DNA of 64,000 nucleotides from Streptomyces sp. NBC_01210 (GTDB lineage Bacteria > Actinomycetota > Actinomycetes > Streptomycetales > Streptomycetaceae): assembly GCF_036010325.1 (NCBI RefSeq), contig NZ_CP108549.1, forward strand, positions 3,038,001 through 3,102,000, given 5' to 3'. Shown here in pieces: positions 1-64,000 of this stretch (the stretch's first letter is position 1; each line of letters opens with the position of its first letter). Under the pieces are notes generated by a model. That model did not search any database. It was not told the origin of the DNA and worked only from the letters and a program-made list of their open reading frames with translations. Made by a program: the position numbers and the translations under genes.

Positions 1-484
1 CGGATGTCACGGCCTCGCTGTGGACGAACCGCTTGGGCTCGATACGGGTCAGCAGCCGCAGCGACTGGGCGTTGCCCTCGAAGCCGCCGCAGTCCTTGGC
101 GAAGTCGTTGAGCGCTTGCTCGCCGTTGTGCCCGAAGGGCGGATGGCCCATGTCGTGGGCCAGGCAGGCGGCCTCCACCAGATCGGGGTCGCAGCCGAGG
201 GCCGCGCCCAGTTCCCGTCCGACCTGGGCGCATTCCAGGGAGTGGGTGAGCCGGGTGCGCGGGCTGGCGTCCCATGCCTGGTTGCGTGTGCCGGGGGTCA
301 CCACCTGGGTCTTGCCGGCGAGGCGGCGCAGCGCGGAGGAGTGCAGCACGCGCGCGCGGTCCCGCTGGAAGGCCGTGCGGCCCGGACGCTTGTCGGGCTC
401 GGTGGCCCAGCGCGCGGTGGCAGCCTCGTCGTACACGTCGTGGCCGGCGGGGTCGTATGAGGTGGTGCTGGTGGTGCCTTCCAT
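1..484 (-). CDS. dgt: Deoxyguanosinetriphosphate triphosphohydrolase-like protein, N-terminal part
   Basis: HD-superfamily dNTPase that splits dGTP or related dNTPs into nucleoside and triphosphate and so affects the dNTP pool. The visible 161 residues contain the family signatures: the first metal histidine in RLTHSLE near residues 78-84, then [14 protein letters not shown] near 109-122 with the HD pair at 110-111. The C-terminal half lies outside the window. ATG at 484 is chosen because the protein then begins with the usual short polar leader before a Y-x-E-A-A-x-x-R segment. It lies 48 nt downstream of the cbiX-like gene on the same strand, so the two may be co-transcribed. The family assignment is firm; the nucleotide preference is not visible. 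Confidence 0.9.
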
Positions 485-532
485 GCACCGAAGGTAACCG
501 GAGCCGGTGACAGCCGGGTGGCTGCGGGTGGG

Positions 533-1456
533 CTACGCCGGAGTGAGTTCGCGCCGCTGAGGGGCGTACGCAGTGGTCACGGCCTCGTCGTAACGCTGCA
601 GCAGCAGCCGGGCCAGGGCCGGGTGCGCACCGAGCGGGGCGGCGGCGATCCATGGCGCGACGGCGGCGCTGCGGGTGGCGAAGAGGCCGGGGGACGCGAA
701 GTAGGAGGCGACGGCGATCCGGTGGCGGCCACGGGCGGTGAGCGCGCGCACGGCCGCCGGGACGGTGGGCGAGACGGCGGAGGCGTACGCGGGGACGACG
801 GGCACGCCGCCGAGGCGCTCGCTGAGCTGGTCGGCGGTGCGGCGGGCGTCGGCGACCGAGTCCGGGTCACGGGATCCGGCGGCGGCCAGGACGACTCCGG
901 CGCTGCGGCTGGTGCCGTCCTCGGGGCGCCAGCCCGCGTCGGCGAGACGGGAACAGAGCGCCTCGACGAGGAGGGGGTGCGGGCCGAGCGGGGCGGCTAT
1001 GCGTATGTCCGCGCCGGGGACGGCCGCGGCGGCCTGCGGCAGATCGTGCTTGACGTGGTAGCCGCGGCTCAGCATCAGCGGTACGAGGACGGCTCTGGCT
1101 CCGCTCAGCCCGTCGCGCACCTCGCGGGTTTCGCGGGTTTCGCCGCCGAGCGTGGCGAGCGTGGCGGAGAGCAGCGGCTCGTTCAGCTCGATGTGGCCGA
1201 GGCGGACGTCGAGCTCGGGACGCAGTTCGCGGACCCGGTCGAGGAGCGTGGTCACGGCGCGCAGGGCGCGCGGGTCGCGGCTGCCGTGGGCGACTGCGAC
1301 GAGGGTGGGCTGCCGGTCGGTCGGGGGCATGGGCCTGCGGGTTCCGTTCAGTGTGACGTGGCTGAGTTGGGTGCCGAGCTGGGCCGTGATGCGTGTAAGA
1401 AGCTGCGCGGTGGTGTCGAGGGGCAGAGACTCACGAACGTGTGCCGACTCCGTCAT
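533..1456 (-). CDS. Sirohydrochlorin chelatase-like protein (CbiX family)
   Basis: Predicted class II chelatase that inserts Fe2+ or Co2+ into sirohydrochlorin for siroheme or cobalamin. The 307 residues form two tandem CbiX half-domains: AHGSRDP at about 56-62 with GYHVKHD at 132-138 in the first, and a second GSRDPDS at 194-200. The first 45 residues are a non-conserved extension. ATG at 1456 is preceded by AGGA at good spacing, so it is preferred over the internal ATG at 1330. The siroheme-dependent nitrite reductase about 22 kb away is a plausible consumer of the product. Metal choice cannot be read from the sequence. It is transcribed away from the MoxR/vWA cassette. Confidence 0.88.
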   Translation of the reverse strand: MTESAHVRESLPLDTTAQLLTRITAQLGTQLSHVTLNGTRRPMPPTDRQPTLVAVAHGSRDPRALRAVTTLLDRVRELRPELDVRLGHIELNEPLLSATLATLGGETRETREVRDGLSGARAVLVPLMLSRGYHVKHDLPQAAAAVPGADIRIAAPLGPHPLLVEALCSRLADAGWRPEDGTSRSAGVVLAAAGSRDPDSVADARRTADQLSERLGGVPVVPAYASAVSPTVPAAVRALTARGRHRIAVASYFASPGLFATRSAAVAPWIAAAPLGAHPALARLLLQRYDEAVTTAYAPQRRELTPA

Positions 1457-1606
1457 GAACCGATCCTGACGGGCGCAGGTTGCCGGGTCGTTGCGTGAGG
1501 GTGACGGGTGTTTTCCACGGGCTCACCGGCTGCCCGCCGGCGTTGTCAGACCCGTCACCTACTGTGATCGACATCGGAACCGGAACGTCGGGGAGGCGGT
1601 CTTGCC

Positions 1607-2482
1607 ATGGGCTGGATCGAGACGGAGAGCGGCGGATACGCCGTCACGTTGGACGGCACCAAGGTGCTGTGCAGGAACGCTGCCGGGCGCGCGTTGAAGC
1701 AGGTGCCGGCGAAGCTGCGGGACGACGCCGAGGTCGTGCGGCTGCGGCAGCTGGCCGAGTGGCTGGAGCGGCACGAACGGGACTGCCGCGAGCAGGTGGA
1801 CACCTGGCTGGTGCGCTCGCTGCCGGTGCCGGTGGGGCTGCTGGCCCGGGTGTGGCCGGACACGGCATGGCAGGCGGCGCTGCGCGATCTTGTGGTGGCG
1901 CCGGTGGCGGCGGACGGGACGGCCGATATGGAGCGCGCCGGGTTTCTGCGGGACGCGGATGCGCAGAAGGGCGCGGGGATCGTCGATCTGGACGGGGACT
2001 CGGTGCGGCTGGACTGCGAGACCGTGCTGATCCCGCATCCCGTGCTCCTCGAAGACCTCGACAATCTGCGGGAGTTCGCGGTGGAGCTGGGGGTCGAGCA
2101 GGGCGTGGAGCAGTTGTTCCGCGAGGTGTGGCGGCGGCCCGAGGATGTGCGGGGCCAGGACTGGCAGGCGTACGCCAACGGAAAGTTCGAGCAGCTGCGG
2201 CACGCCACGACGCGCGCTGTCTCACTCGGCTACCGGGTGCGCGGCGGCCAGGCGGTCTGCCCTCTGGTGGAGGACGGCCGGCCGCTCGAGGCGGCGTACT
2301 GGCTGGGGGACGACTATCCGGATCTGGAGGCGCTGACCGGCCCGCTGGAGTGGCGGGACAAGGACGGCCGTCGGCTGCCGCTCGCCGAGGTGGGGCCGGT
2401 CGCCTGGTCGGAGGGCGAGCGGATGGCCGCGTTGGTGTACGCGGGCCGGGTGGCCGCGGGTGACGAGGAGGGGCTGCTGTGA
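1607..2482 (+). CDS. DUF4132 domain protein, first gene of the MoxR/vWA cassette
   Basis: A 291-residue protein of unknown biochemical function. It resembles the C-terminal DUF4132 module of E. coli YehI and MolR: a central LPVPVGLLARVWPDTAWQ segment (about 71-88) and, later, HPVLL followed by a GVEQGVEQLFREVWRRP-like stretch, the part of the family that reads roughly as QPFxQLFRExY. No catalytic motif, signal peptide or membrane segment is visible, so it should be cytoplasmic. ATG at 1607 has GGGAGG 9 nt upstream. Its stop overlaps the next start in a GTGA tetranucleotide, which implies translational coupling. The 150-nt gap before it, shared with the divergent cbiX-like gene, should hold the cassette promoter, but I see no convincing -35/-10 pair. 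Confidence 0.75.
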   Translation: MGWIETESGGYAVTLDGTKVLCRNAAGRALKQVPAKLRDDAEVVRLRQLAEWLERHERDCREQVDTWLVRSLPVPVGLLARVWPDTAWQAALRDLVVAPVAADGTADMERAGFLRDADAQKGAGIVDLDGDSVRLDCETVLIPHPVLLEDLDNLREFAVELGVEQGVEQLFREVWRRPEDVRGQDWQAYANGKFEQLRHATTRAVSLGYRVRGGQAVCPLVEDGRPLEAAYWLGDDYPDLEALTGPLEWRDKDGRRLPLAEVGPVAWSEGERMAALVYAGRVAAGDEEGLL

Positions 2483-5400
2483 GCGGCGCGGGAAGCACGG
2501 CGGGGGGAACGGTGAACGGACTGCTGGAGGCCGGGGCGGTGCTGCCGCTCGGCGCGGGCGACGGTGCGGGACCTGGCGACGAGGGACAGATACAGGCTCA
2601 GGGCGACAAGCTGACGGCGCGGGCGTACGGACATCCGGCGCTCGATGGGCGCACGGTGGTGCGGCTGGTCCCGGAGGCGATCGGCCCCGCCGAGGATCTC
2701 GCCCTGGAGTATCTGGGCTTCACCCCCTCCGGGTCGGCGCCGGTGGGACGGGTGAAGCGGCAGTCGCTCGGCTTCCCCGCCTGGGCACTGGTCCACGACC
2801 CGGAGAACGGGCATCACGCGCTCGCCGTGGTCAAGGAGATGGAACGGCTCGCGCGGCTCGTCACGACCAAGCCGGGGCTCGCCAAGGAAGGCTTCGACGA
2901 GATCGGTGCGCGGCTGGACCGTTCCGTACCGCACTTCCTGCCGACCTTCTACGAGCAGGCGGCGCGGCTGTTCCTGGCCGCCGAGTCGCGGCAGCACGCC
3001 GCGGTGTACTTCGGCAAGGCGCGGGCGGCGGAGCAGCGGCACGCGCTGGCGGTCGACGAGGAGCGGCTGCGGGAGGTCTTCCTGGAGTTCGCGGGTGCGG
3101 GCGCACTGAGCGGCAAGGCGCTGCGGGAGTACGCCAAGGGGCTGGCGGCCCGGCTGGCGTCACCGGAGGCGTACGCGCAGTTCAGGACGGTGTCGCTGGA
3201 GCGGTGCGCGGCCGGACTCACTCCGTACGCGGGCATGGTGGAGGATCTGCGGCGCCTCGCGAAGGGCGCGGGTCTGGACGCGGCCGCCGAGGAGCGTGCG
3301 CTGATCGCGGAGATCATCCACACCGGGGCGATGAACCGCGCGGCGGCGAGCTTCTGGAAGTCGGCGCTGCCGGCCCTGGCTCATATCGCAGCCGAGGATA
3401 TGGCGGTACGGGAGCGGCTGCTGGCGCTGCTGCCGGCGGTGGGCGGCGACAGCCCGGCGGAGTTCGACGAGGCCTGGCTGTCGCTGCTGGACCGGTGCGG
3501 GGCCATCGGGCTGCTGCTGGACGGGACGGTTCCGGCGGCCGAGTGGCTGTCGTCCTGGGCCAGGCACCGGCAGCGGGGCTGGCGCGGCATGAATCGGCTC
3601 GCGGCCGAACTGACCCTGGTGGAGCGGCTGGCGGACCGGCTGGTCGCGGACGGCACACCACTGCAACTGCTGCGCGGCGGCGGCTGGCGCACCACCGTCG
3701 ACCTGGATCTCCTCGACACGTGTCTGGCCCTGGGGGTGCCGGTCGAGGCACCGTCGGACGCGATGGAGAACCTGGAGCTGGGGCCGTGGCTGTCCGACGA
3801 GGGTGAGGGGCGCAGGGATCTGACGGCGCTGGCCGCCGATTCACGGTTTGCGCCGCTGCTGCGCGGCGGCGTGGAGCGGGCGGCCGGCACCAACGAGGCG
3901 TCGGCGCAGCTGAACCGGATCGCGGACCATCCGGCGCTGCGTGCGGTGCTCGCGGGCTGGCTGGCCGACCGGGCCGAGGATCTGTCGCAGCCGCTCGGAC
4001 TGCCGGGCCTTGACGGCCTGTTGGGCCGGCTGACGAAGTTCTCCGCACCGTCCGTGCTGGCGGCGGCGCCCGAGGCAGTGGACCGTATCGCCGCCGTCTC
4101 CCCGGCCGGTGCGCTGGCCCGCACACTGCGCGCGGGCATTCTCGACGAGCTGGGCTGGCCCGCGCTGGAGGAGGCGCTTCCGGAGCTCGGCAAGGTCAAT
4201 CCCATGGCCTCCGGGCAGCGGCACGGCTATCTGGCCGACGAGTGGTACCGGCTCGCGGACGCCTGGCCCGCGCTGGTCGTCCGGGTCGGGACGCGCGTCG
4301 CGGCGGTGGGGCCGAACGGCGTGCTGGACCGGCAGACACTCACGCTGCCGGTGCGGTCGTCGTCCTCCTGGGATGTGCCGACGGTCCGTTATGTGGGCGG
4401 CCAGTGGCTGGTCGCCAACGGCCATGGCGCCGACCGCCGGGCGCGCTGGTCGGGACGGCCCGCCGAGGTGTTCAAGCCGGACGGCGACCTGAGGGACCAC
4501 TGGACCTCGTTCCAGAATCCGACGCTGGCACTGCCCGACGGCAGCCGCACCTTCGGCGGGCGGCCCGTCCACGCGGGCGACACCTCGTTCGCGGCGGAGC
4601 AGCGGCCGGTCGCCTCGGACGGCATCTCGATGTGGGTGCTGCACCAGGGCCAGTGGTGGGACTACGACCCCGAGTCGGCCCGCAGGGGCCGGATCTCGCT
4701 GCCGGCCTTCTTCGACTCGGCGCTCGCCGAAGGAGCGGGCAGCGCGCACGGACAGCGCAGCCTGCTGGAGAGGGCCTGCCGCCTGCTGCCCGTACAACCG
4801 GGCCTGGAGTCCTCGCCGTTCGGCAGCAAGGACGGGCTGCTCGGCTGGTGGGTGCGGTACGACGCGCAGGCGCGGACGCTCACCGCCTGCTCGGTGGACG
4901 GCAGCCGCAGCCCGGCGGTGGAGCTCCCGCGAGGCAGCAGCATCGAGCACCTCACGCACGGCATTCCGCTACCGCCGCTGCGGCTGCCGGGCGGGGCCGT
5001 ACTGCATCCGCGCGAGTCTCGCGGCTTCGACGGGCAGCTCGCCCTGTACGACTCCGAGGGCATCTGCCTGGCCGTGTTCAAGGAGGGCGACCGGGGCGGG
5101 GCACACGCGGCGGGTACTCCGCTGGTTCCGCCGATCACCTACTGGCATGCGCTGCGGCCGCGCGACGAGCGGGGTTCGGCGGCTCTGCGGGCGGTGACGG
5201 AGGCGGACGCGAAGGCACTTCTGAGCGCTGTCGCGGACGGTGCGAAGCCGGACGCGGCCGTACGGAAACTGCTGCCGGAGGTCACCCATCCCGGGCTGGT
5301 GGCAGGCGTGGCCGGTCTGGTCGAGGAGGCGGTACGGCACGGCAAGCGCATCGGTGTGTTCGCCGAGCGGGCGGCCAAAGAGCGGCAGAAGCCGGACGCG

Positions 5401-7470
5401 GCCGAGGCGCAGGAGCAGCGGGTACGGCATGCGCTCGACGGCGCGCTGCGCGAAGCATTCGACGGCTTCATGGGCTCCCGGCACTTCTATGGCCACCACC
5501 GCTACTGGGAGCGGGACACCACCACGTGCGTGAACCAACTCCGGCTGCTGCAACGGGTGCTGACACCTGAGACCGGTGCCGGGAAGGTGGCGCTGACGGG
5601 CACCGGCGTGGGGTGGCTGACGCTTCCGGGGCCCGGTATGTCGGCGCTCGCCGTACGTGCGGCCTCCCCGACGACGAGTGAGACGGACCGCGCGGCGCTG
5701 CTGGAGTTCCTCGACGCGGTGCTGGAGGTGAGGGCGGACGGCGACTCGGTACTCGTCGATCCGCGCGGTCGGCTGCGGATCGTGCAGCTGCGGATCGCAC
5801 GGCCCGCCCACAGCGATCAACTGCTGGGTGAGGTCCGGCACTCGGGGGCGCGGCGGCTGCTGATCGTCGCCTGTCAGCGGATCGAGGACAAGTACGCGTA
5901 CTGGAACGGCATCGAGTACGACCCGGCCGGGGCCTTCGGCGCCTGGGACGACTTCACGCTCGCCGAGTCGGATGTGCTGGGCGCGGCCGACGATCCGTTG
6001 CGGGCGGCCTCGGTGCGCCGGATGGTGGACGGGATACGGGAACACGGCCCGCTGCAGTACCGGCCGGAGCAGGCACAGGAGTTCGCCGAAGAGGTCGGCG
6101 TCGGGGCGGTCACGGGTGCGCTGCTGCTGCTCGGGCTGCCGGGCGTCACCACGTACGGCCGGCACGGCCTGCTCTCCGCCGAGTATCTGGCGCCGCTGGG
6201 AGCGAAGAGCGCCGAGGCGCAGGCCGGGCGAGGAGTGCTGGGCTCGCTGTCACCCGCGGAACGGCAGCTGTACACCGGCCTGTTGGTGCCGGCCGAGGCG
6301 CAGCGGGTGGCGGAGCTGTGGACAAAGGGGTTCGATCTGGAGCCGCTCACCCGGGCCTGGCTGGCGGCGCGCGGCAAGCGACGCGTCACGCCCGCCTGGC
6401 TGATCACACGGGCGGTGGCCGAAATCGGTACAGGACCGATCCTCGACCACGTGCTCAACCCCGAGGCGAAGACCGAGCTCACCGGCCGTACCGAGCAGCG
6501 CCACGGCGACGACGGGCTGGTCCCGGCGGAGCCGGAGAAGCTGCTCACCGGATCCACCCTGAGTACTTATGTGGCCATGTTGCGCTGGCTCGCGTACCGG
6601 CTGCCGTACGGCGATCCGCTGCGCGCGGTCCTGCCGGTCACGCTGCGGATGGTGCGTGAGCGGCTCGCCGACCCCGGGCTGCTGCTGGACCTCGGCGTGG
6701 ACTGGGACACGGAGGGCAGCGCGACCTCGGTGCGGCTGCGGGAGGCGTATGGACTGCCGCTCAAGCGCGACAGCGCGAAGGACGGGCTGGTCGAGGTCTC
6801 GGACGCGGTGGTGCTTGCGCCGATGCGGTACCGCTCGGAGTGGGATTCGGTGTGGGTGCGGTCGGCGGCCCTCGTGGACGGCGCGAGCGGAGGTCCGGAT
6901 CATCCGGCGCTGAAGCAGCTAGCCGCGACGGCGGGCGAGAAGCCGGCGCTGAAGGCGCTGCGTACGGTGCTGAGCGAGGAGTTCACGGCGCTGGTCACGG
7001 CCGACGGACAGGCGGGGGCGGCGCAGTATCCGCCGCACAGCGTGCCGGAGCTGGTGACAGCGGCGGCGGAGCGGTTCGGCCTCTCCGAGGACGCGGCCGC
7101 GCTCTATCTGATGCTGCTGGCCCTGCCCGATCCGACCGACCGCAATCAGGCGGAGTGGACCGGCTGGAAGCCTGCCCGGCTCAAGAAGGCGCGGGCCGAA
7201 CTGGCCGCCACCGACCTGGCGGTGGAGGCAAAGCGGGCGCGCGCCGGGCGTTCGCTCTTCCTGCCCGGCGGCTGGCTGGAGCAGAGGACACCGCGGCTGC
7301 CGGCGGAGAGCTGGAAGACGGCGATCGTGCCGTGGGATCTGTACGGCTTCGTGGTGCCGGACCGTCCGGTGGCGCAGCTGTACGCGGCGGCATGGCGGCG
7401 GGTCGTGGAAGGCGATGCGCCGGGGTTCGAGGAGTTCAGGGGACGTAGCGGCAGGGGAGGTTCGCGATGA
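2479..7470 (+). CDS. Very large cytoplasmic protein of unknown function in the MoxR/vWA cassette
   Basis: A 1663-residue protein with no signal peptide, no clear membrane segment and no motif I recognise. The first 550 residues or so look helical and Leu/Ala-rich, like repeat scaffolds. The middle (about 600-900) is richer in Trp, Gly and aromatic residues and may be beta-rich. The last 600 residues are again helical, ending with a WDLYGFVVPD segment. In homologous neighbourhoods a large DUF4132/MolR-like protein occupies this slot, so it may be a distant or split partner of the preceding DUF4132 gene. The GTG start overlaps the upstream stop by 4 nt; a second in-frame GTG at 2512 is possible. 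Its stop overlaps the MoxR start in ATGA, so stoichiometric production with the ATPase is likely. Confidence 0.8.
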   Translation: MSGAGSTAGGTVNGLLEAGAVLPLGAGDGAGPGDEGQIQAQGDKLTARAYGHPALDGRTVVRLVPEAIGPAEDLALEYLGFTPSGSAPVGRVKRQSLGFPAWALVHDPENGHHALAVVKEMERLARLVTTKPGLAKEGFDEIGARLDRSVPHFLPTFYEQAARLFLAAESRQHAAVYFGKARAAEQRHALAVDEERLREVFLEFAGAGALSGKALREYAKGLAARLASPEAYAQFRTVSLERCAAGLTPYAGMVEDLRRLAKGAGLDAAAEERALIAEIIHTGAMNRAAASFWKSALPALAHIAAEDMAVRERLLALLPAVGGDSPAEFDEAWLSLLDRCGAIGLLLDGTVPAAEWLSSWARHRQRGWRGMNRLAAELTLVERLADRLVADGTPLQLLRGGGWRTTVDLDLLDTCLALGVPVEAPSDAMENLELGPWLSDEGEGRRDLTALAADSRFAPLLRGGVERAAGTNEASAQLNRIADHPALRAVLAGWLADRAEDLSQPLGLPGLDGLLGRLTKFSAPSVLAAAPEAVDRIAAVSPAGALARTLRAGILDELGWPALEEALPELGKVNPMASGQRHGYLADEWYRLADAWPALVVRVGTRVAAVGPNGVLDRQTLTLPVRSSSSWDVPTVRYVGGQWLVANGHGADRRARWSGRPAEVFKPDGDLRDHWTSFQNPTLALPDGSRTFGGRPVHAGDTSFAAEQRPVASDGISMWVLHQGQWWDYDPESARRGRISLPAFFDSALAEGAGSAHGQRSLLERACRLLPVQPGLESSPFGSKDGLLGWWVRYDAQARTLTACSVDGSRSPAVELPRGSSIEHLTHGIPLPPLRLPGGAVLHPRESRGFDGQLALYDSEGICLAVFKEGDRGGAHAAGTPLVPPITYWHALRPRDERGSAALRAVTEADAKALLSAVADGAKPDAAVRKLLPEVTHPGLVAGVAGLVEEAVRHGKRIGVFAERAAKERQKPDAAEAQEQRVRHALDGALREAFDGFMGSRHFYGHHRYWERDTTTCVNQLRLLQRVLTPETGAGKVALTGTGVGWLTLPGPGMSALAVRAASPTTSETDRAALLEFLDAVLEVRADGDSVLVDPRGRLRIVQLRIARPAHSDQLLGEVRHSGARRLLIVACQRIEDKYAYWNGIEYDPAGAFGAWDDFTLAESDVLGAADDPLRAASVRRMVDGIREHGPLQYRPEQAQEFAEEVGVGAVTGALLLLGLPGVTTYGRHGLLSAEYLAPLGAKSAEAQAGRGVLGSLSPAERQLYTGLLVPAEAQRVAELWTKGFDLEPLTRAWLAARGKRRVTPAWLITRAVAEIGTGPILDHVLNPEAKTELTGRTEQRHGDDGLVPAEPEKLLTGSTLSTYVAMLRWLAYRLPYGDPLRAVLPVTLRMVRERLADPGLLLDLGVDWDTEGSATSVRLREAYGLPLKRDSAKDGLVEVSDAVVLAPMRYRSEWDSVWVRSAALVDGASGGPDHPALKQLAATAGEKPALKALRTVLSEEFTALVTADGQAGAAQYPPHSVPELVTAAAERFGLSEDAAALYLMLLALPDPTDRNQAEWTGWKPARLKKARAELAATDLAVEAKRARAGRSLFLPGGWLEQRTPRLPAESWKTAIVPWDLYGFVVPDRPVAQLYAAAWRRVVEGDAPGFEEFRGRSGRGGSR

Positions 7471-8684
7471 GCGCGGGCGCGGGGAACAGGGTCGCGAAGA
7501 GCAAGGTCGCGAAGAGCAGCGTCGCGGGGGGCGCGGCGCGGCAGGTGGAGCTGCCGGAGGACCGGTACGGCGAGGAGCTGAGCTTCCTCGCTGCGTACGA
7601 CGGCGGGCCGAGGCCGCCGGGATGGCGGATGACGCCACGCGCGGCGGTGCTGTTCGTCTGCGGTTCCGACGGCGAGCCGCTGCGGACGGCGGAGGGGCAG
7701 CAGCTGGTCGTTTCACGGAAGTTCGTGGGCGACCGGGCACTGGTGGAGCGGTGTGTGGTGACACTCGCGGGCGAGCGGGGGCTGCTGCTCGTCGGCGAGC
7801 CGGGCACGGCCAAGTCGATGCTCTCCGAACTGCTGGCCGCAGCCGTGTGCGGCAGCAGCACCCTCACCGTGCAGGGAACGGCCGGCACCACCGAGGACCA
7901 GCTGCGGTACGGCTGGAACTACGCGATGCTCCTCGCCAAGGGGCCGAGCCGCGAGGCCCTGGTGCCCTCTCCGGTGCTGACCGCGATGACGCGGGGCGCG
8001 GTCGCCCGGATCGAGGAGGTCACCCGCTGTCTGCCCGAGGTGCAGGACGCACTGGTCTCGCTGCTCTCCGAGCGCCGGATGTCCGTGCCGGAACTGACAG
8101 GACTCGCGGGCGGGGACGGCACCGAGGGGACGGAGGGAGCGGACGGGACCGTGCACGCCGTGCCCGGCTTCACGCTGATCGCCACGGCCAACCTCCGTGA
8201 CAAGGGCGTCTCGGAGATGTCCGCCGCGCTGAAGCGCCGCTTCAACTTCGAGGAGGTCGGCCCGATCGGCGACCTCGACGCCGAGACGGAGCTGGTGCGC
8301 GGGCAGGCCACGGCGGCGCTGGCGCGCTCCGGCGCACCGTTCGGGGTGGACGAGACGGTGCTGGAGGCGCTGGTGACGGCCTTCCGGGATCTGCGGACCG
8401 GGCGCAGCGCGGAGGGCTGGGAGGTCGAGCGGCCGTCAACGGTCATGTCGACGGCGGAGGCGGTCCATGTGGCCACGTCGATGGGGCTGGGTGCGGTGTA
8501 TCTGAGCGACGGGCGGGATGTCGTACGCACACTGCCGGGGCATCTCCTCGGCACGGTGCGCAAGGACGACCCGGCCGACCACGCACGGCTGTTGGGGTAC
8601 TGGGACGGGCCCGTGCGGCGGCGGGCCGAGGGCGGCGCACCGCTGTGGCGGACGCTGTGGGAGCTGCGCGATGAGCTCACCTGA
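7467..8684 (+). CDS. MoxR-type AAA+ ATPase (YehL-like)
   Basis: AAA+ ATPase of the MoxR group, which works as a chaperone or remodelling motor together with a vWA adaptor. The 405-residue protein has Walker A GEPGTAKS at 110-117, a Walker B-like ARIEEVTR near 180-187 where EE stands in place of the usual DE, sensor 1 FTLIATAN at 235-242 and an arginine-finger region SAALKRRFN at 252-260. An Ala/Lys/Ser-rich leader of about 25 residues precedes the fold, and a Gly/Glu-rich insertion sits at 213-230. ATG at 7467 has GGGGAGG at ideal spacing and overlaps the previous stop by 4 nt. The cassette also encodes a vWA protein, the standard partner. Substrates are unknown. Confidence 0.9.
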   Translation: MSAGAGNRVAKSKVAKSSVAGGAARQVELPEDRYGEELSFLAAYDGGPRPPGWRMTPRAAVLFVCGSDGEPLRTAEGQQLVVSRKFVGDRALVERCVVTLAGERGLLLVGEPGTAKSMLSELLAAAVCGSSTLTVQGTAGTTEDQLRYGWNYAMLLAKGPSREALVPSPVLTAMTRGAVARIEEVTRCLPEVQDALVSLLSERRMSVPELTGLAGGDGTEGTEGADGTVHAVPGFTLIATANLRDKGVSEMSAALKRRFNFEEVGPIGDLDAETELVRGQATAALARSGAPFGVDETVLEALVTAFRDLRTGRSAEGWEVERPSTVMSTAEAVHVATSMGLGAVYLSDGRDVVRTLPGHLLGTVRKDDPADHARLLGYWDGPVRRRAEGGAPLWRTLWELRDELT

Positions 8685-11100
8685 GCAGGCCCCTGAGCAA
8701 GCTCCAGAGGAAGCGCTGGCTGAACTTGCCGGGTGCCGTGACCCGTATCTGATCGGGGTACGGCACCACTCCCCCGCGCTCGCGGCAGCCGTGCCCGCAC
8801 TGCTGGCTCAGGCGGCGCCGGAGGTGCTGTTCATCGAGCTGCCGGAGGAGTTCGCGCCGTGGCTGGAGCACCTTGCCGACCCGGCGACGGTGCCGCCGGT
8901 CGCGCTGGCGGGCAGCGGGGGCGAAGGTGGCGCCGGTCCGGTGTTTCTGCCGTTCGCGGAGTTCTCGCCGGAGCTGGCGGCGATCCGCTGGGCGCGGGAG
9001 GCGGGTGTGGAGGTGGTGCCGTTCGATCTCCCGCTGGCGGCGCGAGGTCCTGCCGACGAGGAGGCGCGGGACGCAGGTCCCGGTGCGGGCTCGCTCACGG
9101 CGGCGCTGCGTGCGAGAGCCGGTGGCCGGCCGGGCGGCGACCTGTGGGACCGGCTGGTCGAGGCGACCGCTCCCGGCTCCGGGCCCGAAGCGCTGCGGCG
9201 CGCCGCACTGCTGGTGGGGTGGGCACTGCGGACGGACGCGGGTGCGGGTGCGGTGGATCCGTACGACCTGCGGCGCGAGGCGAACATGCGGCGCCGGCTG
9301 GCGGATCCCGAGCATGCTGGGCGGCGCGCGGCCGCGGTGATCGGCGCGTTTCACGCGCCGGCGCTGACGGCGGGCTCCGGTGCCGAGAGCGGTCTGCCCC
9401 AGTCGCCTCGGCCGGGTGGCGCCGAGGTCGTCACCTCGCTGGTGCCGTACTCGTACGCGCTGCTCGACGAGCGTTCCGGCTATCCCGCAGGCATCCGGGA
9501 CCCGGAGTGGCAGCGCGGTGTTTTCCAGGCGGCGGGCGATCCCGGCCTGCTGGACGACCTGCTGACCTCCACCGCCGTACGGATATGTGCGGCTGTACGG
9601 GATACCGGTCACCCGAGCGGGCCCGCCGATGCCCGCGAAGTGGTCCGCGTCGCCCGGGACTTGGCGTCGCTGCGCGGGCTGCCGGCGGCCGGGCGGGGCG
9701 AGCTGGCGGAGGCTGCGCAGACCGTGCTCACGCAGGGCCGGCTGCTGGGGCGGGGCCGCGTGGTGGCCGCCGCCATGGAGCGGGTGCTGGTCGGGCGACG
9801 GCATGGGCGGCTGGCGCCGGGGACACCGCGTTCCGGGCTCGGGCCCGCCGTCGAGACGCTGCTCGGCGAGCTGAAGCTGCCCGTGCCGGACGCGCCCGAG
9901 CGGCGCGAGCTGCGCCTGGACATGCTCCGCTCCGAGCTCGACCGGCGCCGCGAGATCACTCTGCGGCGGCTCGCGGTCTGCCGCGTCCCGTACGGCGAGG
10001 AGTCCGCGGTCGCGGGAGTCGGCGACGCCGCCGCGCTGACCACACGCTGGGCCGTCGCCTGGTCCCCGTCGACGGCCGCGATGCTCGATGTGGCGGGCCT
10101 GCACGGGGTGACCATCGAGCAGGCCGCCGCCGGAGTGCTGCGGCAGCGGCGCGCCGATGAGCGGCGGCAGGGCGGGCCGACCGCCGCCGAGGTCGTCGAC
10201 GGGCTGGCGGAGGCCGCGCGGTGCGGCCTGCCGGACCTGGCGGCGGAGCGGCTGGCGGAGTCCGCCGAACTGCTCCCGGCCACCGGAGCGCTGCCCGAAC
10301 TGCTCGCCGGAATGGCCCTGTTGGACCGGATCAGATCCGGCCATCTGCCGGGGCTCGACGCCGGATGGGAGCGGGACGCCGTCGACGCGGCGTACGAGGA
10401 ACTGGCCGCGGCGGGGGTCCGCGCGCTCGACGGCCTCGCGGGCTCCACCGCACCGGACGACGCCCGCGCCCTCGTCGCGCTCGCCTGCCGGGCCGCCGGG
10501 GTGGGCGGCGGCCTGCGCCTCGCCGACGCGCTGGCCCGGCTGGATTCGGGGGCGACACCGCTGATGCGGGGCGCGGCGGGCGCGGCACGGGTGCTGCAGG
10601 GTCAGCGGGACCCGGGAGAGTTCGGGGAGCGCCTGGCCTCCCGCGCGGATGGCGCGACCTCGCCGGAACTGCGCGCGGGGCTGGCGGAGTTTCTGCGCGG
10701 GACACTGCTCGCGGCGGGCCCGCTGCTGGAGACGGGCAAGGCGCTGGACCCGCTGCTGGAGCGGGTGGAGTCGCTGCCCGACCGGGAGTTCCTGAACCGG
10801 CTGCCCGCACTGCGGGCGGGCTTCGACACGCTCGCGCCCGCGGCCCGTTCCCGGCTGCTGTCGGTGGTGGAGGACCGCACGGGTACGGCCGCCGGCACCC
10901 TCCAGGGCCCGGTGACAGACCCGGCGACGCTGGCCCTGCTGGCGACGGCGGACCTGGCGGGCAGGGAGGCACTGGCGGCAAGAGGCCTGACCCGGGAACC
11001 CCAGGTCCGGGGGGGGCCGGTGCGAGGGGACTGCGGGACGCGGCACGTTGGATGCGCCGGTTCCGGAACATCAGAGCCTTGGTGCTCCGGTGGACGGTGA
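8671..11100 (+). CDS. DUF5682 family protein (YehM-like)
   Basis: An 809-residue protein of the DUF5682 family, found beside MoxR and vWA genes and of unknown activity. The N-terminus carries the family-typical GVRHHSPA (about 29-36) followed by a strand ending FIELPEE; further on is VIGAFHAPAL (about 219-228), matching the conserved G-x-W/F-H-x-P-A-L element. These His-containing motifs could form an active site, but no enzyme activity is established. ATG at 8671 lies inside the MoxR gene (14-nt overlap) with GGGAG upstream. The last 40 residues, rich in Gly, Cys and Arg, start at a run of eight G (11009-11016) and look unlike the rest; see the findings. Confidence 0.85.
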   Translation: MSSPEQAPEQAPEEALAELAGCRDPYLIGVRHHSPALAAAVPALLAQAAPEVLFIELPEEFAPWLEHLADPATVPPVALAGSGGEGGAGPVFLPFAEFSPELAAIRWAREAGVEVVPFDLPLAARGPADEEARDAGPGAGSLTAALRARAGGRPGGDLWDRLVEATAPGSGPEALRRAALLVGWALRTDAGAGAVDPYDLRREANMRRRLADPEHAGRRAAAVIGAFHAPALTAGSGAESGLPQSPRPGGAEVVTSLVPYSYALLDERSGYPAGIRDPEWQRGVFQAAGDPGLLDDLLTSTAVRICAAVRDTGHPSGPADAREVVRVARDLASLRGLPAAGRGELAEAAQTVLTQGRLLGRGRVVAAAMERVLVGRRHGRLAPGTPRSGLGPAVETLLGELKLPVPDAPERRELRLDMLRSELDRRREITLRRLAVCRVPYGEESAVAGVGDAAALTTRWAVAWSPSTAAMLDVAGLHGVTIEQAAAGVLRQRRADERRQGGPTAAEVVDGLAEAARCGLPDLAAERLAESAELLPATGALPELLAGMALLDRIRSGHLPGLDAGWERDAVDAAYEELAAAGVRALDGLAGSTAPDDARALVALACRAAGVGGGLRLADALARLDSGATPLMRGAAGAARVLQGQRDPGEFGERLASRADGATSPELRAGLAEFLRGTLLAAGPLLETGKALDPLLERVESLPDREFLNRLPALRAGFDTLAPAARSRLLSVVEDRTGTAAGTLQGPVTDPATLALLATADLAGREALAARGLTREPQVRGGPVRGDCGTRHVGCAGSGTSEPWCSGGR

Positions 11101-12292
11101 CCCGGGGGCCGGATCGGACGGTGACCCGGGGGCCGGATCGGACGGTCCTGAGGAAAACGGTGCGGGCGTCGGGCTCGTGGCCGGGGAGCGGTGGCGGTTG
11201 CTTCTCGGGCGGGGGCGGGAGTTGACGGGCAACGCCGCGCGAGTTGCCGCCGCGCTCGACGAGTTGTACGGGCACGGGCGGGGCGAGGGCTCCCGTGGCG
11301 AGGACGGTGACGGTCTCGGGGGCGGCGGCGGGATCGAGGCTCCGTACCCCGATGTACGGGCCTGGTCGGACGAGCTCGCCGCGCTCTTCGGGCCCGGCGT
11401 CCGCGAAGAGGTGCTCGCCGCTGCCGCCGACGCCGGCCGGCTCGATGCCGCACTCGAGCTCGACCCCGCCTCGGCCCGCCCTTCCATGGAGCTGCTGCGC
11501 ACCGTCCTGTCCTACGCGGGCGGTCTCCCCGAGCAGCAGCTCGCCCGTCTGCGGCCCCTGGTGGCCCGGCTCGTACGGGAGTTGACCGAGGCCCTCGCCA
11601 ACCGGCTGCGCCCCGCGCTCACCGGCCTGGCCCACCCGCGCCCCACCCGTCGCCCCGGCGGCCCGCTCGACCTCCCGCGCACCCTGCGCGCGAACCTGGC
11701 GACCGCCCGCCGCGACCCGGACACCGGCACGGTCACGGTCCTCCCGGAGCGGCCCGTCTTCCGCACCCGGGCCCGCAGGTCGGCCGACTGGCGGCTGGTC
11801 CTCGTCGTCGACGTGTCGGGCTCGATGGAGGCCTCGACGATCTGGTCCGCGCTCACCGCGTCCGTACTGGCCGGAGTCCCCGCCCTGAGCACGCATTTCA
11901 TCGCCTTCTCCACCGAGGTGCTCGACCTCACCGACCATGTGGACGATCCGCTGAGCCTGCTCCTGGAGGTACGCGTCGGCGGTGGCACGAGCATCGCGCG
12001 CGGCCTGCGCCACGCGCGCGAGCTGGTGACGGTGCCGTCACGCACGCTCGTCGTCCTGGTGAGCGACTTCGAGGAGGGCGGGCCGGTCGGCCCCCTGCTG
12101 TCGGAGGTACGGACGCTGGTCGACGCGGGCTGCCATGTCCTGGGCTGCGCCTCGCTGGACGACGAGGGCAGGCCCCGCTACTCGGCGGGCGTGGCGGGCC
12201 GGCTGGTGGCTGCGGGCATGCCGGTCGCGGCACTCAGTCCCCTGGAGCTGGCCCGCTGGGTCGGCGAGCGCGTAGGAGGTACGCACCGGTGA
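11048..12292 (+). CDS. vWA-domain protein (MIDAS-containing, YehP-like)
   Basis: Cytoplasmic von Willebrand A protein, the expected adaptor of the MoxR ATPase. The 414 residues comprise a variable acidic leader, a helical region from about 38 to 200 (beginning near GERWRLLLG), and a C-terminal vWA fold. The metal-ion-dependent adhesion site is complete: DVSGS at 255-259, a later GGGTS, and VSDFEEG. The first possible start is a TTG at 11048, 53 nt inside the DUF5682 gene; a GTG at 11090 is an alternative, and neither has a strong ribosome site, so the N-terminus is uncertain. Its stop overlaps the SWIM gene start in GTGA. A 24-bp tandem repeat lies in the leader. Confidence 0.85.
   Translation: MDAPVPEHQSLGAPVDGDPGAGSDGDPGAGSDGPEENGAGVGLVAGERWRLLLGRGRELTGNAARVAAALDELYGHGRGEGSRGEDGDGLGGGGGIEAPYPDVRAWSDELAALFGPGVREEVLAAAADAGRLDAALELDPASARPSMELLRTVLSYAGGLPEQQLARLRPLVARLVRELTEALANRLRPALTGLAHPRPTRRPGGPLDLPRTLRANLATARRDPDTGTVTVLPERPVFRTRARRSADWRLVLVVDVSGSMEASTIWSALTASVLAGVPALSTHFIAFSTEVLDLTDHVDDPLSLLLEVRVGGGTSIARGLRHARELVTVPSRTLVVLVSDFEEGGPVGPLLSEVRTLVDAGCHVLGCASLDDEGRPRYSAGVAGRLVAAGMPVAALSPLELARWVGERVGGTHR
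11096..11143 (+). repeat. 24-bp perfect tandem duplication across the DUF5682 stop
   Basis: Two adjacent identical 24-bp copies, 11096-11119 and 11120-11143, each reading GGTGACCC then GGGGGCCGG then ATCGGAC. The first copy contains the TGA stop of the DUF5682 gene. In the vWA frame each copy encodes GDPGAGSD, so the duplication lengthens the leader by eight residues without shifting the frame. Confidence 0.9.
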
Positions 12293-14208
12293 CCACAACA
12301 CCCTCTATGGGACTGCCTTCAGGACCCCGGGGACTGCCTCCGGCGAGCGCCGAGGTGGCCGCCGGGGCTCTCGACCTGCTCCCGGCCCGGCTGCGCAAGC
12401 GCGTCGACGGCGCTGTGGCAAAGGTGCCCGGCTGGCCGGTGGAGGCCACACCGGACGGAGTCCGCGTCCGGGTGGACGAGGACACCGCGGTGACCTTGAA
12501 GGTCACGAACGGGATCGTGGCGCGGGCGGACGACGCGGTATGCGGCTGTCTGCTGGCCCCGGCCTGCCTGCATCGCGCGGCGGTCCTGTCACACGCGCCA
12601 CTCGCGGAGGACACGGCGCCACCCGGGGCCCCGGACGCGGCACCATCGAAGACCCCGGAGGCGGAAGCCGCGGCGCCCACGGGCAGCACCATCGCCCCCG
12701 CCTCCGCCCCCGCCGGCACCAGAACCAGCACCAGCACCAGCACCAGCACCAGCACCAGTCTCGGCACCACTCGGTCGACCGCCCTCCACACCCTCCGCGC
12801 CGCCGCAACAGCGGTTCTCGTCACGGGAGTTACGGGCTCCGGCGCCGTTCACCGCGCCGAGCTGCTGCATGCCGCGCACTCCGCGCGGCTCGCCGGGCTC
12901 CGGCTGCACTCCGCCGCCGCGGTACGGATCGCACGCCGACTGGGCGAGGCGCGCTCCGAGGATCCGGCGTTCCGGCTGCCCGAGCTTTCCCGCGAGCTCG
13001 CGGAGCTGCTCGATCTCGTACAGCGGCCGGCCGACGCCGTCACCCCCGCGCGCCGCACCTACCAGCCGGCCAAACCCCTGCGCCTGTACGGCCTGTTCAC
13101 CGAACCGGTCGTCACCGCGTCCGGCTATGCGGGCGCGACCACGTACGCCGTCACGCCGGACGGCACCCTCCGCACGGTCTCGGACGTGGCGCCCGGCGGC
13201 CCGGAGCGGGCGGTCCAGGCGGCGGGCTCTGCGGTGCCGGGCGGCTGTGCGCTGCCGTTGCGGGCGTGGGGCGACGGCGGCGGGGTGATCCTGACCGGCC
13301 CGACCGTCTCACCGGACGGCCGGATCGGCGGCGGCGCCCGGCTCCGTTCCGTACGAGCTGCGGGCGCGCAATGGCACGAGTCGCCGCTCGACGCGCTGTG
13401 GCAGCGGCCGCCCGCGGCTCAACTCGCCGCCGCACTCGACTGGCTGGCGGAACCGGCCGACGACCGCACGGCGGGCGGCGATCTGCTCTTCCTCACTGGG
13501 ACGGTCTCCGGCGGCGGGTTCCGCGTCGCCGGCGGCCCGGCGCTGCAGCTGCTCGCCCCGGACGAGCGCCCGGAACTGCCGTACGCGGAGAATCTGCGTC
13601 TGCTCGCCTCGCGCCCCGGACTCGCGCTGCGGCTGATCGCCCGAGCCGTTCCCGACCGGCCGGGCGGCGTCCATGCCCTCGCCGCTGCCTGGACGGGCCA
13701 CGACGGCGAGAGCGTCCGCGCGGACCTGGGCCTGCGGCGGCTGAACCGTTCCCACATACCGGCACATATACCGGCGCCTGTACGGGCACAGACCGATCCA
13801 CTGCACCTCGTTGCCGCCGCGCCGCCCGCGCTGCCGGTGGAGTTGGATCTGCTGCGCCGCGCGGTGGACCGTACGGTCGCGGGCGGCCGCGCCGTCACCG
13901 CCGCATCGGCCGACGGCGAACTCCCGCGCCGCCTGCGCGCGGTGGGCCTCGCCACGGGCGCGGACTGCGCCCTGTCCCTGGCCGAAACGGCAGCGGACCG
14001 TCGCCACGACGCGCTGGGCCGACTGCTGCCCGCCGACCCGGACGCCTTCGCGGCAGCCTGGCTCGCGGCCGCGGTCTACACCTCGGCGGCGGCCAGGTCG
14101 CTGCTGTCGGCCGCATGGTCGGCGACGGGCCCGGACCACGACACGAGGGCGATCTCCGGCACCGTGGACCGAACCGTTCCGCCCCGATCCGCGTCTGACC
14201 AGGCGTGA
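12289..14208 (+). CDS. SWIM zinc-finger family protein (YehQ-like)
   Basis: A 639-residue protein with an N-terminal SWIM-type zinc finger: C85-x-C87-x5-C93-x-H95, matching C-x-C-x(n)-C-x-H. SWIM fingers bind nucleic acid or protein partners. A low-complexity Pro/Ala/Ser/Thr linker (about 105-165), including a run of alternating Thr-Ser from a hexanucleotide repeat, joins the finger to a long C-terminal region without recognisable catalytic motifs. GTG at 12289 is preceded by AGGAGG at 8 nt and overlaps the vWA stop by 4 nt. It closes the coupled series DUF4132, large protein, MoxR, DUF5682, vWA, SWIM, the same set as E. coli yehI/L/M/P/Q. It overlaps the following SanA-like gene by 4 nt. Confidence 0.85.
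   Translation: MTTTPSMGLPSGPRGLPPASAEVAAGALDLLPARLRKRVDGAVAKVPGWPVEATPDGVRVRVDEDTAVTLKVTNGIVARADDAVCGCLLAPACLHRAAVLSHAPLAEDTAPPGAPDAAPSKTPEAEAAAPTGSTIAPASAPAGTRTSTSTSTSTSTSLGTTRSTALHTLRAAATAVLVTGVTGSGAVHRAELLHAAHSARLAGLRLHSAAAVRIARRLGEARSEDPAFRLPELSRELAELLDLVQRPADAVTPARRTYQPAKPLRLYGLFTEPVVTASGYAGATTYAVTPDGTLRTVSDVAPGGPERAVQAAGSAVPGGCALPLRAWGDGGGVILTGPTVSPDGRIGGGARLRSVRAAGAQWHESPLDALWQRPPAAQLAAALDWLAEPADDRTAGGDLLFLTGTVSGGGFRVAGGPALQLLAPDERPELPYAENLRLLASRPGLALRLIARAVPDRPGGVHALAAAWTGHDGESVRADLGLRRLNRSHIPAHIPAPVRAQTDPLHLVAAAPPALPVELDLLRRAVDRTVAGGRAVTAASADGELPRRLRAVGLATGADCALSLAETAADRRHDALGRLLPADPDAFAAAWLAAAVYTSAAARSLLSAAWSATGPDHDTRAISGTVDRTVPPRSASDQA
12724..12758 (+). repeat. (ACCAGC)n hexanucleotide repeat in the SWIM gene
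   Basis: Five perfect ACCAGC units plus a near-perfect sixth encode alternating Thr-Ser in the linker behind the zinc finger. The unit is a multiple of three, so length changes would alter linker length without frameshift. Confidence 0.85.
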
Positions 14209-14993
14209 AGGCATCCCGCACATCGAAGGCATCGCAGGCGCCCAAGACGTCGAAAGCGCAGAAAGCACAGAAAGCAGCCAAGGCGTCGAAGCCGTCCAAG
14301 GCATCAGGACTGAAGCTGCTGCGACTCCCGAAGCTGCCGCGCGCCCGGCGCACCCAGCGACGGATCGTGCAGACGGTCATGCTCGCGTGCGTGTTCGCGC
14401 TCGCGCCCGCGACCTGGATGCATGCCGTCGCCGACAGCCGGGTCCGCACCGTCGCCGAGGTGCCCGCGCAGGATGTCGCCGTCGTCTTCGGAGCCGGGCT
14501 GTGGAAGGGCCGGCCCACGCCGTACCTCGCGCACCGGCTCGACGCCGCCGCCGAGTTGTACCGGGCGGGCAAGGTCAAGGTGGTGCTGGTCACCGGCGAC
14601 AACAGCAGGGTCGAGTACGACGAGCCGGATGCCATGCGGACGTATCTCACCGCCCGCGGAGTACCGGGTGGGCGGATCGTCAGCGACTACGCCGGCTTCG
14701 ACACCTGGGACTCGTGCGTCCGCGCCAAGAAGATCTTCGGCGTGGAACGGGCGGTCCTGGTGACGCAGGGCTTCCACATCCGGCGGGCCGTCGCGCTCTG
14801 CCAGGCGGCCGGGGTCGAGTCGTACGGTGTCGGGGTCGCCGAGCCCCATGACGCGACCTGGTACTACGGCGGGACGCGGGAGATGTTCGCCGCCGGCAAG
14901 GCGGCGCTGGACGCCGCGCTCACGCCCGATCCGCAATTCCTCGGCGCCAAGGAGCGCGGTGTGAAGGAAGCACTGGCCGCAGCGGCAGGGTGA
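14205..14993 (+). CDS. SanA/YdcF-like membrane-anchored protein (DUF218)
   Basis: A 262-residue protein of the SanA/YdcF (DUF218) fold, linked in other bacteria to envelope integrity. The first 45 residues are a very basic Lys/Ser/Ala tract, followed by one hydrophobic segment (about 54-72) and then the conserved domain: DVAVVFGAGLWKGRPT, KVVLVTGDNS, a PGGRIVSDYAGFDTWDSC segment and VTQGFHIRRA. Most of it should sit outside the membrane after a single anchor. The GTG start at 14205 overlaps the SWIM gene stop in GTGA, so it is co-translated with the cassette; membership in the system is inferred from position only. The basic leader comes from imperfect repeats of a Lys/Ala/Ser unit. Confidence 0.82.
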   Translation: MKASRTSKASQAPKTSKAQKAQKAAKASKPSKASGLKLLRLPKLPRARRTQRRIVQTVMLACVFALAPATWMHAVADSRVRTVAEVPAQDVAVVFGAGLWKGRPTPYLAHRLDAAAELYRAGKVKVVLVTGDNSRVEYDEPDAMRTYLTARGVPGGRIVSDYAGFDTWDSCVRAKKIFGVERAVLVTQGFHIRRAVALCQAAGVESYGVGVAEPHDATWYYGGTREMFAAGKAALDAALTPDPQFLGAKERGVKEALAAAAG

Positions 14994-15065
14994 CACACTG
15001 CGACACGAGCCTCACAGCGGCCGACCGACTCGCGTCGGCATCCGCGGCGCGCGACAGTGAGCCGT

Positions 15066-15647
15066 ATGGAAAACCATGTGGCAACCCTCCTCACCCGGCA
15101 CACCGAAGCGCTCGCGCTCTTCACCGAGCGCGTGCATGCCGTAGGGGCCGACCAGTGGGACGCTCCGACGCCCTGTACCGACTGGTCCGTACGCGATCTC
15201 GTCAACCACCTCACTGTGGAACAGCTCTGGGTGCCCGCCCTGGTGACCGACGGATCGAGCGTCGAGGAGATCGGCGACATGTACGAGGGGGATGTGCTCG
15301 GCAAGAAACCGAAGGCCACCTGGGACGCCGCCGCACGCGCCGCACGCAAGGCCTTCGCGGCCCCGGGAGCGCTGGAGCAGACCGTACAGCTGTCGTACGG
15401 GGAGACACCGGCCGTCGCGTACTGCGCACAGATGATCACGGACGCCGTGGTGCACACCTGGGACCTGTCCCGTGGGATCGGGGCGCAGGAGCAGCTGCCG
15501 GCCGCGCTGGTGAGCTTCGCGCTCGACGAAGTCACGCCGTACGCGTCGGGCCTGTCGAAGTCCGGCCTGTTCGCCCCGCCCATCGAGCCGCCGCCGGGCG
15601 ACGGCCATCAGACCAGGCTGCTGGCCCTGCTGGGCCGGCGCACCTGA
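15066..15647 (+). CDS. TIGR03086-type DinB-like putative metal-binding protein
   Basis: A 193-residue protein of the mycothiol-dependent maleylpyruvate isomerase N-terminal / TIGR03086 family, four-helix-bundle proteins common in actinobacteria, many without known substrate. Visible hallmarks are the opening helix, then WDAPTPCTDWSVRDLVNHL (about 36-54) with the conserved first metal histidine H53, and VVHTWDLSRGIG near 138-149 with the second histidine. ATG at 15066 is preferred; a GTG nine bases upstream is possible and neither has a good ribosome site. It stands alone between the cassette and nasA. An exact enzymatic role cannot be given. Confidence 0.82.
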   Translation: MENHVATLLTRHTEALALFTERVHAVGADQWDAPTPCTDWSVRDLVNHLTVEQLWVPALVTDGSSVEEIGDMYEGDVLGKKPKATWDAAARAARKAFAAPGALEQTVQLSYGETPAVAYCAQMITDAVVHTWDLSRGIGAQEQLPAALVSFALDEVTPYASGLSKSGLFAPPIEPPPGDGHQTRLLALLGRRT

Positions 15648-15707
15648 AAGAGGCCGAGGCGCCTCACGAGGCGGTCGGGCGCGGTCGGAGCCGGGCGTAC
15701 CCGGACC

Positions 15708-15745
15708 GTAATCCGGGGCGTCCGCCCGCGTAACACGGGCGTCGC
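15708..15745 (+). promoter_or_regulatory. Possible GlnR half-site array upstream of nasA
   Basis: Half-sites recur every 11 bp: GTAAT (15708), CGTCC (15719), GTAAC (15730), GTCGC (15741), each separated by 6 nt. The GlnR a-half-site is gTnAC and the b-site GaAAC; the a-sites fit, the b-sites fit poorly. It ends 11 nt before the nasA start. Weak by itself, but the position and the linked nir array make it worth noting. Confidence 0.4.
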
Positions 15746-15756
15746 ACGCTGGCGCT

Positions 15757-17919
15757 ATGCCCGACATGCTCGACGACACCACCCCGACCCACTGTCCCTA
15801 CTGCGCCCTGCAGTGCGGCATGAGCCTGCGCGGCAGAGCCGAGGCGGTCGAGGTGGTGGAGCGGCCGGACTTCCCCGTCAACCGTGGCGCGCTGTGCGGC
15901 AAGGGCCGCACCGCGCCCGCGCTGCTCTCCTCCCGGGTGCGCCTGACCGAGCCCCTGGTCCGACGCCCCGCCACAGGCAGGCTCGAGCCGGCCACCTGGG
16001 AGGAGGCCCTGGGCACGGTCGCTGCGGGACTGCGGCGTACCCGGGCGGTGTACGGCCCCGACGCGGTCGGCGTCTTCGGTGGCGGCGGCCTCACCAACGA
16101 GAAGGCGTACACGCTCGGGAAGTTCGCCCGGGTCGTGCTCGGCACCTCGCAGATCGACTACAACGGCCGCTTCTGCATGTCGTCGGCGGCGGCCGCGCAC
16201 CAGCGGGCGTTCGGTCTCGACCGCGGGCTTCCGTTCCCGCTGGAGGACATTCCGCGCAGCGGATGCGTGATCCTCGTCGGCTCGAATCTCGCCGAGACGA
16301 TGCCGCCCGCGCTGCGCTATCTGACCGAGCTCCGGGCGAACGGCGGCAAGCTCATCGTCGTCGATCCGCGCCGCACGCGGACCGCGGAGCAGGCCGATCT
16401 GCATCTGGCGCCGCGGCCCGGAACGGATCTGGCGCTCGCGCTCGGGCTGCTGCATGTGGTGGTGGCGGAGGGACGAACGGACGAGGAGTTCGTCAGGGAC
16501 CGTACGAGCGGCTGGGGGGAGGCCAGGGCGGCCGCGATGGCGCACTGGCCCGAGCTCGTCGAGCGCATCACGGGTGTCGGCGTGCCCGAACTGCGGGAGA
16601 CGGTACGGATGTTCTGCGACGCGGAGTCCGCGATGGTGCTCACGGCGCGCGGGCCCGAGCAGCACTCCAAAGGCACGGACACGGTGAGCGCCTGGATCAA
16701 CCTCTGCCTGGCGACGGGCCGGGCGGGGCGGCCGCTGTCCGGCTACGGCTGTCTGACCGGTCAGGGCAACGGCCAGGGCGGCCGCGAACACGGCCAGAAG
16801 GCGGACCAGTTGCCGGGCTACCGCAAACTGGACGACCCGGCGGCGCGGGCGCATGTCGCCGGGGTGTGGGGTGTGGAGCCGGAGACGCTGCCGGGTCCGG
16901 GGCGCAGCGCGTACGAACTGCTGGACGCGCTGGGCGGGGATGTGAAGTCGCTGTTGCTGATGGGCTCGAACCCGGTGGTGTCCGCGCCGCGCGCCGGGCA
17001 TGTGGAGGAGCGGCTGCGCGCGCTGGACTTCCTCGCGGTCGCGGACGTGGTGCTGTCGGAGACGGCGGCGCTGGCGGATGTGGTGCTGCCGGTCACCCAG
17101 TGGGCGGAGGAGACGGGGACGACGACGAACCTGGAGGGCCGGGTCCTGCTGCGCCGGAAGGCGGTGTCGGCGCCGCCGGGAGTACGGAGCGACCTGGAAG
17201 TCCTGGGCGGCCTTGCGGGCCTGCTGGGCCACGAGAAGGGCTTCCCGTCGGATCCGGAGGAGGTTTTCGAGGAACTCCGCCGGGCATCGGCGGGCGGCCC
17301 CGCGGACTACTCGGGTATCACCTACAAAAGGATCGCGGAGGAGGACGGGGTGTTCTGGCCGTGCCCGGAGGAGCCGGCCGCGGCCGGGGGCACCCATGGA
17401 CCCGCCGTGGCCGAGCACTCGCCCGGACCCCGACCCGCCCATCCCGGTACGCCACGGCTCTTCCTCGAGCGGTTCGCCACTCCGGACGGGCGTGCCCGGT
17501 TCATCGCCGTCGGGCATCGGGCCGCCGCGGAGGAAGCGGATGCCGAGTATCCCGTGCTGCTGACGACCGGGCGGGTCGTCGCCCAGTACCAGTCCGGGGC
17601 ACAGACCCGGCGGGTCGATGAGCTCAATGCCGCCGCGCCCGGGGCCTTTGTCGAGCTGCATCCGCAGCTCGCCGAGCGCGTGGGCGCCGTCGAGGGGGCT
17701 CCGCTCGCCGTCGTTTCGCGGCGCGGGCGGGCCGTCGGGCCCGCGCGGATCACGACCGGGATCCGGCCGGACACCGTCTTCATGCCGTTCCACTGGCCGG
17801 GCGAGGGCCGGGTCAACTCGGTGACGAATCCGGCGCTCGACCCGACCTCGCGCATGCCGGAGTTCAAGGTGTGCGCGGTACGGGTGGAACGCGCAGAGCA
17901 GGAGGAACGGCAGGAGTAG
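15757..17919 (+). CDS. nasA: Assimilatory nitrate reductase catalytic subunit (molybdopterin oxidoreductase)
   Basis: Cytoplasmic Mo-bisMGD enzyme reducing nitrate to nitrite. The 720-residue protein opens with a [4Fe-4S] motif C-P-Y-C-x3-C-G then ALCGKG (Cys near 13, 16, 20 and 48), followed by the molybdopterin oxidoreductase fold: NGRFCMSSAAAAHQ, VGSNLAETMPP, a TGRAGRPLSGYGCLTGQGN segment, MGSNPVV, and a C-terminal molydopterin dinucleotide-binding domain from about 590. No Tat signal, as expected for the assimilatory type. It lacks the extra C-terminal [2Fe-2S] domain of some NasA proteins. ATG at 15757 fits the family; another ATG lies 9 nt inside. It works upstream of NirBD encoded 6-8 kb further on. 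Confidence 0.9.
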   Translation: MPDMLDDTTPTHCPYCALQCGMSLRGRAEAVEVVERPDFPVNRGALCGKGRTAPALLSSRVRLTEPLVRRPATGRLEPATWEEALGTVAAGLRRTRAVYGPDAVGVFGGGGLTNEKAYTLGKFARVVLGTSQIDYNGRFCMSSAAAAHQRAFGLDRGLPFPLEDIPRSGCVILVGSNLAETMPPALRYLTELRANGGKLIVVDPRRTRTAEQADLHLAPRPGTDLALALGLLHVVVAEGRTDEEFVRDRTSGWGEARAAAMAHWPELVERITGVGVPELRETVRMFCDAESAMVLTARGPEQHSKGTDTVSAWINLCLATGRAGRPLSGYGCLTGQGNGQGGREHGQKADQLPGYRKLDDPAARAHVAGVWGVEPETLPGPGRSAYELLDALGGDVKSLLLMGSNPVVSAPRAGHVEERLRALDFLAVADVVLSETAALADVVLPVTQWAEETGTTTNLEGRVLLRRKAVSAPPGVRSDLEVLGGLAGLLGHEKGFPSDPEEVFEELRRASAGGPADYSGITYKRIAEEDGVFWPCPEEPAAAGGTHGPAVAEHSPGPRPAHPGTPRLFLERFATPDGRARFIAVGHRAAAEEADAEYPVLLTTGRVVAQYQSGAQTRRVDELNAAAPGAFVELHPQLAERVGAVEGAPLAVVSRRGRAVGPARITTGIRPDTVFMPFHWPGEGRVNSVTNPALDPTSRMPEFKVCAVRVERAEQEERQE

Positions 17920-17941
17920 GCGACAGCGCAGTGGGCGCGGG

Positions 17942-18439
17942 TCAGCTGCTGCTTCGGCCGCACCAGTCGCCGCCGCGGATGCGGGTGCCCTTCGCGCAGA
18001 GCTCCCGGGCCAGGCCCGGCGCCGCAAGGTACACCCAGGCCCGGACCGCAGTGCCGTCCGGCCGGACGACGTCGCGGGCCACCCGCTCGTACAGATTGCG
18101 CGGGTGGCCCGGCGCGACGTACTCCTCCAGCCGGTCGAGTACGGCGAGGAGCTCCCCGTACTCCCCCGGCGCCGCCGTCACCACCTCACCCGCGACCGTG
18201 CCCCCACCGGCGTCGAGCAGGGCGTACGGATAGCCCGGGCCCTCGTAGAGCACCGCGTCAGTCAGCAGCGCCGGCTCCTCCGCCGCCGTGCGGCCGTACA
18301 GGAAGAGATCGTGGTTGCACTCGCCAGGGCGCAGCGTGCCGTAGACGAAGAACGGGAGCTCGGCCCCAGGCCCGGACTCGGTCTCGGACCCGGAACCGGA
18401 CTCGGTCTCGGGCCCGGACTCGGGCCCGGACTCGGTCAC
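17942..18439 (-). CDS. Gamma-glutamylcyclotransferase (AIG2)-like protein
   Basis: A 165-residue protein with the gamma-glutamylcyclotransferase-like fold: FFVYGTLRPGECNHDL near residues 30-45 (the YGTLR/NxxL signature), EGPGYPYAL, and the acidic LDRLEEYV where the catalytic Glu normally lies. The substrate is uncertain; the family includes gamma-glutamylamine cyclotransferases. The first 28 residues are a low-complexity Glu/Ser/Gly/Pro tract built from imperfect repeats (nt 18365-18435). GTG at 18439 forms a GTGA overlap with the cutA stop, which fixes the start and implies coupling. The stop is only 22 nt from the convergent nasA stop. Confidence 0.85.
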   Translation of the reverse strand: MTESGPESGPETESGSGSETESGPGAELPFFVYGTLRPGECNHDLFLYGRTAAEEPALLTDAVLYEGPGYPYALLDAGGGTVAGEVVTAAPGEYGELLAVLDRLEEYVAPGHPRNLYERVARDVVRPDGTAVRAWVYLAAPGLARELCAKGTRIRGGDWCGRSSS

Positions 18440-18768
18440 GGCGCCACGGTCTCCGCGTCGATCCATGCCAGATACCCAGCACCGCCGCGCACCACCGGCG
18501 TCGCGATGATCTCCGGCGTTTCGTAGTCGTGCGCGGCCGTCAGATGCGCCTCCAGCGCGGCGTAGCAGGCCTCGGTCGTCTTGAACAGGACCTGCCACTC
18601 CTCCGCCGTCTCGATCGCGTTCTTCCAGTGGTAGACGGAGGTGACGGGCGCGGAGATCTGCGCGCAGGCGGCCAGCCGCGACTCCACCGCACCCCGCGCG
18701 AGCGCCTCCGCCTTCTCCGCACTGTCGGTCGTGGTCAGCACGGTGAGTGCGGTCAGTGCCTGGGCCAT
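18436..18768 (-). CDS. cutA: Divalent cation tolerance protein CutA
   Basis: A 110-residue CutA1 protein, a trimeric cytoplasmic protein of the ferredoxin-like fold associated with tolerance to Cu and other divalent cations, exact role unclear. Seen: the opening strand LTVLTTTDSAEKAEALA, ESRLAACAQI (the conserved R-L-A-A-C), SVYHWKNAIE and the C-terminal YLAWIDAET typical of the family. ATG at 18768 has GAAGGA at good spacing; longer upstream translation is not supported. First gene of a two-gene unit with the gamma-glutamylcyclotransferase-like gene. Confidence 0.93.
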   Translation of the reverse strand: MAQALTALTVLTTTDSAEKAEALARGAVESRLAACAQISAPVTSVYHWKNAIETAEEWQVLFKTTEACYAALEAHLTAAHDYETPEIIATPVVRGGAGYLAWIDAETVAP

Positions 18769-18886
18769 TGACACGTTCCTTCGGGTCGTGGGGGCGGCGG
18801 GACCTTGAGTCCATTGCCGGTCGATCAGGCCACCGTACGCACGACGCATCCTTCCCGCCCCGTCGTCCCGGCCCTGCCCACGGCCG

Positions 18887-18939
<53 letters not shown>

Positions 18940-19527
18940 TCAGCCGGCGTACGGACAGACCGACTTGGCGTTGCGCAGGGCGTGCCCCCACCAGGCGAGC
19001 TGGTCCAGCATCGTCTTCGCGGCGGCGTCGCACGCGGTGGGGTCCTTGTGCTGCCCTTCGTCGTCGAACTGGCTGCCGGCGTTGTGGAAGGAGACGGTGT
19101 CGCGGACGGTGACGGCGTGCATTTCGGCGAAGACCTGGCGCAGCTGCTCGACGGCGCGCAGACCGCCGGAGATGCCGCCGTACGAGATGAAGCCGACGGG
19201 CTTGGCCTGCCATTCGCCGAAATGCCAGTCGATGAGGCTCTTGACGGAGGCGGGGAAGGAGTGGTTGTACTCGGGCGTGAGGACCACGAAGGCATCGGCG
19301 TCGGCCAACTTCGGTGCGGTCTTGGCAAGTTCGGCCCGTGCTTCGGGTGCCGGTCGGTAGGAGAGTGCGGTGGGCAGGTCCACTTCGGCCAGGTCGATCA
19401 GTTCGACGGCGAAGTCCGCGCGCTCGGCGGTGCGGGAGAGGAACCAGTCGGCGATGACCGGGCCGAAGCGGCCGTCGCGGTTGCTGCCGAGGATGACGGC
19501 AAGCTTCAAAGGCGTGGTGAGGTCCAT
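18940..19527 (-). CDS. NADPH-dependent FMN reductase
   Basis: A 195-residue flavodoxin-like NAD(P)H:FMN/quinone reductase. Motifs: LAVILGSNRDGRFGPVIADW near residues 8-27 (flavin phosphate loop), VVLTPEYNHSFPASVKSLID (about 84-103, the PEYN signature) and FISYGGISGGLRAVEQLR near 115-132. ATG at 19527 lacks a Shine-Dalgarno sequence and lies immediately behind a promoter-like region with a SoxR-type palindrome, so the mRNA may be nearly leaderless. From memory, S. coelicolor has an NADPH-dependent FMN reductase near nasA/nirB that belongs to the SoxR regulon; this gene would be its counterpart. A role in redox-cycling stress is therefore likely. Confidence 0.9.
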   Translation of the reverse strand: MDLTTPLKLAVILGSNRDGRFGPVIADWFLSRTAERADFAVELIDLAEVDLPTALSYRPAPEARAELAKTAPKLADADAFVVLTPEYNHSFPASVKSLIDWHFGEWQAKPVGFISYGGISGGLRAVEQLRQVFAEMHAVTVRDTVSFHNAGSQFDDEGQHKDPTACDAAAKTMLDQLAWWGHALRNAKSVCPYAG

Positions 19528-19542
19528 GAGGAAGAGACTCGT

Positions 19543-19562
19543 ACCTGAACCGAGGTTGAGGT
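19543..19562 (-). promoter_or_regulatory. SoxR-type operator of the FMN reductase gene
   Basis: On the minus strand ACCTCAACC-TC-GGTTCAGGT is an inverted repeat with 9-bp arms and one mismatch, directly behind a TTGACC -35-like hexamer (19560-19565). MerR-family SoxR sites have CCTCAA/TTGAGG arms placed in this way between -35 and -10. The element ends 15 nt upstream of the FMN reductase ATG. Confidence 0.7.
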
Positions 19563-19565
19563 CAA

Positions 19566-20038
19566 GCCGCTCCTGAACGCATGGCGCATCGCCCGTATTA
19601 CGGTGATCGCATGCGACCGGCCGCATCGACGCGTCCCGGGAGTACGGCCGGGACGACTCCAGCCTGCCGGCCGGCGCTCTCCTCGCGCGGGAGGCCGAAG
19701 CCCTCCGTCACCGAGCTCCGGCGCCCCGTGGCGCGCGGGCGCGCCAGGCTCCCCTCGCGGCGCCCGGCGCTCTCCTCGCCCGGCTCCTCGCACCCCTCCA
19801 GGCGGGCCGACACCTCGGGCCCCGGAGCACCCTTCACCCGTTCAGCACGACGACTTCCCGCGCTAGATCTGATTCCTCATCACAGGCGATGACCTGCGAC
19901 GACGCATCACGTCCAGCGCGACACGCCGAGCGAAGCCATCGAATCTGATTGCCCATCAGCAGGCGTTTCGGGCGGGCTGCGCCTTACCTCGGAGAGAGCA
20001 CACAACAGAGCACCACCGCGCTTCCCCGGAGGACCGCC
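19566..20038. other. Intergenic region without a convincing gene
   Basis: About 470 nt between the FMN reductase promoter and the secreted protein gene. Open frames exist on both strands, the longest about 100 codons, but their translations are Arg/Pro/Ser-rich and look like GC-rich noise, and none has a good ribosome site. One frame from about 19624 shows a short, more protein-like stretch (GRDDSSLPAGALLAREAEA) that ends without a recognisable family. The last 50 nt should contain the promoter of the secreted protein gene. Confidence 0.5.
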
Positions 20039-20545
20039 ATGCGCACCACTGCCCGTCTGCTGACCAGCGCCGCGCTGGCAGCCGCCACGATCGGGCTCGG
20101 CGCCCCCACGGCGTTCGCCGGGGTTTTCGATCCGCTCGAGATATTCCCGTCGCCCGTCGACCCGGGGGCGACCCTCTACGTGAACACCATCGCCTGCGAG
20201 CACAACGGCCAGGGCGTCGAAGACGCGCGGTCGATCGGCGCGGGCGACTTCCGCCTGTCTCCGGGTACGTACAACGAGGTCGCGCCCGGCCGGCTCACGG
20301 TCCCCCACGGCACCGAGCCGGGGACCTACGCCATCGGCGTGACCTGCCAGAACGACAGGAGGGCCGCGGCCGAGCCGGTGGTACATCGCCACGACAGGCC
20401 GAGCGGCCATGTGAGAACGGGCGTCGGCGGCAGCGTCGGCCCCGACACCACCCAGATCGCGGCGGGTGTGGCCGTACTGGCCGCGGCCGCCGCCGGCGGG
20501 ATCCTGCTCCTGCGCCGCCGGGCGAGCGGCGCGCAGGACAGCTGA
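20039..20545 (+). CDS. Secreted, C-terminally membrane-anchored protein next to a class F sortase
   Basis: A 168-residue exported protein. It has a Sec signal peptide (residues 1-28, cleavage near TAFA-GVFD), an extracellular beta-rich domain of about 100 residues with a Cys pair (CEHNG near 58 and CQND near 103), and a C-terminal hydrophobic segment (about 138-157) followed by LRRRAS, a stop-transfer tail. No LPxTG is present, so it is probably not a direct sortase substrate. ATG at 20039 follows GGAGG at 7 nt; an upstream in-frame ATG is not supported. It precedes a class F sortase gene by 116 nt with a terminator between. Function unknown. Confidence 0.82.
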   Translation: MRTTARLLTSAALAAATIGLGAPTAFAGVFDPLEIFPSPVDPGATLYVNTIACEHNGQGVEDARSIGAGDFRLSPGTYNEVAPGRLTVPHGTEPGTYAIGVTCQNDRRAAAEPVVHRHDRPSGHVRTGVGGSVGPDTTQIAAGVAVLAAAAAGGILLLRRRASGAQDS

Positions 20546-20567
20546 CGGGACGGTCTGCACCGTCCCG
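20546..20567 (+). terminator. Rho-independent-like hairpin after the secreted protein gene
   Basis: Stem CGGGACGGT / ACCGTCCCG (9 bp, loop CTGC) begins directly after the TGA stop. No U-tract, as is common in Streptomyces. It may uncouple the secreted protein gene from the sortase. Confidence 0.7.
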
Positions 20568-20661
20568 CGTCCCGCCGTGTCCCCGTTCCCGTCAGGCCGG
20601 TTCGCCGCGCCTGCCGGGAGCGGGGAGTTCGTCCGTAGGACCAGATGACCGCCGAGGAGCG

Positions 20662-21285
20662 ATGAACGCCAAAGGAAGGGGCTGGGGCATAGCCGTCGCC
20701 GTCTGCATCGGCCTGCGGCTGGTCCAGAACGGCTCCGCGGACGTGACCCCGCCGATGCCGTCGGCCGCCGAGGCTTTCGCGGCCGGCCCGGGACACCACA
20801 CCGACGCGGCCGCCGACCCGCTGCCGCCGTCCGGACCCGTACGGCTGCGCATCCCCGAGATCAGTGTCGACGCCCCCGTCATGCCGCTGGACCTCGGGAA
20901 GGACGGCAGCCTGAACGTGCCGCCCGCCGCCGACCGCAACCTCGCCGGCTGGTACAAGGACGGCACTTCGCCGGGTGCCAAGGGCACGGCGATCGTCGCC
21001 GGGCATGTCGACAACGCGGACGGGCCCACCGTCTTCTACAACCTGGGTGCGCTGAAGAAGGGCGACCGGATCGAGGTGACCCGCAAGGACGGCCGTACCG
21101 CCGTGTTCACCATCGACGCGATCGAGGTGTACGAGGCCGACGCCTTCCCGGACGAGAAGGTCTACGGAGCGAAGGACCGAGCCGAGTTGCGGGTGATCAC
21201 CTGTGGCGGCGGGTTCACGAGGGAGACCGGCTACCAGGGCAATGTGGTGGCGTACGCGCATCTCATCGGGGTGCTGCAGGCGTAG
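20662..21285 (+). CDS. Class F sortase
   Basis: A 207-residue extracytoplasmic transpeptidase or peptidase with a single N-terminal membrane anchor (about 8-24). The catalytic triad is complete: His115 in VAGHVDN, Cys181 in LRVITCGGGF and Arg187 in TRETGYQGN. The preceding LRIPEISVDAPVMPLDL (62-78) is the typical class E/F opening. ATG at 20662 follows GAGGAG. In many streptomycetes the gene behind this sortase encodes a large DUF916-like surface protein; here only a broken remnant follows, so the sortase may have lost its dedicated substrate. Confidence 0.9.
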   Translation: MNAKGRGWGIAVAVCIGLRLVQNGSADVTPPMPSAAEAFAAGPGHHTDAAADPLPPSGPVRLRIPEISVDAPVMPLDLGKDGSLNVPPAADRNLAGWYKDGTSPGAKGTAIVAGHVDNADGPTVFYNLGALKKGDRIEVTRKDGRTAVFTIDAIEVYEADAFPDEKVYGAKDRAELRVITCGGGFTRETGYQGNVVAYAHLIGVLQA

Positions 21286-21315
21286 TGGATCCACCGGTAT
21301 CAGGAGATCCGACAG

Positions 21316-21519
21316 GAGTGGCTTGACAAGCCGTCTCGCCGGATCTTCACCCTGATCGCCGCTGCGGCCCTCGCCGCAGCGGCGGTCGTCATGAGGGTGC
21401 CCGCTCCGGCCGGCGTCACGTCAGCGGTAGCCGCGGACGCGGAAGCGGAGCCGGAATTCTTCGGAATCCGGCTCCTCGAAGCCCCTGCGGCCCGGCGCGC
21501 TGACCCGCGCGCACGTACC
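21316..21519 (+). pseudogene. Remnant of a DUF916-like surface-protein gene
   Basis: Reading from 21316 in the sortase frame gives DKPSRRIFTLI, then an Ala-rich signal-peptide core, then AEPEFFGIRLLEAP and ARRADPRART. The last part matches the start of the DUF916-like proteins often encoded behind class F sortases (FGIRLLEAPxxRxxDPRARxY). There is no ATG, GTG or TTG in this frame; a TTG at 21323 is one base out of frame (TTGAC where TTGGAC would restore it), next to GGAGTGG. After residue ART the similarity stops and the frame runs antisense into the TSUP gene. Signal peptide and first 20 mature residues remain; several hundred residues are missing. The family match is from memory. Confidence 0.5.
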
Positions 21520-21530
21520 TCGCGCAGGCC

Positions 21531-21554
21531 CGTCAGGCCGTCAGGCCGTCAGGC
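21531..21554. repeat. Three tandem copies of CGTCAGGC
   Basis: Perfect 8-bp units at 21531, 21539 and 21547, directly behind the broken surface-protein gene and covering the stop codon of the TSUP gene. It could mark the deletion junction. Confidence 0.85.
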
Positions 21555-22334
21555 CGTCCACTGGTCGAAGGCGAGCTTCGCGACCAGCGAGAAGACGACC
21601 ACGAGCAGCACTCCACGGACGAACTCACTGCCCTTCCTGAGCGCCATCCGGGCGCCGAACATGCCGCCCGCCAGGTTGAACACCGCCATCAGCGCGGCCA
21701 GCTGCCACATCACCGTGCCCTGGTAGGCGAACATCGCGAGCGCCCCGGCGTTGGTGCAGACATTGACGATCTTGGCAGTGGCCGAGGCGGTCACCAGGTC
21801 GAGATGGAGTACGGCGGTGAGCGCGAGGACCAGGAAGGTGCCGGTGCCGGGCCCGAACAGCCCGTCGTAGAAGCCGATCCCGCCGCCGACGAGAACGATC
21901 GCGGTGACGGTGCGGGCGCGGGTGACGGGGCCCGTGCCGGTGTCCGCGGCGGTTCCGAAGTTGGGGCGCAGCATCACAAAGGCCGCGACACCGAGCAGCA
22001 CCACCATGATCACGGGCCGGAGTACGTCGCTGCTGATGCCGGCCGCGAAGAACGCGCCGCCCATGGAGCCCGCGAGCGCGGCGAGTCCGATCCGTAGCGC
22101 CGTCTTCACCTGCACCGGGGCCTTGCGCACATAGGTGACGGCAGCACCCGAGGTGCCGACGATCGCCACGGCCTTGTTGGTGCCGAGGATCTGAGCGGCC
22201 TGGACGTGGGGCAGGCCGAGCAGCAGGGCGGGCAGGAGCAGCAGCCCGCCGCCGCCCACCACCGCGTCGATCCAGCCGGCCGCCGCGGCGGCGAGGCAGA
22301 GAAGGACGAGTGTGGTCAGCGATATGTCGGGCAT
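21549..22334 (-). CDS. TSUP-family membrane permease (TauE/SafE)
   Basis: A 261-residue integral membrane protein with about eight hydrophobic segments and the two duplicated TSUP signatures: GWIDAVVGGGGLLLLPALL with GTNKAVAI in the first half, and GGIGFYDGLFGPGTGTFLVL with ATAKIVNV in the second. Family members export or import sulfite, sulfoacetate or other small organic anions; the substrate here cannot be told. ATG at 22334 is chosen, with AGGG upstream; longer versions begin with non-conserved residues. It is divergent from the nitrite reductase operon, with about 195 nt between starts, and its 3' end meets the surface-protein remnant. Confidence 0.88.
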   Translation of the reverse strand: MPDISLTTLVLLCLAAAAAGWIDAVVGGGGLLLLPALLLGLPHVQAAQILGTNKAVAIVGTSGAAVTYVRKAPVQVKTALRIGLAALAGSMGGAFFAAGISSDVLRPVIMVVLLGVAAFVMLRPNFGTAADTGTGPVTRARTVTAIVLVGGGIGFYDGLFGPGTGTFLVLALTAVLHLDLVTASATAKIVNVCTNAGALAMFAYQGTVMWQLAALMAVFNLAGGMFGARMALRKGSEFVRGVLLVVVFSLVAKLAFDQWTA

Positions 22335-22479
22335 GGTCACGACCCTATGGACGAGATGAATGCGCCGTCCATCAATCCCGGGAGACTTGAGCGACGTCTG
22401 AGGTTCCGGCGCCGGGTGAGTGCTCGGGGGCGCCCTCACATCCCGGCTCGCGCCGCGCTGAGCGCAGCGTTCCCCGAGG

Positions 22480-22506
22480 GAAACAGCAGAAGACATGCCG
22501 GGTAAC
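22480..22506 (+). promoter_or_regulatory. GlnR-like site upstream of the nir operon
   Basis: GAAAC (22480-22484), 6 nt, AGACA (22491-22495), 6 nt, GTAAC (22502-22506): three half-sites at an exact 11-bp period, as in GlnR boxes (gTnAC-n6-GaAAC arrays). It ends 23 nt before the first ATG of the operon. GlnR control of nirB is established in S. coelicolor; its application here is inference. Confidence 0.6.
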
Positions 22507-22528
22507 ACCGACGCCGCAGGCTGCAGGC

Positions 22529-23776
22529 ATGGAATCGAAGATCGTGGTCATCGGCGGCGGAACGGCGGGCGTGCGGCTTGCGCGACAGCTCGGCGTGCAC
22601 GGCGTCGACGTCACGGTCCTCGGCGAGGAGCCGCACGCACCGTACAACCGGCTGCTGCTCGCGGAGGTACTCGCCGGGCGCTACGGCCCCGAGGTGATAG
22701 CCCTGCCCGAGGCGCCGGTACGGCGCGGTGTGCGGGCGACCGCGATCGACCGGGACCTGCGGCTTGTGCACTGCGCGGACGGCACCTCGGTGGCGTACGA
22801 GCGGCTGGTGCTGGCCACCGGGTCCAACCCGGTGCTGCCGCCGCTGCGCGGACTGGCCGGAGAGCTTCCCGACGGTGTGCACCCCTTCCGCACCCTGGAC
22901 GACTGCGCGGCGCTGTCCGCCGCCGTACGCCCCGGGATCCACGCGGTCGTCGTCGGCGGCGGACTGCTCGGTGTCTCGGCCGCCCGCGCGCTGGCCGCAC
23001 GCGGTGCCCGGGTGGTGCTGGCCCAGCAGGGCGAGCATCTGATGGAGCGCCATCTGGACGTGTCCGCATCTCAGCTGCTGCGCGGCCACCTCGAGTCACT
23101 GGGTGTGGAAGTCCACACGGAGTGCCGGGTGAGGGGCCTGCGCGGTACGGCGGTCGAGCTCGCCGACGGGTATGTCCTCGACTCCGAGCTCGTCGTGCTC
23201 GCGTGCGGGGTGCGCCCGCGGGTCGGTCTGGCGCACGCAGCCGGTCTCGAGGTGCGTCGCGGCATCGTCGTCGACGACGAGCTGCGCACTTCCGACCCGT
23301 ACATATACGCCATCGGCGACTGCGCCGAGCATGACGGCCAGGTGTACGGCCTGGCGGGTCCGGCCCTGGAACAGGCCGATGTCCTGGCCTCCGTACTGAC
23401 CTCGGCGCCGGAACTCACCTCGGCGCCGGACCTTACCTCCGCGCCGGAACTCATCTCGGCGTCGCCCCGGTACACCGGCACCCGCGCCCTCACCCGCCTC
23501 ACGCTCACCGGGCCGGGACCCGCCACGGCCGGCCCGCTCGATCTCGCCGCCTTCGGCGATCCGACTCCCCGGCCCGGGGACGACGTCGTCCAGCTCGCCG
23601 ACGCCACCCGGGGCGCGTACCGCAAGGTCGTCGTCCGCGGAGACCGGCTCGTCGGCGGGGTGCTGTTCGGGGATCTCGCCGCGGTCGGCGCGCTCGCCCG
23701 GGCCTGGGAGGGCGACGAGGCCCTTCCGGAGAGCGTGCCCCTGCTCCACCTGCTCACCAATGATGGAGGCCTCTGA
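22529..23776 (+). CDS. NAD(P)/FAD-dependent oxidoreductase of the nitrite reductase operon
   Basis: A 415-residue pyridine nucleotide-disulfide oxidoreductase-type flavoprotein: FAD-binding VVIGGGTAGVRLARQL (about 5-20), NAD(P)-binding VVVGGGLLGVSAARAL (about 141-156), and the C-terminal FAD motif YIYAIGDCAEH near 260. It resembles the N-terminal half of NirB but lacks the iron-sulfur and siroheme domains, so it probably supplies electrons to nitrate or nitrite reductase, like the NasB flavoprotein. Near residues 291-308 there are three copies of TSAP(E/D)L, a slippage insertion. The stop lies just before the nirB ribosome site spacer ends; the genes are separated by one base (23777). Confidence 0.85.
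   Translation: MESKIVVIGGGTAGVRLARQLGVHGVDVTVLGEEPHAPYNRLLLAEVLAGRYGPEVIALPEAPVRRGVRATAIDRDLRLVHCADGTSVAYERLVLATGSNPVLPPLRGLAGELPDGVHPFRTLDDCAALSAAVRPGIHAVVVGGGLLGVSAARALAARGARVVLAQQGEHLMERHLDVSASQLLRGHLESLGVEVHTECRVRGLRGTAVELADGYVLDSELVVLACGVRPRVGLAHAAGLEVRRGIVVDDELRTSDPYIYAIGDCAEHDGQVYGLAGPALEQADVLASVLTSAPELTSAPDLTSAPELISASPRYTGTRALTRLTLTGPGPATAGPLDLAAFGDPTPRPGDDVVQLADATRGAYRKVVVRGDRLVGGVLFGDLAAVGALARAWEGDEALPESVPLLHLLTNDGGL
23399..23452 (+). repeat. 18-bp tandem repeat in the FAD oxidoreductase gene
   Basis: Three units at 23399, 23417 and 23435, each starting ACCTC(G/C)GCGCCGGA, encode TSAPEL, TSAPDL, TSAPEL; a fourth decayed unit follows. The period is a multiple of three, so copy number can vary in frame in a surface loop. 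Confidence 0.88.
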
Positions 23777-23777
23777 C

Positions 23778-26384
23778 ATGCCTGCGATGTCCACCCCCAC
23801 GACTCCCACCATCGTGGTCGTCGGCCATGGCATGGTCGGCCAGCGATTCCTCGAGGCTCTCGCCGAGCGCGGGCTGACCGGGCGGGCGCGGATCGTCGTG
23901 CTGTGCGAGGAGCCCCGCGCCGCCTACGACCGGGTCCGGCTCAGCTCGTACTTCTCCGGCCAGACGCCCGAGCAACTCTCCCTGGTGGAGGGCGACTTCA
24001 TGGAGCGTCACGGCATCGAGCTGCATCTCGACGACCCGGCCGAGACCATCGACAGGGAGGCGCGCACGGTCACCTCGCGCGCCGGGCGGACCTTCGCGTA
24101 CGACACTCTCGTCCTGGCCACCGGCTCGTACCCCTTCGTACCGCCGGTGCCGGGCAAGGACGCCGAGGGCTGCTTCGTCTACCGCACCATCGAGGACCTC
24201 CTCGCGATCGAGGAGTACGCCAAGAACTGCACGACCGGCACCGTGGTCGGCGGCGGGCTGCTGGGCCTCGAGGCGGCCGGGGCGCTCAAGGGGCTGGGGC
24301 TCGCCACGCACATCGTCGAGTTCAATCCGCGGCTGATGGCCATACAGGTGGACGAGGGCGGCGGCGCCGCGCTGCGCCGCACCGTCGAGAACATGGGCCT
24401 GATCGTGCACACGGGCGTCGGCGGGAAGGAGATCACGGCGGGCGAGGACGGCGCGGTGACCGCGATGGCGCTGTCGGACGGCTCGTCCATCGACACCGAC
24501 CTGGTCATCTTCTCGGCCGGAGTGCGGCCCAGGGACCAGCTCGCCCGCGAGAGCGGGCTCACCGTCGGCGAACGCGGCGGCATCACGGTCGACGAGCAGT
24601 GCCGTACGAGCGACCCCGCGGTGTACGCGATCGGCGAGTGTGCGCTGGCCGCCGACGGCCGGGTGTACGGGCTGGTCGCGCCCGGATACGAGATGGCGGA
24701 GGTGGCCGCTGACGCCATCGCCGGAGAGGCCGGAAAGGCAGGCGGCTTCACGGGCGCCGATACCTCCACCAAGCTCAAGCTGCTGGGTGTGGACGTGGCG
24801 TCCTTCGGCGACGCGCAGGGCACGGCCGAGGGCTGCCTGGACGTCGTCTACTCCGACTCCCGCTCCGGCGTCTACAAGAAGCTGGTCATCGGCCGCGAGG
24901 GCGAGCTGCTCGGCGGTGTACTGGTCGGTGACGCCGACTCCTACGGCATGCTGCGCCCGCTCACCGGCTCCGTCCCGCCGCTCCCGCCCGAACAGCTCGT
25001 GCTGCCGGCCGGGATCGGCGCACCGGCCGCGCTCGGCCCGTCCGCGCTGCCCGACGACGCGGTCATCTGCTCCTGCCACAACGTCACCAAGGGCACGATC
25101 CGCGGCGCGGTCACCGAACACTCCTGCACGACCGTGCCCGAGGTGAAGAAGTGCACCAAGGCCGGTACGGGCTGCGGCAGTTGCGTCAAGGTGCTGGGCC
25201 AGCTGGTCAATGCCGAGCTGGAGTCCTCGGGCGTCGAGGTCGACAAGGGCCTGTGCGCCTGCTTCGCCCAGACCCGCCAGGAGCTGTACGAAACCGTGCG
25301 CGCGCTGCGCATCACCTCGTACCAGAAGCTCCTCGACGCGCACGGACGCGAGGCGGCCCGCGGCGGCAACGGCTGTGAGATCTGCAAGCCGACGGTCGCC
25401 TCGATCATCGCCTCGCTGGCGCCGACGATCGGCGCCGACGGCTATGTGCTGGAGGGCGAGCAGGCCGCGCTGCAGGACACCAACGACCACTTCCTCGCCA
25501 ATATGCAGAAGAACGGTTCGTACTCGATCGTGCCGCGTATCCCGGGCGGCGAGATCACTCCCGAGAAGCTGATCGTGATCGGCGAGGTGGCCCGCGACTA
25601 CGGGCTCTATACGAAGATCACGGGCGGCCAGCGGATCGACCTGTTCGGCGCGCGCGTCGATCAACTGCCGCTGATCTGGGCGCGGCTGGTGGAGGCAGGC
25701 TTCGAGTCCGGGCATGCGTACGGCAAGGCTCTGCGCACCGTGAAGTCCTGTGTGGGCCAGACCTGGTGCCGTTACGGCGTGCAGGACTCGGTCCGGATGG
25801 CCATCGATCTGGAGCTGCGCTACCGGGGCCTGCGCTCCCCGCACAAGCTGAAGTCGGCGGTCTCCGGCTGTCAGCGCGAGTGCGCGGAGGCGCAGAGCAA
25901 GGACTTCGGCGTCATCGCCACGGCCAACGGCTGGAACCTGTATGTCGGCGGCAATGGCGGCGCGACCCCGCGCCACGCCGATCTGCTCGCGCAGGATCTC
26001 TCCGACGCGGAACTGGTCCGGCTCATCGACCGGTTCCTGATGTTCTACATCCGTACCGCCGACCGGCTGGAGCGCACCTCGACCTGGCTGGAGCGGATCG
26101 AGGGCGGCCTCGATCACGTACGGGATGTGGTCGTCCATGACTCACTGGGCATCTGCGCGGAACTCGAATCGCTGATGGCGGACCATGTCGCGGGCTACCG
26201 CGACGAGTGGTCCGAAACCATCAACGACCCGGAGCGGCTGCGCCGCTTCGTCTCCTTCGTGAACGCGCCCGAAGTCCCGGACCCGACGGTGAAGTTCGTG
26301 CCCGAGCGCGACCAGGTCAAGCCCGATCTGCCGCTGCTGACCATCCGCCCGCTGGAAGTCCTGGAAGGTACCGCCACCCGATGA
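23778..26384 (+). CDS. nirB: Assimilatory nitrite reductase [NAD(P)H], large subunit
   Basis: An 868-residue cytoplasmic enzyme reducing nitrite to ammonium. Domain order: FAD/NAD(P) oxidoreductase (about 1-415, with VVVGHGMVGQRFLEAL and the AIGE motif), a BFD-like [2Fe-2S] domain CSCHNVTKGTI with CGSC (about 431-470), a second similar segment with CACF and CEIC, then the ferredoxin-like half-domain and the siroheme/[4Fe-4S] site: CVGQTWCRYG followed by SGCQRECAE (four Cys ligands). ATG at 23778 is chosen over ATGs at 23760 and 23763 because GGAGG at 23765 is correctly spaced for it. It overlaps nirD by 4 nt. GlnR control is probable through the site at 22480. Confidence 0.95.
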   Translation: MPAMSTPTTPTIVVVGHGMVGQRFLEALAERGLTGRARIVVLCEEPRAAYDRVRLSSYFSGQTPEQLSLVEGDFMERHGIELHLDDPAETIDREARTVTSRAGRTFAYDTLVLATGSYPFVPPVPGKDAEGCFVYRTIEDLLAIEEYAKNCTTGTVVGGGLLGLEAAGALKGLGLATHIVEFNPRLMAIQVDEGGGAALRRTVENMGLIVHTGVGGKEITAGEDGAVTAMALSDGSSIDTDLVIFSAGVRPRDQLARESGLTVGERGGITVDEQCRTSDPAVYAIGECALAADGRVYGLVAPGYEMAEVAADAIAGEAGKAGGFTGADTSTKLKLLGVDVASFGDAQGTAEGCLDVVYSDSRSGVYKKLVIGREGELLGGVLVGDADSYGMLRPLTGSVPPLPPEQLVLPAGIGAPAALGPSALPDDAVICSCHNVTKGTIRGAVTEHSCTTVPEVKKCTKAGTGCGSCVKVLGQLVNAELESSGVEVDKGLCACFAQTRQELYETVRALRITSYQKLLDAHGREAARGGNGCEICKPTVASIIASLAPTIGADGYVLEGEQAALQDTNDHFLANMQKNGSYSIVPRIPGGEITPEKLIVIGEVARDYGLYTKITGGQRIDLFGARVDQLPLIWARLVEAGFESGHAYGKALRTVKSCVGQTWCRYGVQDSVRMAIDLELRYRGLRSPHKLKSAVSGCQRECAEAQSKDFGVIATANGWNLYVGGNGGATPRHADLLAQDLSDAELVRLIDRFLMFYIRTADRLERTSTWLERIEGGLDHVRDVVVHDSLGICAELESLMADHVAGYRDEWSETINDPERLRRFVSFVNAPEVPDPTVKFVPERDQVKPDLPLLTIRPLEVLEGTATR

Positions 26385-26746
26385 CGATCGCACCCGAGCA
26401 GACTGCCCCCGTAACGACGGAAACACAGGTCCAGCTCCGCCTGGGCCAGGAGTGGATCGCGCTCTGCGCGCTGTCCCTGCTCACCCCGGGCCGCGGGGTC
26501 GCGGCCCTGCTGCCGGACGGCCGCCAGGCCGCGGTCTTCCTGGACCGCGAGGGCACTCCGTACGCCATCGACAACCAGGACCCCTTCGCCGGGGCCCAGG
26601 TCCTCTCCCGGGGCCTCGTCGGCTCGTCCTCCGGCGGCCCCTTCGTCGCGTCGCCGCTGCTCAAGCAGCGCTTCGACCTGGCGACCGGGCGCTGCCTGGA
26701 CGACGATTCGGTCTCGGTGACGGCCTACGAGGTACGGCTGAACTGA
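26381..26746 (+). CDS. nirD: Nitrite reductase small subunit
   Basis: A 121-residue Rieske-fold subunit of the NirBD complex. The region GTPYAIDNQDPFAGAQVLSRG (about 56-76) and the closing CLDDDSVSVTAYEVRL match NirD. The CxH/CxxH ligands of true Rieske proteins are absent, as is usual for NirD, so it is structural rather than redox-active. ATG at 26381 forms ATGA with the nirB stop, fixing the start. It ends the operon; no strong terminator follows, only a GC-rich stretch. Confidence 0.93.
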   Translation: MTIAPEQTAPVTTETQVQLRLGQEWIALCALSLLTPGRGVAALLPDGRQAAVFLDREGTPYAIDNQDPFAGAQVLSRGLVGSSSGGPFVASPLLKQRFDLATGRCLDDDSVSVTAYEVRLN

Positions 26747-26852
26747 CCTCGGACTCCGCTCACACGTCGTCGGTCACTGCCCTGACTCCTCGCGACGCGT
26801 GAGCGGCCGGCCGGCCGGCGTGGGCCGTGGGGGGCGGCCCGGCCGGTGCGGC

Positions 26853-26872
26853 CCGACATTCGTGAACGTCGG
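26853..26872. promoter_or_regulatory. Imperfect palindrome upstream of the SDR gene
   Basis: CCGACATTC-GT-GAACGTCGG, 9-bp arms with one mismatch, lies 86 nt before the SDR start. A repressor site is possible; no regulator is encoded beside it. Confidence 0.35.
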
Positions 26873-26957
26873 CGGAACCCGATGGGCCGGGTCGTGGCTC
26901 CTCGGCCTGACGGTTCGTAGGCTGGGCAGTCAACGTTTCCTAGCGAGGGGCTCAGCC

Positions 26958-27884
26958 ATGGCGGGCTGGAACGCGAGCGACATCCCCGATCAGTCCGGAC
27001 GCACCGCCGTGGTCACCGGTGCCAACAGTGGCATCGGACTCGTCACGGCCCAGGAGCTGGCCCGCCGCGGCGCGCGCGTGGTTCTCGCGTGCCGCAGCAC
27101 GGTCCGGGGCGAGCAGGCGGAGGCCCGCGTCAAACGCGAAGTGCCGGACGCCGAGGTGGAGTTCAGGTCGCTGGACCTGGCGGATCTGTCCTCCGTACGG
27201 GAGTTCGCGGCCGCGTACCCGTACGAGAACCTCGATCTGCTCATCAACAACGCCGGCGTGATGGCCCTGCCGTACGGGAAGACCGCCGACGGCTTCGAGA
27301 CGCAGTTCGGCATCAACCACCTCGGGCACTTCGCGCTGACCGGGCTGCTGCTGCCGAAGCTGCTGGACACGCCGGGCGCGCGCGTGGTGAGCCTGTCCAG
27401 CGGGCTGCACGCCATGGCCAATCTCGACATTGCGGATCTCAACAGCGAGCGGCACTACCGCCGTTGGGTGGCCTACGCCCGTTCCAAGACGGCGAACCTG
27501 CTCTTTGTGCACGAGCTGGCGAGGCGGCTGCGCGCCGCCGGGTCCGACGTCGTCGCGGCGGCCGCCCACCCCGGCTACGCCGCCACCAACCTCCAGGCGG
27601 CGAGCGCGAGGATGGAGGGCCGCATGATCAGGGAACGGATCATGGAGTTCGGCAACCGGATCGCCGCGCAGCCCGCCGAGTCCGGGGCGCTGCCGACGCT
27701 GTACGCGGCCACCGCGCCGGGCGTACGGCCCGACTCCTTCACCGGACCGAAGTTCCAGGGCTGGCGGGGCGCGCCCGCACCTTCCCGACGGGCCAAATGG
27801 ACCCGGAACGATGTGGCGGGCGAGCGGTTGTGGGCGGCGTCCGAGCAGCTCACCGGGGTGACGTACGAGGGACTCAAGGCCTGA
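26958..27884 (+). CDS. Short-chain dehydrogenase/reductase
   Basis: A 308-residue NAD(P)-dependent SDR of the classical type, similar to the retinol dehydrogenase/WW-domain oxidoreductase branch common in actinobacteria. Seen: cofactor motif TGANSGIG at about 19-26, a basic residue soon after (ACRS), NNAG at about 98-101, the active-site Ser in VVSLSSGLH, and YARSK (Tyr and Lys of the catalytic YxxxK) near 174-178. ATG at 26958 has GAGGGG upstream; longer in-frame translation is Gly/Arg-rich and unsupported. The substrate is unknown. It stands alone ahead of the P450 gene, separated by 151 nt containing a palindrome. Confidence 0.9.
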   Translation: MAGWNASDIPDQSGRTAVVTGANSGIGLVTAQELARRGARVVLACRSTVRGEQAEARVKREVPDAEVEFRSLDLADLSSVREFAAAYPYENLDLLINNAGVMALPYGKTADGFETQFGINHLGHFALTGLLLPKLLDTPGARVVSLSSGLHAMANLDIADLNSERHYRRWVAYARSKTANLLFVHELARRLRAAGSDVVAAAAHPGYAATNLQAASARMEGRMIRERIMEFGNRIAAQPAESGALPTLYAATAPGVRPDSFTGPKFQGWRGAPAPSRRAKWTRNDVAGERLWAASEQLTGVTYEGLKA

Positions 27885-27969
27885 GCGCTCGCGCGCCTGA
27901 CGGCGGGTGTGCACCATGGAATCCGGGGCCCGCGCCGCCCTTGGGCTGTTTGGCCGAACTTCACATGGA

Positions 27970-27996
27970 CCATTAGATGCCCGAGGCATCTAATGG
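27970..27996. promoter_or_regulatory. Perfect 12-bp inverted repeat upstream of the P450 gene
   Basis: CCATTAGATGCC-CGA-GGCATCTAATGG: two perfect 12-bp arms with a 3-nt centre, unusually AT-rich for this genome, ending 39 nt before the P450 start and 85 nt after the SDR stop. Size and symmetry fit a TetR- or MarR-type operator. A terminator is possible but less likely because the stem is AT-rich. Confidence 0.75.
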
Positions 27997-28035
27997 TGTT
28001 CGGCAAGGCGGACTCTCTTCGCTCGCGAGGTCACC

Positions 28036-29253
28036 ATGACAGAACCACTCGTATCGGCACCCGTCGACTCAGAACCCGTAGCGTTTCCTCAGGACCGCAG
28101 CTGCCCCTACCACCCGCCCACTCCCTACCAGCCACTCCGCGAGGCCCGGCCGCTCTCCCGGGTCTCCCTCTTCGACGGGCGCACCGTCTGGGTGGTCACC
28201 GGGCACGCGACGGCGCGCGAGCTGCTGGCCGACCAACGGCTCTCCACCAACCGCGAGAACCGCGCGTTCCCCATGCCCACGGAGCGCTTCGCGCGGCTGC
28301 GCAACCGCCGCACAGCGCTGCTCGGCGTCGACGACCCCGAGCACAACACCCAGCGCCGGATGCTCATCCCCAGTTTCACCCTCAAACGCATCACCGCCCT
28401 GCGCCCGCAGATCCAGCAGACCGTGGACCGGCTGCTCGACGCCATGACCGATCAGGGACCGCCCGCCGAGCTGGTGAGCGCCTTCGCCCTGCCGGTGCCG
28501 TCGATGGTGATCTGCGCCCTGCTCGGCGTCCCGTACGCCGACCACGACTTCTTCGAGGCGCAGTCGCGGCGGCTGCTGCGCGGACCGGCCCCCGCCGACA
28601 CGGAGGACGCGCGCGACCAGCTGAACGACTACATCGGCGCGCTGATCGACCGGAAGCGGAAGGACCCGGGCGAGGCGCTGCTCGACGACCTCATCCAGCA
28701 GCAGCTGCACGAAGGCACGGTGAACCGGCACGAGTTGGTCAGCCTCGCCACGATCCTGCTCGTCGCGGGCCACGAAACCACGGCGAACATGATCTCGCTG
28801 GGCACCTTCACCCTGCTCCAGCACCCGGAACAGCTGGCCGAGCTGCGGACGGAGGAGTCGCTGATGCCCACCGCAGTCGAGGAGCTGCTGCGGTTCCTGT
28901 CGATCGCCGACGGGATGCTGCGGGTGGCCACAGAGGACATCGAGGTGGCCGGGACGACCATCCGGGCCGACGAGGGCGTCGTCTTCTCGACGTCCCTCAT
29001 CAACCGCGACACCGCCGCCTACCAGGCGCCGGACACACTCGACTGGCACCGTTCGGCCCGCCACCATGTCGCCTTCGGCTTCGGCATCCACCAGTGCCTG
29101 GGACAGAATCTGGCCCGCGCGGAGATGGAGATCGCGCTGCGGACGCTCTTCGACCGGCTGCCAGGACTGCGGCTTGCGGCGCCCGCCGAGACGATCCCCT
29201 TCAAACCCGGCGACACGCTCCAGGGGATGATCGAACTCCCCGTGACCTGGTAG
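28036..29253 (+). CDS. Cytochrome P450
   Basis: A 405-residue soluble bacterial P450 monooxygenase. Motifs in order: I-helix AGHETT near 245-250, ExxR in VEELLRFL near 285, the FSTSLINRD segment, and the heme loop FGFGIHQCLG with axial Cys354. The heme loop resembles the CYP105 family, which oxidises diverse xenobiotics and secondary metabolites; the substrate is not predictable. ATG at 28036 lies behind GAGG. It is followed after 5 nt by its own ferredoxin gene, giving a self-contained electron transfer pair that still needs a ferredoxin reductase from elsewhere. The palindrome at 27970 probably controls it. Confidence 0.93.
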   Translation: MTEPLVSAPVDSEPVAFPQDRSCPYHPPTPYQPLREARPLSRVSLFDGRTVWVVTGHATARELLADQRLSTNRENRAFPMPTERFARLRNRRTALLGVDDPEHNTQRRMLIPSFTLKRITALRPQIQQTVDRLLDAMTDQGPPAELVSAFALPVPSMVICALLGVPYADHDFFEAQSRRLLRGPAPADTEDARDQLNDYIGALIDRKRKDPGEALLDDLIQQQLHEGTVNRHELVSLATILLVAGHETTANMISLGTFTLLQHPEQLAELRTEESLMPTAVEELLRFLSIADGMLRVATEDIEVAGTTIRADEGVVFSTSLINRDTAAYQAPDTLDWHRSARHHVAFGFGIHQCLGQNLARAEMEIALRTLFDRLPGLRLAAPAETIPFKPGDTLQGMIELPVTW

Positions 29254-29258
29254 CCGCC

Positions 29259-29474
29259 ATGGGTACCGACCGTACGGACATCGGCATCGCCATCGACAAG
29301 GACAGGTGCATCGGGGCGGGGCAGTGCGCGCTGACCGCGCCGGAGGTGTTCACCCAGGACGACGACGGATTCAGCGAGCTGCTGCCTGGCCACGAGGCCG
29401 GCGCGGGCAGTCCGCTCGTACGGGAGGCGGCCCGGGCGTGCCCGGTGGGGGCGATCCGGCTCTCGCACGGCTGA
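29259..29474 (+). CDS. [3Fe-4S] ferredoxin, P450 partner
   Basis: A 71-residue ferredoxin. Ligands C17-x5-C23 and C61-P give the three-Cys pattern of actinobacterial [3Fe-4S] ferredoxins linked to P450s (position 20 is Ala, so no fourth ligand). It passes electrons to the P450 encoded 5 nt upstream and is cytoplasmic. ATG at 29259 comes directly after the P450 stop; no separate ribosome site is strong, consistent with coupled translation. Confidence 0.92.
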   Translation: MGTDRTDIGIAIDKDRCIGAGQCALTAPEVFTQDDDGFSELLPGHEAGAGSPLVREAARACPVGAIRLSHG

Positions 29475-29570
29475 GACCCGCGCGTCGGGCGGGCGCGATG
29501 GTGGCCGGGTCCGCCCGGCAGTCGGTTCCTCCTCCATCGCCGGACGCCCTGGAAGGACAGGCCCGTCCCG

Positions 29571-29596
29571 GGGCCCCGGGACGAAGTCCGGGGCCC
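29571..29596 (+). terminator. GC-rich hairpin behind the P450-ferredoxin pair
   Basis: GGGCCCCGGGAC-GAA-GTCCGGGGCCC, an 11-bp stem with one bulged G and a 3-nt loop, lies 97 nt past the ferredoxin stop. It overlaps an 18-bp perfect palindrome at 29565-29582. Confidence 0.6.
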
Positions 29597-29805
29597 GGCG
29601 TCGCGACAGGACGCCCAGGTGGTGAACGGCGCACGCCGGGCGCGCGCCGGGCGCAACCTTCCCTACCCCCGAGTCGGCGCGCTGGTCGACCGCTGTACGT
29701 CACCACTCGTTGACGTGCTGTCAATTCACGACTCCTAGGTTCCGGTATCGCGCCAACTCGGGGCGTCGACCGGCGCCCCGGAGCAGTCACCACCCTGGAG
29801 TGACA
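29597..29805 (+). promoter_or_regulatory. Non-coding stretch with possible promoter of the PhoX-like gene
   Basis: Part of a 331-nt space without a gene. A TTGACG hexamer at 29710-29715 and TAGGTT at 29736-29741 resemble vegetative -35 and -10 boxes, though the 20-nt spacer is long. No clear PHO box (GTTCACC repeats) is seen. The remainder is GC-rich without notable structure. Confidence 0.35.
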
Positions 29806-30966
29806 GTGGAACGTCGCAACTTCCTGCGCGGAGCAGTCATCGGCACGTCCGCCGCCGCCTTCGGCGGCACCCTGATGCGCGGTGCCGCCTACGCCGCCCC
29901 GGCCCAGCCCGGCCCGGGGCCCTACGGGGCCCTCGGCGCGGCGGACGCCAACGGCATTCAGCTGCCCAGCGGGTTCAGCAGCCGGGTGATCGCCCGGTCC
30001 GGTCAGAACGTCGGCTCGACCTCGTACAAGTGGCACAACGCCCCCGACGGCGGTGCCTGCTTCGCGGACGGCTCGGGCTGGATCTATGTCTCCAACTCGG
30101 AGATCAACCCGTCCGGCGGCGCGAGCGCGGTGAAGCTCTCCTCGGCCGGCGCGATCACCGGCGCGTACAGGATCCTCTCCAACACCCGCCAGAACTGCGC
30201 GGGCGGCAAGACGCCGTGGAACACCTGGCTGTCGTGCGAGGAGGTCAGCCTCGGGTACGTCTACGAGACCGACCCGTACGGCGTGAACGCCGCCGTACGC
30301 CGGGACGCCATGGGCAAGTTCAAGCACGAGGCCGCGGCCGCCGACCCGGTGCGCCATGTCATCTACCTGACCGAGGACGAGACCAACGGCTGCCTCTACC
30401 GGTTCATCCCCACCACCTGGGGCAACCTCGCCTCCGGCACGCTCCAGGTGCTCGTCGCGGGCTCCGGCACCTCCGGCTCCTTCACCTGGCAGAACGTGCC
30501 CGACCCGGACGGTTCGCCGACCGCGACCCGCAGCCAGGTCTCCGGCGCCAAGCACTTCAACGGCGGCGAGGGCTGTCACTACGCCAATGACACCGTCTGG
30601 TTCACGACCAAGGGCGACAACCGGGTCTGGCAGCTCAATCTCGCCAACAGCACCTACGAACTGGCCTACGACGACTCGCTGGTGGTCGGCGGCGGCGCCC
30701 CGCTGACGGGTGTGGACAACGTCACCGGCTCGTCCTCCGGCGATCTGTTCGTCGCCGAGGACGGCGGCAACATGGAGATCTGCATCATCACTCCGGACGA
30801 CGTCGTCGCGGTGTTCCTGCGGATCACCGGCCAGTCCTCGTCCGAGATCACCGGACCGGCGTTCTCACCCGACGGTACCCGGCTGTACTTCTCCAGCCAG
30901 CGCGGTACGAGCGGCTCCTCGTCGGGCGGCATCACCTACGAGGTGGCGGGACCGTTCCGGGCATAG
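29806..30966 (+). CDS. Tat-exported PhoX/DUF839-like protein
   Basis: A 386-residue secreted protein with a twin-arginine signal: ERRNFLRG at residues 2-9, a hydrophobic core, and AYAAP near the predicted cleavage site. The mature part has DUF839/PhoX features: WLSCEEVSLGYVYETDP (about 144-160), GKFKHEAAAADP, YLTEDETNGCLYRFIP and FSPDGTRLYFSSQRG near the end. PhoX enzymes are Ca2+/Fe-dependent phosphatases. Several metal-ligand Glu/Asp regions are recognisable, but I cannot confirm all residues, so activity is probable, not certain. GTG at 29806 has GGAG 8 nt upstream. Its 3' end overlaps the convergent regulator gene by 31 nt. Confidence 0.85.
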   Translation: MERRNFLRGAVIGTSAAAFGGTLMRGAAYAAPAQPGPGPYGALGAADANGIQLPSGFSSRVIARSGQNVGSTSYKWHNAPDGGACFADGSGWIYVSNSEINPSGGASAVKLSSAGAITGAYRILSNTRQNCAGGKTPWNTWLSCEEVSLGYVYETDPYGVNAAVRRDAMGKFKHEAAAADPVRHVIYLTEDETNGCLYRFIPTTWGNLASGTLQVLVAGSGTSGSFTWQNVPDPDGSPTATRSQVSGAKHFNGGEGCHYANDTVWFTTKGDNRVWQLNLANSTYELAYDDSLVVGGGAPLTGVDNVTGSSSGDLFVAEDGGNMEICIITPDDVVAVFLRITGQSSSEITGPAFSPDGTRLYFSSQRGTSGSSSGGITYEVAGPFRA

Positions 30967-31955
30967 CCCGCGGCCTCCGCAGTGGCGCCGCCCCGCAGCA
31001 GGGCGGCGCCCAGCGGAGTGACGGTGTGCAGGACGGCGTTGCCGTGGCGCAGCGTCACCACCAGGCCCGCCTCCCGCAGGACGGCCGCGTGCTGGCTCGC
31101 GGAGGCGAGGGACACCCCTGCCCGGCGGGCCAGTTCGCTGGTCGTACAGCCGAAGCGGATGGCCTGCAGGACGGCGGAACGAGTGTGGCCGACAAGCTTG
31201 CCCAGCGAGGGGCCGCCGGCCTCACTGAAGGCCGGCCCGCTGCTGTGGGCGGCCGGATAGACGAGGACGGGCGGGAGCGCGGCGTCGCGGTAGACCACCG
31301 GTGTGCCGCGGCAGAAGAACGACGGCTGGAGCAGCAACCCCCGCCCGTCCAGGTGCAGTTCGCGGGTGACGGGATAGTCGGCCTCCAGGACCGGCGGCCG
31401 CCAGCGCAGCACCGGCGGCAGTGACGTGAGCAGTTCGTCCGCGCCGCCGTCGAGCAGCGCGCGGCCGCGCACGGCACGGTCCGCCTCCACCCTGGCCTGG
31501 ATATGCGGCCAGTACGGCTCCACAGCGGCCCGGTGATAGCCCCGCAGCGCCCCCACGAGCCGTGCCAGCGGCTCGGGCCTGCCCTCGGCGAGGGCGACGA
31601 GCCGGCCGGGCAGTACGGGCACGGTGGCGCGGTCCGCGGCGGCCAGGGCGAGTTCGGTGTGCAGGCGCACGGCCGGGGTGGCACGCAGCGCCTCCAGGCC
31701 CGCGTCCAGCCCGCCCTGCCCTTCGGGAGGCGTCAGGAAGTCCGGGAAATAACCCCGCGGCGGAACCAGCGCGGCAAGCAGGCGTGTTTCACCATTCAAC
31801 CGGGCGCGAGTCTCCGAGCGCCATTCTCCGAAGACGAGCGCGCCGCGCCGATCCCGCAATCGGTGAAAGCTGAGAATCGTTTCCCACAAAGCATCCGGTC
31901 TGGCCCCCATCCGCACTCTGGCTAGGTCGTCCCCAGTGAAATGGATACGAAGCAC
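30936..31955 (-). CDS. ArsR-type winged-helix regulator with DUF5937-like N-terminus
   Basis: A 339-residue predicted transcriptional regulator. The N-terminal 240 residues start VLRIHFTGDDLARVRMGARPD and match the actinobacterial DUF5937-type sensing domain; the C-terminus is an ArsR-like helix-turn-helix: GHTRSAVLQAIRFGCTTSELARRAGVSLASASQHAAVLREAGLV (quoted parts lie at about 260-303). No Cys metal site is evident. GTG at 31955 is chosen: it follows GGTGGGGG and family members begin here. The last 10 codons overlap the PhoX-like gene on the other strand. The target may include itself, given the dyad at 32030. Confidence 0.8.
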   Translation of the reverse strand: MLRIHFTGDDLARVRMGARPDALWETILSFHRLRDRRGALVFGEWRSETRARLNGETRLLAALVPPRGYFPDFLTPPEGQGGLDAGLEALRATPAVRLHTELALAAADRATVPVLPGRLVALAEGRPEPLARLVGALRGYHRAAVEPYWPHIQARVEADRAVRGRALLDGGADELLTSLPPVLRWRPPVLEADYPVTRELHLDGRGLLLQPSFFCRGTPVVYRDAALPPVLVYPAAHSSGPAFSEAGGPSLGKLVGHTRSAVLQAIRFGCTTSELARRAGVSLASASQHAAVLREAGLVVTLRHGNAVLHTVTPLGAALLRGGATAEAAGYARNGPATS

Positions 31956-32029
31956 CGAACCCCCACCTGTTGCATCCGCAATCGCCCCGATCACTGAGTA
32001 TGCACGCCATCACAGGACGTTACCACGGT

Positions 32030-32049
32030 GTTTCAGCCACAGTTGAAAC
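32030..32049 (-). promoter_or_regulatory. Candidate operator of the ArsR-type regulator
   Basis: GTTTCA-8 nt-TGAAAC, perfect 6-bp arms, 75 nt upstream of the regulator's GTG. The spacing is typical of winged-helix dimer sites and the position fits autoregulation. Confidence 0.45.
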
Positions 32050-32203
32050 GCCTCGCGGGGGGTGGGTGCCAACCGAAAGGCTGTACGACGTCGGGCATGA
32101 ACCTTCCGTCTCCGATGTGACGTTGCGAAGGCCGTGGGGGGCTTTGGAACGTCCGGCGGCGGGTGACGGAAGGTGCGGCTCCGTGTCCGGCACGGGTAAT
32201 GGG

Positions 32204-32237
32204 GCGCGGCCCGCGGATGGGGATCCGCGGGCCGCGC
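32204..32237 (-). terminator. Second hairpin downstream of ppdK
   Basis: A perfect 15-bp stem, GCGCGGCCCGCGGAT with its complement, and loop GGGG. It lies 250 nt past the ppdK stop and could be a back-up terminator or protect the regulator gene from read-through. Confidence 0.65.
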
Positions 32238-32358
32238 TCCGCCCGTTATTTCGCGCCCCGAATTTGGCAGAAATTCGATTGCGGTTCAACGTCCATGATT
32301 CAACAGGGAATCGGGCCGGGCCGAAAAGGGAAACAGAACGGCACAGGGATGAACACAT

Positions 32359-32398
32359 GGAAGGGGCGGGCGCCCCGCACAAGGCGCCCGCCCCTTCC
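32359..32398 (-). terminator. ppdK terminator
   Basis: A perfect 16-bp stem beginning GGAAGGGGCGGGCGCC with an 8-nt loop, 88 nt past the ppdK stop. One of the strongest hairpins in the window. Confidence 0.85.
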
Positions 32399-32485
32399 CT
32401 TTCGGTGTTCCGGAGCCGCTACCGGGCCGGTGAGGGTCGACCGACTGGGGGCAAGCCCCCAGACCCCGGCGCCGGCTCCGGTGAC

Positions 32486-35194
<2,709 letters not shown>

Positions 35195-35243
35195 GGGTCT
35201 CGACTCCTCGAGGACTCGGTGGCTGCCCTGACGGCGAGGAACA

Positions 35244-35268
35244 TACCCAGATCGAAGGCGTCTGGGTA
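35244..35268 (-). promoter_or_regulatory. Dyad in the ppdK upstream region
   Basis: TACCCAGA-9 nt-TCTGGGTA, perfect 8-bp arms, 50 nt upstream of the ppdK GTG. Could be a repressor site or a leader hairpin; no cognate regulator is evident. Confidence 0.5.
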
Positions 35269-35420
35269 CGTCCACTTGGCGGTCATACGGCCGTAACCAC
35301 TCGTCCGCCACCAGATCGAAAGTAACTGATGGGCAGTCCGGTCGGGAGCCTGCGTTCAAGGTCTGAACACATCAGCACGTGCAGCGATATTAATCACGCC
35401 TTCGGTTACACATCGCGACG

Positions 35421-35436
35421 AATTGATAGATCAATT
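35421..35436. promoter_or_regulatory. AT-rich palindrome
   Basis: AATTGAT-AG-ATCAATT, a perfect 7-bp dyad in the most AT-rich patch of the window, about 230 nt upstream of ppdK. Such sequence is rare in this genome and suggests a protein-binding site or easily melted DNA. Confidence 0.45.
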
Positions 35437-35507
35437 GAATACGGAAAAGGTGGCACTGGGTGCCACCCCTCCGAGAGATGCAGTCGCCGTCAATCCGCTC
35501 ATCTGAG

Positions 35508-35530
35508 CGCCACCCCTATCAAGGGTGGCG
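35508..35530 (-). terminator. Terminator of the HAD/ABC operon
   Basis: CGCCACCC-7 nt-GGGTGGCG, an 8-bp stem, starts 4 nt past the HAD gene stop on the minus strand. Confidence 0.65.
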
Positions 35531-35534
35531 AGAA

Positions 35535-36248
35535 TCACGCGGCTGACGAGCCTCCGGTCCCATCATCCGGACCCGCGTAACACGCCGCAACACAGCGGCT
35601 CAGCACATCGAGATCCACGTCCTCCAAGCTCTCGGCGAAGACCCGGCCCGCCGACGCGGGAACCGGCAGCAACGACGGCACCACCAGCACCGCACACCCC
35701 GCGGCCTCCGCGGAGTTGCTGCCGTCCGGCGAGTCCTCCACCGCCACACATGCCCTGGGCAGGGCCCCGAACCGGTCCGCGGCCGCCCGATAGGGATCCG
35801 GATGCGGCTTCGTCCGTACCGTGTCGTCGGCCGACAGCGTGAAGGAGAACCGCACATCGGCCAGCGCTCCTCCGACCACCGAATCGACGACGACCCGCGG
35901 CGAGGCGCTCACCAGGGCGAACGGAACCTGCCGCTGCTCCAGTTCGGCCAGCAGCCGCCGTACGCCGGGACGCAGCGGGGCGCCCGCCTCGACCCGCTGG
36001 AAGAACCCTTCGGTCAGCGCCTGTGCCACCGCCGAAGCAGTGGAGGTGGCACTGCGGGCCACCTCGGTGATCCGTATCAGATGAGCGGCGGTGTCCTCGA
36101 CGGCCCGGCCGACCACTTCCGGCGCGTCCGCGTCGGACAGCCGGTGGCCGAGCGAGGCGGCGACCTCCTCGGTCGCCTCCCACCACAGCACCTCGGTGTC
36201 GACGAGCGTGCCGTCCATGTCGAAGAGGACGGCCGCGGGCGCGGTCAT
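35535..36248 (-). CDS. HAD-superfamily phosphatase (beta-phosphoglucomutase-like)
   Basis: A 237-residue HAD hydrolase of the phosphatase/phosphomutase subfamily with a helical cap. Motif I VLFDMDGTLVDTE (about 7-19) holds both catalytic Asp residues; motif II Ser in FALVSASPR; motif III Lys in KPHPDPYRAAA; motif IV VEDSPDGSNSAEAAG. The substrate is unknown, but its place at the end of an ABC importer operon suggests it dephosphorylates the imported compound or a derivative. ATG at 36248 is used; GTG at 36260 would give a GTGA overlap with the ATPase stop and is a real alternative. Confidence 0.85.
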   Translation of the reverse strand: MTAPAAVLFDMDGTLVDTEVLWWEATEEVAASLGHRLSDADAPEVVGRAVEDTAAHLIRITEVARSATSTASAVAQALTEGFFQRVEAGAPLRPGVRRLLAELEQRQVPFALVSASPRVVVDSVVGGALADVRFSFTLSADDTVRTKPHPDPYRAAADRFGALPRACVAVEDSPDGSNSAEAAGCAVLVVPSLLPVPASAGRVFAESLEDVDLDVLSRCVAACYAGPDDGTGGSSAA

Positions 36249-36256
36249 GGCCACGC

Positions 36257-37351
36257 TCACCGCGCCGGTACGACGAGGACGGGCCGCTGCGCCAGTCCGA
36301 CCGCCGCCCGCCCGCCGGGCACCAGCGCGCCCGCGTCCCGCGATGCCAGATCGGCCTTGACCGAGCTGCCGTCCGGCAGGTCCAGCAGCACGCGAGTGAC
36401 CGAGCCGAGGAAGGACGCGGAGACGACCGTGGCATCGCCGTCCGGGTCGGCGGTGACGGTGACGTTCTCGGGGCGTACGAGCACCTCGACCTCGGAAGTC
36501 TCCGGCGCGTCGCCGTCCACGGGCAGCCTGCTGCCCGCCACTTCGACCAGGCCGTCGTCCGCCATCCGGCCCGGCAGCCGGTTCATGGTCCCGACGAACT
36601 CGGCGACGAACGGCGTCGCGGGCCGCTCGTACAGCTCCGCGGGCGCCGCGCACTGCTCCAGCTTCCCGGCGTTGAGGACGGCGACCCGGTCCGCCATGGA
36701 CAGGGCCTCCTCCTGGTCGTGCGTGACGAAGATCGTGGTGATCCCGAGGGAGAGCTGCAGCCGTCGGATCTCCTCGCGCAGGCTGAGCCGCACCTTGGCG
36801 TCGAGCGCGGACAGCGGCTCGTCGAGCAGCAGCACGCGCGGCTCCAGGGCCAGCGCCCTGGCCAGGGCGACGCGCTGCTGCTGGCCACCGGACATCTGGT
36901 GGGGGTAGCGGTCGCCGTGTTCGGGCAGGCCGACCAGGGCCAGGAGTTCGGCCGCGCGGGCGTTGCGCTTGGCGGCCGGCATCTTGCGGACCCGCAGCCC
37001 GAAGGCGACATTGTCGCGGGCGCTGAGGTTGGGGAAGAGGCTGTACGACTGGAAGACCATGCCCGCGTCCCGGCGGTTGGCCGGCACCCGGGTGATGTCC
37101 TCGCCGTCGACCAGCACCTCGCCCGCGTCCGGCTCCTCGAAGCCCGCGACGACGCGCAGGGCGGTGGTCTTGCCGCAGCCCGAGGGGCCGAGCAGGGCGA
37201 TCAGCTCACCCGGCTCGACGGTCAGGTCGAGCCCGTCGAGGGCGACGGTGGAGCCGAAGGCCCGGCGCAGACCGCGGAATTCGACCCGGGCGCCGGCCGC
37301 GGCGGACGCCTCGGTCCGCTGCGCGACGGCGGTTGCTGTGCTTGCAGACAT
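36257..37351 (-). CDS. ABC importer ATP-binding protein
   Basis: A 364-residue importer ATPase of the CUT/PotA-like class with a C-terminal TOBE-type regulatory domain. Walker A LLGPSGCGKTTALR (about 53-66), Q-loop VFQSYSLFPNL, signature MSGGQQQRVALARALA, Walker B LLLDEPLSALD and switch THDQEEA are all intact. The TOBE part (about 265-350) contains VLVRPENVTV. It energises the permeases encoded 3 nt upstream. The substrate class is unclear; similar ATPases serve polyamines, iron, thiamine, sugars or 2-aminoethylphosphonate. Confidence 0.93.
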   Translation of the reverse strand: MSASTATAVAQRTEASAAAGARVEFRGLRRAFGSTVALDGLDLTVEPGELIALLGPSGCGKTTALRVVAGFEEPDAGEVLVDGEDITRVPANRRDAGMVFQSYSLFPNLSARDNVAFGLRVRKMPAAKRNARAAELLALVGLPEHGDRYPHQMSGGQQQRVALARALALEPRVLLLDEPLSALDAKVRLSLREEIRRLQLSLGITTIFVTHDQEEALSMADRVAVLNAGKLEQCAAPAELYERPATPFVAEFVGTMNRLPGRMADDGLVEVAGSRLPVDGDAPETSEVEVLVRPENVTVTADPDGDATVVSASFLGSVTRVLLDLPDGSSVKADLASRDAGALVPGGRAAVGLAQRPVLVVPAR

Positions 37352-37354
37352 GGG

Positions 37355-38287
37355 TTACTGGTCCTTGTTGGAGGAGGGCGCGGCGGCCAGGGTGGCGGCG
37401 CTCTTCGCGGGCCGGGTGCCGTTCCCCGCGCGGGAGAGGAGCAGCAGCAGCGCCCAGGTGATCAGAAGACTGAGGACGGACACGGCCACCGACATCCGTG
37501 CCTGCGCTCCGGAGACCGTGACGATCCACACCGCGAAGGGCTGGTAGCCGAGCAGCGCGGCGATGGTGAACTCGCCGAGCACCAGCGCCAGAGTGAGGAA
37601 GGCGGCCCCGGCGAGCGCGGTGCGCAGATTGGGCAGGATGACCCGGAGGATGACGTACGCCCAGCTCGCACCGCAGTTGCGGGCGGCCTCCACCAGCGTC
37701 GGTACGTCGATGGCGCGCAGTCCCGCGTCGAGGGAGCGGTACACGAACGGCAGCGCCAGCACCGTGTACGCGAGGACGAGCACAAGCGGGAAGTTCTCGT
37801 CCTGGACCGCCATGAAGGTCCGGTAGAGCGGTGTACGGGACAGATGTTCCGGTCCCCAGCGCAGCACCGTGGTGATCCCGGTGACCAGCGCGATCGGCGG
37901 CACCACCAGCGGCAGCATGCACACGACTTCGACGACCGGCCGCAGCCGCGGCGCCCCCAGCCGCACGGCGACCAGCGCGGGCACGGCCAGCAGCAGAACG
38001 AGCGCGATGGTCGCGGCGGCGAGGCCCAGCGAGAGCAGCAGGCTGTCGGTGAATCCCTCCGCGCCGAGGATCCCGGTGTACGCCTCGAAGGAGACGCCCC
38101 GGCCCGGAGTGTGCACCGTGAAGACGACCGACGCGAGGAGCGGAACGAGGAAGTAGAGCCCGGCCAGGCCCAGGACGAGCCCGCGCCAGACGCGCGGCCG
38201 GCGACGCCGCCTGCGGACCCCGGCCTTCTCGGGTGCGGGACGGGTCTCGGCCGGCGGGGCCTGGGCGGTGGTTGTCAGCGCAGCCAT
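37355..38287 (-). CDS. ABC importer permease 2
   Basis: A 310-residue membrane protein with six hydrophobic segments after a basic leader (RRRRRRPRVWRG near 25-36). The coupling-helix EAA motif is present as VEAARNCGASWAYVILRVILPNLRTAL (about 196-222), typical of binding-protein-dependent permeases that interact with PotA/CysA-type ATPases. ATG at 38287 overlaps the upstream permease gene by 13 nt. Together with permease 1 it forms a heterodimeric channel. Confidence 0.9.
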   Translation of the reverse strand: MAALTTTAQAPPAETRPAPEKAGVRRRRRRPRVWRGLVLGLAGLYFLVPLLASVVFTVHTPGRGVSFEAYTGILGAEGFTDSLLLSLGLAAATIALVLLLAVPALVAVRLGAPRLRPVVEVVCMLPLVVPPIALVTGITTVLRWGPEHLSRTPLYRTFMAVQDENFPLVLVLAYTVLALPFVYRSLDAGLRAIDVPTLVEAARNCGASWAYVILRVILPNLRTALAGAAFLTLALVLGEFTIAALLGYQPFAVWIVTVSGAQARMSVAVSVLSLLITWALLLLLSRAGNGTRPAKSAATLAAAPSSNKDQ

Positions 38288-39171
38288 CGGGCACTCCGTC
38301 GCTGGAGGGGCAGATAGACCGCCATGACCAGGCCGGCGATCACGATCATGTCGAGGCTCAGGGCGAGCGCCACATTCTCCTGGCCGACCAGCACATTGCC
38401 GGACAGCGCGTCCGCGATCTTCAAGGTGACCAGCGGTACGGAGCCGCCGACCAGAGCCGCGGCGGTGGCATGCGCGGCGAACGCGCTGCCGAAGAGCAGG
38501 ACGAAGCCGCCCAGCAGGGACGGCGCGAGGACCGGCAGCCCGACCAGCCGCCAGAACTGCCATCCGGTCGCCCCGGTGTTCTGTGCGGCCTCCCGCCACT
38601 GGGGACGCAGTCCGTCCAGCGCGGGGATGATCACAAGCACCATGAGCGGCGTCAGAAAGTAGAGATAGACGACGGCGAGCCCCGTGAAGGAGTAGAGGTT
38701 CCAGCCGAGACTCTCGAGATCCGCGAGCCGGGTGACCACGCCGGAGATGCCTGCGGTCGCGATGAACGCGAAGGCGAGCGGCACACCGCCGAAGTTGGCG
38801 AGGACGCCGGAGGCCGTGAGGGCAGCGCTGCGCAGCCAGGTGCGCCGGGACGTCACGACGGCCTGCGCGATCAGCACGCCGGCGACCGACCCGATCACCG
38901 CGGTGAGCGCGGAGAGCTGGACGCTGCCGACGAGGGAGCCGAGGTAGGGCCCCTGCAGCGAGCGCTGCAGATGCTCGCCGGTCATTCGGGTGGCACCGGT
39001 CGCCGGGTCGGTGCCCGTGACCGCTCCGTACAGCAGCGCGGCGACCGGGAGACCGAAGCACAGGCCCGTGAAGACGAGCAGCGGGAGCGTGGCGAGCCAG
39101 GTGCGGGGGCCGCGCCGCCGGCGGCGGGTTCCGCCGGCGGGCCCGGTGGGGGACGGGGAGGGTACGGGCAT
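38275..39171 (-). CDS. ABC importer permease 1
   Basis: A 298-residue permease with six transmembrane segments. A Pro/Ser/Arg-rich cytoplasmic leader (to about residue 22) precedes the first segment (WLATLPLLVFTGLCFGLPVA). The EAA loop reads WREAAQNTGATGWQFWRLVGLPVLAPSL (about 183-210). ATG at 39171 shares one base with the stop of the binding-protein gene (TGATG), fixing the start and implying re-initiation coupling. Confidence 0.9.
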   Translation of the reverse strand: MPVPSPSPTGPAGGTRRRRRGPRTWLATLPLLVFTGLCFGLPVAALLYGAVTGTDPATGATRMTGEHLQRSLQGPYLGSLVGSVQLSALTAVIGSVAGVLIAQAVVTSRRTWLRSAALTASGVLANFGGVPLAFAFIATAGISGVVTRLADLESLGWNLYSFTGLAVVYLYFLTPLMVLVIIPALDGLRPQWREAAQNTGATGWQFWRLVGLPVLAPSLLGGFVLLFGSAFAAHATAAALVGGSVPLVTLKIADALSGNVLVGQENVALALSLDMIVIAGLVMAVYLPLQRRSARWLR

Positions 39172-40316
39172 CAGGAGAGGGCCTTGTCCCAGTTCTCGGC
39201 GAGGGCGGCCTTGGCCTTGTCGAGCTCCGCGGAGGACGGGAAGGACGGGGTGCCCTGGACCTTGGGGAGCTTGGCGACGGAGCCCTTGTCGGCGCTGCCG
39301 TCCGCGGTCATGGCCGGCAGCAGTACCGGCCGGGCGTACCCCTTCAGCCAGAGGTTCTGGCCCTCGGCGCTGTAGAGGAACTCCATCCACAGGCGGGCGG
39401 CCGCCGGGTTGGGAGCCTGCTTGTTGATCGCCTGCGAGTAGAACTGGGCGTAGACGCCGTCGCCCGGTACGGAGACCTTCCAGTCGACGCCCTTGCCGCG
39501 GAACTGGTCGGCGTAACCGGCGTTGAGGTAGTCCCAGTCGATGCTGATGGGCGTCTCGCCCTTCTCGACCGTGGCCGGGGTGGACTCGACGGGGATGAAG
39601 TTGCCGCTCTTCTTCAGCTTGGCGAAGAAGTCGATGCCCGGCTGGATGTCGGCGAAGGAGCCCTTGTTGGCGAGGGCTGCCGCGTAGACGCCGCCGAAGG
39701 CGGAGCCGGACTTGGTCGGGTTGCCGTTCAGGGCGACCTTGCCCTTGTACTCGGGCTTGAGCAGGTCCGCGAAGGTCTGCGGGCAGGTCTTGATCCGCTT
39801 GGCGTCGCAGCCGATGGAGACATAGCCGCCGTAGTCGTTGTACCAGCGGGCTTCGGTGTCCTTCTGGCCTGCGGGGATCTTGTCGAAGGCCTCGACCTTG
39901 TACGGGGCGAACAGGCCCTCGGCGGCGCCGCTGCGGGCGAAGGCGATACCCAGGTCGAGGACGTCGGGGGCGCGCTTCTGGCCCTTGCGGGCCTTGACGG
40001 CGGCGATCTCGTCGGCGCTGGCGGCGTCCGGGTTCTCGCTGTCGACCTTGATCTTGTACTTGGCCTCGAAGGCCTTGATCAGCTCGCCGTAGTTCGCCCA
40101 GTCCACCGGGAGGGCGATGACATTCAGCTTGCCCTCCTTCTCGGCGGCTGCGACGAGCGCCTTCATTCCGCCGATCTCGGCGGCCGAGGTGCTGGCGTTC
40201 GCCTTCACCGCGGCACCGGCGGCAGCGCCGTCGGGTGCGGCACCGCAGGCGGTGAGGGTGGTGAGCGCGGCAGCGCCGAGCAGGGCGGTGGCGCCGAGAC
40301 GGGAAGGTCTGAACAC
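39171..40316 (-). CDS. ABC importer substrate-binding lipoprotein
   Basis: A 381-residue lipoprotein: signal peptide with lipobox LTAC at 21-24 (lipidated Cys24), then a periplasmic-binding-protein-like fold of the iron/thiamine/polyamine/phosphonate group (SBP family 1/6), with NVIALPVDWANYGELIKAF near the N-terminus, DVLDLGIAFA, and DWDYLNAGY. The ligand is not identifiable. GTG at 40316 follows GGGAGA. It is the first gene of a five-gene unit: binding protein, two permeases, ATPase, HAD phosphatase, divergent from a GntR regulator. The set resembles 2-aminoethylphosphonate uptake loci (regulator, importer, HAD enzyme), but this is only a hypothesis. Confidence 0.88.
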   Translation of the reverse strand: MFRPSRLGATALLGAAALTTLTACGAAPDGAAAGAAVKANASTSAAEIGGMKALVAAAEKEGKLNVIALPVDWANYGELIKAFEAKYKIKVDSENPDAASADEIAAVKARKGQKRAPDVLDLGIAFARSGAAEGLFAPYKVEAFDKIPAGQKDTEARWYNDYGGYVSIGCDAKRIKTCPQTFADLLKPEYKGKVALNGNPTKSGSAFGGVYAAALANKGSFADIQPGIDFFAKLKKSGNFIPVESTPATVEKGETPISIDWDYLNAGYADQFRGKGVDWKVSVPGDGVYAQFYSQAINKQAPNPAAARLWMEFLYSAEGQNLWLKGYARPVLLPAMTADGSADKGSVAKLPKVQGTPSFPSSAELDKAKAALAENWDKALS

Positions 40317-40364
40317 GGTCTCTCCCAGAGACGAAGTGAAGGACACTGATGGACACTGCAAGCA

Positions 40365-40378
40365 CTTGTCTGAACAAG
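40365..40378. promoter_or_regulatory. Candidate GntR/HutC operator between the importer and its regulator
   Basis: CTTGT-CTGA-ACAAG: 5-bp arms around a 4-nt centre. The layout resembles HutC-family sites such as the DasR dre element (TGGTCTAGACCA). It lies 49 nt upstream of the binding-protein start and 212 nt from the regulator start. Confidence 0.6.
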
Positions 40379-40589
40379 CTGGGTTCAGTTCGCCCGGAGG
40401 AGCTGTCCGGATCATGAACGGCACATGGCCGTGGTGGATCGTCGACCGGAAGAGCCGACCCCGTTTTTTGCCGGTGGGAGCAGGTCCACGGGACGGAAGA
40501 CAGTGGCGCTCCGGCGCGGTTAGGGTGGGCCGGGTAGCGGAACACAGCGCAACCGACTGCGCACAGTTCGAGGCACGGAGGGCGTTGGC

Positions 40590-41354
40590 GTGGGTACGGC
40601 GCGTTATCTGGAGATCGCGGAGGCGGTACGGCGGTCGATCCTCGGCGGCGAGTACCCGGTCGGGGCGCAAATCCCCTCGGAGAGCGACCTCGCGGCCCGC
40701 TGGTCCGCCTCACGAGGGACGGTCCGGCAGGCCGTCGCCGTACTGGCCTCAGAGGGCCTGATCGGCTCCCGGCAGGGTGCGCGCAGGATCGTGCTGCGCC
40801 ACGAACGCCGCCACAGCTTCGCCGAGTTGAACAGCTTCGCGCAGTGGGCCGAGGGCATGGGCTACGAGATCTCCAGCCGCATCCTGACCCGCACCCGCCG
40901 CCCCGCGACCCCCGCCGAGGCCTCCCGGCTCTCCGTCCCCGCCGGTTCGGCGGTCCTGTACGTCCTGCGGCTGCGGCTGCTCGACGGCGAACCGGCCATG
41001 CTGGAGCGCACCGCCTACGCGGAGTGGGTGGCGCCCGCGGTGGAGGAGCTGCCCGAGGACTGTGTGTCCATCATGAACAGCATCGCCGGACAGCACGGCA
41101 TCGTGGCCCACTACGGCGAGCACCTCATCGACGCGGTCGCGGCGGGCAGCGTGGACGCGCGGTTGCTACGGGTCCGCCGGGGCAGCCCGCTGCTGCGGCA
41201 GCGCCATCTGACGTGCACGGCGACGGGCCGGCCCATCGAGTGGACGGACGACCGGTATGTGGCGGGGAGTGTGACGTTCAGCGTGAGCAACTCGGCGGAC
41301 ACGGCCCCGCTGTCGCGGCATGCGGGCGACCTTTCCAGCCCGTCCGGCGATTGA
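40590..41354 (+). CDS. GntR/HutC-family transcriptional regulator
   Basis: A 254-residue repressor-type regulator. The N-terminal winged helix reads YLEIAEAVRRSILGGEYPVGAQIPSESDLAARW then SRGTVRQAVAVLASEGLI (parts at about 6-58), the classic GntR HTH. The C-terminal UTRA-type ligand domain (about 85-235) includes LYVLRLRLLDGEPAMLERTAY and RHLTCTATGRPIEWTDDRYV. HutC members respond to the substrate of the neighbouring pathway, here probably the ligand of the divergent importer. GTG at 40590 follows GGAGG. A terminator sits directly behind it. Confidence 0.92.
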   Translation: MGTARYLEIAEAVRRSILGGEYPVGAQIPSESDLAARWSASRGTVRQAVAVLASEGLIGSRQGARRIVLRHERRHSFAELNSFAQWAEGMGYEISSRILTRTRRPATPAEASRLSVPAGSAVLYVLRLRLLDGEPAMLERTAYAEWVAPAVEELPEDCVSIMNSIAGQHGIVAHYGEHLIDAVAAGSVDARLLRVRRGSPLLRQRHLTCTATGRPIEWTDDRYVAGSVTFSVSNSADTAPLSRHAGDLSSPSGD

Positions 41355-41355
41355 G

Positions 41356-41382
41356 GACCGGGGTCCGGGCGGAGCCCCGGTC
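41356..41382. terminator. Bidirectional terminator between gntR and dusB
   Basis: GACCGGGG-11 nt-CCCCGGTC, an 8-bp stem in the 26-nt gap between two convergent genes; its right arm overlaps the dusB stop codon. Confidence 0.65.
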
Positions 41383-42553
41383 AGCCGCCCGACGTGTCCA
41401 GTTCCGCATCCGCGCTGACGCCCGCGCAGTCGTACGGGTCCTTCAGCCAGCCGTCCGGCAGAACCACCCGGTTGTTCCCCGACGTGCGCCCCCGCGGCCC
41501 GTCCGCACCGACCGGCCACGGCTGGTCCAGGTCCAGCTCCGCCAGATGAGCGTCCATCTCCGCCAGCGACGACGTGATGGCCAGCTTCTTCCGCAGCTCC
41601 GAGCCGACCGAGAAGCCCTTGAGGTACCACGCCACATGCTTACGGAAGTCGATCACGCCACGCGCCTCGTCGCCGATCCACTCCCCCAGCAGCTCGGCGT
41701 GCCGCCGCATGACGACCGTGACCTCCTTGAGCGTCGGCGCCGCGCTGCCTGCGTCAAGGGCTCCGCCCGGGGTGCCCTTACCCTCGAAGGCCGCCACCAG
41801 ATCGCTGAACAGCCACGGCCGCCCCAGGCACCCGCGGCCCACGACCACCCCGTCGCAGCCCGTCTCCCGCACCATCCGCAGCGCGTCGTCCGCCGACCAG
41901 ATGTCGCCGTTGCCGAGCACCGGGATCTCCGGGACATGCTCCTTCAGCCGGGCGATCGCGTCCCAGTCCGCCGTACCGCCGTAGTGCTGCGCCGCGGTAC
42001 GCCCGTGCAGCGCGATCGCCGTCACGCCCTCCTCGACCGCGATCCGGCCCGCGTCGAGATAGGTGATGTGGTCGTCGTCGATGCCCTTGCGCATCTTCAT
42101 CGTGACCGGCAGGTCGCCCGCGTTCGACACGGCCTCGTTGAGGATCGCGCGCAGCAGCGGCCGCTTGTACGGAAGAGCGGAGCCGCCGCCCTTGCGTGTC
42201 ACCTTCGGGACCGGGCAGCCGAAGTTCAGGTCGATGTGGTCGGCAAGGTTCTCGTCCGCGATCATGCGGACCGCCTTGCCGACGGTCACCGGATCCACCC
42301 CGTACAGCTGAATGGACCGCGGCGTCTCACTCACGTCGAAATGGATGAGCTGCATGGTCTTCTCATTGCGCTCGACCAGCGCCCGCGTCGTGATCATCTC
42401 GCTGACGAAAAGCCCCTTGCCGCCGGAGAACTCCCGGCACAGCGTGCGGAACGGCGCATTGGTGATGCCGGCCATCGGCGCGAGCACTACCGGGGGCTGT
42501 ACGGCGTGCGGGCCTATCGTGAGCATCGAGGAGGACGGGGCGAGCGTGGTCAT
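41381..42553 (-). CDS. dusB: tRNA-dihydrouridine synthase
   Basis: A 390-residue FMN-dependent enzyme reducing uridines in the tRNA D-loop. Seen: PPVVLAPMAGITNAPFR near 20-36 (flavin site), DLNFGCPVPKVTRKGGGSAL with catalytic Cys113, VTMKMRKG, ALHGRTAAQHY, PVLGNGDI and GVVVGRGCLGRPWLF, in family order. The C-terminal 100 residues are the tRNA-binding helical domain. ATG at 42553 is used; a GTG at 42571 would add six residues. Divergent from the DHA2 exporter, 52 nt between starts. Confidence 0.94.
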   Translation of the reverse strand: MTTLAPSSSMLTIGPHAVQPPVVLAPMAGITNAPFRTLCREFSGGKGLFVSEMITTRALVERNEKTMQLIHFDVSETPRSIQLYGVDPVTVGKAVRMIADENLADHIDLNFGCPVPKVTRKGGGSALPYKRPLLRAILNEAVSNAGDLPVTMKMRKGIDDDHITYLDAGRIAVEEGVTAIALHGRTAAQHYGGTADWDAIARLKEHVPEIPVLGNGDIWSADDALRMVRETGCDGVVVGRGCLGRPWLFSDLVAAFEGKGTPGGALDAGSAAPTLKEVTVVMRRHAELLGEWIGDEARGVIDFRKHVAWYLKGFSVGSELRKKLAITSSLAEMDAHLAELDLDQPWPVGADGPRGRTSGNNRVVLPDGWLKDPYDCAGVSADAELDTSGG

Positions 42554-42591
42554 TCGCCCATTGTCGCTCACGACGGGAGTCCTTAGTCAGC

Positions 42592-42606
42592 CGTACTATC
42601 CGCTTA
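42592..42606 (+). promoter_or_regulatory. -10 element placing the DHA2 exporter transcript start at its ATG
   Basis: TACTAT at 42592-42597 is a good -10 hexamer whose predicted +1 falls within a base or two of the exporter's ATG (42606). No ribosome-binding sequence lies between them. No convincing -35 is seen at 17 nt. Confidence 0.45.
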
Positions 42607-44063
42607 TGCCCGAGCTCACACACCGACGGCGGCTGCTCGTGCTGGCGATCTGCGCTATGAGCCTGCTGATCGTCAGCCTCGACAACACGATCCTCAATGT
42701 CGCGCTGCCCTCGATTCAGAAGGAGTTCCACGCCTCTGTCGCCGGGATGCAGTGGACGATCGACGCCTACACCCTCGTCCTCGCCTCCCTGCTGATGCTC
42801 TCCGGCTCCACCGCCGACCGGATCGGCCGGCGCAAGGTCTTCCAGACCGGGCTTGTCCTCTTCACCGTCGGCTCGCTGCTGTGCTCGCTCGCACCCAACC
42901 TCGAATCGCTCATCGCGTTCCGCATGGTGCAGGCCGTCGGCGGCTCGATGCTCAACCCGGTCGCGATGTCGATCATCACCAACACCTTCACCGACCCGCG
43001 CGAACGTGCCCGCGCCATCGGCGTCTGGGGCGGCGTCGTCGGCATCTCCATGGCCGCGGGGCCCCTCGTCGGCGGAATCCTGGTGGACTCGGTCGGCTGG
43101 CGCTCGATCTTCTGGGTCAATCTGCCGGTCGGCATCGCCGCCATCCTGCTGACCTGGCGCTGCGTACCGGAGTCCCGCGCCCCGAAACCACGCCGCCCCG
43201 ACCCCGTCGGCCAGCTCCTGGTCATCGCACTCCTCGGCTCAGTGACGTACGCGATCATCGAGGCGCCGTCGGCCGGCCGGCACTCGCCGGTGATCATTGC
43301 CCTCGGCACGGTCGCGGCCCTCGCGCTGACCGGACTGCTGCTGTACGAACCGAGGCGCACCGAGCCCCTGATCGATCTGCGTTTCTTCCGCAGCGCCCCG
43401 TTCAGCGGGGCCACGGTCATCGCCGTGTGCGCCTTCGCCTCGCTCGGCGGCTTCCTCTTCATCAACACTCTGTATCTGCAGGACGTCCGCGGCCTGTCCG
43501 CCATGGACGCCGGTCTCTACATGCTGCCGATGGCCGCCATGACCTTCATCTGCGCACCGCTGTCCGGACGGCTGGTCGGCAGCCGCGGTCCGCGCCTCTC
43601 GCTGCTGATCGCGGGCCCCACGATGGCCGCGAGCGGAGTGCTGTTCGCCGTCTTCGAGGCCGAGACCTCCGATGCGCTGCTCTTCTTCGGCTATTTCCTC
43701 TTCGGCCTCGGCTTCGGGATGGTGAACGCGCCGATCACCAACACCGCCGTCTCCGGAATGCCCCGCTCACAGGCCGGTGTCGCCGCCGCCGTCGCCTCCA
43801 CCAGCCGGCAGATCGGGCAGACGCTCGGCGTCGCCGTCATCGGAGCCGTACTGGCGGCCGGGGTCGCCTCCTCCACCTCGTACGCGGACGGCTTCGTCGC
43901 CGCGAGCCGGCCAGCCTGGTGGATCATCACCGGCTGCGGGCTGTGCATCCTCGTGGTGGGGGCGCTGACCAGCGGCAGCTGGGCGCAGGAGACGGCGCGG
44001 CGCACGGCCGAGCGGCTGGAGGCTCCGGAGGGGGGCCAGGTGCTGTCCACAGCGAACGCATAG
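42606..44063 (+). CDS. DHA2-family MFS drug exporter
   Basis: A 485-residue proton-coupled multidrug exporter of the 14-segment EmrB/QacA type. Motif C-like and family signatures: LDNTILNVALPSIQ in segment 1 (about 25-38, the DxTxxNVALP motif), the loop GSTADRIGRRKVFQ (motif A, 68-81), and GVVGISMAAGPLVGGIL (motif C region). A long acidic tail follows the last segment. No regulator is adjacent in a divergent position, since dusB is the divergent neighbour. ATG at 42606 appears to be at the transcript start. The substrate is unknown. Confidence 0.9.
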   Translation: MPELTHRRRLLVLAICAMSLLIVSLDNTILNVALPSIQKEFHASVAGMQWTIDAYTLVLASLLMLSGSTADRIGRRKVFQTGLVLFTVGSLLCSLAPNLESLIAFRMVQAVGGSMLNPVAMSIITNTFTDPRERARAIGVWGGVVGISMAAGPLVGGILVDSVGWRSIFWVNLPVGIAAILLTWRCVPESRAPKPRRPDPVGQLLVIALLGSVTYAIIEAPSAGRHSPVIIALGTVAALALTGLLLYEPRRTEPLIDLRFFRSAPFSGATVIAVCAFASLGGFLFINTLYLQDVRGLSAMDAGLYMLPMAAMTFICAPLSGRLVGSRGPRLSLLIAGPTMAASGVLFAVFEAETSDALLFFGYFLFGLGFGMVNAPITNTAVSGMPRSQAGVAAAVASTSRQIGQTLGVAVIGAVLAAGVASSTSYADGFVAASRPAWWIITGCGLCILVVGALTSGSWAQETARRTAERLEAPEGGQVLSTANA

Positions 44064-44158
44064 CTCTCTCCGAGCCTGGCCACAGGCGTCATGGGGCGTG
44101 GCTCACCCTTCGCCGGACTCGGTGGTCCGACAGCGTTCGTTCCGCAAGGATTCGACGG

Positions 44159-46783
44159 ATGAGCCCGAGTCGAACATGCGAGGTGTGCGGGACCGAGCTG
44201 CCCGACCGCGGGCGGCGCAAGGGGAGCGGGCCGGCACCGGGCGGCCGGCCTGCCCGTTACTGCTCCGACGCATGCAGACAGCGCGCCTTCCGCCGGCGCT
44301 CGGCACGGGACGCTCAGGACCAGGAGCACGGCCGGAGCGCGGGCCGGGACCATAACCAGGACCGCACGCAGCCGGAGGGCGGGGAGCTGCCACGGGCGCT
44401 GGACTCCTTCATCGGCCGAAGGCGCGAACTGTCGCGGCTGCGCACCCTGTTGAAGTCCTCGCGGCTGCTGACCCTCACCGGCCCGGGCGGAGTCGGCAAG
44501 ACCCGTCTGGCGATGGAGTTCGCCACCGGCCTGCGCGGCGGCGCCGACAGCAAGGCCCTGCTGGTCGAACTCGACTCGCTCCACGACGGCGACCGGCTGC
44601 CGCAGGCCGTGGCCGCCGCGCTGGGAGTCGGCGAGCGCGGCGGCCGGACAGGTGTCGCGCTGCTGGCCCATGAGCTCGGCGACCGCCCGACGCTGCTCGT
44701 CCTGGACAACTGCGAGCACCTCGCCGAGCCGTGCGCACAGCTGGCCGCGGCCCTGCTCGGCCGGTGCCCCCGGCTGCGGATCCTCGCCACCAGCCGGGAA
44801 GTGCTGCGCGTGCCCGGCGAAGTGGTGTTCCGGGTCGGTGAACTGTCCCTGTCGCCGGCCGGCGAGGACGACGACCCGGCAGCCGTACTGCAGGCGGATG
44901 CCGTCCGGCTCTTCGTGGAGCGCGCCGGCAGCTGCGCACCCGGATTCGAGCTGCACACAGGGAACGCCCGTACCGTGGCCGAGATCTGCCGCCGCCTCGA
45001 CGGAATGCCGCTGGCGATCGAGCTGGCGGCACGCCGTACAGGAGTCCTCCCGCTGAGCCACATCCTGGCCGGCCTCGACGACCAGCTCACCCTCCTCACG
45101 GACGGCAGCAGGACCGGGCCCGGACGCCACCGCGAGCTGGCGGCCGCGATCGACTGGAGCCATCGATTACTGGATCCGGAGGAACAGACCCTCTTTCGCC
45201 GTCTCTCCGTCCTTGTCGGCGGATTCGACGCCGTGGGTGCGGCGGCGGTCTGCGCCGACGGCGAGATGCAACCGCGGCACGTCCTGCGGGTGCTGTGCGC
45301 GCTGGAGGCCAAGTCCCTGATCGTACGGCTGCCGGGCCCGGAGGCCGAAGTCACCGCGCGATTCCGGCAGTTGAGCGCCATCCGCGCCTACGCCCTGGAC
45401 CGCCTCGCCGACTCCGGTGAGCTGCCCGACACCTGGCAACGGGCCGTCGACTGGCTGACCGGGCTGATGGAGCCGGCCGCGGATCAGGTCTTCGTCGACC
45501 AGGCGGGCGGCCCCCTGACCGAGGAGCGGGAGAACCTCGCGGCGGCTGTCGCCCACACCAACGGCCTCGGCGGCGCACCGCACGTACCGCTGACGCTGGC
45601 ACTGGCGAGGGTGCGCTTCCAGCAGGAGCAGCTGACAGCTGCCCGCGCGCTGCTGGCGGACGTACTGGAGCACGACTACGAGCCGCAGGACTCGCGGGAC
45701 TCCCAGGAATCGCAGGACTCGCGGGAGTCACGGGAGTCATGGGAATCGCGGGGCCGGCAGGACTCCCGGCACGTCGGTGCGGCCCTGGCGCTCGCCGCAC
45801 GCGCGGCCTGCCAGCAGGTGGACGAGGCGGCCGCGCTGCGCTTCGCCGAGCAGGCGGTCGCCGTCGAGCGGCGCAGAGACGACCCCGCCGGACTCGCCAA
45901 CGCCCTGGACGCACGCGCTGCCGCGCTGCTGTGCCGCGGCGAGTTCGCGCAGGCCGTCGACGACTTCGCGGAATGTCTTGCCATCGTCGCCGCACTCGGC
46001 CGCCCCCGCGACACGGCATGGTGCCGCCACCATCTGGCCTGGGCGCTGCTGCACATCGGCAAGGCGGCCGAGGGCGACGAGCTGATGGCGTCCTGCCTGC
46101 CGCAGCTGCGCGGACAGTCCCCCTGGTGCCAGTCGGCGGCCGCCCTGCACACCGCCGGCGCGATCCGGCTCGCCCTGGGCGATGTCGCCGCGGCCCAGAA
46201 CCTGTTCGCCGAGGGCCTGCGCACGGTACCCGGCGAGAGCTTCCACGCGCTGTATCCGCTGGAGGGGCTTGCCGTCGTGGCGGCCGAACGGGGCCAGACG
46301 AAGCGGTCGCTGCGGCTGTTCGCGGCCGCTGCGCAGGCACGCAGGCGGCTGGACACCGAGCCGGAGGCCGAGTGGCGACGGCAGGTCGAGTCGGCGACGG
46401 CCCGCGCGGCGGCGGCGCTGCCCGCTGCGGGGCGGGACGCTGCGGTGGCCCAGGGACGCGGGATGGGCTGGGAGCGGCTGATCGCGTACGCCCTGCACGG
46501 GACCGACGAGGGACCGATGCCGGCCGTCCGCAGGGAAGACGGGCAATCCCCGCTCACGGGACGGGAGATGACGGTGGCCGCGCTGGTCGCCGAAGGACTG
46601 ACCAACCGCGAGGTCGCCGCCCGTCTGGATCTGTCGGCAAGCACCGTCTCGACCCACCTCGACAACGTGCGGGACAAGCTGGGCATGCGCTCCCGTACGC
46701 AGATCGCGCTGTGGGTGGCCGGAAAGGAACAGCGCCCCGGCGCTGTTCCCGAGCGCGATCCGCGCCGCGGCGAGGTTTCGTAA
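44159..46783 (+). CDS. STAND-type ATPase/LuxR regulator with N-terminal zinc-finger-like segment
   Basis: An 874-residue large ATP-binding LuxR-type regulator. Residues 7-39 form C7-x2-C10-x24-C35-x3-C39, with RYCSDACRQRAFRRR, a treble-clef-like pattern seen in other actinobacterial regulators. A NB-ARC-like NTPase follows: Walker A GPGGVGKTRLA at 108-118, Walker B LLVLDNCEHL near 180, and RILATSREVLRVPGE. Helical TPR-like repeats run from about 480 to 790, interrupted by a low-complexity Ser/Arg/Glu/Gln stretch. The C-terminal HTH (about 800-865) contains LTGREMTVAALVAEGLTNREVA. ATG at 44159 has AAGGA upstream. Targets may include the exporter before it or the dioxygenase after it. Confidence 0.88.
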   Translation: MSPSRTCEVCGTELPDRGRRKGSGPAPGGRPARYCSDACRQRAFRRRSARDAQDQEHGRSAGRDHNQDRTQPEGGELPRALDSFIGRRRELSRLRTLLKSSRLLTLTGPGGVGKTRLAMEFATGLRGGADSKALLVELDSLHDGDRLPQAVAAALGVGERGGRTGVALLAHELGDRPTLLVLDNCEHLAEPCAQLAAALLGRCPRLRILATSREVLRVPGEVVFRVGELSLSPAGEDDDPAAVLQADAVRLFVERAGSCAPGFELHTGNARTVAEICRRLDGMPLAIELAARRTGVLPLSHILAGLDDQLTLLTDGSRTGPGRHRELAAAIDWSHRLLDPEEQTLFRRLSVLVGGFDAVGAAAVCADGEMQPRHVLRVLCALEAKSLIVRLPGPEAEVTARFRQLSAIRAYALDRLADSGELPDTWQRAVDWLTGLMEPAADQVFVDQAGGPLTEERENLAAAVAHTNGLGGAPHVPLTLALARVRFQQEQLTAARALLADVLEHDYEPQDSRDSQESQDSRESRESWESRGRQDSRHVGAALALAARAACQQVDEAAALRFAEQAVAVERRRDDPAGLANALDARAAALLCRGEFAQAVDDFAECLAIVAALGRPRDTAWCRHHLAWALLHIGKAAEGDELMASCLPQLRGQSPWCQSAAALHTAGAIRLALGDVAAAQNLFAEGLRTVPGESFHALYPLEGLAVVAAERGQTKRSLRLFAAAAQARRRLDTEPEAEWRRQVESATARAAAALPAAGRDAAVAQGRGMGWERLIAYALHGTDEGPMPAVRREDGQSPLTGREMTVAALVAEGLTNREVAARLDLSASTVSTHLDNVRDKLGMRSRTQIALWVAGKEQRPGAVPERDPRRGEVS
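45686..45768 (+). repeat. Degenerate 9-bp repeats in the LuxR-type gene
   Basis: Units of the type CRGGAVTCS (for example CAGGACTCG, CGGGAGTCA) recur about nine times and encode repeated (Q/R)-(D/E)-S triplets between the TPR-like helices. In frame throughout. Confidence 0.75.
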
Positions 46784-46848
46784 CGCCGCCAAGCCGCCGG
46801 TCATCCGATCGATCCGCGCGGCCGCCGCAGCGACCAAGCTGACGCGGA

Positions 46849-46915
46849 CAGGGCATTCCAAGGACCCGACGGCGTGGAGCTGCTACCCGACGGCCTTCCC
46901 CCACGGAATGCCCTG
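46849..46915 (+). promoter_or_regulatory. Widely spaced perfect inverted repeat upstream of the dioxygenase gene
   Basis: CAGGGCATTCC at 46849-46859 and GGAATGCCCTG at 46905-46915, perfect 11-bp arms 45 nt apart, ending 30 nt before the dioxygenase ATG. It may form a long leader stem or two half-operators. Confidence 0.6.
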
Positions 46916-46945
46916 CCTGGCGAGTAAATCCGGCAAGGAGACGCG

Positions 46946-47653
46946 ATGCGGCACGACCACGATCCGGACGGCGAACACACGAGCTCGAGGAGGGCGTTCA
47001 TCAAAACGAGTTCGGTGGGAATGACCGCAGCCCTCGTGGCGACGAGCGGGGCCGGCGCCGCCCTGGCGGCACCGGCGAGCACGGTGCAGAAGGCGCGCGC
47101 GGCGGGACGCCCATTGGCCGTCACGCCTGCCTGCGACGGTCACGAAACCCCGGCGGCGACGGAGGGCCCGCTCTTCAAGCCGCAGTCCCCCGAGCGGACG
47201 GACTTCATCACCCCCGCGATCCGCGGAGTGCGGCTCGATCTGAGCGGCATCGTCTACGACACCGCCTGCAAGCCCCTGCCCGGGTCGCTCATCGAGTTCT
47301 GGCAGTGCGACCAGAACGGCGACTACGACACCGCCGGCTTCTCGCTGCGCGGACACCAGTACACCGACAGCAGAGGCGCGTTCCGGCTGCGCACGATCAT
47401 CCCCCGCGACTACTGGGGCCGATGGGGCCAGCGGGCGCCGCATATCCATACCCAGGTCCAGGCGCCCGGCGGGCCCGTAGTCATCACGCAGCTCTACTTC
47501 CCCGACGACACCCAGGCGTACGGCCGGGACTTCGCCGCGCTCAACGCCGCGGACCGGCTCCTCAACCGGGCCTGCACGATCACGCTCGCGGGCCCGAAGG
47601 ACGGCCGCTACACCGGCGCCTTCGACTTCGTCATCCAGACCACGGCCAAGTAG
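46946..47653 (+). CDS. Tat-exported intradiol ring-cleavage dioxygenase
   Basis: A 235-residue secreted non-haem Fe(III) dioxygenase of the protocatechuate/catechol 1,2-dioxygenase fold. The Tat signal is SSRRAFIKTS near 13-22 with a hydrophobic core to about residue 45. The Fe site can be followed as Tyr in DYDTAGF/GHQYTD, Tyr in PRDYWGRWGQ, and RAPHIHTQV with the two His ligands (about 168-176). ATG at 46946 has AAGGAG at good spacing. Secreted members in streptomycetes act on lignin-derived or polyphenolic aromatics; the exact substrate is not visible. It is followed after 30 nt by a secreted propeller gene, probably co-transcribed. Confidence 0.9.
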   Translation: MRHDHDPDGEHTSSRRAFIKTSSVGMTAALVATSGAGAALAAPASTVQKARAAGRPLAVTPACDGHETPAATEGPLFKPQSPERTDFITPAIRGVRLDLSGIVYDTACKPLPGSLIEFWQCDQNGDYDTAGFSLRGHQYTDSRGAFRLRTIIPRDYWGRWGQRAPHIHTQVQAPGGPVVITQLYFPDDTQAYGRDFAALNAADRLLNRACTITLAGPKDGRYTGAFDFVIQTTAK

Positions 47654-47683
47654 CCGACCGCCGATCACTCAAGGATTTCCGTG

Positions 47684-48844
47684 ATGCATACGAGCAAGTC
47701 ATCCCGGCACCGGAAAGTCAGTCGGTCGCCGATGGTGGCGGCGCTGGCCGCAGGCGCCGTCGCGGTCGGGGGCCTGATCGCCGCCGGCACCGTCTGGGCC
47801 GGCCCCGCCCCCGCCGCCAAGGACGTGGCGGCCGCACCGGCGCGCGTCGCCGGACAGTGGCAGTCGACCGCGGTCCCGGTGGCCAAGGGCGATCTCACCG
47901 CCGTGGCCGCGCTCAGCGACAAGCAGGCCTGGTCCGTCGGCTACCGGCTGAAGAGCGCCACCGAGCTGGAGGCCCTGGCCCTGCACTGGGACGGCACCTC
48001 CTGGACGCAGCAGTCGACGCTGCCGAAGGACACCTTTCCGCAGGCGCTCGCCGTACGGTCGGCCAGTGACATCTGGGCGGTCGGCGCGACGGCGGCCCAC
48101 TGGGACGGCACCTCCTGGACCACGCGCAACCTCGACCGCGACCCCGCGGGCCGGTTGACACCCGACGCGGTGGTGACGACGTCCGACGGGAAGGCCTGGA
48201 CGGCCGGCCGCGCGGTGCCGCAGGGCATCAAGAACGGGGTGCCCGCCATCCAGGCATGGGACGGCACGGCCTGGCGCCGGCAGACCCTGCCCGACGTCGG
48301 CAAGGGCGAACTGACCAGCCTCACCGCCGTCGCACCGGACGACATCTGGGCGGCGGGCACGTCCTTCGCCACCGACAGCACCGTGGAGACGGCCCTGCTG
48401 CTGCACTGGGACGGCACCTCCTGGACGCGGGTCGCCGCGCCCGCGGGAGCCAAGGACGAGCACCGCTGGCTCAGCGGCATCACCGCACTGGGTGCCGACG
48501 ACATATGGGCGGTGGGCGGTTCGACGTCCAAGGGAGGCGACCTCCCCTACGCGGTGCACTGGGACGGCAAGAAGTGGACCGACGTCAAGACACCCGCGAT
48601 CGCCGACGGCCGGCTTCGGGCCGTCGGTAGGGCCGGGGACGGCGTGCTGTGGGCGGTCGGCGGCAAGGGTGCTGTCTCCGTCGCCCTGCGCTTCGACGCG
48701 CAGGAGCGCCGTTGGAAGCAGGCCGCCGACCCCGGTGTGGTGGTGCGAGGGTTCACCACTGTGCCGAGCAGCGCAGATCTGTGGACAGTGGGCATCGCCA
48801 AACAGGGCGACCTGGTTCCGGCGGTGACCCGCTTCACGGGCTGA
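47684..48844 (+). CDS. Secreted beta-propeller-like protein with HWDGTSWT repeats
   Basis: A 386-residue exported protein. Basic N-terminus, hydrophobic core (about 18-40, ending TVWAGPAPAA), then about six repeats of 45-55 residues, each with a V/I-W-A-V-G strand and a closing WDGTSWT-like turn (four near-identical copies; others are WDGTAW and WDGKKW). This pattern marks a small beta-propeller. No catalytic residues are evident, so binding or cell-surface interaction is likely. ATG at 47684 follows AAGGA; a GTG one codon earlier is possible. It follows the dioxygenase gene and may work with it outside the cell. A strong terminator follows. Confidence 0.82.
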   Translation: MHTSKSSRHRKVSRSPMVAALAAGAVAVGGLIAAGTVWAGPAPAAKDVAAAPARVAGQWQSTAVPVAKGDLTAVAALSDKQAWSVGYRLKSATELEALALHWDGTSWTQQSTLPKDTFPQALAVRSASDIWAVGATAAHWDGTSWTTRNLDRDPAGRLTPDAVVTTSDGKAWTAGRAVPQGIKNGVPAIQAWDGTAWRRQTLPDVGKGELTSLTAVAPDDIWAAGTSFATDSTVETALLLHWDGTSWTRVAAPAGAKDEHRWLSGITALGADDIWAVGGSTSKGGDLPYAVHWDGKKWTDVKTPAIADGRLRAVGRAGDGVLWAVGGKGAVSVALRFDAQERRWKQAADPGVVVRGFTTVPSSADLWTVGIAKQGDLVPAVTRFTG

Positions 48845-48857
48845 CCGGCACACCGAA

Positions 48858-48894
48858 CCCGGGCCCGGACCACGCACCACGGTCCGGGCCCGGG
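48858..48894. terminator. Bidirectional terminator between propeller and MmyB-like genes
   Basis: A 14-bp perfect stem CCCGGGCCCGGACC with its complement and a 9-nt loop, between two convergent genes. Confidence 0.85.
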
Positions 48895-48907
48895 CCGTGC
48901 CACATGC

Positions 48908-49762
48908 TCAGGCCGCGGCGAGCGCCAACGCCTGGAGCTTCTCCAGGCGCTCGCGCGATTCGTCGTCGAGAGGTGTGTAGCTGACCAGTCGGGGCCCGGC
49001 CGTCGGGCCCAGCCAGAGATTGTTGTGCTCCAGGTGCAGCAGGCCCACATGGGCGTTGCGGATCAGCTTGGTCCTGCCGCCCTGGCTGACCACCTCATGG
49101 CGCGCCCACACCTCACGGAACTCCGGCGAGGACGTCTCAAGACGCCCCAGCAGCGCCTTCCACGCGGGCTCGGCGAGATGCTCGGCCATCGACGCCCGGA
49201 ACTTCGCGGCGAGCACCCGGGTGGCGTCCGCGAGATCGGATACCGCCGCCCGCCAGTCGTCGTTGGTGAAGGCCAGGATCATGCAGTTGCGGTCCTCCCG
49301 CGGCAGGGAGTCGAGGTCGCAGAACAGCCGTCCGTACGTGCGGTTGTACGCCAGGATGTCGTAACGGCTGTTCATGACGCAGGCGGGAAGCGGCTCGAGC
49401 TGCTCGAGCAGCTGCCGCAGGGCCGGCGTGACGGTCGGGCAGGGCGTGCCGGGCGCCGGATCGGCGGCGCCGGCCAGGGCGAAGAGATGGCTGCGCTCGC
49501 TCTGGTCGAGGAGGAGCGCGCGGGCGATGGCGTCGAGGACCTGCGGGGAGACCTGGATGTCCCTGGCCTGCTCCAGCCAGGTGTACCAGGTGACACCCAC
49601 GGCGGAGAGATGCGCGACCTCCTCGCGGCGCAGACCGGGAGTCCGCCGGCGACGGCCGCGCGGCAGCCCGACCTGCTCGGGCGTGATCCGCTCGCGACGG
49701 CTGCGCAGAAAGCCCGCGAGCTCATGCCTACGTACGTCGGTCTCCTGCACCATCGTCGCCAT
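48908..49762 (-). CDS. XRE-type regulator with MmyB-like ligand domain
   Basis: A 284-residue regulator. N-terminal helix-turn-helix (about 10-85) with LRSRRERITPEQVGLP, RRTPGLRREEVAHLSAVG and WYTWLEQARDI, the exact signature of the actinobacterial MmyB-like family; then a PAS-like ligand domain (about 105-280) with NSRYDILAYNRTYGRLF and ESSPEFREVWARHEV-type sequence. Such regulators commonly face an oxidoreductase or transporter gene and bind a palindrome in the shared intergenic space; here the divergent gene is an MFS pump. ATG at 49762 follows GGGAG. It probably represses the pump and itself until a hydrophobic ligand binds. Confidence 0.92.
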   Translation of the reverse strand: MATMVQETDVRRHELAGFLRSRRERITPEQVGLPRGRRRRTPGLRREEVAHLSAVGVTWYTWLEQARDIQVSPQVLDAIARALLLDQSERSHLFALAGAADPAPGTPCPTVTPALRQLLEQLEPLPACVMNSRYDILAYNRTYGRLFCDLDSLPREDRNCMILAFTNDDWRAAVSDLADATRVLAAKFRASMAEHLAEPAWKALLGRLETSSPEFREVWARHEVVSQGGRTKLIRNAHVGLLHLEHNNLWLGPTAGPRLVSYTPLDDESRERLEKLQALALAAA

Positions 49763-49804
49763 GCTCCCAGGGTGCCGAATCGCTCAGACCATTGCCAGGT
49801 AGTG

Positions 49805-49836
49805 CTTGTACCAGGATAAAGACACTCTGGTACCAG
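49805..49836. promoter_or_regulatory. Two operator copies between the MmyB-like regulator and the MFS pump
   Basis: CTTGTACCAG at 49805-49814 and CTGGTACCAG (a perfect palindrome) at 49827-49836, 22 bp apart, so on the same helix face. GATAAA between them could be a -10 for the pump. Confidence 0.75.
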
Positions 49837-49863
49837 GCTCCACGGGGGACGATCGTCGATGAC

Positions 49864-51300
49864 GTGAGTGAGACCAGTGTCCTTTCCTCGAATCCCGTCG
49901 GCGCCGCCGAAGCCGCCGGGCCACAGCTCGGCCCGCTCGGGCTGTTCACCGTGCTGCTCGGCGCGGCGCTTCCGCTGATCGACTTCTTCATCGTCAATGT
50001 CGCCCTGCCGACCATCGAACACGACCTGGCCGCGGGCACGGCGCTGCTGGAACTGGTGGTCGCCGGGTACGCGCTCTCGTACGCCGTACTGCTCGTCCTC
50101 GGCGGACGGCTCGGGGACATGTACGGCCGCCGTCGGCTCTTTCTGATCGGCATGGCCGCCTTCGGACTGACTTCCCTGGCGTGCGGTCTCGCGCCGGACG
50201 CCTGGACGCTGGTCGGGGCACGGGTCGCCCAGGGCGCCGCTGCCGCGCTGATGGTGCCGCAGGTACTGGCCACGATCCAGGCAGCGACGGCCGGCCCGCG
50301 CAGGGCCAGGGCGATGAGCCTGTACGGGGCCACGGCCGGACTTTCGATGGTCGCCGGGCAGATCCTGGGCGGCGTCCTCGTCGCGGCCGACATCGCAGGC
50401 ACCGGGTGGCGGGCGATCTTCCTGGTGAATGTGCCGGTGGCGCTGATCGGCCTGGTACTGGCGGCCCGCTCGGTCCCGAAGACACGCTCCGCCAACCCCG
50501 CGCCCGTGGACGTACCCGGCACGCTGCTGCTGACCGTGGCCCTGCTGACGCTGCTGGCGCCGCTGACGGAGGGACGGGATGCGGGCTGGCCGCTGTGGAC
50601 ATGGGTCGCGCTGGCGGTGTTCCCGGTCGCGGCGGTGGCCTTCTACCGGGTGGAGCGGCGAGCGGACCGGCAGGGGCGTACACCGCTGGTGCCGCCGAGC
50701 CTGTTCGGACTGCTCTCGCTGCGGCGCGGGCTTGCGCTGGTACTGCCGTTCTCGATCGGCTTCGGCGGCTTCATGTTCGTGGTCGCGGTGGCGCTGCAGC
50801 AGGGCCTCGGGATGGGAGCCGTGGCCGCCGGGATGGCGCTGGTGCCGATGGCGCTGGCCTTCTTCGGGGCGTCGCTGGCAGGACCGCGGCTGGTGGTGCG
50901 GTACGGCACCCGGATCGTGCCGGCGGGCGGAGCGCTCCAGGCCGTGGGCGTCGCGGTACTGGCCCTGACCGTCTGGCGCGGCTGGCCGGATCTGGGTTTC
51001 GTGGAACTGATGCCGGGCGTCGCGCTCGCCGGCTTCGGCCAGGGGCTCCAACTGCCGGTCATCTTCCGGATCGTGCTCTCCGAGATACCGCCGGAGCGGG
51101 CCGGGGTGGGCAGCGGCGTGATGGTGACGACCCAGCAGTCCGCACTGGCGCTGGGCGTGGCCACGCTGGGCTCGCTCTTCCTCTCGCTGGTCACGTCTGC
51201 GGGGATGCGTCAGGCGCTGACGGTCACGCTGCTGGTGCAGCTGGGGATGATCGTGCTGACGACGCTGCTGAGCCTGCGCCTGCCGCGCACGGTGAACTGA
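49864..51300 (+). CDS. MFS drug exporter (DHA2-like)
   Basis: A 478-residue, roughly 14-segment exporter. Segment 1 contains LPLIDFFIVNVALPTIE, a variant of the DxTIVNVALP motif; the 2-3 loop reads GRLGDMYGRRRLFLIG (motif A), and motif C lies around GLSMVAGQILGG. GTG at 49864 (VSETSVLSS) is chosen; the upstream in-frame ATG at 49792 would place the operator palindromes inside the gene. No good ribosome site precedes the GTG. Presumably induced by a compound sensed by the divergent MmyB-like regulator. The stop codon lies in a 13-bp tandem repeat. Confidence 0.88.
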   Translation: MSETSVLSSNPVGAAEAAGPQLGPLGLFTVLLGAALPLIDFFIVNVALPTIEHDLAAGTALLELVVAGYALSYAVLLVLGGRLGDMYGRRRLFLIGMAAFGLTSLACGLAPDAWTLVGARVAQGAAAALMVPQVLATIQAATAGPRRARAMSLYGATAGLSMVAGQILGGVLVAADIAGTGWRAIFLVNVPVALIGLVLAARSVPKTRSANPAPVDVPGTLLLTVALLTLLAPLTEGRDAGWPLWTWVALAVFPVAAVAFYRVERRADRQGRTPLVPPSLFGLLSLRRGLALVLPFSIGFGGFMFVVAVALQQGLGMGAVAAGMALVPMALAFFGASLAGPRLVVRYGTRIVPAGGALQAVGVAVLALTVWRGWPDLGFVELMPGVALAGFGQGLQLPVIFRIVLSEIPPERAGVGSGVMVTTQQSALALGVATLGSLFLSLVTSAGMRQALTVTLLVQLGMIVLTTLLSLRLPRTVN

Positions 51301-51344
51301 CCCGGTGAACCGACCCGGTGAACCGACCCGGTGAACCGACCGGT
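51294..51344 (+). repeat. 13-bp tandem repeat spanning the MFS stop codon
   Basis: Units at 51294, 51307, 51320 (GAACYGACCCGGT) and a 12-nt unit at 51333, followed by a partial fifth. The first copy contains the TGA stop (GAACTGACC), the others read GAACCGACC. Confidence 0.9.
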
Positions 51345-51366
51345 GAACCGGGCTGCGCCGGACATG

Positions 51367-51407
51367 ACCGTGGGCCCGGACCGCACCACGCGGTCCGGGC
51401 CCACGGT
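51367..51407. terminator. Strong bidirectional terminator
   Basis: An 18-bp perfect stem, ACCGTGGGCCCGGACCGC with its complement, loop ACCAC, between the convergent MFS and DUF6243 genes; the longest perfect stem noted in the window. Confidence 0.9.
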
Positions 51408-51412
51408 TGTGA

Positions 51413-51613
51413 TCAGGCCTGGTTCTCCTGCGGCTCTTCGGGCGTGCTGCCGCCCTCGGCACGCTCGCGCATCTTGCGCACCAGCTCCTGCTTCTGGTCG
51501 GCGGCCGCCTTGCGATCGGCGTTGCGCGCGGGACCGTTGCCCTGCTGGTCGGCGCGCGACAGCTTCTTGCGCTGTCCGCCCACGCCGAGGAGGTTGTTCC
51601 GGCTCTTGGCCAT
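51413..51613 (-). CDS. Small basic DUF6243-like protein
   Basis: A 66-residue soluble protein starting MAKSRNNLLGVGGQRKKLSR, the signature of DUF6243 proteins found throughout Streptomyces, with a Lys/Arg/Ala/Glu-rich helical second half and a Pro/Glu-rich tail. Function unknown. ATG at 51613 follows GGGAGAA. It is convergent with the MFS pump gene; the 195 nt upstream hold its promoter and the end of the next small gene. Confidence 0.82.
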   Translation of the reverse strand: MAKSRNNLLGVGGQRKKLSRADQQGNGPARNADRKAAADQKQELVRKMRERAEGGSTPEEPQENQA

Positions 51614-51808
51614 GGGGTTCTCCCATTTGTGGTGAGAAGTGACTGGGGAATCGTCAGACGGGGGCGGGAGTCGACCGCCGCCCTCTCACTCGTAGATCGG
51701 GAGATACGCATACATGCGGGCCACGGTACCCCGCCGGGGACAGTGGGGACACCTGGATTGTTCGCGCGGGCCGCGCGGGCGAACTGGTCGAGCAGCTGCG
51801 GAAGATCA

Positions 51809-52012
51809 TCAGGCGCTCGGGTCCACCGTCGCCTGGTGTGCCTCGACGAGGTGTTCCTCGGCTTTGAGCCAGGGCAGAAACTGCGCCCCCTTGCGCCAGC
51901 CACAGGTGTCGCAGGTCAGCGTCCGCTGCAAGCCTGATTTCTGTACGTGCACGACATGCTCACGGCCGTGCTGATCCCATCTGCTGACCTTGCTTGTGGT
52001 CAATGACGGCAT
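51809..52012 (-). CDS. Small CxxC...H protein with zinc-ribbon-like pattern
   Basis: A 67-residue protein not obvious from long open frames because its frame continues upstream without a stop. ATG at 52012 follows a perfect GGAGGAACG ribosome site, which decides the start. It contains LTCDTCGW (Cys34, Cys37) and, after 18 residues, HLVEAH, giving C-x2-C-x(n)-H-x4-H, a plausible single zinc site. Basic and aromatic residues in the first half could bind nucleic acid. Function unknown. It lies 98 nt downstream of the response regulator gene on the same strand and could belong to that transcript. Confidence 0.7.
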   Translation of the reverse strand: MPSLTTSKVSRWDQHGREHVVHVQKSGLQRTLTCDTCGWRKGAQFLPWLKAEEHLVEAHQATVDPSA

Positions 52013-52110
52013 CGTTCCTCCTGGTGATGAGTGCGCCCAGTGTGCAGCACGTTCAACATCAACGGCAGCACCTTGTCGAGCTGTTGCTCCAGACGTCGCC
52101 CGCCGGGCGC

Positions 52111-52758
52111 TCAGGCGCCACCTTCCAGGAAGCGGAGTACCGCCAGCACCCTGCGGTGATCCGCGCCGACGCGCGGCAGGTCGAGTTTGGCGAGGATGCT
52201 GTTGATGTGTTTCGCGACGGCACTTTCGCTGATCACCAGCCGGTCGGCGATTCCGGCGTTGGAGCGGCCCTCCGCCATCAGCGCGAGCACGTCCCGTTCG
52301 CGCTCGGTCAGCCGCTCCAGCGGATCGCTCTGCCGCCGCACCAGGAGCTGTGCGACGACCTGCGGGTCGAGGGCGGTTCCGCCCTCGGCGACCCGTCGCA
52401 GCACTTCGATGAACTCCTCGACGTCCGCTACGCGTTGTTTGAGGAGGTAGCCGATGCCGCTGGTGTTGGCGGCGATGAGCTCGGCGGCGTACCGCTCCTC
52501 CACATACTGCGACAGCATCAGGACGGCGGTGTCCGGCCACTGCTGTCTGAGCCGGAGTGCGGCCCGTACGCCTTCGTCGGTGAAGCCGGGCGGCATCCGG
52601 ACATCGACGACGGCTATGTCGGGGCGGTGTTCCCCGACCGCGGCCAACAGCCCTTCGGCGTCGCCGGTTTCCGCGACGACCTCGAATCCGGCCATCTCGA
52701 GGATCTTGACCACGCCGACCCTGAGCAGGACGGAATCCTCGGCGATCACAGCGCGCAC
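52111..52758 (-). CDS. NarL/LuxR-family response regulator
   Basis: A 215-residue response regulator. Receiver domain (1-120): acidic pair AEDS near 7-10, phospho-acceptor Asp in VVDVRMPPG near 52, Ser/Thr position LMLSQY and Lys in YLLKQRV. C-terminal LuxR HTH (about 150-205): LTERERDVLALMAEGRSNAGIA and KHINSILAKLDL. GTG at 52758 lies inside the kinase gene (13-nt overlap), so the pair is coupled. Paired with the kinase upstream; regulon unknown. Confidence 0.94.
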   Translation of the reverse strand: MRAVIAEDSVLLRVGVVKILEMAGFEVVAETGDAEGLLAAVGEHRPDIAVVDVRMPPGFTDEGVRAALRLRQQWPDTAVLMLSQYVEERYAAELIAANTSGIGYLLKQRVADVEEFIEVLRRVAEGGTALDPQVVAQLLVRRQSDPLERLTERERDVLALMAEGRSNAGIADRLVISESAVAKHINSILAKLDLPRVGADHRRVLAVLRFLEGGA

Positions 52759-53978
52759 GGCAGCTCCACAGTCATGACGGTCGGGCCCCCGGTGGGGCTG
52801 CTCATGCGGAAGGTCCCGTCGACGGACCCCACGCGTTGGGCGAGTCCTTTGAGACCGGTGCCGCCGGCCGGATCGGCGCCGCCCGCGCCGTCGTCGGCGA
52901 TGACCACCCGCAGTATCTCGCCAAGTCGGGACACGGTCACATCGGCACGGGTCGCGTGCGCGTGCTTGGCGATGTTGGTGAGTGCCTCGGAGGCGACGAA
53001 GTAGGCGACTGCTTCGACGGCGGGGGCGGCTCGCTGCGGCAGGTCGACCCGTAGCCGTACGGGCAGTGGCGCGCGGGCGGCCAGGCCGGAGAGGGCTGCG
53101 TCGAGGCCGAGTTCATCGAGTACGGACGGGTGGAGGCCGCGCACGAGATGGCTGAGTTCCTCGATCGACTCCTTGGCTTCGCGGTGTGCGTCGTCGATCA
53201 CTTGCCGCACCTCGGGCGGCAGGTCCTTGAGTGTCACTTTGGCGATCCCGAGGTTCAGTGCCAGTGATACGAGCCGTTGCTGGGCGCCGTCGTGGAGATC
53301 GCGTTCGATGCGGCGGCGTTCGGCGTGGGCGGCGTCGACCGCTCCGGCCCGGCTTTCGGTGAGGTCTTCGACGCGCTGCTCGAGTTCCGCGGCCCGGGTG
53401 TCCCTGAGGAGGGCGGGGGCGATGCGGTTCTCCAGCCGTACCAGGGCTCCGGCGAGGCTCGGCACGGCGGCCAGTGCGACTACGCCGGCGGCCATGACGT
53501 AGGCGGCCTGGGTGGTGTAGCCGGGGTGTCCGATCCGCCAGTCCGCCGGCAGCATGATCCAGGCGTAGATGGTGGTGGCGGCCGCGCCGGCCACCAGGAG
53601 CGCGAGGACGAGCAGTTCGAGTATCCCGAGGCAGGGCCCGGCGAGGAAGTTGTACGCGAACTGCCGTCTCGCCACGGCGAATCGGATCCGGGGCAGGTCC
53701 ACACCGCACAGTTCGCGATAGCGCCATCGGTGGGCCTCGGTGAGGCCGAATCCGGCGATGGCGATCAGGACGACGGGAATGGGAAGGATCACCGGGGCGT
53801 CGGAGGAGGTGCCGCTGAAGGTTGCGACGGCCAGTCTCGCGGTCCAGAGGAACAACGGTGCTGTGACGAGGTGCAGGAGCATCCCGGAGGCGATGAAGGA
53901 CATGTCGCGCCGCAGCCGGGTGAGGGAGCGGCGGAGCCGGGGCGGGATGGTCATGATCAAACCGTATGTGGTGGGCAT
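52746..53978 (-). CDS. Sensor histidine kinase (DesK/NarX type)
   Basis: A 410-residue membrane histidine kinase. Four hydrophobic segments in the first 200 residues, arranged as two pairs (about 22-42, 55-72; 110-135, 150-170), then a coiled coil (RDTRAAELEQRVEDLTESRA), the HisKA_3 H-box ERRRIERDLHDGAQQRLV (phospho-His near 235), N-box EALTNIAKHA and G-box DDGAGG/GGTGLKGL. The signal is unknown; no large extracellular domain. The start is uncertain: ATG at 53978 is used, with 53954 and 54029 as alternatives, and none has a good ribosome site. Confidence 0.9.
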   Translation of the reverse strand: MPTTYGLIMTIPPRLRRSLTRLRRDMSFIASGMLLHLVTAPLFLWTARLAVATFSGTSSDAPVILPIPVVLIAIAGFGLTEAHRWRYRELCGVDLPRIRFAVARRQFAYNFLAGPCLGILELLVLALLVAGAAATTIYAWIMLPADWRIGHPGYTTQAAYVMAAGVVALAAVPSLAGALVRLENRIAPALLRDTRAAELEQRVEDLTESRAGAVDAAHAERRRIERDLHDGAQQRLVSLALNLGIAKVTLKDLPPEVRQVIDDAHREAKESIEELSHLVRGLHPSVLDELGLDAALSGLAARAPLPVRLRVDLPQRAAPAVEAVAYFVASEALTNIAKHAHATRADVTVSRLGEILRVVIADDGAGGADPAGGTGLKGLAQRVGSVDGTFRMSSPTGGPTVMTVELPCAL

Positions 53979-54033
53979 GTCCGGCCGCCATGAAGCCTGT
54001 TGCCGGTTCCGGGGTGCAACTGGTGCCACCCCA

Positions 54034-54057
54034 AGTCGGTAAGCAGTGTTACTGACT
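54034..54057. promoter_or_regulatory. Inverted repeat between the kinase and a membrane protein gene
   Basis: AGTCGGTAA-GCAGTG-TTACTGACT: 9-bp arms, one mismatch, 56 nt upstream of the kinase start and 75 nt before the divergent gene. The position fits a shared operator, possibly bound by the response regulator or a TetR-type protein. Confidence 0.5.
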
Positions 54058-54083
54058 GTGACGACATGGAACAGGAGTGTTGA

Positions 54084-54110
54084 TCACGAGCCCGAAGGCC
54101 GGGTTCGTGA
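54084..54110 (+). promoter_or_regulatory. Leader hairpin before the small membrane protein gene
   Basis: TCACGAGCCC-7 nt-GGGTTCGTGA, a 10-bp stem with one G-U pair in RNA, ending 21 nt before the ATG and leaving the AGAGG ribosome site free. Confidence 0.4.
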
Positions 54111-54517
54111 CTGCCGAAAGAGGCGCGCTCCATGGCTCTCATTGCCTTCAACTCCCCTGTCGCCACTGCCCGGTTGCCCAGGTGGCAGGGCCGGTTGCTG
54201 ACCGGTGCGGGACTGGCTCTGCTGCCCTGGACGGGCTTTCTGGCGGCGACGCTTCCGCCGGGCGAAGCGGCGGCATGGGTGGCGCTGGATGCTCTGGAGG
54301 CGGCCTGTCTGCTGACGGCGGGCAGTCGGCTCGTACGGGGTGAGGGCGGCCATCGGGCGGCGGCGGCCGGTGCCGCGCTGCTGCTGGTGGCCGATGCCTG
54401 TGCGGACCTGCTGACGTCGGCGCCGGGCGCCGAGCTGGCGCAGGCGGTGGCGATGGCGGTGTGTGCGGAGCTGCCGCTGGCGGCCCTGTGCGTGGACCTT
54501 GCCGTACGGACACATGC

Positions 54518-54552
54518 GAGGGCCGGCCGGGCTCCTGGCCCGGCCGGCCCTC
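54518..54552 (-). terminator. glyS terminator
   Basis: A perfect 15-bp stem, GAGGGCCGGCCGGGC with its complement, loop TCCTG, 16 nt past the glyS stop on the minus strand. It lies inside the 3' end of the opposing membrane protein frame. Confidence 0.85.
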
Positions 54553-54568
54553 GAACGTCAGCGAGCGG

Positions 54569-55951
<1,383 letters not shown>

Positions 55952-56058
55952 GGTGCTCTCTTCATTACGACGACGACGAACGGCGAATGCTTCAGGTTAC
56001 CGGCGGCCGCACCCCCTGGATCAAATCGGTTCCGGGTACGGGGGGCTCAGCAGCTTTG

Positions 56059-56087
56059 TTGACAATCGTTTCCAGTTTTGTTGAAAA
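56059..56087 (+). promoter_or_regulatory. znuA promoter
   Basis: -35 TTGACA at 56059-56064 and a -10-like TGAAAA at 56082-56087 with 17 nt between. The predicted +1 falls at about 56094-56096, the first base of the znuA ATG. Confidence 0.65.
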
Positions 56088-56102
56088 TGACTGTCATGAA
56101 CG
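56082..56102 (+). promoter_or_regulatory. Zur box at the znuA start
   Basis: TGAAAATGA-CTG-TCATGAACG, a near-palindrome matching the Streptomyces Zur consensus TGRNARYGRNNNNCRYYNYCA over most positions. It covers -10, +1 and the ATG, so bound Zur would block initiation directly. Confidence 0.75.
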
Positions 56103-57073
56103 TACGCCGCCTCATACCCACCACTGCCGCCGCCGGAGCCGTCGCCCTCGGTCTCATGACCGTCTCCGCCTGCTCCAGCTCCAATGCCGCCGACGGCAGC
56201 AGCGGCGGCAAGCTGAAGGTGGTGGCGTCGTTCTATCCGATGCAGTACCTCGCCGAGGAGATCGGCGGCGACCATGTCTCCGTCTCGACCCTCACCAAGC
56301 CGGGCGTCGAGCCGCATGAGCTGGAGCTCAAGCCCCGCCAGACCGCCGAGCTGAACGAGGCGGGCTTCATCCTCTACCTCAAGGGCATCCAGCCCGCCGT
56401 CGACAAGGCCATCGCCCAGTCCGAGGCGAAGAACAAGGTCGACGCCGCCGGTCTCACCAAGCTCGAGCACCACGGCACCGAGGGCGGCCACAGCCACGAG
56501 GGCGAAGCGGCCGGCCACGACGAGCACGGGCATGCGGGCGAGGGCGAGGCGGGTGCCGACCCGCACATCTGGCTCGACCCGGTGAAGTACGCCGAGGTCG
56601 CCAAGGGCGTCGGAAAGTCCCTCGAGAAGGCCGACCCGGACCACGCCGCGGACTACCGGAAGAACACCGACGCACTGGTCACGAAGCTCGACGGGCTGAA
56701 CCGCACGTACCAGCAGGGCCTGAAGAACACGGCAACCAAGACCTTTTTCACCACCCACTCCGCCTTCGGCTACCTCGCCGAGCGCTACGGCCTGGACCAG
56801 GAGGGCATCGCGGGCCTCGACCCCGAGTCCGAGCCCAGCCCGGCCCGTATCAAGGACCTCCAGGCCATCGCGAAGAAGGACAAGGTCACCACGGTCTTCT
56901 TCGAGACGCTCGCCAGCGACAAGACCGCCAAGACCCTCGCCAAGGACGCCGGACTGAAGACGGACGTCCTCGACCCGCTCGAAGGAATTACGGACAAGTC
57001 CAAGGGCGCTGACTACATCGAGGTGATGCAGTCCAACCTCGCCGCGCTGCAGAAAGCTCTCGGCGCGAAGTGA
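56096..57073 (+). CDS. znuA: Zinc ABC transporter substrate-binding lipoprotein
   Basis: A 325-residue zinc-binding lipoprotein of the cluster A-I family. Signal peptide with lipobox near LMTVSAC (residues 20-26), zinc ligands His in GVEPHELEL, a His/Glu/Asp-rich flexible loop (about 125-153, with GHSHEGEAAGHDEHGH), His in GADPHIWLDP, and His in FFTTHSAFGYL, closing with the acidic ligand region. ATG at 56096 is preferred: it falls at the predicted transcript start, and earlier in-frame TTG and ATG codons lie within the promoter. First gene of znuA-znuC-znuB-zur. Confidence 0.94.
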   Translation: MNVRRLIPTTAAAGAVALGLMTVSACSSSNAADGSSGGKLKVVASFYPMQYLAEEIGGDHVSVSTLTKPGVEPHELELKPRQTAELNEAGFILYLKGIQPAVDKAIAQSEAKNKVDAAGLTKLEHHGTEGGHSHEGEAAGHDEHGHAGEGEAGADPHIWLDPVKYAEVAKGVGKSLEKADPDHAADYRKNTDALVTKLDGLNRTYQQGLKNTATKTFFTTHSAFGYLAERYGLDQEGIAGLDPESEPSPARIKDLQAIAKKDKVTTVFFETLASDKTAKTLAKDAGLKTDVLDPLEGITDKSKGADYIEVMQSNLAALQKALGAK

Positions 57074-57108
57074 CATCGATCGGTACGCACACACCGGAGG
57101 CCCGAGAC

Positions 57109-57867
57109 ATGGAGCCCGTCATATCCGTCCGCGGGGCCCAGGCCACGCTCGGCTCGCGCCCGGTACTGCGCGGCATCGACCTCACCGTCCAGCGCGGTGA
57201 GGTCGTCGCCCTGCTCGGCGCCAACGGCTCGGGGAAGTCGACGGCCGTGCGTTCCGTGATCGGCCAAGTGCCGCTCACCGGCGGCGAGATCGCCCTGTTC
57301 GGCACGGAACTGCGCCGTTTCCGCGAGTGGGCGCGCATCGGTTACGTACCGCAGCGCACGACCGCCGCGAGCGGTGTGCCCGCGACGGTGCGCGAAGTCG
57401 TCTCCTCGGGCCGGCTGTCGCGTACGAGGCTGGGCCGGGAGTCCCGCGCGGACCGGGCCGCCGTCAAACGCGCCATCGAGCTCGTCGGGCTCACCGACCG
57501 CGCCAAGGACTCCGTGAACGCGCTCTCCGGCGGCCAGCACCAGCGGGTCCTCATAGCCCGCGCGCTCGCCTCCGAGCCCGAACTGCTGATCATGGACGAG
57601 CCGATGGCGGGCGTCGACCTGGGCAGCCAGGAGATCCTCGCCGGAACACTGCGCGAGCAGGTCGCGGCCGGGACGACAGTCCTGCTGGTCCTGCACGAGC
57701 TCGGACCGCTGGAGCCCCTGATCGACCGCGCGGTGGTGCTGCGCGACGGCTGTGTGGTCCATGACGGGCCGCCGCCGAAGGCCGTGGGCCAGCATGCGCT
57801 GCCCGGCCACGACCACGTACATCCGCACGCGGCCGACGAGCCGCTCCGCACGGGACTGCTGACCTGA
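57109..57867 (+). CDS. znuC: Zinc ABC transporter ATP-binding protein
   Basis: A 252-residue ATPase: Walker A LLGANGSGKSTAVR (about 37-50), Q-loop YVPQRTT, signature LSGGQHQRVLIARALA, Walker B LLIMDEPMAGVD, H-switch LVLHELGP. His-rich C-terminus (GHDHVHPHAADE), common in zinc transporter ATPases. ATG at 57109 has GGAGG at 8 nt and is preferred over GTG at 57070, which overlaps the znuA stop. The downstream permease gene starts 2 nt after its stop. Confidence 0.94.
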   Translation: MEPVISVRGAQATLGSRPVLRGIDLTVQRGEVVALLGANGSGKSTAVRSVIGQVPLTGGEIALFGTELRRFREWARIGYVPQRTTAASGVPATVREVVSSGRLSRTRLGRESRADRAAVKRAIELVGLTDRAKDSVNALSGGQHQRVLIARALASEPELLIMDEPMAGVDLGSQEILAGTLREQVAAGTTVLLVLHELGPLEPLIDRAVVLRDGCVVHDGPPPKAVGQHALPGHDHVHPHAADEPLRTGLLT

Positions 57868-57869
57868 TC

Positions 57870-58763
57870 ATGGAAATCCTCGACACTGCTTTCATGCAGC
57901 GGGCGCTCATCGCGGCCGTGCTGGTCGGCATCACGGCACCCGCCATCGGCATCCATCTGGTGCAGCGCCGCCAGGCGCTGATGGGCGACGGCATCGGCCA
58001 TGTCGCGATGACCGGTGTCGGCCTCGGCTTCCTGCTGTCGACCAACCCGATCTGGATGGCGACGCTCGTCTCGATCGTGGGCGCAGTCACCATGGAACTG
58101 ATCCGGATGTACGGACGCACTCGCGGCGATATCGCGCTGGCGATGCTCTTCTACGGCGGTATGGCCGGCGGTGTGCTGCTGATCAACCTCTCGGACACCG
58201 GCTCCACGGCCAATCTCAGCTCGTTCCTGTTCGGCTCGCTCTCCACCGTCTCCGACGCGGACCTCACCGCGATTCTGCTGCTGGCCGCCTTTGTGGTGCT
58301 GGTCTCGCTGGGGCTGCGCAGGCAGTTGTTCGCGGTCAGCCAGGACGAGGAGTTCGCGCGGGTCACCGGTCTGCCGGTGCGTGCGCTGAATCTCCTGATC
58401 GCGGTGACCGCGGCGGTCACCGTCAGTGTGGCGATGCGGGTGGTCGGGCTGCTGCTGGTCAGCGCGCTGATGGTGGTGCCGGTGGCCGCGGCGCAGCAGA
58501 TTTCGCGGTCCTTCAAGGCCACGTTCGCGCTGGCGGTGGGGATCGGTGTGACGGTCGCACTGGCCGGAACGACCACCTCCTACTACCAGGATGTGCCGCC
58601 GGGCGCGACGATAGTGCTGCTCGCCATCGGCATCTTCGTGGTGCTGACCGCACTCGCCGCACCCCTGGCGAGGCGGCGTGCGCGCACACTGGAGGCGAGC
58701 GGGGCGGAGTGCACCGTGGACATGCCCGGCACGCGACGGCCCGGCGCCGACGTCAAGGTCTGA
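57870..58763 (+). CDS. znuB: Zinc ABC transporter permease
   Basis: A 297-residue ABC-3-type permease with about eight membrane segments: AVLVGITAPAIGIHLVQRRQALMGDGIGHVAMTGVGLGFLL-type opening (the G-D-x-x-x-H motif at about 43-48), and RVVGLLLVSALMVVPVAAAQ near 190-209. It forms the channel for ZnuA-delivered zinc. ATG at 57870 is 2 nt after the znuC stop. The C-terminus carries a short polar tail. Confidence 0.94.
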   Translation: MEILDTAFMQRALIAAVLVGITAPAIGIHLVQRRQALMGDGIGHVAMTGVGLGFLLSTNPIWMATLVSIVGAVTMELIRMYGRTRGDIALAMLFYGGMAGGVLLINLSDTGSTANLSSFLFGSLSTVSDADLTAILLLAAFVVLVSLGLRRQLFAVSQDEEFARVTGLPVRALNLLIAVTAAVTVSVAMRVVGLLLVSALMVVPVAAAQQISRSFKATFALAVGIGVTVALAGTTTSYYQDVPPGATIVLLAIGIFVVLTALAAPLARRRARTLEASGAECTVDMPGTRRPGADVKV

Positions 58764-58817
58764 GCTCAGGCCTGGCAGAATGGCCCGACATATGTGCGGG
58801 CGAACGAGGAGGCACCT

Positions 58818-59255
58818 GTGGCGACGGCGCCAACCGGCGGAAATGCAGCCCCAGTGCGGGGCCGGTCGACCCGGCAGCGGACCGCGGTTGCGGCGGCGCT
58901 CGACGAGGTGGACGAGTTCCGCAGCGCGCAGGAGCTGCATGACATGCTCAAGCACCGCGGCGACTCGGTGGGCCTGACGACGGTCTACCGCACGCTGCAG
59001 TCGCTCGCGGACGCGGGCGAGGTGGATGTGCTGCGCACGTCCGACGGCGAGTCGGTGTACCGGCGCTGCTCGACCGACGACCACCATCACCATCTGGTGT
59101 GCCGGGTCTGCGGAAAGGCCGTCGAGGTCGAGGGGCCTGCGGTGGAGCAGTGGGCGGAGACGATCGCGTCGCAGCACGGGTACGTGAATGTGGCGCACAC
59201 GGTGGAGATCTTCGGTACGTGCGCGGAGTGCGCGGGCTCCTCGGCGGAGGGCTGA
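58818..59255 (+). CDS. zur: Zinc uptake regulator, Fur family
   Basis: A 145-residue Fur-family repressor, zinc-responsive. N-terminal winged helix with RSTRQRTAVAAALDEVDEFRSAQELH and LTTVYRTLQSLADAGEVDVL (recognition helix), then the metal sites: DDHHHHLVCRVCGK (regulatory His, structural Cys pair) and GTCAECAG near the C-terminus (second Cys pair). GTG at 58818 has GGAGG at 6 nt, so it is preferred over GTG at 58794. It ends the znu operon, so Zur probably represses its own transcription through the box at 56082; other Zur targets lie outside the window. Confidence 0.93.
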   Translation: MATAPTGGNAAPVRGRSTRQRTAVAAALDEVDEFRSAQELHDMLKHRGDSVGLTTVYRTLQSLADAGEVDVLRTSDGESVYRRCSTDDHHHHLVCRVCGKAVEVEGPAVEQWAETIASQHGYVNVAHTVEIFGTCAECAGSSAEG

Positions 59256-59356
59256 CGGCTCCTGGACGGAGGGCGGACCGGGTTTGAGGTCCGACGCCCC
59301 GGGGCGGGGCGGGGGCCCTTGGGGCGCCCGTCGGCGTTCGGTGCCCCCGGGTTCGC

Positions 59357-59557
59357 GGCGCGAAGCCGCCGCCGCACCGGGGGTGTCGGGGCGTCAGCCC
59401 CCAACGTCCTCCCACTCGGAGTGGGACCCGCTGCCTGCGGCCGCGGCACGAAGCTGCCGTAAGCGGGTGTGGGGGCTCCGGCCCCCAACGCCCCCGCGCC
59501 TGCGCTCTGCGGCGCGAAGCTGCCGCTCCGGGGTGCGGGGGCGTCAGCTCCCTCAAC
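59357..59557. repeat. Three imperfect copies of a 47-50-nt extragenic element
   Basis: Copies begin at 59357, 59445 and 59511 with GGC(G/A)CGAAGC(C/T)GCCG, continue through a GC-rich middle with GGGTG, and end in a hyphenated palindrome such as GGGGGCTCCGGCCCCC and then CAAC. The palindrome could fold as a small hairpin. Such GC-rich interspersed elements are frequent in Streptomyces. Confidence 0.65.
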
Positions 59558-59564
59558 AGGGGGC

Positions 59565-59583
59565 CTGGGGGCACCGCCCCCAG
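59565..59583 (-). terminator. uppS terminator
   Basis: CTGGGGGC-ACC-GCCCCCAG, an 8-bp perfect stem 36 nt beyond the uppS stop on the minus strand. Confidence 0.6.
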
Positions 59584-59618
59584 TTTCGGGAAGGGGCGGG
59601 GTGGGGGAAATCCCCCGC

Positions 59619-60464
59619 TCATGCAGACGTGCCCTCGGGCCGCCCCCGCATCGCCTCGAGCTCCTCGTTCGGGATCGCGCCGCCGAAGCGGCGGTCGCGC
59701 TGCGCGTACTCCAGGCAGGCACGCCACAGATCGCGGCGGTCGAAGTCCGGCCACAGCACGTCCTGGAACACCATCTCGGCGTAACTGCTCTGCCAGATCA
59801 GGTAGTTGGAGGTGCGCTGCTCGCCGCTCGGGCGCAGGAACAGGTCCACGTCCGGCATGTCCGGGTAGTACAGGTACTTGGCGAAAGTCTTCTCGTTGAC
59901 CTTGGACGGGTCCAGCCTGCCCGCCGCCACATCGCGCGCGATGGCCTGCGCCGCGTCCGCAACCTCCGCGCGGCCGCCGTAGTTGACGCAGAAGTACAGC
60001 GTCATCTTGTCGTTGTCCTTGGTCTGCTCCTGGGCGACCTGGAGCTCCTGGACGACCGACTTCCACATCTTCGGCATCCGGCCGACCCAGCGGATACGGA
60101 TGCCGAGTTCGTCCATCTCGTCGCGGCGGCGCCGGATGACGTCCCGGTTGAAGTTCATCAGGAAGCGCACCTCGTCGGGCGAGCGCTTCCAGTTCTCGGT
60201 GGAGAAGGCGTACAGGGAGAGGTTCTTGACGCCCATCTCGATGCAGCCCTTGAGTACGTCGAGGACGACGCCCTCGCCGACCTTGTGCCCCTCGGTGCGC
60301 GGCAGCCCGCGCTCCTTGGCCCAGCGGCCGTTGCCGTCCATGACGCACGCCACATGGTTCGGCACCAGCTCGCCCGGGATCTTTGGCGGGCGCGCGCCGG
60401 AGGGGTGCGGCTCGGGGACCTTGTACTCGCGGCGGGACCGGCCCAGGATTCCGCGTCGTGCCAT
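59619..60464 (-). CDS. uppS: Isoprenyl transferase (undecaprenyl diphosphate synthase type)
   Basis: A 281-residue cis-prenyltransferase extending allylic diphosphates with IPP to make polyprenyl carrier lipid for peptidoglycan. Seen: [16 protein letters not shown] near 38-53 (catalytic Asp43), [23 protein letters not shown], and C-terminal [25 protein letters not shown] with the FLRPSGEQR and S-N-x-L-x-W signatures. A polar leader of 35 residues precedes it. ATG at 60464 is used; a GTG at 60473 closer to AGGAG is an alternative. It lies 14 nt downstream of recO, probably co-transcribed. Confidence 0.95.
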
Positions 60465-60478
60465 GCGGTTCACATCTC

Positions 60479-61231
60479 CTATTTCTCTACTTCGACGTAC
60501 CTCAGCGAGCGCAGGCCGCGCTCCAGGTGCCAGTGCAGATAGGCGGACACGAGCCCGCTGCCCTCCCGGACGTGGCGCGCCTCGCACGCGTCCGCCGTCG
60601 GCCAGTCACCGGTCAGCAGCGCGCTGAGCAGCCCGATGGCCTCCGCAGAGGGTACGACGCTGCCGGGCACCCGGCAGTCGCCGCATATGACGCCGCCGGC
60701 GGCGACGGAGAAGAACCGGTTCGGCCCGTGCAGGCCGCATTTCGCGCAGTCGTCGAAGCTGGGTGCGTAGCCGTTGACGGCGAGGGAGCGCAGCAGGAAC
60801 GCGTCGAGGACGAGATTCGGGGCGTGCTCGCCGCGGGCGAGGGTGCGCAGGGCGCCGACGAGGAGAAGGTACTGCTGGACGGCGGGCTCGCCCTCGTGGT
60901 CGGTGAACCGTTCGGCGGTCTCCAGCATGGCGGTGCCGGCGGTGTAGCGGGCGTAGTCGGTGACGATGGCGCCGCCGTACGGAGCGATGGTCTCGCTCTG
61001 GGTGCAGAGCGGGAGCCCGCGGCCGACGAGTTCGCTGCCGCGCGCGAAGAACTGCACATCGACGTGCGAGAAGGGCTCGAGCCGGGCACCGAACTTGGAC
61101 TTGGTGCGCCGGACGCCACGGGCGACGGCACGGACGCGGCCGTGACTGCGGGTGAGCAGCGTGATGATGCGGTCGGCCTCGCCCAGTTTCTGGGTGCGGA
61201 GGACGACGCCGTCGTCACGGAACAGGCTCAT
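60479..61231 (-). CDS. recO: DNA repair protein RecO
   Basis: A 250-residue recombination mediator that loads RecA in the RecFOR pathway. N-terminal OB fold ([40 protein letters not shown], 3-42), helical middle, and a C-terminal zinc site CAKCG then CGDC (about 165-190). ATG at 61231. It starts a probable recO-uppS unit, with the DUF1905 gene 45 nt upstream on the same strand. Confidence 0.95.
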
Positions 61232-61276
61232 GCGGTCATTGTCCCGTACGGAGTGCCGCCCACCGCCATCGGATGG

Positions 61277-61579
61277 TCAATCCTCCACGCGCTCCTCAAG
61301 GCATACGGTCACCGAGTCTCCGGCCTCCTTGCCGATCGCCTTGCGTACGTCGGCCTTGACCGGCAGCTTGTGCGTGCCGTCGCCCAGAGCCATGAAGGAG
61401 CTCCGGAACGGGTGACCGTCGATCGTGCCCCGGACCTTGACCAGGCCCCGGGTGCCGAAGTACTCGACCGACTCGGGCCACACCAGATAGGTCCAGCCGC
61501 CCTTCGCAGGGCTCTTCTGCAGCGTTGCGCTGAATTGTTTGTCCATACAGATATGACGGCGCGAGGCGGCCGGACTCAT
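61277..61579 (-). CDS. DUF1905 domain protein
   Basis: A 100-residue protein with the small beta-barrel DUF1905 domain: [20 protein letters not shown] (about 16-35), [34 protein letters not shown] (41-74) and [18 protein letters not shown] at the end. Function unknown. ATG at 61579 follows AGGGGGG and is chosen; ATG at 61546 would remove an 11-residue basic leader and lacks a ribosome site. It may be co-transcribed with recO and uppS. Confidence 0.85.
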
Positions 61580-61704
61580 CGCACCCCCCTGGATGCCTGG
61601 CGGAGCAGGTCCGGTCGGGTTTCGCGATGAACCATTCCATAGAAGAATTGGACAAACACCTCTGACGTGCAGGCCACGCCACCATTGCAGCGATCGGGGC
61701 CAGC

Positions 61705-64000
61705 GTGTCGTCCAGCGATACCAGGTCGAGTACGCACCCCTTCGGCACTACGAGCGCTGAAGGTGCGGCGGAGCGTGACGACGTACTGACTGATGCCGTC
61801 CTCAAAGCCGTCGAGGTGACCGGGGCCCATGCGGGGAGTGTGTTCCTGATCTCGCGCAACCGTCACACGCTGGTACTCGCCGCAGCGGCCGGTATGCCGC
61901 CTTCCCTGCTCGGCGGCTGGCGGCGGATTCCTGTGAACAGTCCCATCCCCGTGGCGGAGGCGTTCCGCTCCAGGCGGACGGTCCATCTGGTCGACGCCGA
62001 TGAGACCATGCGGCGATTTCCTCAGCTCGCAGTGGCATTGCCCTACCCTTTCGGCTCCGCCTCCGTACCGGTCACGGCGGGGCAGGAGACCTTTGGGTCC
62101 ATGGCCGTGGTGTGGGCAGCCAGGGCCGACGGAAAAGGGCTGTCCAAGTCGCAGCGACGGCAGTTGCGCACCGCGGCCGGCCGCCTCGGCGTATCGCTCG
62201 CCGAGCTGACCGCGCGCGGCGCCGACGTCGGGTGCGACATGGAGACCGTTCCGGTGGAGGTCCCGGTACCTTCCGCCTCGGCGCTACGGGTAGGCCTGTT
62301 CGACTGGAACCTCGACACCGGAGCCCTCGAAGCCGATGCCACGTTGTGTGCGATCTTCGGCCTCGCCCCGGACGAGTACGACGGACGAGCGGCCACGCTG
62401 GCGGCCCAGGTGCACCTCGCGGACCGTCCCGGTTTCCGGGCTGCCGCCCGTACCGCGGTCGAGGAGGGCCGCGTCCTCGCCCGGGACATGCGCGTGCCGG
62501 AGAAGGGCGGCGGTCACCGCACCATCGGGCTGTGGGGCCGGGTACCCGGGACCGCCGCCGGCCGGGAGGCGCGGCCCCATCTGGTGGGCGGGGTCCTTGA
62601 CCTCGGGGCCGGTACGGCCGCCGTCGCGGCGATCGAACGTCTCACGGACGGCTTCTTCTCGCTCGACCGAGAGGGTCGTGTGACCTACGCCAACCACACT
62701 CTGGTGCGGTTGCTGCGCGTACGCAGGGAGGATCTGGTGGGCCGACGCCCCTGGGACGTCCTGCCATGGCTGGCCGATCCCGCCTACGAAGACCGTTTCC
62801 GGGCCGCCAGGGTCTCCCAACAGCCCGTCTCCTTCCTGGCCCAATCCCCCGACCAGTGGCTTGTGTTCTCGCTCCGCCCGGATGCGCAGGGCATGACCGG
62901 CTGGGCAGCGCCGGCCGGACAGCCGGTCCCGGCCGAGGCCGAGCCCGGAGCACCCCCCGCGGAGCCAGGAGGGGCCGCCCCGTCCTCGTCGCGGCCCGCC
63001 CCGACGCGCCTGGGCGCCATCTATCGCGTCCTTCAGATGAGCAGCGCCCTGACCGAGGCGGTCACCGCCCGCGAAGTGTGCGATGTCGTCGCCGACCAGC
63101 TCCTGCCCGCCGTCGGCGGTCATCGACTGGCGATATACGTGGTGCACGAGGGGCACCTGCGCCTGCTGTCGCAGCGTGGCTACCGCGAGAGCTTTCTGGA
63201 GCGGTTCGAGGGCAGGTCGCTGCATCACGGCCGGGGACCCCTGACCGGGGCGCTGACCTCCGGGGCCCCGCTGTTCATCGAATCACGGGAAGAGTTCTTG
63301 CGGGCCTATCCCGAGCTCCACGCCGAGTCCAGCTCCATTGTGTTCCTGCCCCTGATCGCCTCCAGCCGCCCCGTGGGTGCCTGCATCCTGGGCTTCGACG
63401 AGGCCCATCGGTTCTCCGACGAGGAACGAAGCCTCCTCACCGCGCTGAGCGGGCTGATCGCCCAGGCACTGGAACGAGCCAGGCTCTACGACGCCGAATT
63501 CACCCTCGCCCGGGGCCTGCAGAACGCGCTGCTTCCGCACCGACTGCCCACACTGCCGGGTATCCGCGTCACCGGCCGGTATCTGCCCGGTACCCGCGGG
63601 ATGGACATCGGCGGCGACTGGTACGACGTGATCCCCACCGACCGCGGCGTCGTGCTGGTCGTCGGAGACGTCGAGGGCCACAACGTCGCCGCCGCAGCCA
63701 CCATGGGCCAGTTGCGAAGCGCGGTACGGGCCTTCGCGTCCGCAGGCCACCGACCGAGCGATGTGATCGCCAGTACCAACCGGCTGCTCCTCGACCTCGA
63801 CCCCGGGCTCCTCGCCAGCTGCTGCTACGTCCTCCTCGACCCGGGTCCGGGAGTCGCGCGCGTGGTCCGCGCGGGCCACTGCCCGCCCCTGCTGCGCCGG
63901 CCCGACGGACACACCGAGATCCTGGATCTGCCGGGCGGTCCGCTACTCGGAGTGGAGCGCGCCGCCGACTACCCGGAATCGGAGCTGACTCTCCTGCCCG
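61705..64000 (+). CDS. GAF/PAS sensor with SpoIIE-type PP2C phosphatase, C-terminus cut by window edge
   Basis: At least 765 residues, running off the window. From the N-terminus: a GAF-like domain (about 20-165, [25 protein letters not shown]), a PAS-like region (about 185-300), a second PAS-like segment (about 310-385, [26 protein letters not shown]), a Pro/Ala linker, a GAF domain (about 440-595), and the SpoIIE/PP2C domain with [23 protein letters not shown] (metal Asp) and [12 protein letters not shown]. Such enzymes dephosphorylate anti-anti-sigma factors and control sigma activity. GTG at 61705 is the first possible start after an in-frame stop at 61663; its ribosome site is weak. No anti-sigma gene is in view. 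Confidence 0.88.

Follow-up and report, generated by a model that had tools for sequence, protein, structure and literature searches.

Gene organization of the cassette

The window, meaning the whole 64,000-nucleotide stretch of DNA analysed, spans 3.04-3.10 Mb in a high-GC genome of 9.2 Mb. Six plus-strand ORFs span 1607-14208 and carry the high-GC3 signature of coding-type codon composition:

1607..2482, + strand: short DUF4132 protein, 291 aa, the first gene of the cassette (Pfam PF13569, E 2.2e-28)
2479..7470, + strand: giant protein, 1663 aa, without a family match in Pfam, NCBIfam or PDB sequences
7467..8684, + strand: MoxR AAA+ ATPase of the YehL type, 405 aa (AAA_5, E 5.1e-39)
8671..11100, + strand: DUF5682 protein (PF18934, E 6.9e-187)
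11048..12292, + strand: CoxE-like vWA protein with a nominal TTG start and the MIDAS sequence DVSGSM (VWA_CoxE, E 1.2e-66)
12289..14208, + strand: SWIM-type zinc-motif protein, 639 aa (motif C85-x-C87-x5-C93-x-H95)

Neighbouring genes overlap by 4, 4, 14, 53 and 4 nt, in that order; the 14-nt overlap with MoxR follows from starting the DUF5682 gene at the ATG at 8671, its mechanical ORF beginning at 8518. A first-pass annotation of this DNA had reported the same ORFs and overlaps, and ORF and codon-composition analysis agrees with it, as do the Pfam E values with its labels for the DUF4132, MoxR-type AAA, DUF5682 and vWA domains. Crude gene calling over the window gives 28 pairs of neighbours on the same strand (cassette pairs counted), of which 10 overlap, 5 of the 10 by 4 nt; against 10 of 28, five consecutive overlaps exceed the background. 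A scan for promoters and terminators was uninformative.

Distribution and locus forms

A DUF5682 scan, with one genome per species, returned at least 563 relatives, and the contents of the best 80 loci were determined by six-frame profile searches; being the best 80 of at least 563, the sample leans to close relatives. Within it, 23 loci have the order short DUF4132, giant, MoxR, DUF5682-vWA, SWIM, which we call type A, and all 23 are actinobacterial by the genera in their record titles. The other 57 loci of the best 80 mostly hold SWIM, DUF5691 (48/57), MoxR, DUF5682 and vWA, with a long DUF4132 protein near seven of them; their record titles include Bacteroidota, proteobacteria, Chloroflexota, cyanobacteria, planctomycetes, acidobacteria and actinobacteria. 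Forty-six of the 80 fetched loci entered sets A2 and A8, and 62 entered A11; L072 and L109 were excluded because their matched range contains an in-frame stop, and other exclusions were by choice.

Co-occurrence was counted in 66 loci (19 type A and 47 others, among the best 80 of at least 563) whose flanks extend 4.5 kb or more upstream and 3.5 kb or more downstream. Near DUF5682 we found MoxR in 64 (17/19 type A, 47/47 others), vWA in 65 (19/19 and 46/47) and SWIM in 64 (19/19 and 45/47), whereas the giant occurs in 19/19 type A loci and 0/47 others, and DUF5691 in 0/19 and 43/47. A vWA gene was counted as near even on the opposite strand if within 9 kb (L059, L069), and one SWIM count is of the motif alone; three Lentzea loci have vWA about 8 kb away on the opposite strand, two of which were scored present. 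With the core retained across phyla and the giant limited to type A, it is the core that is widespread rather than the six-gene set, and the form with DUF4132 and giant is a variant of actinobacteria. The first-pass annotation had proposed a conserved multi-protein unit built on the MoxR-vWA pair, and had staked it on the genes keeping company beyond close relatives. Recurrence of the core across phyla strongly supports such a unit; the full six-gene set was found only in actinobacteria among the loci sampled.

For comparisons within type A, the 23 loci from the scan were joined by 10 (L117-L126) picked for holding the giant, L045 being the same as L119. These 33 loci have short DUF4132 in 33, the giant in 33 (10 picked for it), MoxR in 31 and SWIM in 32. 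A further ORF, DUF218/SanA-like, starts at 14205 and overlaps the SWIM gene by 4 nt; its relative adjoins only one of the 33 type A loci, the nearest.

A split fusion at the DUF5682/vWA junction

DUF5682 and vWA form a single ORF in all 32 comparable type A loci (31 distinct); the contig of the 33rd (L049) stops before vWA. In the nearest relative (L037) one chain matches the window DUF5682 protein to residue 774 and the window vWA protein from residue 34, which places a split of the window sequence in the interdomain linker. The window DUF5682 reading frame no longer fits this relative beyond about 10993, and both frames are open over 10991-11097, where one feature was marked:

11009..11016, + strand: run of eight G in the interdomain linker, inside 10991-11097

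A 24-base tandem duplication at 11092-11139 follows the G run, and by eye the vWA TTG start has no clear ribosome-binding site. Judged from the sequence comparison, the 53-nt overlap is a split of one ORF, not ordinary coupling; it may stem from an assembly error or from slippage, or may be a true split. The earlier reading of all five overlaps as a sign that the proteins are made as one unit thus keeps its other junctions, where the overlaps are real, and loses this one.

These arrangements bear on the simplest alternative, that the genes are merely co-transcribed and share no common machine. In its favour, 2 of the 33 type A loci lack an adjacent MoxR gene. We nevertheless hold it to be very improbable: MoxR, vWA and SWIM are kept with DUF5682 across phyla, type A loci encode DUF5682 and vWA in a single ORF, and SWIM and DUF5691 share one ORF in five non-type-A loci.

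The MoxR-vWA motor and the E. coli yeh genes

Action of MoxR through a vWA adaptor is established for other MoxR-vWA pairs. By sequence, the window MoxR belongs to the YehL subfamily, being closer to YehL (288 bits) than to RavA (24 bits), the other E. coli MoxR. Its Walker A, ATAN and arginine motifs are all intact, and 60 of 60 relatives (tallied from 79 clustered MoxR genes) keep Walker A GxPGT[AG]K[ST], TAN and the arginine pair. All 60 have EE at the Walker B acidic-pair position, which we take to replace the usual acidic pair. The window vWA protein is of the CoxE type (PF05762, E 1.2e-66, with MIDAS DxSxS), and D.SGSM is kept in 54/55 vWA relatives. A 2014 paper gives YehL as a MoxR subfamily (PMC3893208); the literature searched yielded no partner function for this branch and, with partial coverage, no paper on DUF5682 or DUF5691.

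The E. coli K-12 gene order is yehI (DUF4132), yehK, yehL, yehM, yehP, yehQ; as in the window, the MoxR, DUF5682, vWA and SWIM genes follow one another in this order, downstream of a DUF4132 gene. Window MoxR, DUF5682 and vWA proteins have 46, 28 and 38% identity to YehL, YehM and YehP, respectively. The SWIM protein has no significant match to YehQ, with the zinc motif common to both. Neither the giant nor the short DUF4132 protein has a significant pairwise match to YehI, although the Pfam DUF4132 domain is present in both the short protein and YehI. Where E. coli has a single 1210-aa DUF4132 protein, YehI, the window has a DUF4132 protein of 291 aa and a giant of 1663 aa, and type A relatives further differ from E. 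coli in having DUF5682 and vWA in one polypeptide. The first-pass annotation equated the set with yehI-L-M-P-Q by domain content; on this comparison the two sets are not equal. No functional study of the yeh set was found among the matches listed.

DUF5682 contains a predicted hydrolase-fold domain

The DUF5682 protein is predicted to consist of an N-terminal TIKI/EreA/ChaN-fold domain (about residues 20-240) followed by a helical-repeat C-terminal part, with AlphaFold2 models at pLDDT 86.4 and 87.8. In a Foldseek search with the whole model, a Tetrahymena chain ranks above a crowd of helical repeats; since these filled the list, the N-domain was folded alone. The predicted domain has a central beta-sheet with flanking helices, as in Ere, ChaN and TraB structures, and so would fold like members of the TIKI/EreA/ChaN superfamily. 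The Tetrahymena chain was absent when PDB sequences were searched with a TraB profile, hence its identity as a TraB-family subunit comes from a figure legend; 25 of 28 TraB matches were taken into set A10, and 26 into a companion analysis.

The residues expected of a superfamily active site can be placed on the DNA, each codon having been checked:

8764..8766, + strand: codon of His32, first conserved His (GVRHH), predicted active site
8836..8838, + strand: codon of Glu56, predicted to form a His-Glu pair with His32
9352..9354, + strand: codon of His228 (GAFH), second conserved His

His32 and His228 are each His in 64/64 aligned sequences, and likewise in 50/50 of a second alignment; Glu56 is Glu in 64/64, with the 24-residue spacing from His32 kept in 64/64. 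In sequence terms, DUF5682 thus has the predicted His-Glu pair and the second, putatively catalytic His expected of the superfamily. Pfam TraB_PrgY_gumN (PF01963) and Erythro_esteras (PF05139) give no match to the protein at E<=0.1. The DUF5682 model is the sole family matched, so DUF5682 would be a separate family within the same superfamily. With Tiki, TraB, EreC, ChaN, HopBA1 and RRSP it shares the predicted core fold, the His-Glu pair and the second, GxxH His; unlike them, it is joined to a platform of helical repeats and, for type A, to the MoxR motor's vWA adaptor. We infer that the predicted hydrolase is most likely a peptidase or esterase. The predicted fold is new in this analysis and is the most informative part of the system. 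It was absent from the first-pass annotation.

Giant, DUF4132 and SWIM proteins

The giant has no sequence match in Pfam, NCBIfam or PDB at the limits used, and no similarity to YehI, the DUF4132 profile, the DUF5691 profile or PDB sequences. Pfam searches of 25 giants found no family in more than two members; the one strong AAA_5 match among giants belongs to a member (L039) whose ORF continues into MoxR. The ends of the protein are better kept (residues 1-320 and 1501-1663, 51 and 60% identity) than the middle (36 and 32%), and by eye residues 1521-1600 look winged-helix-like. Distant relatives of the giant stand alone, with no recognised MoxR, DUF4132 or DUF5682 gene within the stretch taken, except for a 14.5-bit MoxR match in L180.

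The SWIM label of the first-pass annotation owes its survival to the motif CxC-x5-CxH, invariant in 11/11 aligned relatives (window included); the Pfam SWIM model has no match to the window protein at E<=0.1. A profile relationship between SWIM_A and SWIM_B was considered and dropped, as the zinc motif alone aligns, without significance.

Mean identity to the window across type A loci is 72% for MoxR (31 loci), 70% for vWA (32), 55% for DUF5682 (33), 54% for DUF4132 (33), 40% for SWIM (32) and 39% for the giant (33). These rates suggest a conserved motor with divergent recognition parts, and the 'variable sensor parts' imagined in the first-pass annotation fit the gap between MoxR and vWA on one side and the giant and SWIM on the other.

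Genomic placement, flanking genes and rival explanations

The window's genome has two further MoxR-DUF5682-vWA copies, at 5.71 Mb and 7.30 Mb. The former has SWIM and DUF5691, and is termed type B; at the latter no SWIM motif protein was called. Placement was compared between the window's genome and ten congeneric genomes picked for holding the giant, 11 in all. Genes flanking type A have relatives beside the type A cassette in 0-1 of the 10 other genomes, whereas the nearest type B flanking genes mostly do so beside type B in 8-10 of 10: type A occupies another chromosomal place in every one of the 11, and type B a single place. Type A is thus an accessory cassette of varying position, and type B a fixed chromosomal set in the genus. 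A giant relative is patchily present (28/61 genomes). A search of a phage collection found one unannotated faecal record, and a plasmid search 34 records, some of them chromosome-sized.

We scanned 144 of 153 type A and 65 of 71 type B flank genes. In the 144, the top Pfam family matches five genes (25 of 101 families listed); the commonest of the listed families belong to general metabolism, regulation and transport, with no mobile-element family and no recurrent metalloenzyme or cofactor family standing out among them.

One alternative is that the cassette is a cofactor-insertion chaperone like CoxD-CoxE or NorQ-NorD, delivering metal or heme, with DUF5682 as client or ChaN-like binder. These maturation chaperones likewise pair MoxR with a CoxE-type vWA protein, while the window adds hydrolase-fold, SWIM and giant or DUF5691 proteins. 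The type A flanks have no recurrent gene for a target metalloenzyme, which could be encoded elsewhere, and no Pfam family among those listed exceeds 5/144 flank genes. A CbiX gene adjoins the window, but on the opposite strand, and type A flank genes are common to at most 1/10 other genomes. The His-Glu pair and GxxH fit enzyme-type superfamily members. We consider this explanation unlikely.

Another is an anti-phage or biological-conflict system of the kind surveyed by Kaur et al. (2020), as the first-pass annotation had suggested, in which the giant and SWIM proteins would be sensors and DUF5682 the effector. The varying placement of type A, the patchy giant and the fast-evolving recognition parts all favour it, and Kaur et al. 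describe MoxR-vWA systems with peptidases (PMC7159879). Their ternary systems (VMAP, iSTAND) resemble the window in having a MoxR-vWA core plus extra components, peptidases in some. They differ in that here the hydrolase fold is TIKI-type and lies N-terminal to vWA (type A relatives), and the present set is in many phyla, partly at a fixed chromosomal place. No effector domain lies C-terminal to vWA in the window, where the VWA_CoxE match reaches residue 405 of 414; the extra domain of type A relatives is N-terminal. Window proteins have no VMAP or iSTAND match (Pfam models only), bpMoxR scoring 21.2 bits, below the 27-bit cut-off, and the terms DUF5682, DUF4132, SWIM and Yeh are absent from the main text of that paper.

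PADLOC at E<=1e-10 detects 35 families among the 144 type A neighbours and none among 65 type B neighbours, a difference that at first favours a conflict role. Each family, however, matches at most 2/144 genes, most of the 25 families listed are one-member PD-T4-6 models, and the type B control is weak, its neighbours being the same few genes repeated; the difference is not read as a defence island. The best PADLOC match of the seven window proteins (1607-14990) reaches only E 0.029. With the neighbour families as above, and the core fixed in place within the genus and also on the E. coli K-12 chromosome, we regard a conflict system as improbable.

A proposed hydrolase machine

The reading that we prefer, and hold to be about evenly balanced between right and wrong, is a MoxR-vWA remodelling machine with its own TIKI-type hydrolase, recognition parts and a stress setting. 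A YehL-type MoxR hexamer would work via the CoxE-like vWA adaptor, itself joined or coupled to DUF5682 with its predicted hydrolase domain and helical-repeat platform. ATP-driven remodelling would switch, load or release the hydrolase, and the helical part together with SWIM, giant or DUF5691 partners would select the target. SWIM, together in actinobacteria with the giant and the DUF4132 protein, would supply fast-evolving recognition or scaffold parts setting when or on what the machine acts, a role that DUF5691 or HEAT-DUF4132 proteins may take outside actinobacteria.

The setting is most likely a stress or DNA-damage response, on indirect grounds. In Deinococcus radiodurans, mitomycin C is reported to induce two proteins, DRA0166 (DUF4132) and DR2173 (WGR), in an IrrE-dependent manner (PMC8533742), which indirectly favours damage or stress over phage defence. 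The 'stress chaperone' of the first-pass annotation gains the same indirect backing.

If DUF5682 is a TIKI-fold protein joined to vWA, as predicted, the system gains a predicted active site and a client for its motor, and the MoxR-vWA theme would widen beyond cofactor insertion and conflict systems of the VMAP type to take in a TIKI-type hydrolase. As the same core is present in E. coli K-12, direct tests are feasible there. A bolder form, which we offer tentatively and think somewhat more apt to be wrong than right, is a new and widespread class of AAA+-gated hydrolase machine, in which a TIKI-fold peptidase sits on the vWA adaptor of MoxR and, with exchangeable recognition modules, acts as a proteolytic switch triggered by damage or invaders. 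The modules exchanged would be SWIM-DUF5691 in most sampled loci and DUF4132-giant-SWIM in actinobacteria.

Variant and dispersed forms

SWIM and DUF5691, the partner protein in the second form of the system (SWIM, DUF5691, MoxR, DUF5682, vWA), are encoded by one ORF at loci L070, L087, L091, L095 and L116; this is a further fusion tying parts of the system together. Two type A cassettes (short DUF4132, giant, MoxR, DUF5682-vWA, SWIM), L047 and L056, have no adjoining MoxR gene, and both of their genomes encode a close MoxR (78% identity) away from the cassette. The Streptomyces sp. NBC_01210 genome itself carries a third copy of MoxR-DUF5682-vWA at 7.30 Mb (L010), with a longer vWA protein (561 aa); no SWIM-motif gene or giant gene was called adjoining this trio. 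Distant relatives of the 1663-aa giant protein are found at L181-L184 and, in the NBC_01210 genome, at L180 (near 0.465 Mb). They are 1555-2010 aa long, plus one of 690 aa, and neither a DUF4132 nor a DUF5682 gene was recognised beside them.

Flanking genes

The cassette is flanked in the window by:
533-1456, CbiX-type chelatase gene on the minus strand, oriented divergently to the cassette
14205-14993, DUF218/SanA-like ORF, overlapping the SWIM gene by 4 nt

With a CbiX-type chelatase adjoining a MoxR-vWA pair, a functional tie is tempting, but genes on this side of the window cassette have no counterparts beside the 10 other type A cassettes compared. The DUF218/SanA-like ORF may lie on the same transcript as the SWIM gene and the rest of the cassette, and a relative of it was found at one of the 33 type A loci, namely the nearest one (L037).
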